From: Nitrospirota bacterium
GTDB taxonomy: Bacteria > Nitrospirota > Thermodesulfovibrionia > Thermodesulfovibrionales > UBA6898
NCBI GenBank assembly: GCA_016214855.1
Contig: JACRMT010000021.1
Coordinates: 1-32,748 of the forward strand
Length of the DNA stretch: 32,748 nt
Reading direction: 5' to 3'
Both the position numbers and the translations under genes were made by a program. Under the pieces are notes generated by a model. The model was not told the origin of the DNA. It saw nothing but the letters and a program-made list of their open reading frames with translations, and did not search any database. Below, one piece after another: positions 1 through 32,748 of the stretch (positions are counted from its first letter, which is position 1; each line of letters begins with the position of its first letter).

Positions 1-1
1 C

Positions 2-109
2 CGAGCATTGAAGGGTTATGGGTTATTGCAGAATGTTTACGAAGAAAAACAGTTTGTCGACGGGATTATGAAATGCGAATCGAAGGTGCTTGAAAGGATG
101 GCCGCCTGA
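2..109 (+). CDS. C-terminal end of an unidentified protein (cut by window start)
   Basis: The frame beginning at base 2 is open from the window edge to a TGA at 107-109 and encodes 35 residues ending in VLERMAA. The stretch is amphipathic and charged (YEEKQFVDG...), as expected for the last helix of a soluble enzyme. The other two forward frames read less like protein. It lies 124 nt upstream of the alpha-glucan phosphorylase on the same strand, so a glycosyltransferase or sugar enzyme would fit. Too little is visible to name a family. Confidence 0.5.
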   Translation, partial: RALKGYGLLQNVYEEKQFVDGIMKCESKVLERMAA

Positions 110-233
110 TGGCTTTTTACACACCTATTGACAAGACCTCTAGACTGCAAGCTGCTAGTATTTCCATCTATTTGTGCAGTAATGCCCATACGCATTTGTT
201 TCGTTGTCTGTATGCAGAAATAAAAGGAGACTT

Positions 234-2789
234 ATGAGACCAGTAACGACCTTCCGTGTTATACCAAAGATCCCTGAGAGCATAGAGAAACTGAGAGCGC
301 TTGCCTATAATCTCAACTGGAGCTGGGATTATGAAGCGGTGTCTCTTATCAGGAGAATGGATCATGACATTTGGGAGGAAGCTGACCATAACCCGGTCAA
401 GGTCCTTGGCATGATCAGTCAGGAGCGGCTTGATGAGCTCTCGAAAGACGACGGATTCCTTGCCCATTACCGCAGAGTAACGGAAAAATTTGAGCGGTAC
501 ATGCATGAGCCGAAATGGTATGACAGGCATTTTGGGAAGAAGGATGCGATCATTGCTTATTTTTCACTGGAGTTTGGTATCACCGAGGCGCTGCCCATTT
601 ATTCGGGAGGTCTTGGGATCCTTGCCGGCGACCATCTGAAGTCAGCCTCTGATCTCGGCATCCCCCTTGTCGGTGTCGGGCTCCTTTACCAATGCGGCTA
701 CTTCAGACAGCATCTGAACTATGACGGGTGGCAGGCAGAAAGCTATCCGATCAACGACTTCTACAATATGGCTGTCGAAGAGGTGAAAGACAAGGACGGC
801 AACAATCTCGTCGTGTCGATCGACCTGGCAGGCAGAAAAGTTTATGCAAAGGCATGGCTTGCGAATGTCGGCCGCGTGAGGCTCTACCTCCTGGACACGA
901 ATATCGGCCTTAACGCAGGACCGGATCATGATATAACTGACGAACTGTACGGCGGCGACAATGAAAAAAGAATGCAGCAGGAGATGGTGCTCGGTATCGG
1001 CGGCATCAGGATGCTCAAACAGCTCGGCATCATGCCGGCAGTCTGTCATATGAATGAAGGTCATTCAGCCTTTTTGGGGCTCGAGCGTATCAGGATCCTG
1101 ATGCAGGAACAGAAGATGTCCTTTAAGCAGGCGATAGAGGTCGTACGGGCAGGCGGTGTATTTACCACGCATACGCCGGTGCCTGCCGGCATTGATGTAT
1201 TCCCCTCGGATCTTATGAGGAAATACTTCTTTGACTATGCGAAGGAACTGGGCCTCAGCTGGGACGACTTTCTTGCCCTGGGTGCGGACAGTTATGAGAA
1301 CCGTCACAACGGTTTTTCGATGGCAGCCCTTGCATTTCACCTTTCAGAGCGGGCTAATGGCGTGAGCAAGCTCCATGGGCATGTTTCAAGGAATATCTTC
1401 AGATACATATGGCCCGGGCTTCCCCAGGAAGAGATCCCGATCACATCGATAACAAACGGTATTCACCACAGATCCTGGATATCTCATGATATGGAGTCTC
1501 TCTACTACCGGTACATGGGAGAAAATTGGATCCAGGAGCCGCAGAACATGAACAAAAAGGAGCATGTTGACGAGATACCGGACGAGGAACTCTGGAGGAC
1601 CCATGAGAGGAGAAGGGAAAGGCTGGTATCCTTTGCCCGGAAAAAGCTGAAAAAACAGCTCATCAGGCGCGGGGCTCCGATCACTGAGATCAAGACAGCA
1701 GAAGAGGTCCTCGATCCTGAGATACTTACCATAGGCTTTGCCCGGAGGTTTGCTACGTACAAAAGAGCTGACCTTATCCTGCGTCACCCGGACAGGCTTG
1801 CCCGCATATTGAACAATGAGAGCGCCCCGGTGCAGATCATCTTTTCCGGCAAGGCGCATCCCAGGGACACGCCGGGAAAGGAACTGATCCGGGAGCTTGT
1901 TCACCTTTCCCAGGGCGAGGAGTTCAGAAAGCGCATTGTATTCCTGGAGGACTATGACATTGCGATCGCACGCTACCTCGTGCAGGGCGTTGATGTCTGG
2001 CTCAACACGCCGCGCAGGCTTTACGAGGCATCAGGAACAAGCGGTATGAAGGCAGCTGTCAACGGAGTTCTGAACATGAGTATTCTTGACGGCTGGTGGG
2101 ACGAAGCGTTCAAGGCGGGCATCGGCTGGGCGATCGGCAAAGTGGACGAATACTCTGATATCAACTACCAGTATGATATTGAGGCAAATGCCATCTATGA
2201 CCTGCTCGAGAAGGAGGTTATCCCGCTCTTCTATACCAGAGGCACAGACAAATTGCCCCGCGGCTGGATACATTATATGAAGGAGTCTATCAGGAGTCTT
2301 TATCCGGTGTTTAATACCAACAGGATGGTTATTGAGTATACAGAGCGATGCTACAACATGGCTGAGAGCCGTTTCAACCTTGTCACACAAAACAACTTTG
2401 AAAATGCAAAGGCGCTTGCCGGGTTCAAGGACGGGATAGCCGGGAAGTGGTCAAAGATAAAGATCGAGGATATACGTTCTGATGCCGAGGAAAAGGTGAT
2501 GATCGGACACTGCCTGTCAGTGCTCGCAACCGTGAACCTTGGAGAGATCAACCCTGATCACGTTGATGTGCAGGTCTATCACGGGCTTGTGGATAATACG
2601 GGCATGATCACTGAAGGAGTTTCAGACAGCCTTAAGGACATCAGGAAGCTGAGTGACGGGAAGTATGAGTTCTCGGGCTGCCTTAATTGCACACTGAGCG
2701 GTATGCAGGGATTCTCGATAAGGATCCTGCCGAAGAACGACCTTCTTGAGAATCCCTTTGTGCCCGGCCTTGTCAAATGGGCAGTATAA
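234..2789 (+). CDS. glgP: Alpha-glucan (glycogen/maltodextrin) phosphorylase, GT35 short type
   Basis: A protein of 851 aa that releases glucose-1-phosphate from alpha-1,4-glucans with PLP in the cytoplasm. The start at 234 is chosen over an upstream in-frame start at 204 because AAGGAG sits at 224-229. The N-terminal ~110 residues match the extra domain of the short, non-animal phosphorylases (DUF3417 type; RALAYNLNWSWD). The body has the substrate-site segment YSGGLGILAGDHLKSASDLG and the PLP segment EASGTSGMK, with the cofactor lysine at about residue 606. Full length with no damage. The following thioesterase gene starts 36 nt downstream and is probably co-transcribed. The preceding 124 bp hold no gene; a TTGACA at 128-133 has no well-spaced -10 partner. 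The family is certain; glycogen versus maltodextrin as the preferred substrate cannot be read from sequence. Confidence 0.95.
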   Translation: MRPVTTFRVIPKIPESIEKLRALAYNLNWSWDYEAVSLIRRMDHDIWEEADHNPVKVLGMISQERLDELSKDDGFLAHYRRVTEKFERYMHEPKWYDRHFGKKDAIIAYFSLEFGITEALPIYSGGLGILAGDHLKSASDLGIPLVGVGLLYQCGYFRQHLNYDGWQAESYPINDFYNMAVEEVKDKDGNNLVVSIDLAGRKVYAKAWLANVGRVRLYLLDTNIGLNAGPDHDITDELYGGDNEKRMQQEMVLGIGGIRMLKQLGIMPAVCHMNEGHSAFLGLERIRILMQEQKMSFKQAIEVVRAGGVFTTHTPVPAGIDVFPSDLMRKYFFDYAKELGLSWDDFLALGADSYENRHNGFSMAALAFHLSERANGVSKLHGHVSRNIFRYIWPGLPQEEIPITSITNGIHHRSWISHDMESLYYRYMGENWIQEPQNMNKKEHVDEIPDEELWRTHERRRERLVSFARKKLKKQLIRRGAPITEIKTAEEVLDPEILTIGFARRFATYKRADLILRHPDRLARILNNESAPVQIIFSGKAHPRDTPGKELIRELVHLSQGEEFRKRIVFLEDYDIAIARYLVQGVDVWLNTPRRLYEASGTSGMKAAVNGVLNMSILDGWWDEAFKAGIGWAIGKVDEYSDINYQYDIEANAIYDLLEKEVIPLFYTRGTDKLPRGWIHYMKESIRSLYPVFNTNRMVIEYTERCYNMAESRFNLVTQNNFENAKALAGFKDGIAGKWSKIKIEDIRSDAEEKVMIGHCLSVLATVNLGEINPDHVDVQVYHGLVDNTGMITEGVSDSLKDIRKLSDGKYEFSGCLNCTLSGMQGFSIRILPKNDLLENPFVPGLVKWAV

Positions 2790-2825
2790 AAAGGCAAAGC
2801 GCAACCCTGAGAAAGGAAGAGAATT

Positions 2826-3254
2826 ATGAAGCATACCCTGAAGACGGGGATTGAATCAGAGTTCACATTTCGCATTCCGGAGTCAAAGACCGTTCCGGCC
2901 CTTTATCCCGAATCAGCCGAGTTTCAGGAAATGCCGGAAGTGTTTGCCACCGGCTTTATGGTAGGGTTCCTTGAGTGGGCCTGCATTAAAGCGATAAATC
3001 CTCATCTTGACTGGCCTGGCGAACAGACTGTCGGCACGCATATTGACGTCAGTCATATCGCTGCAACGCCGGTAGGCTTTGACGTAACCGCAAAAGTAAA
3101 ACTGGTCGAGGTTGACGGCAGGCGGCTCTTATTTGAGGTCGAGGCCCATGACGGCATAGACCTGATCTCAAAAGGAACGCACGAGCGCTTTATCATTAAT
3201 AAGGATAAGTTTAACCTGAAGATGACAGAAAAGATCACGAAGAAGGGTTCCTAA
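2826..3254 (+). CDS. FlK-like hotdog-fold acyl-CoA thioesterase
   Basis: A protein of 142 aa resembling fluoroacetyl-CoA thioesterase FlK and its relatives along its length. The segment ATGFMVGFLEWAC carries T42 and E50 at the same numbering as the FlK catalytic Thr42 and Glu50, and H77 in SHIAATPVG corresponds to FlK His76. The tail GTHERFIINKDKFN is also family-typical. Expected activity is hydrolysis of a short acyl-CoA thioester. Most bacteria with FlK-like genes do not meet fluoroacetate, so the natural substrate is unknown. AAGGAAG lies just upstream of ATG 2826. It is the second gene after glgP and probably read through from it. Family assignment is strong; substrate is inference. Confidence 0.8.
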   Translation: MKHTLKTGIESEFTFRIPESKTVPALYPESAEFQEMPEVFATGFMVGFLEWACIKAINPHLDWPGEQTVGTHIDVSHIAATPVGFDVTAKVKLVEVDGRRLLFEVEAHDGIDLISKGTHERFIINKDKFNLKMTEKITKKGS

Positions 3255-3407
3255 CCACAGACCAGTATCAATGGCTTCATGAACACAACTTAATTTTTCT
3301 CAGTACCCTCCTGTGGTATCATTTTTATACATCATTATGCGGTATCCCATTACGCGTGCCCTGCACCCCCGGCCAAGACAAAAAGAAAATATTCCATGGG
3401 AGGTCTC

Positions 3408-4310
3408 ATGTTAAAGCATTTTTCGGTCAGAGATATTCTGAAAGTTCCGGCGAACATCCTTTCGCATGTAGTTATCATCGTGACCAGCGCGGCGATCGCG
3501 CTTTCATTCCCTTACCTTGTCGGATCACTGTCCCATGCCTTTATGACATCCTGGGCGATCATCGGAAATGAGAAGTTATTTCTCCTGATCGCAGAGACTG
3601 TCCTTGCTGTGCTTCTCATTCTTTTTTTCAACTATCTGGGATGGGTCTGGCGGGACAGACGGCTTGCGCGCATTGCACGGACTGCCGGACTTGTATATGC
3701 ATCTACGTCCAGAGCTATCTTTGCGAGACGTCGCAACAGAAAGCTCAAAGAGGATCAGGGTATAGCACGGGATGTGATGGTGATAGGCTCAACCGGCTTC
3801 CGAACTTTCGCGGATCCACGGGGAGATCTTCATGCGGTGATAAAGAACTGCCGAAAAGCAAAGATCATGCTCCTCAATCCGGCAGGTGATGGAGCGATTA
3901 CGCGGGTAAAAAGCATACTTGATCCGGAGATCACGCTTGAGAAGTTCAGGGAACAGATCAAAAGAAGCATCGATCTCCTGAAAGAGCTGAAGGCTGCCCA
4001 GAAAGATATCAGACTTAAACTTTACCAGGATGTGCCGTTCCTGAAGATGGCACTGTCAGGAGACTATCTGTGGGTGAACCATTATCATGCAGGGCTTGAT
4101 GTGCAGGTCATGCCTGAATATGTCTTTGTCCACAATCAGAATCCCGGCAGCCTTTATACCATCTTTTATCAGTATTTTTTGAACCATTGGACTGATCCGC
4201 GAATTCCTGAATATGATCTGGAAACGGATGAGCTTGTCTATCGGGATGCTGCAGGAAACGAGGGGAAAAGGGAGCGTATTGAAGAGATGGAAACGGCTTC
4301 CCTGAACTGA
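3408..4310 (+). CDS. Unknown membrane-anchored protein, two N-terminal TM helices
   Basis: A protein of 300 aa. Two hydrophobic helices lie near residues 18-42 and 55-78, followed by a basic stretch (RDRRLARIAR) that should face the cytoplasm. A soluble C-terminal domain of ~200 residues follows. It opens with MVIGSTGFRTFADP and continues with a segment KIMLLNPAGDGAI and later YLWVNHYHAGLDVQVMPEYVF. The alternation of beta-strands, with His and Asn late in the domain, is loosely reminiscent of phospholipase-D-like folds found in signalling proteins, but no HKD motif is present. ATG 3408 is preferred to ATG 3396 because GGGAGG at 3398-3403 is well spaced for it. It looks monocistronic. I do not recognise the family. 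Confidence 0.7.
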   Translation: MLKHFSVRDILKVPANILSHVVIIVTSAAIALSFPYLVGSLSHAFMTSWAIIGNEKLFLLIAETVLAVLLILFFNYLGWVWRDRRLARIARTAGLVYASTSRAIFARRRNRKLKEDQGIARDVMVIGSTGFRTFADPRGDLHAVIKNCRKAKIMLLNPAGDGAITRVKSILDPEITLEKFREQIKRSIDLLKELKAAQKDIRLKLYQDVPFLKMALSGDYLWVNHYHAGLDVQVMPEYVFVHNQNPGSLYTIFYQYFLNHWTDPRIPEYDLETDELVYRDAAGNEGKRERIEEMETASLN

Positions 4311-4316
4311 ATTGAA

Positions 4317-4349
4317 GAGGGGCAGGCGGTATGTCTTTCCCTGCCCCTC
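4317..4349. terminator. Hairpin between convergent genes
   Basis: A perfect 9-bp stem GAGGGGCAG (4317-4325) / CTGCCCCTC (4341-4349) with a 15-nt loop. It sits in the 63-bp gap where the unknown membrane gene (+) and the GroES-fusion gene (-) converge. No long T-run follows on either strand, so it would be a weak intrinsic terminator or an RNA-stabilising end. Confidence 0.45.
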
Positions 4350-4373
4350 CTGATCACCTGTCTGCGGGCAGTG

Positions 4374-5132
4374 CTATTTCTTTTTTGCGGCTGTCTTCTT
4401 GACAACTTTTTTTGCGGCAGCTTTTTTCGGTGCCGCTGTCTTCTTTGCAACGGTTTTCTTGACGACTTTCTTGGCTGCAGCTTTCTTCGGCGCCGCCTTT
4501 TTCGCTACGGTTTTCTTCACAACTGCCTTCTTTACGGTTTTCTTGGCAACAGCCTTTTTAGCCGGTGCAGTCTTCTTGGGAGCAGCTTTTTTTACGGTTT
4601 TTTTCATTTTTTTGTCCTTTCCTTTTGTCGCTGTTTTTTTCGTGTTAGTCTTAACTTCTGCCTTAGCCTGTTTTATGGTCTTGCTTCTTTTTACAGCTTT
4701 TCTGAATGTTACTTCTGCCTCGAATGTCTTCTTTGTCAAAGCCTTTGTTTTTTCAGCCTGGACCATTGGCGGATGGTCTTTTTTGACTTCAACATGATAC
4801 TGCTTTTTTACTGCGAGTTCGCCGGAGCTCTCGAGAACGCCGAGAATATTGTCCTCCTGAATAAGCGTTATCTCCTCCCCGTCCAGCACAATATTTTTTG
4901 TCATATAATCAATGAACATGACACGCTGACCCGGTTTCAGCACGGTAGGGACGAATAGCTTCTTTTCTTTCTTGCCCTTTTCCTGTTCGAATTTCCCGGG
5001 ACCGACAGCCTCGACAATGCCCTCGGTCGGTTTTGTCCTGGCAGCGTCAGGGATGATTATGCCGCCGCTGGTTCTCTCTTCAGGTTCGCTTCTCTTGATC
5101 AGAACCCAGTCATGAAGTGGTCTAAAAGCCAT
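4374..5132 (-). CDS. GroES-domain protein with long histone-H1-like Lys/Ala-rich tail
   Basis: A protein of 252 aa. Residues 1 to about 102 are a GroES co-chaperonin domain: FRPLHDWVLIKRSE, the mobile-loop region SGGIIIP at about 22-28, VGPGKF, and the C-terminal strand ILGVLE. Ordinary GroES stops near residue 97. Here ~150 residues follow: a linker, then from about residue 165 an almost pure Lys/Ala/Thr/Val/Pro tail of the bacterial H1-like type. The start at 5132 is chosen because AGGAGGT is well placed for it (5141-5147, minus strand). No groEL is adjacent. The GroES part has insertions (EQEKGKKEKKLFVPTV at about 50-63) and may not cap a chaperonin. DNA or polyanion binding by the tail is inference. 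The domain calls are firm, the function is not. Confidence 0.85.
   Translation of the reverse strand: MAFRPLHDWVLIKRSEPEERTSGGIIIPDAARTKPTEGIVEAVGPGKFEQEKGKKEKKLFVPTVLKPGQRVMFIDYMTKNIVLDGEEITLIQEDNILGVLESSGELAVKKQYHVEVKKDHPPMVQAEKTKALTKKTFEAEVTFRKAVKRSKTIKQAKAEVKTNTKKTATKGKDKKMKKTVKKAAPKKTAPAKKAVAKKTVKKAVVKKTVAKKAAPKKAAAKKVVKKTVAKKTAAPKKAAAKKVVKKTAAKKK
4392..4496 (-). repeat. 60-nt-period coding repeat in the Lys/Ala tail
   Basis: The 15-residue unit AAPKKAAAKKVVKKT is encoded twice, at 4452-4496 and 4392-4436. The encoded amino acids are identical while the codons differ (for example GCC GCA versus GCT GCC). The tail has therefore grown by internal duplication, and the unit has since been held at protein level. 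Confidence 0.75.
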
Positions 5133-5165
5133 GTACGATAACCTCCTGCAAAATGGTACTGCTTC

Positions 5166-5199
5166 ATTATACTGCAAGAACCCTTTGACTGACCAGTCA
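5166..5199 (-). promoter_or_regulatory. Promoter with palindromic operator for the GroES-fusion gene
   Basis: On the minus strand a perfect -10 TATAAT lies at 5166-5171, about 33 nt upstream of the start codon. The -35 position (5189-5194) has a poor match and is covered by the inverted repeat TGACT-GACC-AGTCA (5186-5199). Palindromes of this form are typical TetR/AcrR-family operators. A repressor bound here would block RNA polymerase. No TetR gene is in the window. Confidence 0.5.
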
Positions 5200-5350
5200 T
5201 TGGAGCGTTATGCCAAGAATTAATTGAAAGGTGTATTGAATATTCTGCGAAGGTCCCTGTTGTACGGTCAGCTCTGAGAATCCGGATCATGATTCCATAA
5301 GAGCAGAACTATCATTGCATAACAGAGTCTTTAGAAAGACGCTGCCCGGA

Positions 5351-6166
5351 TCAGTTTTCCTTTATGCCGTATTTCTGCTGAAGTTCAGTATTGCCGGCAA
5401 TATTCCTGATATCTCCCGTCTCAATGTTCAGCTCAAAATAGAAGCCTTTCGGCGTGACGCCGTCCGTTGCCGTATAGGTGACAAGGTATGTCTTCTCATC
5501 TGCCTTTCTTGCGATCCAGCCTATGGCCTTGAGTTTATCGGCGTTCTCTTTTGTCCACTTATTGACCAGAGCATCAACGGTTGCAGAACGATCGAGTATG
5601 TGTGATTTTTTTACCGACTCGATTGCCCAGTCAGGAGTTTTCTCAGCGTTCATATCAGGCGCGTCGCTTTTTCTCTCGGGCGACGACTGCTGTGCTGTTG
5701 GCTGCACGGGAGTGGATTGCGATAGCGGAACAGATACGCTTTTTTCAGGCACTGCCATCTGATAGGGTGAGGAGACGGGCGCCACTGCAGGCCGGGGATC
5801 GCTCTTATTTGACCAGAAAAAAAGGCCGGCGACAATAACGATAACAAAGGCAGCTCCCGCGCCAACAGCGATCTTCATGACCGGGGAATTCCCTATGCCG
5901 CTGTCTGCCCCTGCGGATATCTGCCTGAAGACAGTGTATGCATCATTGATCTTCCTGACCCGTTCATCCAGCCTGCCGCGGGAGCGCGCGTCATGAGCAT
6001 CTGCCGGTGTTTTCCACACCTTGATCAGATAGTTATACGTCTGCTCAACCGACTGTGCAGGCGCATCCGCTTTTAATCCGAGCACCTCATAATAGGCATA
6101 TCCGCAGGCACATTTATTCAGTGCACTTTCGTTGGTCTGTCTGCATTGAGGGCATTTCCAAGCCAT
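5351..6166 (-). CDS. Zinc-ribbon / degenerate J-domain membrane protein
   Basis: A protein of 271 aa. Residues 1-22 hold a small zinc ribbon (C5, C8, C19, C21). Residues ~25-82 resemble a DnaJ J-domain (YYEVLGLKADAP... RVRKINDAYTVF), but the catalytic HPD loop is absent; WKTPADAHD stands in its place, so it is unlikely to stimulate an Hsp70. One TM helix spans ~97-118, followed by a Pro/Ser-rich linker and a C-terminal domain of ~95 residues (about 177-271) that ends near ELQQKYGIKEN. The start at 6166 is fixed by AAGGAG just upstream (minus strand). Topology suggests the zinc ribbon and J-like part are inside and the C-terminal domain outside. The 218 bp between this gene and the GroES-fusion start hold only that gene's promoter. 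Exact role unknown. Confidence 0.75.
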   Translation of the reverse strand: MAWKCPQCRQTNESALNKCACGYAYYEVLGLKADAPAQSVEQTYNYLIKVWKTPADAHDARSRGRLDERVRKINDAYTVFRQISAGADSGIGNSPVMKIAVGAGAAFVIVIVAGLFFWSNKSDPRPAVAPVSSPYQMAVPEKSVSVPLSQSTPVQPTAQQSSPERKSDAPDMNAEKTPDWAIESVKKSHILDRSATVDALVNKWTKENADKLKAIGWIARKADEKTYLVTYTATDGVTPKGFYFELNIETGDIRNIAGNTELQQKYGIKEN

Positions 6167-6352
6167 GGTCTGTCTCCTTCTGAAATCATTGTAGCAGACA
6201 GCCGGGAATGCTTCAAATTTTAGAGAATCGCGGTATAATGAAAACATTGGATGTACGATGCATGCGGTGATTTTTGGAGCAGCAGAGCTGCAATAAGATC
6301 GTAACTGGCAGATTTTCATATTTTCTTCATGATAAGGGTATAGGATGAAACC

Positions 6353-7435
6353 ATGAAAAAGATAATTTCGATACTAATCTTGACGCTCATCGGGAGTATT
6401 TCCATGGCTGACGCAGAGCAAAATAAGAAGACTGCAATTAAATGGGAAAAGGCGACTTTTGCAGGGGGCTGCTTCTGGTGCATGGAGCCGCCCTATGAAA
6501 AACTGGAAGGCGTCAAAGAAGTCCTGTCAGGATACACGGGCGGCAGGAAGGTCAATCCGACGTATGAAGAGGTATCTTCCGGCAGTACCGGTCATCTGGA
6601 GTCGATAGAGATTACCTATGATCCCTCCGTGGTCTCCTATGATACATTGCTCGACGTCTTCTGGAGAAATATCGATCCAACAGATGCGGGGGGGCAGTTT
6701 GTCGACAGGGGCGGTCAGTACCGCTCTGCTATCTTCTACCATACCGAGGATCAAAAGAAGGCTGCCGAGGCGTCGAAGCAGAGACTTGCCGGAACAGGCG
6801 TGTTCAGTAAGCCCATAGTTACGGAGATCCTGCCCGCAGCAATATTTTACAAGGCAGAGGAATATCATCAGGACTATTACAAGAAGAATCAGATCAGATA
6901 CAAATTCTACCGGTTCAATTCAGGGAGGGACCAGTTCCTTGAGAAGACATGGAAGGGAAAGGCTGAGATAACGACAACTGCGCAGGGAGCAAAAACATAT
7001 AGGAAACCATCAAAAGAGGAACTGAAGAAGAAGCTTACCCCGATGCAGTACAAGGTGACGCAGGAGGAAGGCACAGAACCAGCTTTCAATAATGAATACG
7101 CTAACAACAAGAAAGAGGGTATTTATGTCGATATTGTCTCGGGCGAACCGCTCTTCAGCTCGCTCGACAAGTATGATTCAGGGACCGGCTGGCCCAGCTT
7201 TACAAGGCCTCTTGAGCCGTCGAATATCGTTGAGAAGACGGACCGGAGCTGGTTCACCACACGCACAGAGGTGAGGTCCAAACAGGGTGATTCGCATCTC
7301 GGACATGTGTTCAGCGACGGTCCGAAGCCGACCGGCCTCAGATACTGCATGAACTCTGCAGCGCTCCGCTTTATCCCAAGGGAAGACCTTGAGAAAGAAG
7401 GATACGGCCAGTACAAGAAGCTGTTTGGAAAGTAG
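6353..7435 (+). CDS. msrAB: Exported bifunctional methionine sulfoxide reductase MsrA-MsrB
   Basis: A protein of 360 aa that repairs Met-S-oxide (MsrA) and Met-R-oxide (MsrB) in proteins. A signal peptide ([14 protein letters not shown], cleavage near residue 21) sends it to the periplasm. The MsrA domain, about residues 33-200, has GGCFWC with catalytic C40 and the EEYHQDYY segment. The MsrB domain, about 215-357, has GTGWPSF and [13 protein letters not shown] with catalytic C332. The paired Zn-binding CxxC motifs of some MsrBs are absent, as in other fused forms. The order MsrA then MsrB is the common one. The ATG at 6353 has AGGAT upstream. The following Smr gene overlaps or abuts it. Confidence 0.95.
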
Positions 7436-7439
7436 TTTT

Positions 7440-7736
7440 TTGGAAAGCGATAATAAATCCGAACCAGAGCCCGTTGAATTTCCGATCAACGGGGTTCTTG
7501 ATCTCCACACCTTTCATCCGGGCGAGGTAAAGGATCTGCTTCCTGATTATCTGCATGAATGCAGCATGAAGGGGATTTTCGAAGTACGGATTATCCATGG
7601 AAAGGGCACGGGCGCTCTGCGTGAAACAGTTCACGCTATCCTGAGGAGACTGCCCGAGGTTTCATCATTCAAACTTGCTGATGAAACCGTAGGCAGTTGG
7701 GGTGCGACTGTTGTGGTGCTGAGACCTCTTGATTAA
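7440..7736 (+). CDS. Smr-domain protein (small MutS-related)
   Basis: A protein of about 98 aa consisting almost only of an Smr domain: LDLHTFHPGE (the LDLHG motif) and IIHGKGTGALRE (the HGKG motif), the nucleic-acid nicking or binding signature of the family. No ATG is available. TTG at 7440, preceded by GGAAAG at 7428-7433, follows the msrAB stop by 4 nt. Another in-frame TTG at 7389 would overlap msrAB by 47 nt. Stand-alone Smr proteins act on branched DNA or on mRNA of stalled ribosomes in different organisms; which applies here is unknown. Its end overlaps the convergent AhpD-like gene by 4 nt. Confidence 0.75.
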   Translation: MESDNKSEPEPVEFPINGVLDLHTFHPGEVKDLLPDYLHECSMKGIFEVRIIHGKGTGALRETVHAILRRLPEVSSFKLADETVGSWGATVVVLRPLD

Positions 7737-8167
7737 GACTTCTTTGTCTGTTTTTCCAGTTTCCCCTCGAACTGCTTGAACTTTCTGAAGGCTACGGACA
7801 GCGTGGACGATTCGCAGATGGCTGCCGAGATAAGCATGACATCGAGTATCTCCTCGATGCTTGCGCCTTCTTCCATTGCCCTGCCCATATGCGCATCAAG
7901 GCAGTGTTCGCACCTGAGCGCTGTTGCAGCGCTGATTGCAGCAAGTTCCGCAGTTTTCCTGTCTATTGCAGCCGGTTCCCGGTATACAGACATGCCCTTC
8001 AGCACATAGGGATTAAAGGTTTTGTGCCTCTTCTTTAATGTGCTCAGGAGGAAGCCGAGGTGCCCCCGCTGGTCTTCTATCATCTGAGAAAGGGCATCGG
8101 CCAAGCCCTCATCCTCCATGAGTGTTCTTGCCTGTTTGACCAGTTTCTTTTTATCTTTTTCTGCCAT
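7733..8167 (-). CDS. AhpD-like carboxymuconolactone-decarboxylase family protein
   Basis: A protein of 144 aa, all-helical. It has the AhpD-type redox motif CEHCLDAH (C86, C89, H93) within AISAATALRCEHCLDAHMGRAMEEGAS. Proteins of this type are usually peroxidase partners or alkylhydroperoxidase-like enzymes; true decarboxylases lack the CxxC. GGGGAGG lies 5-11 nt before the ATG, and a perfect TATAAT sits at 8194-8199 on the minus strand. It is convergent with the Smr gene and divergent from the transporter. Together with msrAB it suggests a small oxidative-stress neighbourhood. Confidence 0.85.
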   Translation of the reverse strand: MAEKDKKKLVKQARTLMEDEGLADALSQMIEDQRGHLGFLLSTLKKRHKTFNPYVLKGMSVYREPAAIDRKTAELAAISAATALRCEHCLDAHMGRAMEEGASIEEILDVMLISAAICESSTLSVAFRKFKQFEGKLEKQTKKS

Positions 8168-8193
8168 GCGCTACCTCCCCAATTCTTTTCACG

Positions 8194-8243
8194 ATTATAT
8201 CAGATTGATAAGGTCTTGACCCCTCCAGAGTTTTTGATATACC
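8194..8243. promoter_or_regulatory. Divergent promoters: AhpD-like gene (-) and ABC transporter (+)
   Basis: Minus strand: -10 TATAAT at 8194-8199 with only a weak -35, giving a leader of about 20 nt. Plus strand: TTGACC at 8216-8221, 16-nt spacer, TATACC at 8238-8243, which would start transcription near 8250, only a few bases before the transporter's start codon. Confidence 0.45.
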
Positions 8244-8256
8244 TTATCCGGAGAGG

Positions 8257-9759
8257 ATGAATGTGAGACGTTATCAGCGAATACTATCGTTACTCCTGGG
8301 TCTTGGGCTGCTGCTGTACTGGGCAGTGCCGTCCCAGTCAAAACCAGGAGCGCTTGAAGAGGTTCAAAAGCGCGGGTACCTGCTCTGGGGCTCTGATGCA
8401 GAGGGGGGCGCTCCTTATATTTTTCCTGACCCGAAAGATCCATCACGGCTGATCGGATTTGAAGTTGATATTGCCGATGCCATAGCCCGGGAATTGGGCG
8501 TAAAGGCAAAGCAGTCGCAAAATGCATGGGACAGTCTTGTCCCTGGCCTGCAGAGAGGCGACTATGACATCGCCATGAACGGCATCGAGATCACACCCCA
8601 GAGAGAACGGGAAGTGCTTTTTTCGATGCCTTACTATATCTATACTGAACAGCTTGTTGTCAGAAAAGAAGAGTCAGCTATCCGGACAACGGATGATCTC
8701 AAAGGCAAAAAGGTAGGCACTCTCTCAGGCACTGTTGCCCAGGATATTCTGACAAAGATCGGCGGGGTAGATGTCAGGATCTATCCGGGCCAGGTCGAGC
8801 CGTATGAGGACCTTGCGATCGGCAGGATCGATGCCGTGCTCCTCGACCTTCCGATCGCTGCATATTACGGCAAGTCAAATCCGAAACTGAAATATGCCGG
8901 GACACCGATGGGTGAGGGGTTTTATGCCATTGCCGTGCGCAAAGGCGATGCAGATCTCCGGAAGGCCATAAATGATATTCTTGCAAAACTCCTCAAATCA
9001 GGCGAGCTGAAAAAGATCTATGAAAAGTGGGACCTCTGGAACGAGGCACAGGAAAAACTTTTCAGGAATATAAAAGACTCCTCCGGGTACAGCGGACTTG
9101 AGGAAAGCAAAAAAGCGCCGGTCTATACCTTCTTCCCCCTGCTCCTGAAGGGCGCCGGTCTGACGATCTTCATCTCAGCGACAGCCATGGCGCTGGCTAT
9201 AACCCTGGGTCTTTTTCTGACTGTTGTGAGACTTTACAGCAGGGCGCCATTCAGCAATATCGCTACTGCTTACATAGAGGTCTATCGCGGCACCCCGCTT
9301 CTGATCCAGCTTTATATCCTGTACTATGGACTGCCGAATATCGGCATTTCTCTGAGCCCTTTTGTTGCGGCATTTCTCGGCCTCGGCATGAACTATGCAG
9401 CCTATGAGGCTGAGCTGTACCGGGCAGGCATCAGTGCGATCCCTAAGGGGCAGATGGAGGCAGCGCTCTCGCTTGGCATGACGCAGCGCATGGCTTTACG
9501 AAGGGTCGTCCTGCCCCAGGCCTTCAGGATCGCTCTGCCGGGTGTAACGAACGATTTTATAGCACTTTTCAAGGACTCTTCTCTGGTATCGATCATAGCG
9601 ATGGTCGAGCTCACAAAGACCTACACCATACTTGCAGCATCGACCCTGAGATTCTTTGAGCTCGGCTTGATCGTTGCTCTCCTGTATTTTGCCATGAGCT
9701 ACCCGCTTTCTCTTTTTGCGCGCAGTCTTGAGGAGAAACTGAAGGGGAAACGCAGATGA
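8257..9759 (+). CDS. Polar amino acid ABC transporter: substrate-binding protein fused to permease
   Basis: A protein of 500 aa. After a signal/anchor segment (residues 5-23) comes a family-3 substrate-binding domain (~30-265: [41 protein letters not shown]). From about residue 290 it is a HisM/GlnP-type permease with several TM helices. The EAA loop ([20 protein letters not shown]) contacts the ATPase. In most bacteria these are separate genes; fused forms exist. The fused binding domain stays tethered at the outer face of the membrane. ATG 8257 and the in-frame GTG 8263 are both possible; GGAGAGG at 8250-8256 suits GTG 8263 better. It overlaps the ATPase gene by 4 nt (ATGA). Substrate is probably Gln/Glu/His/Arg-like, not resolvable here. 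Confidence 0.9.
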
Positions 9760-10511
9760 TCGCGGTCAGGGATCTGCATAAGGCCTTTGGCGAACAGCAG
9801 CTCTTCAGGGGCATCAACCTTGAGATCAACAAGGGTGAGGTGGTTGTCTGCATCGGACCGTCCGGCAGCGGCAAGAGCACGTTTCTCCGGTGCATCAATG
9901 GCCTGGAATATTTCGGGAAGGGCGAGATCATGGTCGATTCCCTTGAACTGCATTCGATCAACAGGGTGAGGCCTGCCAGGGAAGACCTTGAGGCAATACG
10001 CAGGATACGGCTCAAGGTCGGCATGGTCTTTCAGCAGTTCAATCTTTTTCCTCACATGACCGTGCTCGAAAATATCATAGAGGCGCCTATGAGCGTTCTC
10101 AATGTGAGCAGGGAAGCAGCCTCTGAGCAGGCAGTGTCGCTCCTCAGGAGGATCAACCTTGAAGCAAAGGTGAGCAGCTATCCGGATCAGCTCTCCGGCG
10201 GGGAACAGCAGCGGGTCGCGATCGCGCGGGCCCTTGCCATGAAACCTGAGGCAATGCTCTTTGACGAGCCTACCTCTTCTCTTGATCCTGAAATGGTCGG
10301 CGAGGTCCTTGCGGTCATAAAAGGGCTGGTGAACGAAGGCATGACAACGGTTATCGCGACGCATGAAATGGGTTTTGCACGGGAAGTCGCTGACAGGGTT
10401 GTGGTCTTCGATAAGGGCGAGATCGTGGAGATCGGTTCGCCTGAAGAGATCTTTGCCAATCCCAGGGCTGAACGCACAAAGACCTTCCTCAGTAGGGTGC
10501 TGAAGAGTTAG
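9756..10511 (+). CDS. Amino acid ABC transporter ATP-binding protein (GlnQ/HisP type)
   Basis: A protein of 251 aa. Walker [10 protein letters not shown] (about 35-43), Q-loop [12 protein letters not shown], signature [15 protein letters not shown], Walker [15 protein letters not shown] and the switch histidine in ATHEMGFA are all present. This is the closest pattern to GlnQ/HisP ATPases of the polar amino acid uptake family. It overlaps the fused binding-protein/permease gene by 4 nt, so the two-gene operon encodes a complete importer. The 134 bp that follow, up to the HicB-like gene, show no clear gene or terminator. Confidence 0.95.
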
Positions 10512-10645
10512 CACTCAACAACATAAAGAGGCTTTTTGAGCCATAGCGCGTGCAATTTTCTATACGTTGCTCCCCTAATTCTTATAAAATAATTGCCGGG
10601 TAGAGTAATCTCTATGGCACAATATAGAAAAGGAGGATAAACAAA

Positions 10646-10870
10646 ATGAAGGAAAAATTGACAGCAATCTTTCAAAAATCACCTTACGGATTTATTGGTT
10701 TCATTGAAGAGCTTCCAGGAGCAAATACGCAGGGAACGACATTAGAAGAAACAAGAAGTAATTTAGCAGAAGCGGTTCAGCTTGTATTAGATGCCAACAG
10801 ACAGCTTTTTGAGGAAGAATTCAAGGGAATTGAAATTATAAGAGAAGACTTTGGAATGGTAACTGCTTGA
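10646..10870 (+). CDS. hicB: HicB-family antitoxin
   Basis: A protein of 74 aa of the short HicB type: YGFIGFIEELPGANTQGTTLEETRSNLAEAVQLVL is the partial RNase-H-like fold that neutralises HicA. There is no C-terminal RHH or HTH, so autoregulation would need another factor or the complex. A strong AGGAGG at 10631-10636 precedes ATG 10646. Here the antitoxin gene comes first and the toxin second. Its stop TGA overlaps the toxin's TTG start (TTGA). Confidence 0.85.
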   Translation: MKEKLTAIFQKSPYGFIGFIEELPGANTQGTTLEETRSNLAEAVQLVLDANRQLFEEEFKGIEIIREDFGMVTA

Positions 10871-11052
10871 AGCGAAAAGATGTAATCCGGCATCTTGAGT
10901 CAAACGGATGTGAATTCCTTCGGGAAGGCGCAAATCACACGGTATATGTAAATCGGTTGAAAAAGAAGGTCAGCACGGTTCCCCGCCACAGAGAGGTTGA
11001 TGAAAACCTTGTCACGAAAATATGTAAAGACCTTGAAATACCGAAGGCATGA
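10867..11052 (+). CDS. hicA: HicA-family mRNA interferase toxin
   Basis: A protein of 61 aa with the double-stranded-RNA-binding-like HicA fold: KDVIRHLESNGCEFLREGANHTVYVN. H24 is at the place of the catalytic histidine, and VPRHREVDENLVTKICKDL is the family C-terminus. The start is TTG at 10867, overlapping the hicB stop, so translation is probably coupled and weak, which suits a toxin. Just after it, GCATGA-CAACAA-TCATGC forms a 6-bp hairpin over the stop codon. Confidence 0.85.
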   Translation: MKRKDVIRHLESNGCEFLREGANHTVYVNRLKKKVSTVPRHREVDENLVTKICKDLEIPKA

Positions 11053-11115
11053 CAACAATCATGCTCTGTTAAAGTCTGAACAGATCGGTAAGGATTAAAT
11101 TAAGGGGGGAAACAT

Positions 11116-11952
11116 ATGGAAAATTTAAGCGGCCTTGAAATCGGTCTAAGTTTTATCCTCACATGGGTAGTCGGATTGCTCACTCCATTGATTATTCGAT
11201 TCGTTTTACTGCGGAGACCACTCGGCAAGAAAATGGCCTTTGCTGTTTCATTTGTGCTTTATGTCATAAACTTGGCCATATTTATCGCACTCGGAAGCCA
11301 AAGCAAGACTCATGCTGTTCTATTTGTGATTGCATGGATAGCGTACGCAATATTAATCAAACAGAAAAAAGAGACGGCTCAGAAATCCCGCGTCAGTAGT
11401 CGTAATGAATATGATGAATGGAAAGCCAAAAAAGTAAGCGCTGAGCAAACCGGATTGAATCCCCCCGTTGAAGCGGAAAAACAGGAAACGGAAAACATTA
11501 ATATTACGAGTCTGGACGGAAGATTGACCGGATGGAAAAGATTATGGATATTATCGTCAGCAATATGGTTGATCATTCTATTTGCAAACGCTTTTTCAGA
11601 AAGAGAGTTTCCAATGCCGGAATTCACTCCGCATAAAGACGAATTCTACAAGAAAATGTCACAAGAATCTCGATCTCTCATTGCAGGTAAATTCAATACT
11701 AATGCACAGGAAACCTTTAAAGTAAAATTGACTACTGGGCATGTCTTTAGCATTAATATTAATCCTAACGATCCACGCAATGAAGCACTGATAGTGCACA
11801 TGATTAAGGAGTATTGGTCAATTGTTGAAGCTTACACATGGGAGCTAAGGGCAATCTACATCGTTAAATTTATATTGACCTGGGCACTTCCTTGCTTATT
11901 TGTATATGTCTTAGGTATGGGCTTCAGATGGGTCTATGCGGGTTTTAAGTGA
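11116..11952 (+). CDS. Unknown membrane protein
   Basis: A protein of 278 aa. Hydrophobic segments lie at about residues 8-30, 40-58, 66-84, 143-161 and 245-270. A charged cytoplasmic-type linker (85-140) and a soluble loop (~163-240: PEFTPHKDEFYKKMSQESRSL) lie between. A good RBS (GGGGGGA at 11104-11110) precedes ATG 11116. Base composition is more AT-rich than the flanking housekeeping genes, and it lies between two toxin-antitoxin pairs, so it is probably accessory DNA. No family recognised. Confidence 0.7.
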   Translation: MENLSGLEIGLSFILTWVVGLLTPLIIRFVLLRRPLGKKMAFAVSFVLYVINLAIFIALGSQSKTHAVLFVIAWIAYAILIKQKKETAQKSRVSSRNEYDEWKAKKVSAEQTGLNPPVEAEKQETENINITSLDGRLTGWKRLWILSSAIWLIILFANAFSEREFPMPEFTPHKDEFYKKMSQESRSLIAGKFNTNAQETFKVKLTTGHVFSININPNDPRNEALIVHMIKEYWSIVEAYTWELRAIYIVKFILTWALPCLFVYVLGMGFRWVYAGFK

Positions 11953-11958
11953 GCTAAT

Positions 11959-12138
11959 GTGCCTCCCATCATAATAACGGGCAACAAACTGATAGAAGCC
12001 ATCTCAAAAATGCCTTCTGAGGAGAATAAAGGTGCCCTGAGGAACAAAGGCCGTAACATTCTGAACATGGTATTCATAGCGCGCAATGCACCGATACTCA
12101 AACACTCGATACCTCCATCATCCGTATTCTTTTACTGA
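11959..12138 (+). other. Possible small ORF or gene remnant
   Basis: A GTG-started open frame of 59 codons fills most of the gap after the membrane gene. It is in the same frame and starts 6 nt after that gene's stop. The translation has a protein-like helix (KLIEAISKMPSEENKGALRNKG). No good RBS is visible. It could be a remnant, a small gene or chance. Confidence 0.2.
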
Positions 12139-12168
12139 CAAAAAAACTGAGTCTAAGACAGCGTTTCA

Positions 12169-12750
12169 CTATGAATTTGCTGTATTCTCTGACAAAGTTG
12201 AAATGATTTCCTGCCTGCGTTCCAGTGGTAAAGAATTGATAAGCTTTTTTAAGTAAAGTAGATAATATTCGTCTACATATTTATTTATAATTCCAAGCGC
12301 AAAATCTTCGGGAGATCTTCCCTCGGCTTCTGCTAAAGCACGAAGCTGATTCGCTGTGCTACGTGGAGCTTTTAATGTAATAACATTAAATAATCCTTCT
12401 ATTTTTCCTGCACTCTGACTATTTACGGGCGAAGCAAATATTGGATGACCGAAAAATTCATCGATTTTATATTCATCAGATTTTCTTATATTTCCTGCAA
12501 TTAATGCCTTTAACCCTCGCGGCTCACCCAGAAGCCATTCCTTTAGTAAATGTATGAATTTATTTATGTCGTCCAAATTCAACCTTCTACAACAACCATC
12601 TGCAATAGTTTGATATCGCACTGAATTACTGTGAGCTATCTCCTTTACAGATTTTTGGTAAGCCTTAGAAGGTGAAATGCCGGTTGCGTAGTATTTCTTT
12701 GTAAGTTCAAGGACACCCAAAATCTGATCAAGCGTTTTCGTAGTTAACAT
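12169..12750 (-). CDS. Unknown protein, possible DNA-binding regulator
   Basis: A protein of 193 aa. The N-terminal half is helical (SPSKAYQKSVKEIAHSNSVRYQTIADGCCRRL), resembling a DNA-binding helix-turn-helix-like module. The C-terminal half (VITLKAPRSTANQLRALAEAEGRSPEDFALG) looks like a ribbon-helix-helix or related dimerising unit. The second ATG at 12750 is chosen over 12759 because AAGGAGG lies 9 nt upstream of it, whereas it is 1 nt from the first. Transcription should come from the near-consensus promoter inside the 19-bp inverted repeat. A DNA-binding product next to such a repeat suggests autoregulation; that is inference. Confidence 0.65.
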   Translation of the reverse strand: MLTTKTLDQILGVLELTKKYYATGISPSKAYQKSVKEIAHSNSVRYQTIADGCCRRLNLDDINKFIHLLKEWLLGEPRGLKALIAGNIRKSDEYKIDEFFGHPIFASPVNSQSAGKIEGLFNVITLKAPRSTANQLRALAEAEGRSPEDFALGIINKYVDEYYLLYLKKLINSLPLERRQEIISTLSENTANS

Positions 12751-12792
12751 GCTCCTCATCCTCCTTAATTTCTGAAAGTAGATATCGAAAAT

Positions 12793-12845
12793 ATTATATC
12801 TACGAATCTTATTATTGTCAAGATAGTAAGATTCGTAGATATAAT
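12793..12845. promoter_or_regulatory. Perfect 19-bp inverted repeat with back-to-back promoters
   Basis: The arms ATTATATCTACGAATCTTA (12793-12811) and its exact complement (12827-12845) flank a 15-nt loop. Minus strand: TTGACA at 12816-12821, 17-bp spacer, TATAAT at 12793-12798, both hexamers consensus. Plus strand: TATAAT at 12840-12845 with TTGTCA at 12815-12820 (19-bp spacer, weaker). Both -10 boxes lie in the arms, so a protein bound to each arm would cover both promoters. An operator for a divergent pair is the simplest reading. Confidence 0.75.
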
Positions 12846-12865
12846 TTCTTTTATGGAGGAGATGT

Positions 12866-13079
12866 TTGCAGATAGCGACTTCCTATTTCCTTTTAAAGAA
12901 TGCTATGGACAGGGAAAAGCGGATTCTTATGGAAACCCTCAGAATAACGAAAGAGAAGATCTGCAGACTTGCAGGGACTCCAGGCGTTGGTCCGGAAGGT
13001 TGAAGTTGCACATACAGAAACAAACGATATGCAGCTCATTGACTACAATTCTCTTTTTTCCAATCTGTTACCCGGCAGG
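12866..13079 (+). pseudogene. Frameshifted small gene, antitoxin-like in style
   Basis: After a good RBS (GGAGGAG at 12855-12861), a TTG at 12866 opens a frame with protein-like helices: MQIATSYFLLKNAMDREKR, then ILMETLRITKEKICRLAG. It then loses sense and stops near 12997. Another frame picks up with QALVRKVEVAHTETNDMQLI from about 12982, and runs to a TAA near 13103 with sense fading by ~13079. A single indel near 12980 would join them. The long frame starting at 12853 reads as low-quality protein and is not believed. It is fed by the plus-strand promoter of the inverted repeat. The style recalls small antitoxins, but no family is named. The remaining bases to 13130 hold only short T/G-rich repeats. 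Confidence 0.4.
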
Positions 13080-13130
13080 CTTGAATCTGTTTGTGCATTG
13101 TGTTAATCTGTGTTACATGGAGGTGAGATG

Positions 13131-13394
13131 ATGAGCACTACCCTGACCATACGCATTGATGAAGAAACGAAGAGCCGCCTTGACACTCTTGCCCGAGCCA
13201 CAACCCGATCAAAATCATATCTTGTAAGCAATGCCATAGAGGAATTTCTCAAACAGAATGAATGGCATATTCAGGAGATCAGGAAGACAGTTGCAAAAGC
13301 TGATAAACCTGATGCGAGGTTTGCAGATCACGAAGATGTTGCCTCCTGGCTGCGAACGTGGGGAACTGACAAAGAACTGGATCCACCCAAATGA
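13131..13394 (+). CDS. RHH (CopG/ParD/RelB-type) antitoxin
   Basis: A protein of 87 aa. An N-terminal ribbon-helix-helix, LTIRIDEETKSRLDTLARATTRSKSYLVSNAIEEFL, binds DNA as a dimer. The C-terminal half (DARFADHEDVASWLRTWG) is the toxin-wrapping tail. GGAGGT at 13119-13124 is spaced for ATG 13131; an ATG at 13128 is the alternative. It overlaps the toxin gene by 4 nt (ATGA), the usual antitoxin-first order with autorepression by the complex. Confidence 0.85.
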   Translation: MSTTLTIRIDEETKSRLDTLARATTRSKSYLVSNAIEEFLKQNEWHIQEIRKTVAKADKPDARFADHEDVASWLRTWGTDKELDPPK

Positions 13395-13681
13395 GAATAC
13401 GGTGGTTCGCCGCTGCTATTCAGGATCTTATCTCCTTGAGACAATATATCGCCGCTGAGAGGCCTGAAACCGCTGCAGATGTTGCCGCACGTATCCTGAG
13501 CTGTGTTGAAAATCTCAGTATCCATCCTGCATCGGGAAGGACCGGCAGAGTTGAAGGCACCCGCGAGCTGGTCATTGCAGAACTCCCGTTTATTGTTCCC
13601 TATCGCGTCAGAAACAGAACAGTCGAAATTCTGCGTGTGCTGCATACATCCAGAAAATGGCCGACCCGGCGCAAGAAATAA
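13391..13681 (+). CDS. RelE/ParE-family toxin
   Basis: A protein of 96 aa with the ParE/RelE fold: IRWFAAAIQDLISLRQYIAAERPETAADVAARI, then HPASGRTGRVEGTRELVI and PYRVRNRTVEILRVLHTSRKWP. The R..E..R.LV pattern and the VEILRVLHTSRKWP end are typical. Whether it poisons gyrase (ParE) or cleaves mRNA (RelE) cannot be decided. It overlaps the antitoxin stop by 4 nt, so the pair is translationally coupled. Confidence 0.85.
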   Translation: MRIRWFAAAIQDLISLRQYIAAERPETAADVAARILSCVENLSIHPASGRTGRVEGTRELVIAELPFIVPYRVRNRTVEILRVLHTSRKWPTRRKK

Positions 13682-13763
13682 TATTACCTATGAAAGAACA
13701 AACTGCCTTGACACACTGATCTTCGGTGATTTCAGAGATGTTTTTGGGCAGTGCCGATAGTGC

Positions 13764-13790
13764 TTTTTGCTGTCTTCAGCCTGTTATAAT
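13764..13790 (+). promoter_or_regulatory. Promoter for leaderless M48 protease transcript
   Basis: A perfect -10 TATAAT at 13785-13790 lies only 8 nt before ATG 13798, and the start codon has no Shine-Dalgarno sequence. The -35 is T-rich and weak (about 13762-13769). Transcription would begin at or next to the A of the ATG. Confidence 0.5.
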
Positions 13791-13797
13791 ATCTCCC

Positions 13798-15054
13798 ATG
13801 CAATTAACTGCTTATTTTATTCTTGCTGCCTATATCCTGATCCAGTGCGCAAGCTATTGGCTGGACTTTATCAATATCAAACACATGAAGCAGAAGGGTC
13901 TTGCCATACCTTCTGGTTTTGAGGGATATATCGACGTGGCGCTGCTGAAGAAGACCCATGCGTATACCATCGAACATAACACTGTCGGCCTTGTCGAATC
14001 GGTGATCAGCAACATCATCACCCTTGTCTTTATTTATGGCGGCCTGCTTGCCATTTATGCCGCTTGGATCTCATCTCTTTCCGCCTCTTTCATTATCCAG
14101 GGCCTGCTCTTTTTCCTTATCCTGAGTTATGCAGGCTCTCTGCTCTCGATCCCGTTCAGCCTGTATAACACCTTCAAAATAGAAAATAAATATGGCTTCA
14201 ATACTATGACCATGAAGCTCTGGATCACTGATCTTATCAAGTCAACGCTCATCTCGACCGTGCTGATGGGGATCGTTATGACGTGTGGTTTATGGATCAT
14301 CCAGAAGAGCCCTGAGCTCTGGTGGCTTTATGTCTGGTCTTTCTTTTTTGTCTTCAGCATATTCATGATGTATATCTCTCCGTATGTGATCGAGCCGCTC
14401 TTTAATACATTCACGCCGCTTGAAGGCGATACTCTTGAGGAGAAGATAAAGACGATGATGCAGAAGACCGGCATAATGGTCAGCCGCGTTTTCAAGATCG
14501 ATGCCTCAAAGCGCAGCCATCATACGAACGCATACTTCACCGGCATCGGCAAGACCAAGCGGATCGTGCTCTATGACACTCTCTTGAACAAGATGGATGA
14601 GGATGAGGTTCTTGCGGTGCTGGCCCATGAAGGCGGACACTGGAAGAAAAAACATGTGCTCAAGATGCTCGTGATCTTTGAAACGCTTTCATTAGCCGGT
14701 GCGTATATTGCCTTCAAGGTTCTTAATGCAGGACTGCTTGCAGAGATTTTTGGTATCAGGGGCAATACGTTTTTCGCTGAACTGGTGCTCATCAGTTTTG
14801 TTTTTAGTATTGTCTCTTTTCCCTTTACGCCGCTTTTCAGTGCCTTTTCCCGTAAACATGAGCGTGAGGCTGACCGGTTTGCTGTAGATATTGCGCCAAA
14901 GCCGGATGCACTTGCCACATCACTGATCAAGCTTTCAAAGGACAATCTTTCGAATCTGCATCCTCATCCGCTGTATGCTGCCTTTCACTATTCACACCCG
15001 CCTGTTGTTGAACGGGTAGCAAAGATCCATGAGATGGCAAAGGAAAGATCATGA
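13798..15054 (+). CDS. M48 zinc metallopeptidase, Ste24/CAAX-protease-like
   Basis: A protein of 418 aa, multipass integral membrane. Zinc motif HEGGH at 277-281 (family usual HExxH) with the later glutamate in KHEREADRFAVD. The N-terminal LDFINIKHMKQKGLAIPSGF and the HPLYAAFHYSHPPVVERV end are characteristic of Ste24-type proteases. Bacteria lack CAAX prenylation; these proteins are thought to act in membrane-protein quality control, which is inference here. The start at 13798 is chosen because upstream in-frame codons precede the promoter. It overlaps the following damaged gene by 4 nt. Confidence 0.92.
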   Translation: MQLTAYFILAAYILIQCASYWLDFINIKHMKQKGLAIPSGFEGYIDVALLKKTHAYTIEHNTVGLVESVISNIITLVFIYGGLLAIYAAWISSLSASFIIQGLLFFLILSYAGSLLSIPFSLYNTFKIENKYGFNTMTMKLWITDLIKSTLISTVLMGIVMTCGLWIIQKSPELWWLYVWSFFFVFSIFMMYISPYVIEPLFNTFTPLEGDTLEEKIKTMMQKTGIMVSRVFKIDASKRSHHTNAYFTGIGKTKRIVLYDTLLNKMDEDEVLAVLAHEGGHWKKKHVLKMLVIFETLSLAGAYIAFKVLNAGLLAEIFGIRGNTFFAELVLISFVFSIVSFPFTPLFSAFSRKHEREADRFAVDIAPKPDALATSLIKLSKDNLSNLHPHPLYAAFHYSHPPVVERVAKIHEMAKERS

Positions 15055-15519
15055 AGGAAAAGGTTGTCTTTGCATGGTCGAGCGGAAAAAACAGCCATGC
15101 GAGATGCCCTTCTCAGATACAAGGCAGAGGGAGTGACCAGTGTCGCATTTGGCGATCTTTTCCTGGAGGACCTGAAGGCTTACCTCGAAAAAAAGCTTGC
15201 AGAAGTCGGGATGAAGGCGGTCTTTCCCCTCTGGAAGCGCGACACAACTGAGCTTGCCCGCACGTTCATCAGACAGGGGTTCAGGGCGATCATCACATGT
15301 GTTGACTCACAGGTGCTTGACAGCAGCTTCTCCGGACGGTTTTATGATGAGCAGTTCCTTGCAGACCTCCCGTCTTATGTTGACCCCTGCGGCGAAAACG
15401 GCGAGTTCCATTCCTTTGTCTTTGACGGTCCTCTGTTCAAGCAGACTGTCTGCTTTGAAAAAGGCGAGGTTGTTGTCAGAGACAGCCGCTTTTACTCCTG
15501 CGAACTCCTGCCGATCTGA
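15051..15519 (+). pseudogene. Dph6-like PP-loop ATPase, internally deleted copy 1
   Basis: ATG 15051 overlaps the protease stop and encodes KEKVVFAWSSGKNS, the PP-loop start of the ATP_bind_4 / diphthine-ammonia-ligase-like family (WS[GS]GKDS). The reading then jumps frame at GCCATGCGAGATGCC (~15099) straight into AMRDALLRYKAEGVTSVAFG, which in complete relatives lies roughly 50-70 residues later. From there the C-terminal ~140 residues are intact to TGA 15519 (FGDLFLEDLKAY, FPLWKRDTTELA, DPCGENGEFHSF, ELLPI). The nucleotide-binding part is thus lost and KDS has become KNS. Function of this family in bacteria is unknown. It can only be a remnant or a C-terminal-domain protein made from an internal start. 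Confidence 0.8.
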
Positions 15520-15562
15520 CTGTCTGCAAGTTATCAGAGCACATATCTGGTAATATAGGCTT

Positions 15563-16213
15563 ATGGAAAGAAGATGCAGGGAAATCTGCGGTGATGATGT
15601 CAGAAACTGCTTTATTGACAATCAAAACCAGATCGACTGTATAGCGGACATGGTGCTGAATAAGGTTTTTGCCGTCAGTTTATGCATTGAGCCTGTCCTC
15701 AATGACGCGAGTGAGGAGATGAACAGGCTATATCTCAAACAGGCAATGCATGCCCTGAACGAACTGACCAACTGGATCAAATATCTGCAGGTGGTAAAGG
15801 ATATAAAACTGCTTGCGGCGGTATCCGAAGACAGGATGTCCGACAGAAGGCGTGAAAGCAGATATCCCATGCCGGAGATATATCAAAGGCATCTCAAATT
15901 CCAAGTTGCTGTTTCTGACTTATTAATCCCTGTCAGGCTGGTCAATTTCAGCCGTCACGGGCTTTCCCTTGTTATTGCCGATAAATTGTCAGTTGATTCA
16001 TCATACCGGTGCATGATTTCAACTGCTCAGACAATAAGAAAGGAAACCTCCTTTAATATCAGGGTAAGGCACTGCGCCGGACATGCTGACGGATTTCTTG
16101 TGGGAGCAGAGATAGAGGACATTGCTGACAGTCTGTCTTTTGATTTTTTTGAAAATATAGTCAGCTTCATGGATGCTGTTTCAGATAAGAACCGGTCGGA
16201 GGCCGGGGAATAA
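15563..16213 (+). CDS. PilZ-domain protein
   Basis: A protein of 216 aa. The N-terminal ~90 residues are helical with no named domain. The PilZ domain starts at about 92: RRRESR gives the c-di-GMP RxxxR motif (R96-R100), and NFSRHG gives the NxSxxG motif (N128, S130, G133). Both binding motifs are complete, so c-di-GMP binding is likely. It probably acts as a cytoplasmic effector for motility or envelope functions. RBS is weak. Its stop codon lies in the hairpin CCGGGG-AATAAG-CCCCGG (16203-16220), just before the next gene. Confidence 0.8.
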   Translation: MERRCREICGDDVRNCFIDNQNQIDCIADMVLNKVFAVSLCIEPVLNDASEEMNRLYLKQAMHALNELTNWIKYLQVVKDIKLLAAVSEDRMSDRRRESRYPMPEIYQRHLKFQVAVSDLLIPVRLVNFSRHGLSLVIADKLSVDSSYRCMISTAQTIRKETSFNIRVRHCAGHADGFLVGAEIEDIADSLSFDFFENIVSFMDAVSDKNRSEAGE

Positions 16214-16220
16214 GCCCCGG
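16203..16220 (+). other. Hairpin over the pilZ stop codon
   Basis: CCGGGG / CCCCGG with a 6-nt loop AATAAG; the TAA stop is in the loop. It covers the place where a ribosome-binding site for the following gene would be, and no clear RBS is otherwise seen. It could couple or limit translation of the diiron-protein gene, or be incidental. Confidence 0.35.
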
Positions 16221-16227
16221 AATACTG

Positions 16228-16932
16228 ATGGAACAGACACCTATCGATCTGAAGAAGGAACAGCAAGCCTCAATGACACGGCTGCCGTACAAATACTCAG
16301 TGGCGGCCCGGTTCTTTTTTCTCATGATGGATCTGGTTACCGGCAGGAAAGAAACGCTTGCCAAGGCAAAACTCCTCGAAACTCTGGCCAGCATCCCCTA
16401 TCGGGCCTGGGAGAACCGTCAATATGCCAGGATGACACAGCACTACCAGGACCGGGATCTCGTGCAGCAGGCCCGCACCATTACCGCATGGGGGCGGGAG
16501 GCCCAGGATAACGAGTATTGGCATCTGCTCGTTATTAATGAAAAGATGAAAGAGGACCGTATGAGGGATCCGTGGTATTTATTCCCTCTTATTCCCTTTC
16601 TGATGGCCGGTTCCTATGGCGTGTTGTCATGGGCACTTGCTCTGATGAATATGCCCCGTGCGTTTCTGTTTAACGCCGAGTTCGAGGATCATGCCGAGCA
16701 TGTGTATGCGCAGCTTGTTCAGGAGCATCCGGAATGGGAAGAACAGCCTGTGCACAATGACCTGGTAAAGAAGTATGGCGAGTTCACAACATGGGCGGAA
16801 GTGTTCAGGCGAATCGGACTTGATGAACGCGATCACATGAACAACAGTTTTATCTTCTGTAACAAACCGGACCGTGTTGTAAGGTACGACGGTATGCCAG
16901 TGGTTCATGAAATGGTAAAAGAGAGATCGTGA
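16228..16932 (+). CDS. Alternative-oxidase-like diiron protein
   Basis: A protein of 234 aa with the four-helix diiron pattern of alternative oxidase (AOX/PTOX). Motifs in order: LLETLASIP (LET, E51), NEYWHLL (NERMHL type, E96, H99), EFEDHAEHVY (LEEEA type, E153), DERDHM (DEAHH type, E200, H203). All six expected iron ligands can be placed. A hydrophobic stretch at ~116-141 would dip into the membrane, as in AOX. If active it would oxidise quinol and reduce O2 without proton pumping, but sequence outside the motifs is diverged. A different diiron oxygenase is possible. Its TGA overlaps the GTG of the following remnant. Confidence 0.65.
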   Translation: MEQTPIDLKKEQQASMTRLPYKYSVAARFFFLMMDLVTGRKETLAKAKLLETLASIPYRAWENRQYARMTQHYQDRDLVQQARTITAWGREAQDNEYWHLLVINEKMKEDRMRDPWYLFPLIPFLMAGSYGVLSWALALMNMPRAFLFNAEFEDHAEHVYAQLVQEHPEWEEQPVHNDLVKKYGEFTTWAEVFRRIGLDERDHMNNSFIFCNKPDRVVRYDGMPVVHEMVKERS

Positions 16933-17132
16933 AAAAAGGTGGTTTTCGCGTGGTCGAGCAGAAAGGACTATGCCCTGCACTCCCGCATCACGTTGATCCC
17001 TGCGGCGGGAATAGAGCGTTCTGTTCCTTTATCTTTGCCGGCCGCTGCTCAAGCAACCAGTCGGATACGAAAAAAGGCGAGGTTGTTGTCAGGAATAACC
17101 GCTTTCACTTCCGCGAACTCCTGTCAGTCTGA
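16929..17132 (+). pseudogene. Dph6-like PP-loop ATPase, heavily deleted copy 2
   Basis: GTG 16929 (overlapping the previous stop) opens a frame whose first bases match copy 1 in a shifted frame: VVFAWSSRKDYAL, the PP-loop start. After a large deletion, the GTG frame itself reads PHHVDPCGGNRAFCSFIF and later KKGEVVVRNNRFHFRELLSV. These correspond to the C-terminus of copy 1 (VDPCGENGEFHSFVF ... EKGEVVVRDSRFYSCELLPI). An extra base in the A/G run after the start explains the frame change. Clearly non-functional. It is convergent with the aminotransferase gene, 4 nt away. Confidence 0.75.
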
Positions 17133-17136
17133 TTGT

Positions 17137-18321
17137 CTATTTCCCCGCGAGCAGAGCCTTCAGCACATTGCCGAGGCGTTTTATGCCGGTCCTGATGGTT
17201 TCCTCATCAACGCTTGAGTAGTTCAGGCGGAGGGTGTTGACGTCTTTTTTGTTTACGTAGAAAGGATCGCCCGGCACGAAGGCAACTTTCTGTTTGACCG
17301 CTTCTTTGAAGACCTCCATCGCCGACATGCCTGCCGGGAGAGTGGCCCAGAGAAACATGCCTCCTTCAGGGTGGGTATAGGCGATCTCGGCCGGAAAATA
17401 TTCCTGTATCGCACTGACCATCGCGTCCCTCTGCTTTCCATACGCCTGCCGGATCTTGTTGATATGCGCATCGATATCGTTGTCTTTCAGATACTGATGG
17501 ATGATCCGCTGGCCGAAATAGTTGGTATGCAGGTCAGAGGCCTGCTTGGCGATCACCAGTTTTTCCATGATCTCATTGTTTGCAACGATCCAGCCGATGC
17601 GAAAGGAAGGGACCACGGTCTTGGAAAACGAGCCGAGGAGCACGGTGTTTTCCGGAAGGAGCTGATAAAAAGAGGGTTTTTCTTTTCCCAGGAACCGCAG
17701 TTCTCCATATGGATCGTCCTCTACCAGGATCGTCCGCTTGCCCTTGAGCGCATGAGCCACGCCTTTTCGATTCTCCTCGGAATAGCTTATGCCTGAAGGA
17801 TTCTGAAAGTTCGGCACGCAGTAGAATATCTTCACAAAATGTTCGGACACGATCTCATGGAATGGCTCGAGCTCTATCCCTTCTTCATTCACCGGAACCG
17901 GGTGGAATCTTGCCTTGTAGATCGAAAAAGCCTGAATGGCACCCAGATAGCCGGGCTCTTCAATGATGACGTTGTCTCCGTCGTTCAGGAGGGTCTTTCC
18001 GAGGAGGTCCATGCCCTGCTGGGAACCTGAGGTGATCAGGATGTTGTCAGGATGAATAGGGATATGTTTTGACCGGTACCGGTCTGCTATCCACTCCCTC
18101 AGTTCGACATAACCTTCAGAGGAACTGTACTGCAGCACGTCCTTGCCCGACTCTTCCAGCAGCTTGCCGGTAGCTTTTTTTATCTCCTCCAGAGGGAACA
18201 GATCCCGGTTCGGCAGGCCGCCGGCAAAGGAGATGACAGACCCGTCCACTGCCAGTTTCAGGATCTCCCTGATAAAGGATCTCGGCACATCAGATATTCT
18301 GTCTGAGAAGATATTGCCCAT
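17137..18321 (-). CDS. PLP-dependent aminotransferase, class I/II (LysN/2-aminoadipate type)
   Basis: A protein of 394 aa. PLP-site signature: NFQNPSG (N174-P175 region), VEDDPYGEL (D202/D203, Y205), and GSFSKTVVPSFRIGW with the Schiff-base K234. N-terminal ISFAGGLPNRDLFP and the ITSGSQQGMDLLGKTLL segment are typical of the LysN / valine-pyruvate / MocR-catalytic-domain subgroup. There is no N-terminal GntR helix-turn-helix, so it is the enzyme form. Substrate could be aromatic, branched-chain or 2-aminoadipate; not decided. The small ORF starting at 18529 ends 28 nt upstream on the same strand, so they are likely co-transcribed. Confidence 0.88.
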   Translation of the reverse strand: MGNIFSDRISDVPRSFIREILKLAVDGSVISFAGGLPNRDLFPLEEIKKATGKLLEESGKDVLQYSSSEGYVELREWIADRYRSKHIPIHPDNILITSGSQQGMDLLGKTLLNDGDNVIIEEPGYLGAIQAFSIYKARFHPVPVNEEGIELEPFHEIVSEHFVKIFYCVPNFQNPSGISYSEENRKGVAHALKGKRTILVEDDPYGELRFLGKEKPSFYQLLPENTVLLGSFSKTVVPSFRIGWIVANNEIMEKLVIAKQASDLHTNYFGQRIIHQYLKDNDIDAHINKIRQAYGKQRDAMVSAIQEYFPAEIAYTHPEGGMFLWATLPAGMSAMEVFKEAVKQKVAFVPGDPFYVNKKDVNTLRLNYSSVDEETIRTGIKRLGNVLKALLAGK

Positions 18322-18349
18322 GCTGTTTCCCTGTATGAAGGGGGGGACG

Positions 18350-18529
18350 CTACTCGATATTAAAGGTCGCGACCTCTTTCATGCCCGGGATGTACTGGCC
18401 CACAGGCACAAGCTTCTTATTCTCCTTTACGCAGTCAATGATGATGGACCAGAGCTGGTTAAGTTCCTCTTTCTCTCTTGCATTTTCAGGGGTCATTTTC
18501 AGAAGTGTTCCTTCAAGTTCGATCTTCAT
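18350..18529 (-). CDS. Small conserved-looking protein, 59 aa
   Basis: On the minus strand, ATG at 18527-18529 is preceded by GGAGGATTTACC, a strong RBS, and the frame runs to TAG at 18350-18352. The product begins MKIELEGTLLKMTPENAREK and ends near KEVATFNIE. It is a compact acidic/basic protein with a helix (NQLWSIIIDCVKENKK). No family recognised. It lies between the flavoprotein reductase gene and the aminotransferase on the same strand, 36 nt after the reductase. Spacing and RBS argue it is real. Confidence 0.65.
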   Translation of the reverse strand: MKIELEGTLLKMTPENAREKEELNQLWSIIIDCVKENKKLVPVGQYIPGMKEVATFNIE

Positions 18530-18565
18530 GGTAAATCCTCCGATAATGTTAGATAGTTCATTATA

Positions 18566-20179
18566 CTACGAATACCACTTTTCGGAGGGTGCAGAAAGGT
18601 CCTCAAAAATAGCCGCGGCAGCTGTTGCTCCCTGGCCGACCGCAGTGACGATCTGCTTGAACCCTCCGGTAATATCTCCTGCAGCATAGATCCCCGGCAC
18701 ATTTGTTCTGAAGGCCTTGTCCACCCTGATATAGCCTTCGTCGTCCATCCGGACGCCGAGTTTTTTTGCAAGTTCATTATTCGGCACGTACCCTATGGCA
18801 ACGAATACCCCGTCTATCAACCGGGTGTTTGTTGACGCATTATTCACATCTTCAAGGACGATCTCGTTCACAAACTTCTCACCTCTGATCTCAATCACCT
18901 TTGTGTTCCAGATGATCGGGATCTTGTTAGCAGCAAGGCTGTCCTGAAGAAATTTTTCTGCCCGCAGTTTGTCCCGCCTGTGAACAATCGTGACATCAAC
19001 GCCTATGTTCTTCAGATAGAGTGCCTCTGTAGCTGCGGTGTTGCCGCCCCCGATGACGAATACCTTCTTCCCGTCCTTAAAGAAGTACCCGTCGCAGGAC
19101 GCGCAGTAACTTACGCCTCTGCCCTGGAACTCCTTTTCTCCCGGCACATCAAGTTTTTTGCTCTCTGCCCCTGCGGAGATCAGCAATGCCTTTGCCTTGT
19201 ACGCGACCCTGTTAGTTCGTATCTCGAACAGATCATTCGTCTTCTGTACATCAAGCACTTCCTCGCCCTGGTGAATGTCCGTATATTGGATCGCCTGCTG
19301 TGCCATCATGTCCATAAGCGTCTTGCCGCCGATGCGGGTAAAACCGGGATAGTTCTCTACCACGGGAGTGATGGCAACCTGTCCGCCGATATTGCCTTTT
19401 TCAATAACAACGGAATTCAGCCCGGACCGTTCAGCATAGATCGCTGCGGTAAGGCCCGCAGGCCCGGCGCCGACGATCACGAGATCTTTCTCGATCACGC
19501 CTTCACCTTCAAATGGCTTGATCTCGACAGGGGCTGCTGTCAGCACTTCCTCGATAAAGACCTCTTCCGGCTGCAGTCCTGTGCTGACGAGCTGGTCGTT
19601 AATGAATACCTGAGGCACTGAAAATGCATTATATTCTGTTGCGAGATCCCTGTTCTCATGGATTTCAATGATCTCGGTGCTGATAAGATCCTTTTTTTCT
19701 ATGGCTGCAGAGACGGCGTGCAATGCCTGATGAGGGCAGTACGGACAGGTTGGGCTCACAAAGACCTTGATATTGCGGTTCTCTTTCAGTTCGGACAGGC
19801 GCTTCTTCGATGCATCAGAAAGTATGGTCATGCCGGCTGATGCCATGATCACGCCGAGCAGGAAGGTGCGCGCTTCCTCGCCCGCAGGGGCGCCGGTAAA
19901 TCTGATGGCATACTGTTCAGGCTCAATCAGGAGGGTGGGAGTGCGGGTTATGTGGTATTTCTTTGCAGTCTCGCTGTCAGGGGCGACGAAAACAGGCTTG
20001 ATCTTTTCAGTGAGCGTTGAGAGTTCTGTCAGAAGCTTCCGGCAGAAGTCATTAAAAGGCCTGTTCTGATCGTCAGAAAGCACTGCGATCAGGCTGACAG
20101 ACTTCTTCATCTGAGCCAGCTCCTTCTGCAGGACTTTCTTCGTGTTATCCGAGATAAATTCTTCTTTCTTTGGTCCCAT
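18566..20179 (-). CDS. AhpF/TrxB-type flavoprotein with N-terminal glutaredoxin-like domains
   Basis: A protein of 537 aa. Residues ~1-115 are a Trx-like fold without CxxC. Residues ~120-215 are a second Trx/Grx fold with the redox motif CPYC (145-148). The reductase part follows: FAD motif GAGPAGLTAA (237-246), ENYPGF, CASC (359-362) in YCASCDG, NADPH motif GGGNTA (377-382), and the C-terminal GDITGG. This is the AhpF architecture: electrons go NADPH-FAD-CASC-CPYC-partner. The partner is usually AhpC or a glutaredoxin-like protein; neither is adjacent. ATG 20179 has only a short AAGGA right before it. Transcribed away from rpiB. Confidence 0.88.
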   Translation of the reverse strand: MGPKKEEFISDNTKKVLQKELAQMKKSVSLIAVLSDDQNRPFNDFCRKLLTELSTLTEKIKPVFVAPDSETAKKYHITRTPTLLIEPEQYAIRFTGAPAGEEARTFLLGVIMASAGMTILSDASKKRLSELKENRNIKVFVSPTCPYCPHQALHAVSAAIEKKDLISTEIIEIHENRDLATEYNAFSVPQVFINDQLVSTGLQPEEVFIEEVLTAAPVEIKPFEGEGVIEKDLVIVGAGPAGLTAAIYAERSGLNSVVIEKGNIGGQVAITPVVENYPGFTRIGGKTLMDMMAQQAIQYTDIHQGEEVLDVQKTNDLFEIRTNRVAYKAKALLISAGAESKKLDVPGEKEFQGRGVSYCASCDGYFFKDGKKVFVIGGGNTAATEALYLKNIGVDVTIVHRRDKLRAEKFLQDSLAANKIPIIWNTKVIEIRGEKFVNEIVLEDVNNASTNTRLIDGVFVAIGYVPNNELAKKLGVRMDDEGYIRVDKAFRTNVPGIYAAGDITGGFKQIVTAVGQGATAAAAIFEDLSAPSEKWYS

Positions 20180-20282
20180 TCCTTAACCCCGAAAAGACAA
20201 CTCTGTGATTGGACGTATTTTACCTGAAAACTGCGAAAATAATGATCACTGCATGGACTGCATTTTGAGCGGGGAAGCCATG

Positions 20283-20312
20283 TTGACTTGAAATTCTCAT
20301 CTCGGATAAGAT
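20283..20312 (+). promoter_or_regulatory. Promoter for rpiB-glyA-nrdR run
   Basis: TTGACT at 20283-20288, 18-bp spacer, TAAGAT at 20307-20312. The start would be near 20319, only about 3 nt from ATG 20322, and there is no Shine-Dalgarno sequence. The mRNA is therefore probably leaderless or nearly so. Confidence 0.55.
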
Positions 20313-20321
20313 AACAATTCG

Positions 20322-20777
20322 ATGAAAATAGCTATCGGATCAGATCACGCAGGCTTTGGCCTTAAAGAGGATGTTCTCGATCTTTTGAACGGGCTTGGTC
20401 ATGATATCGTTGACTGCGGGACCTATAACACGGCATCTGTCGATTACCCTGATTTCGGGGAAAAGGTCTCGAAGATGGTAGGTTCAGGAGAGGTTGAACG
20501 GGGTATTTTGATCTGCGGCACCGGCCTGGGTATGTCCATGGTAGCGAACAAATTTCCGAATGTCAGGGCAGCGCTCTGCAATGACCTCTTCAGTGCAAAG
20601 ATGAGCCGGCTCCATAATGATGCGAATGTTCTTGTTCTTGGCGGCAGGATCCTCGGCAAGGACCTGGCTGCGGAGATCGTGCGGACGTGGCTGAGCACAG
20701 CGTTCGAAGGTGACCGGCATATGAGAAGACTGAACAAAATCAAGAAAATAGAGGAAACCTTAAACAGCAATGATTGA
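20322..20777 (+). CDS. rpiB: Ribose-5-phosphate isomerase B
   Basis: A protein of 151 aa. It interconverts ribose-5-P and ribulose-5-P in the pentose phosphate pathway. [16 protein letters not shown] is the family N-terminus, and catalytic C65 is in [17 protein letters not shown] at the same number as in E. coli RpiB. H98 and the GGRILG segment follow. Length is normal. It overlaps glyA by 8 nt, so the two are translationally coupled, linking pentose and one-carbon metabolism. Confidence 0.95.
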
Positions 20778-22008
20778 TGAAAGCCTGAAAACCAGCGATC
20801 CCGAAGTTTATGAAGCTATTGAGCAGGAGAAGAACAGGGAGCATCAGAAGATCGTACTCATCGCATCGGAAAACTATGCCAGCCGCGCAGTGCTTGAGGC
20901 GCAGGGATCGATCTTTACGAATAAATATGCTGAAGGATATCCGTCGAAAAGATATTACGGCGGCTGCGAATATGCCGATGCCGTTGAAACGCTGGCTATT
21001 GAGCGGGCAAAGAAGATCTTTGGCGCAGAGCATGTGAATGTGCAGCCGCACTCAGGTTCCCAGGCGAACATGGCTGTATATTTTGCGGCGATCAAGCCAG
21101 GGGACACGATCCTCGGCATGAGCCTCAGCCATGGCGGCCACCTTACCCACGGCGCATCAGTCAGCTTCTCAGGCACGTTGTACAAGAATTTCTCTTATGG
21201 GGTGAACAAGGACGGCGTCATTGATCTTGATCAGGTGAGGAAGCTTGCGCAGGAGCATAAGCCCCGCATGATCATTGTCGGCGCAAGCGCCTATTCCCGC
21301 ATCCTCGATTTCAAGGGCTTCTCTGAGATCGCAAAGGAAGTGGGCGCCTATCTGATGGCAGATATTGCCCATATCGCCGGCCTGATCGCTGCAGGGGTCC
21401 ATCCCTCGCCTGTCCCCTATGCTGACTTTGTCACCTCGACAACACATAAGACCCTGAGGGGACCGCGCGGCGGCATGATCATGTGCAGGTCAGAGCATGC
21501 AAAGGCAGTGGACAAGGTGATCTTCCCCGGCATCCAGGGAGGCCCTCTGGTGCATGTGATTGCAGCAAAGGCAGTTGCATTCAGGGAAGCGATGACCGAG
21601 GACTTTAGCACATATCAGAAACGTGTTGTCGAAAACGCAAAGACCCTTGCAGACGAGCTTGTCAGGAGGGGCTTCAGCATCATCTCAGGCGGCACGGACA
21701 ATCATCTCATGCTCGTTGACCTTACGAACAAGAGCAGCACAGGCAAGGATGCAGAGGATGCACTTGATAAGGCGGGTATAACCGTGAATAAAAATGCCAT
21801 CCCCTATGACACGAGACCCCCTGCTGTAACGAGCGGCATCAGGCTCGGCACCCCGAGCATCACGACCCGCGGCATGGGCAAGGCAGAGATGGTCGAAATT
21901 GCCGAGATCATCTCCTCTGTCATAGACAACTGCACAGACCCAGGGAAGATCCAGGCATTTGCCGAGCGGGTCAAGACCCTCTGCGATAAGTTCCCGATCT
22001 ACCGGTGA
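20770..22008 (+). CDS. glyA: Serine hydroxymethyltransferase
   Basis: A protein of 412 aa. It converts serine and tetrahydrofolate to glycine and methylene-THF with PLP. The lysine of [15 protein letters not shown] is K227. [33 protein letters not shown] and the C-terminal [15 protein letters not shown] are all standard. The length is within the bacterial norm (about 410-420). It overlaps rpiB by 8 nt; the rpiB-glyA-nrdR order is a recurring bacterial arrangement. Confidence 0.97.
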
Positions 22009-22012
22009 TGCA

Positions 22013-22135
22013 GTGAACAGGGTCAGCGAACAGAATCAGGTAAAGACTGAAAATTCTTTTCTCGCTGATGCTATCTCTTCTTTTCTGCCACATACCCTCA
22101 TCCCTGACACTGCTGCTGAGACTTTCCTTTCATGA
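22013..22135 (+). other. Possible 40-aa ORF bridging glyA and nrdR
   Basis: A GTG at 22013 (5 nt after the glyA stop) opens a frame that ends in a TGA overlapping the nrdR ATG (ATGA). The fit at both ends is suggestive of a small coupled gene, but no RBS is seen and the product (VNRVSEQNQVKTENSF...) has no recognisable feature. It may be chance. Confidence 0.2.
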
Positions 22136-22599
22136 AGTGCCCCTTCTGCGAGAGCCAGGAAGACAAGGTCATTGACTCGCGTGTGAGCAAGGAGGGCAAT
22201 GCCATCCGCCGCAGGCGTGAATGCCTGAAGTGCGGCAAGCGTTTTACCTCTTATGAACGGGTTGAAGAACTGGCCCCCATGGTCATCAAGAAGGACGGAC
22301 GGCGGGAGTCCTTCAATGCAGACAAGATCAGAAGCGGACTGCTCATTGCCTGCAAGAAAAGGCCTATTGAGACGGACAAGATCGACGAGATCGTTGACAA
22401 TATCGAGAAAAAGCTTATCGGTCTCGGCGAAAAGGAGATACCGAGTTCCTCCATCGGCGAAGAGATCATGGCAGCGCTCAAGGAACTCGACAAGGTCGCT
22501 TATGTGCGGTTTGCCTCTGTGTACCGGCAGTTCAAGGATATCAATGAGCTCATGGACGAGGTGAAGACCCTCTTCGATCATCACAAAGATAAGAAGTAA
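22132..22599 (+). CDS. nrdR: Transcriptional repressor NrdR
   Basis: A protein of 155 aa. N-terminal zinc ribbon with C3, C6, C31, C34 (CPFCES ... CLKCGKRFTSYER), followed by an ATP-cone domain (VIKKDGRRESFNADKIRSGL). It represses ribonucleotide reductase genes according to ATP/dATP. Full length. No NrdR box was seen in the window, so its targets lie elsewhere. Stop and the next ATG share one base (TAATG). Confidence 0.95.
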   Translation: MKCPFCESQEDKVIDSRVSKEGNAIRRRRECLKCGKRFTSYERVEELAPMVIKKDGRRESFNADKIRSGLLIACKKRPIETDKIDEIVDNIEKKLIGLGEKEIPSSSIGEEIMAALKELDKVAYVRFASVYRQFKDINELMDEVKTLFDHHKDKK

Positions 22600-23924
22600 T
22601 GCGCACCCCTCTTCTTCTGGTAATTGAGGACGACGAAACCATAGCTCTGAGCCTCAGGACTTTCTTCGAGAGCAAAGGATGCAGTGTTCTCTGCGCCTCG
22701 ACATGCAGGGAGGGTCTTGACATCTGCCTCAGGGAGATTCCCGATACCGTTATTCTCGATCTTCGTCTGCCTGACGGAAGCGGCATTGATGTCCTTAAGG
22801 AGATCAAGAAGGACTACCCGGAAATATCCGTGATCGTTATGACCGGGTATGGCGAGATAGACGAAGCGGTCAGTGCCATGAAACTGGGGGCTGAATATTA
22901 TTTTCAGAAGCCGATATCCCTGGATGCGCTCTCAGTTTTTGTTGAAAAGAGCATCGGCATCAAGAAGATGAAGCAGGATGCGGTCTTTTTCAAAAAGACC
23001 GATCATCCGATCATCGGGAGAAGCCACCATATCCAGAGCATAATCCATATGATCAACCTCCTTGCCGCAAATCCCTCGACCACTGCACTTATCCTCGGAG
23101 AGACCGGCACCGGCAAGGAGATCATTGCCCGCAATATCCACGCGCTCAGCAGCAGGGCTGACCGGCCTTTTGTTGATATCAATTGTGCCGCGATCCCTGA
23201 ACCTATCCTTGAGAGTGAGCTCTTCGGGTATGAGGCCGGCGCCTTTACTGACGCAAAAAAGACGAAAATAGGACTTATCGAACTGGCTGACAGGGGTACG
23301 CTTTTTCTTGATGAGATCGGGGACATGCCGCTCAGCGCCCAGGCCAAGATACTGCGGGTCACCGAGACCAGGACCTTTAAGCGCCTGGGTGGAACGCGGG
23401 ACATTGCCGCAGATGTCCGGATCGTAGCTGCAACGAACAAGGACCTTGCTGATCGGGTCAGGAAAGGACTTTTCAGGGAAGACCTTTACTACCGCCTGAA
23501 TATCATGCCGCTGCAGGTTCTGCCCTTGCGGAAGAGGTCTGATGACATCCCGCTTATTGCCGAGTTCCTGCTGAAAGAGATAAAGAAGACTCTCGCCAGG
23601 AAGGAGATCGGAATCTTGACAGAGGCGGCCAAGGAGAAGCTCTGCAGCTATTCCTGGCCCGGCAATGTGAGAGAACTGAAAAATGTAATTGAAAGAGCTG
23701 CAATTCTCTGCCCGGAGGGTGATATTATGCCGCGGCATATCATTATCCCTGAAGGGACGACCGGAGATCCTGACCGCAGGCCGCTGCCGCTCAGTGAAAT
23801 GGAGCAGGAGCATATCAGGCATGTATTGCGCATGGCGAACGGCAACAGGACAAAGGCTGCTGACATGCTGGATATAGCCAGGTCAACCCTGAGCGAAAAG
23901 ATAAAAAAGTACAGCCTCCAGTGA
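22599..23924 (+). CDS. Sigma-54-dependent response regulator (NtrC family)
   Basis: A protein of 441 aa. Receiver domain 1-120: acidic D11/D12, phospho-acceptor D54 (VILDLRLPDG), K104. AAA+ domain ~137-370: Walker A GETGTGKE (167-174), Walker B FLDEIGD (236-242). The sigma-54 contact loop reads GAFTDA (214-219) rather than GAFTGA, a variant found in some active members. Fis-type HTH at the end (NRTKAADMLDIARSTLSEKIKKY). It should activate sigma-54 promoters when phosphorylated; its kinase is not adjacent. The promoter-like site at 24075 before the chemosensory genes is the obvious candidate target, by position only. Confidence 0.93.
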   Translation: MRTPLLLVIEDDETIALSLRTFFESKGCSVLCASTCREGLDICLREIPDTVILDLRLPDGSGIDVLKEIKKDYPEISVIVMTGYGEIDEAVSAMKLGAEYYFQKPISLDALSVFVEKSIGIKKMKQDAVFFKKTDHPIIGRSHHIQSIIHMINLLAANPSTTALILGETGTGKEIIARNIHALSSRADRPFVDINCAAIPEPILESELFGYEAGAFTDAKKTKIGLIELADRGTLFLDEIGDMPLSAQAKILRVTETRTFKRLGGTRDIAADVRIVAATNKDLADRVRKGLFREDLYYRLNIMPLQVLPLRKRSDDIPLIAEFLLKEIKKTLARKEIGILTEAAKEKLCSYSWPGNVRELKNVIERAAILCPEGDIMPRHIIIPEGTTGDPDRRPLPLSEMEQEHIRHVLRMANGNRTKAADMLDIARSTLSEKIKKYSLQ

Positions 23925-23972
23925 CCGAGAATCGGACGGCCTGTCCGGATTCCGGTCATTCCTGATTTTTTA
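23923..23972 (+). terminator. Strong intrinsic terminator after the sigma-54 regulator
   Basis: A 15-nt arm GACCGAGAATCGGAC (from 23923) pairs with GTCCGGATTCCGGTC (ending 23957) with two single-base bulges and a short GGCCT loop. It is followed shortly by a T-rich run, ATTTTTTATATT. It starts at the stop codon and should end the rpiB-to-regulator transcript, isolating it from the chemosensory cluster. Confidence 0.8.
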
Positions 23973-24074
23973 TATTCCCCAGTCCTCATCCCGAAACAGT
24001 CAATCACAAGAAATAAAGCTTTTAAAACAACTTATTGCATGATTCGTTGTGCTGACATGTATGCCTAAAAGAGA

Positions 24075-24090
24075 TGGCACAGGTCTTGAT
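24075..24090 (+). promoter_or_regulatory. Sigma-54-like promoter upstream of the chemosensory cluster
   Basis: TGGCAC (24075-24080), 5-nt gap, TTGAT (24086-24090). The -24 element matches the consensus TGGCAC exactly, and the -12 element differs from TTGC[AT] at one base. Spacing is correct. It lies 40 nt before the first response-regulator gene, which has GGGAGG as its RBS, and directly after the terminator of a sigma-54 activator gene. Confidence 0.5.
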
Positions 24091-24129
24091 ATATGGGTTC
24101 GATAGTTTATTGCGGGAGGATAACGAAAT

Positions 24130-24513
24130 ATGAAAAAGATATTGATTGTTGATGATGAACCAACAATACTGATGACCTTGTCGCACGTGCTCAGCAACCC
24201 TGACACTACGGTTATCACCAGCAGCAGGATGGAAGAGGCTGAAGAGGCCCTTTCACGGTATACCTTTGATCTGGTGATAGTAGATATACGGTTAAGCGGC
24301 ATGGAAGGCATGGAAGGGCTTGAACTGCTCAGTTATGTGAAACAGATCAGCCCGACGACCCAGGTGATCATCATGACAGCCTATGGTTCCGAGGAGATGC
24401 GGGAAGAGGCCGGAAAGAGAGGGGCTTTTCACTACTATGAAAAACCGATCGACATACCTCATCTTCTCGATAAGGTCCGATCGCTTAACATACCGGTTCT
24501 CACAAAGGGGTAA
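24130..24513 (+). CDS. Single-domain response regulator
   Basis: A protein of 127 aa, only a receiver domain: acidic D8/D9, phospho-acceptor D52 (VIVDIRLSG), T83 and K105 (YYEKPIDIPHL). The alpha4-beta5 face differs from CheY, so it need not bind flagellar switch proteins. It has its own RBS (GGGAGGA), and is the first gene of the cluster behind the sigma-54-like promoter. Confidence 0.88.
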   Translation: MKKILIVDDEPTILMTLSHVLSNPDTTVITSSRMEEAEEALSRYTFDLVIVDIRLSGMEGMEGLELLSYVKQISPTTQVIIMTAYGSEEMREEAGKRGAFHYYEKPIDIPHLLDKVRSLNIPVLTKG

Positions 24514-24543
24514 TGACATGTATTTAATCAGAAGGAGGGGGTT

Positions 24544-24981
24544 ATGACCGTATTGCAGAAGATTCTCATTGTGGACGATTCCCAGCTCATCCATAACATG
24601 TACAGACTTGTCATGAACAGGTATCAGGGGTGCAAGATCCTTGATGCCATGAACGGGCTTGAGGCCCTTGATATACTTTCCAAAGAAAGCGACTTTGATA
24701 TTATCCTGCTGGATATCAATATGCCGGTAATGAACGGGATCCAGTTCATGGAGAAACTGTATAGCGAGAATCTCTACCGCCATATTTCGATCATTGTCAT
24801 AAGCACTGAAGGCAGGGAGGAAGATACGTTAAGGGCGTTGAAATTGGGAGCTGTCGGATATGTGGTAAAGCCTTTCAAACCGCATCTTCTGCATGAGCTT
24901 ATCGAAAAAGTAATGGGCAAAAAAAAGGCAAAGTCGCCTTTTCCGGAGACAGACCGCAACAAAGAGTCTGCGGCCAAGTAA
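24544..24981 (+). CDS. CheY-like single-domain response regulator
   Basis: A protein of 145 aa. Receiver with D11/D12, phospho-acceptor D57 (IILLDINMPVMNG), S89 (VISTEGREED) and K110 (VVKPFKP). A basic tail KKKAKSPFPETDRNKES extends past the domain. RBS GGAGGGGG immediately upstream. It is likely phosphorylated by the CheA encoded 3 kb downstream. Confidence 0.88.
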   Translation: MTVLQKILIVDDSQLIHNMYRLVMNRYQGCKILDAMNGLEALDILSKESDFDIILLDINMPVMNGIQFMEKLYSENLYRHISIIVISTEGREEDTLRALKLGAVGYVVKPFKPHLLHELIEKVMGKKKAKSPFPETDRNKESAAK

Positions 24982-25030
24982 TCCTATCTTATGACTGCGC
25001 ATCCGGGGAAGAGGTTGCAATAGGACAGAC

Positions 25031-25954
25031 ATGCACAACCATGCCGGTATAATTAGGGAACAGATCATAACGGAAGACGAATACAGGCTTTTCACCGAGC
25101 TGCTCGAACAGCGTTTTGGCAAGATGCTGAAAAGCGGGAAAATGCTCTCCTTTCATATGAAGGTTTCGCACAGACTTGCGGTGCTCGGCATGGGAACCTA
25201 CCGTGAATATTATGACTATCTTGTATCTGATCCTGAGGGTATGGAAGCAGCTGTTCTGATGTCGCACCTGGCGAACCATGAAAGCTGTTTTTTCAGGGAC
25301 GAGGAGCAGTTCAGGCTCCTTTCCACTCTTCTTAAAGAGGCAGCCGGATCATATCAGTTGAAGCACAAGAAAAGCATCAGAATACTTTCTGCTGCGTCAG
25401 CCACCGGAGAAGAGGCATACACCCTGAGTTCAGCAGTACGCAGCTGCGGCATCTGCCGGCCGGCCTGGGACGTGAAGATCATCGGCATTGATATTGCCCC
25501 AAAGGCAATTGTTTGGGCTAAGGAGGGCAGATACGGCAGGGACTCTTTTGGCACTGAAGTCAGCGACAAGAATTTCAGAACGGAAAATTTCACTGCCGAC
25601 GGGGAACGGTATATGGTAAAACCGTGCCTTAGGGAAAATGTCGAATTCAGGTTCGGCAATCTTGTCGATGCAAAATCTCTTGCCGGACTCGGCACCATGG
25701 ACATGATCTTCTGTCGGCATATTTTGGGATCCATGACCGACAGCGGCATTCAGCGAGCGGTCAGGAATCTCTTCAGCTTGCTCTCCGATGAAGGATATCT
25801 GTTCATCGGCACTTCCGAAAGTATTATCCAGCATACGAACCTGTTTGTGCCGATGCGTACCGGCGCCATGACCGTTTACAGGAAGAATATATGCAGGGAA
25901 CCGAGACTGGCCGGGATGTGCTCGATGGACGTTCTGCAGCAGGAGGCGAGATGA
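25031..25954 (+). CDS. cheR: CheR-type chemoreceptor methyltransferase
   Basis: A protein of 307 aa. N-terminal helical domain, then the receptor-methylase core: HESCFFRDEEQF (usual N-E-T-x-F-F-R), SAM-site IRILSAASATGEEAYTLS, and GIDIAPKAIVWAKEGRYG. The later MDMIFCRHILGSM stands for the usual IFCRNVL. The asparagine of the classical NETYFFR is replaced by histidine (H83), and the SAASATGEE loop lacks the usual Cys. These changes are moderate and it still looks catalytic. It methylates glutamates of MCPs such as those at 30010 and 31764. Stop overlaps the next ATG by 4 nt. Confidence 0.88.
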   Translation: MHNHAGIIREQIITEDEYRLFTELLEQRFGKMLKSGKMLSFHMKVSHRLAVLGMGTYREYYDYLVSDPEGMEAAVLMSHLANHESCFFRDEEQFRLLSTLLKEAAGSYQLKHKKSIRILSAASATGEEAYTLSSAVRSCGICRPAWDVKIIGIDIAPKAIVWAKEGRYGRDSFGTEVSDKNFRTENFTADGERYMVKPCLRENVEFRFGNLVDAKSLAGLGTMDMIFCRHILGSMTDSGIQRAVRNLFSLLSDEGYLFIGTSESIIQHTNLFVPMRTGAMTVYRKNICREPRLAGMCSMDVLQQEAR

Positions 25955-27090
25955 CGATGCTTAATGAGCCGCATGAGATATGGAAGCTATTACCGAAAAA
26001 GGATTGGTGGGAGCGGCAGGAGTATATCAATAAGCTGATTTCGTATCCTTTGGTTGAATATTTGCCCGATCTGGAGCAGGGCATCAGGAATGATGATGAT
26101 GCAGATATCAGGAATGCAGCCATGGAGGTTTACCGGGTCCTTGGCGTGAAGGGTTTCCCCTCGCTTGAGGGTCTGCTGCAGGACCATAACCATGAAGTAA
26201 GACTTTTTGCCGTGAACATTCTCTGCAGTATTGCTGACCGCGGAACGTTTCCGCTCCTGGCCGAGGCCATGAATGATTCAGATGTGAATGTAAGAATAGC
26301 TACTGCTGAAGCCCTCGGCAAGGTGAGAGATGAGCGTGCCATACCGCTGTTGGAGAGTGCACTTGATGATGAGCCATGGGTTGCCATGGCTGCAATTGAT
26401 GCACTGGGTCAGATCGGCGGGGATGATGCGCTCAGACTTCTGTACCGCTGTCTCGAAATGCCCGGGGTTCAGGAGCTCGCCATAGAAGCGATCGAGAGGG
26501 CCGGGAAGCAGGAATCCATTAAATATCTTGCAGACTGCCTGCATAAAGTGGAGCTCTTTGAACATGCCCTTAAGGCTATTCAGGAGATCTCGGAACGGGA
26601 AAATATCAGACCGGACCCGGAGTTTTTTATGCACCACATAGCGATGCTGCTGGCCATGCTCCAATCTCCGGATCCAAAGACCCGCAAAGCGGCAGGCATG
26701 GCGATAAGCTGCTCCCGCAGTATAGGTGCGCAGCAATGCATGATAGAACTGGTAAAAGATGATGAGCTGCAGGAGTATGCCGTTGATGCACTGCTTCAGG
26801 CCGGGAAAAGGGCTGTATGCGGCATTGTTGATGCAATTCGGAATTTTACCGGTCCCCACAGGCAGATCCTTGCCAAGACCCTCAGTATGCTCGGCGAGTA
26901 TGACGCACTGCTTCAATTCGCAGAAGACAGTGATGCAGAGGTTCGTACCGAGGTGGCGCTTGCTCTCGGCCGTGTTGCGTTGCCAAGGGCGCTCCAGATA
27001 CTCGAGTCCATGCTGCATGATCCTGACGAGGAGGTCCGCATGGCTGCCAGAAGGAGCCTGGACAGCAGGGACAAGGCAGTGGAGCCATGA
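25951..27090 (+). CDS. HEAT-repeat protein in chemosensory operon
   Basis: A protein of 379 aa made largely of HEAT/PBS-lyase-type repeats of ~30 residues (for example RNAAMEVYRVLGVKGFPSLEG, VRIATAEALGKVRDERAIPLLES, VAMAAIDALGQIGGDDALRLL). It forms an all-helical scaffold for protein contact; no catalytic motif is seen. The ATG at 25951 is chosen because it overlaps the cheR stop (ATGA) and has GGAGGCGAG upstream; longer frames run back into cheR. Similar HEAT proteins occur next to CheR or CheA in some other bacteria. A role as docking platform for the che proteins is inference. Confidence 0.82.
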   Translation: MTMLNEPHEIWKLLPKKDWWERQEYINKLISYPLVEYLPDLEQGIRNDDDADIRNAAMEVYRVLGVKGFPSLEGLLQDHNHEVRLFAVNILCSIADRGTFPLLAEAMNDSDVNVRIATAEALGKVRDERAIPLLESALDDEPWVAMAAIDALGQIGGDDALRLLYRCLEMPGVQELAIEAIERAGKQESIKYLADCLHKVELFEHALKAIQEISERENIRPDPEFFMHHIAMLLAMLQSPDPKTRKAAGMAISCSRSIGAQQCMIELVKDDELQEYAVDALLQAGKRAVCGIVDAIRNFTGPHRQILAKTLSMLGEYDALLQFAEDSDAEVRTEVALALGRVALPRALQILESMLHDPDEEVRMAARRSLDSRDKAVEP

Positions 27091-27437
27091 GTTTCAGAGC
27101 ATCCGTATCCGGTGAGTCCGGAAGGCTGGCGCTGGGCGGCAGCCTCACGATCGAGAATGCTGCCAAGATCAGGGAAGAGCTGCTCGGGACTTTCCGGGAG
27201 TCTGAGGGGGTTATCCTTGAGCTTATGGGAGATGTTGTTGCTGACGTTTCTTTTATGCAGATACTCTGCTCGGCGAAGAAAACAGCAGTGATTGAGAAGA
27301 AGCGGTTTGAAGTTGACTGGTCTGCTGCTCCGGGAGTCAGAAGTTCCATGGCTGCTGCCGGATACAACGGTGATGAACTATGTTTTCAAGATGCTGGTGA
27401 AGACCGGAGATCGGTCAACGGAGGTCCGAATGAGTAA
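27087..27437 (+). CDS. STAS-domain protein (anti-sigma antagonist type)
   Basis: A protein of 116 aa. STAS fold: GRLALGGSLTIENAAKIREELL, VILELMGDVVADVSFMQILCSAKK. The serine in VADVSF is at the usual phosphorylation position. STAS proteins in chemosensory operons are thought to relay CheA output or be regulated by a Ser kinase; no such kinase is in view. It overlaps the HEAT gene by 4 nt, and the CheY gene starts 8 nt before its end. Confidence 0.8.
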   Translation: MSFRASVSGESGRLALGGSLTIENAAKIREELLGTFRESEGVILELMGDVVADVSFMQILCSAKKTAVIEKKRFEVDWSAAPGVRSSMAAAGYNGDELCFQDAGEDRRSVNGGPNE

Positions 27438-27795
27438 GAAGATCATGACGGTTGATGATTCGGCCAGTGTACGTCAGCTGGTGAGCTTTACCCTGAAACA
27501 GCATGGCTACGAGGTTTCCGAGGCGGTCAATGGCTCAGAGGCCCTGAAAAAACTCAAACAGGGAAAGATAGACCTGCTGATCACGGACATTAATATGCCG
27601 GAGATGGACGGCATCAGCCTTATCAAGATGGTAAGGGACGACCCTTCATACAAATTTATTCCGATCATCATACTCACTACAGAGTCTCAGACCGGGAAAA
27701 AGGAAGAGGCAAAGGCTGCCGGGGCCACGGGGTGGATCATCAAGCCGTTCCGGCCTGATCAGCTCGTCTCGGCCATAAGAAAGGTGATGGGATGA
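27430..27795 (+). CDS. cheY: Chemotaxis response regulator CheY
   Basis: A protein of 121 aa. D9/D10, phospho-acceptor D53 (LLITDINMPEMDG), T83-type Thr in IILTTESQTGKKEEAKAAGATGWIIKPF and the KPF lysine are in place. This is the closest to classical CheY of the receivers here. ATG 27430 is preceded by GGAGGTCCGA. It overlaps STAS by 8 nt and CheA by 4 nt, so it is a cognate partner of CheA. Confidence 0.93.
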   Translation: MSKKIMTVDDSASVRQLVSFTLKQHGYEVSEAVNGSEALKKLKQGKIDLLITDINMPEMDGISLIKMVRDDPSYKFIPIIILTTESQTGKKEEAKAAGATGWIIKPFRPDQLVSAIRKVMG

Positions 27796-29909
27796 GCGAC
27801 GAATTTGCCGAGATCAGGGAAGCCTTCAAAGTCGAGGCATCCGAGATACTTACAGCGCTTGAAGCATCACTCCTTGATCTTGAGAAAGACCCTGACAATA
27901 TGGAGATGGTCTCATCCATATTCAGGTCGTTTCATACGCTTAAGGGATCAGGCGGCATGTGCGGTTTTGACGATATTTCGGCATTCACGCATCAGATTGA
28001 GACCGTTTACGACCTTGTCAGGAACTGGAAGATAGAAGCGGACAAGTCCCTCTTCGACCTCACCCTGTCTGCATGCGACCATATACGTGACATGATGAAC
28101 GTTGACCAGCTCAGCAGAGAGGCAGTTGACAATCGGACTGCGGATATCCTCGCAATGTTCAGAAAGTTTATCCCTGAGGAGAGAAAGGCGCCGAAGATCC
28201 TGAAGCAGGCTGGTCTTGCCGAAGAGATATTCGGCGAAGAAGAGCAAACGAAAAAAACCGTTTACCGGATCCGTTTCCGGCCTTCCCGGGACATTTTTCT
28301 GCGTGGTACAAATCCGCTTCTGCTGATCGATGAACTCAGGACAATGGGTGACTGCAGGGTCATAGCGCATACCCAAAGCATACCGGCGCTGGACCTGCTG
28401 GATGCGGAAGCATGTTACACCTCCTGGGACATCATTTTGACAACAACAAAGGGACTGAATGACATTCAGGATGTATTTATATTTATTCAGGATGAGACAG
28501 AACTGTCAATAGACATCATTTATGACGGGGATGCAGATCTTGATGCTGAAGACTTTCGTAAACTGGGCGAGATCCTTATCGAGAAACAGGACATCAGGAA
28601 AGAGAACCTCGAACAGATACTGAGGGAAAGAAAGCGGCTTGGGGAGCTGCTGGTTGAAGAGGGGCTGGTCCAGGAGGTCAGCATACAGGCTGCGCTGGCC
28701 GAGCAGGAGCAGGTGAAGCAGGTTCGGGAGGACCGGCAGAAGATCGAAGCCACAATGAATATAAGGGTAGCTTCCCGGAAGCTCGATAAATTGATCAATC
28801 TTGTGGGCGAGCTGGTCACTGTTCAGGCGCGTCTGAGCCAGACCTCTTTACGCTACGACGATCCTGAGCTGCTCCTGATCGCGGAAGAGGTCGAACGCCT
28901 GATAGAGGAACTCAGGGACACTTCCATGAACATACGGATGCTGCCGATGGGTACCACCTTCGGCAAGTTCAAGAGACTTGTCCGCGATCTTACGGCAGAG
29001 CTTGGCAAAGAGGCTGAGCTGTTCACTGAAGGAGCTGAGACAGAACTCGACAAGACGGTTATCGAGAAGCTGAACGATCCCCTGGTCCATATCATCAGGA
29101 ACTGTGTCGACCACGGCATAGAACTGCCTGATCTGCGCAGACAGCAGGGCAAACCCAGAAAAGGCAGCATTCGCCTTTCTGCTGTCCATTCCGGAGCCTA
29201 TGTGGTTATTCAGATCCAGGATGACGGCGCCGGTCTTAATAAGACGGCCATACATACAAAGGCGCTGCAAAAAGGTCTGATCCAGCCGGACGATGAGCTG
29301 AGCGAACGCGAGATATTTAATCTGATCCTTGCGCCGGGATTCACGACCTCAGGCAGTGTTACCAGCGTCTCGGGCCGCGGCGTCGGCATGGATGTGGTGA
29401 AGAAGGCTGTTGATAATCTCAGGGGCACGATCAAGATAGAGAGCCTGCCTGGGGAAGGGACCACCATAACCCTGAGCCTGCCTCTGACCCTTGCGATTAT
29501 CGAGGGCCTTCTGGTGAAGGTCGGGACCGAAACGTTCGTGATGCCGCTCTCGATCGTGGAGGAATGCATCGAACTGACCGGCCAGGCCATTAAGGAAGGC
29601 CACGGCAGAAACCTCGTTAACGTACGCAGCCAGATAGTCCCCTATATCCGTCTTCGGGAACAGTTCGCGATCAGCGGCAATGAGCCGGCTATCCAGCAGG
29701 TCGTGATCGCAAATACCGAAGGAAGGCGCGTGGGATTTGCTGTGGACAGCGTGATCGGTGAACACCAGACCGTGATCAAGTCGCTTGGCAAGTTCTACCG
29801 TGATGTACGGGGAATCTCTGGTGCGACGATCCTCGGAGACGGTTCCGTGGCCCTGATCCTCGATATGCCGCAGCTGATCCAGATGGTCGAAACAGAGGAA
29901 AACGCATGA
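27792..29909 (+). CDS. cheA: Chemotaxis histidine kinase CheA
   Basis: A protein of 705 aa. Hpt domain 1-130 with phospho-acceptor H48 (SFHTLKGSGG). A P2-like region spans 155-245. Residues ~257-308 contain two LGE[IL]L[IV]E-type modules resembling the N-terminal domain of type II secretion ATPase GspE. Dimerisation helices start at about 325 (ASRKLDKLINLVGELVTVQ). The ATPase domain has N-box RNCVDHGIE (N437), G1 DDGAG (477-481) and G2 GRGVGMD (528-534). The CheW-like domain is ~565-700. All catalytic motifs are intact. It sits between cheY and the 35-aa ORF with 4-nt overlaps. Confidence 0.95.
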   Translation: MSDEFAEIREAFKVEASEILTALEASLLDLEKDPDNMEMVSSIFRSFHTLKGSGGMCGFDDISAFTHQIETVYDLVRNWKIEADKSLFDLTLSACDHIRDMMNVDQLSREAVDNRTADILAMFRKFIPEERKAPKILKQAGLAEEIFGEEEQTKKTVYRIRFRPSRDIFLRGTNPLLLIDELRTMGDCRVIAHTQSIPALDLLDAEACYTSWDIILTTTKGLNDIQDVFIFIQDETELSIDIIYDGDADLDAEDFRKLGEILIEKQDIRKENLEQILRERKRLGELLVEEGLVQEVSIQAALAEQEQVKQVREDRQKIEATMNIRVASRKLDKLINLVGELVTVQARLSQTSLRYDDPELLLIAEEVERLIEELRDTSMNIRMLPMGTTFGKFKRLVRDLTAELGKEAELFTEGAETELDKTVIEKLNDPLVHIIRNCVDHGIELPDLRRQQGKPRKGSIRLSAVHSGAYVVIQIQDDGAGLNKTAIHTKALQKGLIQPDDELSEREIFNLILAPGFTTSGSVTSVSGRGVGMDVVKKAVDNLRGTIKIESLPGEGTTITLSLPLTLAIIEGLLVKVGTETFVMPLSIVEECIELTGQAIKEGHGRNLVNVRSQIVPYIRLREQFAISGNEPAIQQVVIANTEGRRVGFAVDSVIGEHQTVIKSLGKFYRDVRGISGATILGDGSVALILDMPQLIQMVETEENA

Positions 29910-30013
29910 AGATGACCCAGGCCCTCCTGTCTCTGCCTGATAACAATGAAGCTGACATCTCTGCAATGGTATCAGAAAGATATCTGAGACAGCGCAGAAG
30001 GGAGAAGACATGA
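29906..30013 (+). CDS. 35-aa ORF bridging cheA and the chemoreceptor gene
   Basis: ATG 29906 overlaps the cheA stop (ATGA) and the frame ends in TGA 30011-30013, overlapping the receptor's ATG 30010 (ATGA). The product, [20 protein letters not shown] then [15 protein letters not shown], is a short acidic half followed by a basic amphipathic helix. Double 4-nt overlap in a cluster where most junctions are of this type argues for a true translationally coupled gene. Its role may be only to carry ribosomes to the receptor gene. Confidence 0.5.
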
Positions 30014-31581
30014 AATTGACTATTTCTCAGAAACTCGGATCGGTAATGGGTGTCCTGCTCCTGCTGATGATCAGCATGGGTCTGTTCTTTTTCTTCTCGA
30101 CAGGCAAGGTGCAGCAGGCAGTGGCGCAGAATCAGGAACTGCGTAAAACGAACGAACTGATGACAGACCGGGTGATCGACCATCTGAAGTGGATGGACGG
30201 CATCTCCACAGGGGTGTTTATCCAGGGCAGGGAATTTACCGGCAAGCTCGATCCAAACGAGTGCAACCTCGGCAAATGGATGAAGACGTTCAAACCCTAT
30301 TCTGACGAAGTGGGACAGCCGTTCTCTGCTCTTGATGCGCCGCATCGCAAGCTGCATAGCACGGCTGAAAAGATCATTGCCGCATATAAAGCAGGAGACC
30401 GGTCCGGGGCCACAGCAATATTCACGGAGGAGACGATCCCTGCGGTCAACGAAGTTCAGTCACATCTCAGGCAGATCAAGGAGATACTTCATAAAGACGA
30501 GGCAAAGTCGCTCGAACAGCTCACCGTGATCCAGTCCAATGAGAAGAAGGTTTCGATCTTCCTGACCGTGCTGGGTATCCTGCTTGGCAGTTTTCTGTCC
30601 CTTATTATTACAAGGAACCTGCTGAATCTCCTTGGCGGAGAGCCTGCATACATAGCCGAGATCGCCGAGCGGATATCCTCAGGTGACCTCACCATGAAGC
30701 TGAGCTCCGGAAGGGCGCAGGATACCGGCATCTTTGCGTCAATGAAGCATATGGTAGAACAGTTGAAGGGCATTGTCGAGGATGTAAAATCAGCCGCCTC
30801 CAATGTTGCCGCCGGAAGCCGGGAGATGAGCCAGAACTCACAGCAGATGTCGCAGGGGGCCTCTGAACAGGCAAGCTCTGTAGAGGAGGTATCATCCTCA
30901 ATGGAAGAGATGGCCTCGAATATCCGTCAGAACGCAGGCAATGCGCAGCAGACCGAGAAGATCGCGGTCAAGTCGGTCGCGGATGCTGCAGAGAGCACCA
31001 GGGCTGTGATGGATGCGGTCATGGCAATGAAACAGATCGCCGAGAAGATATCGATCATAGAAGAGATAGCGCGGCAGACAAACCTGCTTGCGCTGAATGC
31101 TGCAATAGAGGCAGCCCGTGCAGGAGAGCACGGCAAGGGCTTTGCCGTGGTTGCCTCGGAGGTGAGGAAGCTGGCAGAGCGGAGCCAGACAGCCGCGGTC
31201 GAGATCAGTGAGCTGTCGGTCTCAAGCATGGATGTTGGCGAGCGGGCCTGCGATATGCTGGCAAAGCTGGTTCCTGACATACAGAAGACCGCGGAACTGG
31301 TGCAGGAGATCAATGTTGCCAGCGCTGAGCAAAACAGCAGTGCAGAGCAGATCAACAAGGCGATACAGCGGCTTGATCATGTTGTACAGCAGAATGCCGG
31401 TGCAGCAGAGGAGATGTCATCCACAGCAGAGGAACTGTCGGCCCAGGCTGAGCATCTGCAGAGCGCAGTGGAGTTTTTTCGTATTGCTGAATCCGATTAC
31501 AGCCGGAGGCGGCAGCTCGCAGCTGATGCACAAAGCGCAGTGCGGCAGGGAGCGGCGCTGCCTTTGCAATATAGCGCATGA
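30010..31581 (+). CDS. Methyl-accepting chemotaxis protein with periplasmic CZB-like zinc motif
   Basis: A protein of 523 aa. TM1 ~12-30, periplasmic domain ~31-179, TM2 ~180-201, HAMP ~202-255, then the long signalling coiled coil. The hairpin tip is [20 protein letters not shown]. In the periplasmic part, H58..W61, C85 in CNLGKW, and H112/H116 in APHRKLHS reproduce the chemoreceptor zinc-binding (CZB) pattern H-xx-W ... C-xx-GxW ... H-xxx-H. CZB domains are usually cytoplasmic and C-terminal. Zn or redox/hypochlorite sensing is inference. The start codon overlaps the 35-aa ORF, with GGAGAAG upstream. Confidence 0.9.
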
Positions 31582-31763
31582 TTGGTTGGTGTCGTATTTT
31601 AAATTTGTTTCTGAATACATTCCGAATTATAACGGCGTGGCAGCTCAGAATAGGTGTAAAACAGCAAGCCTGAGGAGGTGGAAGGGGACAGATCATAGAG
31701 CAAAAGGGGGCAGGCAATCGGTTCTGTTTAAATTAATAAAATGATTAGCTCAAAGGAGGAGTT

Positions 31764-32748
31764 ATGTTCAAAGACATGAAGATCGGTTCAAAGCTGTTTA
31801 TGGGGTTCGGCATTGTGGTATTCGTGATGATTGCCATTGGCGGCGCAGGTTACTGGGGCGCCTCATCGATCACCGGCGAAACGGTGAAGCTGCTGCATAC
31901 TGATGTTGCGCTGTCCGAGACTGCCATGGAGGTCACGATCGGCATACTAAATATGCGCAGGTTTGAGAAAGACCTTTTTCTGAACATTGGCAACCGTGAG
32001 AAAGAGGCAGATTACACCAAAAAGTGGAATGCAGCGGTTGATGAGACTGTCAAGGCAGTCACTGAGTCAGAAAAAGTGCTTACTGTTCAGTCTGACAAGG
32101 ATACGTTGAAGGATGTTAAGACTGAATTGGCTGTATATGTGGCTGGCATGAGAAAGGTCATGGGCCTGCTTGTGTCCGGGGCAATCAAAGATGCTGCAGG
32201 AGGCAATGCAGCGATCGCTGAAGTCAAGGATGCCATACACAAGATGGAGACTGCTGCAGAAACACTCGACCACGAGGCGAACAAGCGCGTTGAGCAGGCA
32301 GAGAGCAATATGAACGCATTTTCGAGGCGCATATCCATCATTCTGCTGTCCCTTGTTATTATTGCCCTTCTGGTGAGCGTTGCTATCAGTCTGCTGATAA
32401 CCCGCAGTATTACAGCTCCTCTGATCTTAGGTGTGGATGTTGCCAACAAGCTTGCCAACGGAGACCTGACGCTCGATATCCAGACGCAGAGCAAAGACGA
32501 GACCGGCCAGCTGCTTTCTGCCATGAAGAATATGGTGGAGAAATTAAAAGAGACCATTGTAGATGTAAAGTCCGCGGCTGACAATGTTGCCTCAGGCAGT
32601 TCCGAGTTGAGCGCCAGTTCAGAGCAGATGTCGCAGGGAGCATCTGAGCAGGCCAGTTCGGTCGAGGAGGTCTCATCCTCCATGGAAGAGATGGTCTCGA
32701 ACATAAGACAGAACGCAGACAACGCACAGCAGACAGACAAGATAGCCC
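31764..32748 (+). CDS. Methyl-accepting chemotaxis protein (3' end outside window)
   Basis: The first 328 codons of a receptor. TM1 is ~9-32, a periplasmic helical-bundle domain spans ~33-190 (4HB_MCP-like; no Zn motif), TM2 ~191-214, then HAMP and the start of the signalling coil ([20 protein letters not shown]). This last part is nearly identical to the receptor upstream, so the two are paralogs with different sensors. AAGGAGG precedes ATG 31764. The 182-bp gap between the receptors contains no other gene and no clear promoter or terminator. Confidence 0.92.
   Translation, partial: MFKDMKIGSKLFMGFGIVVFVMIAIGGAGYWGASSITGETVKLLHTDVALSETAMEVTIGILNMRRFEKDLFLNIGNREKEADYTKKWNAAVDETVKAVTESEKVLTVQSDKDTLKDVKTELAVYVAGMRKVMGLLVSGAIKDAAGGNAAIAEVKDAIHKMETAAETLDHEANKRVEQAESNMNAFSRRISIILLSLVIIALLVSVAISLLITRSITAPLILGVDVANKLANGDLTLDIQTQSKDETGQLLSAMKNMVEKLKETIVDVKSAADNVASGSSELSASSEQMSQGASEQASSVEEVSSSMEEMVSNIRQNADNAQQTDKIA

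Follow-up and report, generated by a model that had tools for sequence, protein, structure and literature searches.

The window, that is the whole stretch of 32,748 nt analysed here, carries a minus-strand gene for a 252-aa protein in which a GroES co-chaperonin domain is joined to a Lys/Ala-rich, histone-H1-like C-terminal tail, and this domain belongs to a second, Trp9-type GroES that is a separate, well-supported clade scattered through the phylum. The reading frame (ATG at 5132, stop at 4374, GGAGG upstream) has three parts: residues 1-100 are the Cpn10/GroES domain, residues 101-170 a linker and the last 82 residues (171-252) a Lys/Ala tail. The net charge is -1 in the domain and +46 in residues 101-252. 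The features of the gene and its upstream region are as follows.

4374..5132, minus strand: CDS of the second (Trp9-type) GroES co-chaperonin with a Lys/Ala-rich C-terminal tail (252 aa; Pfam, orthologs)
4833..5132, minus strand: GroES/Cpn10 domain, residues 1-100, with the invariant Trp9 (Pfam, AlphaFold2, Foldseek)
5031..5084, minus strand: mobile loop, residues 17-34 (PEERTSGGIIIPDAARTK), with the G-I-I-I-P GroEL-binding motif kept (alignments A1 and A2)
4947..4997, minus strand: roof hairpin, residues 46-62, lengthened and Lys/Glu-rich (alignment with canonical GroES domains)
4623..4832, minus strand: linker, residues 101-170, mostly predicted disordered (alignment, AlphaFold2)
4758..4784, minus strand: linker motif KKDHPPMVQ, residues 117-125, with Pro121 invariant in alignment A1 (alignment, linker survey)
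4377..4622, minus strand: histone-H1-like Lys/Ala tail, residues 171-252 (composition)
4452..4496, minus strand: 15-residue repeat, copy 1, residues 213-227, AAPKKAAAKKVVKKT
4392..4436, minus strand: 15-residue repeat, copy 2, residues 233-247, AAPKKAAAKKVVKKT
5142..5149, minus strand: ribosome-binding site GCAGGAGG (sequence and genus alignment)
5166..5195, minus strand: sigma70-like promoter, TGGTCA-18-TATAAT (TATAAT conserved in the genus)

A sequence-only reading of this DNA had proposed the fusion of a GroES domain to an H1-like tail, and we confirmed it as a single intact CDS. The roughly 150 extra residues had been described as ending in an H1-like tail; the last ~82 are indeed H1-like, but the ~70 before them turned out to form a linker of their own, which carries a conserved motif. 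A frameshift or chimera was ruled out, since the same frame and tail recur in independent genomes of the genus, where the orthologs share 61-84% identity across the entire protein.

The Pfam Cpn10 model (PF00166) spans residues 3-99 (E=3e-22; 78.8 bits vs. a gathering cut-off of 21.1), and the NCBIfam GroES models all fell below their cut-offs, the best reaching 83.2 bits vs. 120. From a 60-row alignment that combined window and locus proteins, AlphaFold2 confidently predicted residues 1-100 to adopt a GroES fold (pLDDT mostly 80-94); past about residue 130 the chain was modelled as disordered, with a pLDDT of about 50 in the tail. When the model was compared with the PDB by Foldseek, all top matches were Cpn10/GroES structures (TM up to 0.86 by target, for 5opx). 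The GGIIIP motif of the mobile loop is kept across the clade, as G24 and P28 are invariant and I27 is found in at least 90% of 60 members. The protein thus resembles GroES/Cpn10 (PF00166) in its full domain, its fold and its GroEL-binding mobile-loop motif, and the case for its identity as a GroES lid is strong. It differs from canonical GroES by the Trp9 clade, the lengthened roof hairpin, a solitary position with no groEL alongside, and a basic extension of 35-170 residues in some lineages. The roof hairpin is common to tailed and untailed members of the second GroES type.

The top PDB sequence matches were Cpn23 and Cpn20 of entry 7ekq, titled CrClpP-S2c, which would fit a lid that caps a different ring, e.g. 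ClpP, like chloroplast Cpn20/Cpn23 in the Chlamydomonas ClpP structure. One neighbourhood points the same way: in genome G011 an untailed second GroES gene is followed directly by a ClpS-like ORF (L027, 1501-2113; by eye). We regard a ClpP lid as very improbable, however, as the 7ekq chains are themselves GroES domains, so that the match is hardly informative on the partner, and the ClpS neighbour was seen only once.

Three Cpn10 genes are present in the source genome (3.3 Mb, completeness 100%, contamination 0.25%), namely the window gene, a canonical groES on contig C14 and a divergent orphan on contig C10. The canonical groES lies immediately upstream of the genome's sole groEL. No groEL was found in the window, in agreement with the earlier remark that none stands beside the tailed gene, which accordingly lacks the groES-groEL adjacency that is typical, although not strict, for GroES. 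A search for a separate groESL operon had been advised; its presence on C14 makes the window gene an extra paralog, and together with the C10 orphan excludes that it is the only groES of the genome. As the mobile loop retains GGIIIP, the domain has a GroES fold and the genome holds only one GroEL, a lid for GroEL is the likeliest core function of the tailed protein.

The canonical proteins of this lineage (C14 of the source genome, G000, L006:2275-2583; several relatives, L032-L037) are 85-87 aa long and have no roof hairpin; in families f2, f5 and f11 the canonical GroES retains it. The third GroES-like protein (G000 C10, L007:2936-3328, minus strand) is divergent, with 130 aa and a central insertion, and its gene sits between argB-like and rmuC-like genes (by eye), with no groEL.

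A perfect CIRCE element precedes the canonical groES-groEL operon, and none was found in the window within 3 mismatches. The promoter of the window gene is sigma70-like, and its TATAAT is kept in five genus members. The suggestion of a stress-controlled DNA-compaction protein finds no support in these results. A near-palindrome, TGACTGGTCAGTCA, at about 5182-5198 overlaps the -35 region; its core CTGGYCAG is present in L009 and L010 and absent from L011 and L012.

The distribution of the second GroES was surveyed in relatives and in 295 sampled genomes of the phylum. Judged on bit scores and sequences, it is present in about 58 of these genomes, in about 25 of them tailed and in 33 untailed. 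Its hallmarks are the invariant Trp9, mostly within PL[HQN]DW, and the lengthened Lys/Glu-rich roof hairpin. In a tree of 78 domains the Trp9 clade and canonical GroES were separated with 100/100 support. In a scan of named genomes the matches listed were mostly canonical alphaproteobacterial GroES; the named records among them that have the second type (L039, L040 and L042) are Nitrospirae or Nitrospiria, so that the phylum of the window is probably Nitrospirota. It had been proposed to map the taxonomy of GroES proteins with Lys/Ala tails; basic-tailed proteins recur in five families of the phylum (f1, f2, f5, f6 and f23), and we found no literature report of a tailed GroES in this phylum. 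Untailed members, of about 104 aa, occur in f7, f24, f26, f27 and f31-f36, and in one f1 genome (G011, L027). On the tree the tail state requires two or three changes, and because the branch uniting all tailed lineages is weakly supported (81/77), the tree accommodates one gain followed by losses as well as two gains. The gene is absent from the near-complete relatives G001, G008 and G012, and is therefore dispensable.

The tail of the window protein has the features of H1-like tails, i.e. Lys/Ala(/Pro) repeats, strong positive charge and predicted disorder. Its 82 residues comprise 36 K, 21 A, 11 V, 7 T and 4 P, with neither His nor Cys. The duplicated 15-residue unit noted earlier is real: the copies at residues 213-227 and 233-247 are identical as protein, and in 500 residue shuffles the longest repeat averaged 5.7 residues and never exceeded 10. 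A genome-wide fondness for such tails was excluded, since a survey for KK-xx-KK-xx-KK patterns in the genome otherwise returned only peptides of ~26-57 aa and short runs in unrelated proteins. The tiny Lys/Ala-rich ORFs (C5:90866-90931, ~28 aa; C12:148453-148488, ~26 aa; C8:8071-8100, ~57 aa; for example MAAAKKPAAKKAATKKAAPKKAAAKKKK) are possible H1-like mini-proteins.

Among 32 tailed proteins the tails span 35-170 residues and vary in sequence, and the net charge of the extension is positive in every one (+4 to +47; K/R make up 28-57% of the last 40 residues). The tails of genus g3 are short and weakly charged (+4 to +8). A linker motif centred on Pro121, with variants such as KKDHPPMVQ, KKDGPVAIREK and KGPSALQKK, was found in 17 of the 32 vs. 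about 2 in shuffles, a descriptive comparison, as these very sequences had served to define the motif. In the close pairs L011/L012 and L132/L133 the dN/dS was 0.29-0.36 for the tail vs. 0.06-0.10 for the domain. The closest pairs differ by 18 silent and 24 replacement changes and by 10 silent and 9 replacement changes, and per site the replacement changes are slower than the silent ones. In more distant pairs the tail dN/dS was about 0.1, which is only partly meaningful given that shuffled-codon tail controls gave a mean omega of 0.22-0.33; NG86 estimates in such low-complexity sequence are in part an alignment effect. As a proof of selection dN/dS alone is weakened by this control. It had also been argued that the silent codon differences between the repeat copies reveal selection. 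The codons do differ at 8 of 15 positions, all synonymously, which speaks for selection, but less strongly than had been argued: the closest pairs indicate a constraint that is moderate, not strong, and the NG86 values are in part due to alignment. In our reading, the sequences suggest moderate constraint on charge and composition of the tail, with its length free to vary.

These data also bear on a simpler explanation, in which the tail is an appendage under loose constraint and prone to repeats, charged, soluble and disordered, with a length driven by slippage and no specific ligand, and the protein is simply a second GroES. The rapid change in tail length and sequence, the higher dN/dS of the tail than of the domain in the close pairs, and the absence of the tail in the same-family member L027, as in all other untailed lineages, agree with such an appendage. 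It explains less readily why a positive net charge is kept throughout the tailed proteins, why replacement changes per site still lag behind silent ones, why the repeat copies diverged synonymously and why the linker motif recurs, and we consider it doubtful, yet a serious alternative.

GroES tolerates C-terminal additions. The explanation we put forward, with about even confidence, is that the window protein would serve the single GroEL as an alternative, heptameric lid, with seven tails tethering the chaperonin to nucleic acid. Seven copies would form the usual GroES ring, which would cap the sole GroEL of the genome via the kept mobile-loop motif, with a disordered linker and tail projected from each subunit on the exterior of the dome. 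Linker and tail would bring a charge of about +46 per subunit and about +320 per ring, and such polyvalent tails could hold nucleic acid non-specifically, be it the DNA of the nucleoid or RNA and polysomes. Some of the GroEL machines would then work tethered, and the canonical, heat-shock-controlled GroES would serve the free pool. The use of GroEL by the tailed GroES is suggested by the motif and the structural model; the heptamer, the outward tails and the tethering are likewise inferences. The earlier idea of bringing chaperonin to a polyanion may in this form be retained, as it would fit the recurrence of tails and the kept GroEL-binding motif in the sequences, but its stress-control component is unsupported.

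Nucleic-acid binding by the tail is proposed from its composition and by analogy with other bacterial proteins. H1-like tails are needed for efficient DNA binding by HbhA and HupB (PMC10665949), and in AlgP and PhaF such tails have been connected with DNA and with granules (PMC9239181). Like these, the window protein has a disordered C-terminal tail of AKKA/KPAA type on an unrelated head domain; unlike them, its head is a co-chaperonin, and its DNA binding would follow from the analogy. A precedent for the architecture is H. pylori HspA, whose C-terminal extension binds nickel and provides a second binding function. In SAXS models of HspA seven tails protrude from the ring, and the extension has been called nearly unique to H. 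pylori (PMC5116745). Both would combine a GroES ring, here presumed, with an added C-terminal extension. HspA is, however, the essential GroES of its organism, with a short, His/Cys-rich, nickel-binding extension, whereas the window protein is an extra paralog with a Lys/Ala-rich extension, and residues 171-252 show no HspA-type His/Cys signature.

A ring-shaped nucleoid protein acting off the chaperonin, in which the heptamer is no more than a scaffold for many H1-like tails that bridge or compact DNA, would suit the strongly H1-like composition, the lack of an adjoining groEL and the position outside the CIRCE regulon. There is also a precedent within the chaperonin family, as M. tuberculosis GroEL1 was reported to be associated with nucleoids (PMC5904260); GroEL1 is likewise a chaperonin-family paralog, but it is a GroEL with a His-rich tail. 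A pure scaffold would have no need of the GroEL-binding motif that is kept clade-wide, the same domain is retained in untailed members, and the genome already has six HU-family matches, which makes a nucleoid ring unlikely. AlgP, which has an H1-like tail of similar charge, is found on polyphosphate granules (PMC9239181). That the basic tails here likewise bind polyphosphate, or some other granule, is hardly credible, since neither the PPK1 nor the PPK2 family had a match in this 100%-complete genome.

Returning to the tethered lid, it may not describe the clade as a whole. The untailed lineages (f24, f26, f27, f31-f36 and one same-family member) and the weak charge of the g3 tails argue that nucleic-acid binding is not a function of the entire clade, and, as untailed members exist, the ancestral job need not involve nucleic acid. 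We tentatively suggest a bacterial clade in which a second, non-heat-shock GroES lid would create free and nucleoid- or polysome-bound chaperonin pools on one GroEL. If this is true, a GroES lid can serve to place the chaperonin in the cell. GroES is usually regarded as an invariant lid, and a phylum-level second GroES with a recurrent H1-like tail would depart from that view; the natural tailed and untailed orthologs are well suited to direct comparison.

The gene neighbourhood was dropped as a clue to function, because neighbours recur only within genus-level groups and locus comparison found none conserved beyond the genus level. In four genus members the tailed GroES gene has upstream of it the gene that lies at 5351-6169 (minus strand) in the window; the product of this upstream gene has a zinc ribbon, a J-like region, apparently without an HPD motif (by eye), and one membrane segment, and gave no Pfam match at 0.001. 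Further along the window, at 22599-31581, response-regulator, CheR-like, HEAT-repeat, CheA-like and methyl-accepting genes follow in series (mostly by eye) and apparently form a chemosensory cluster.
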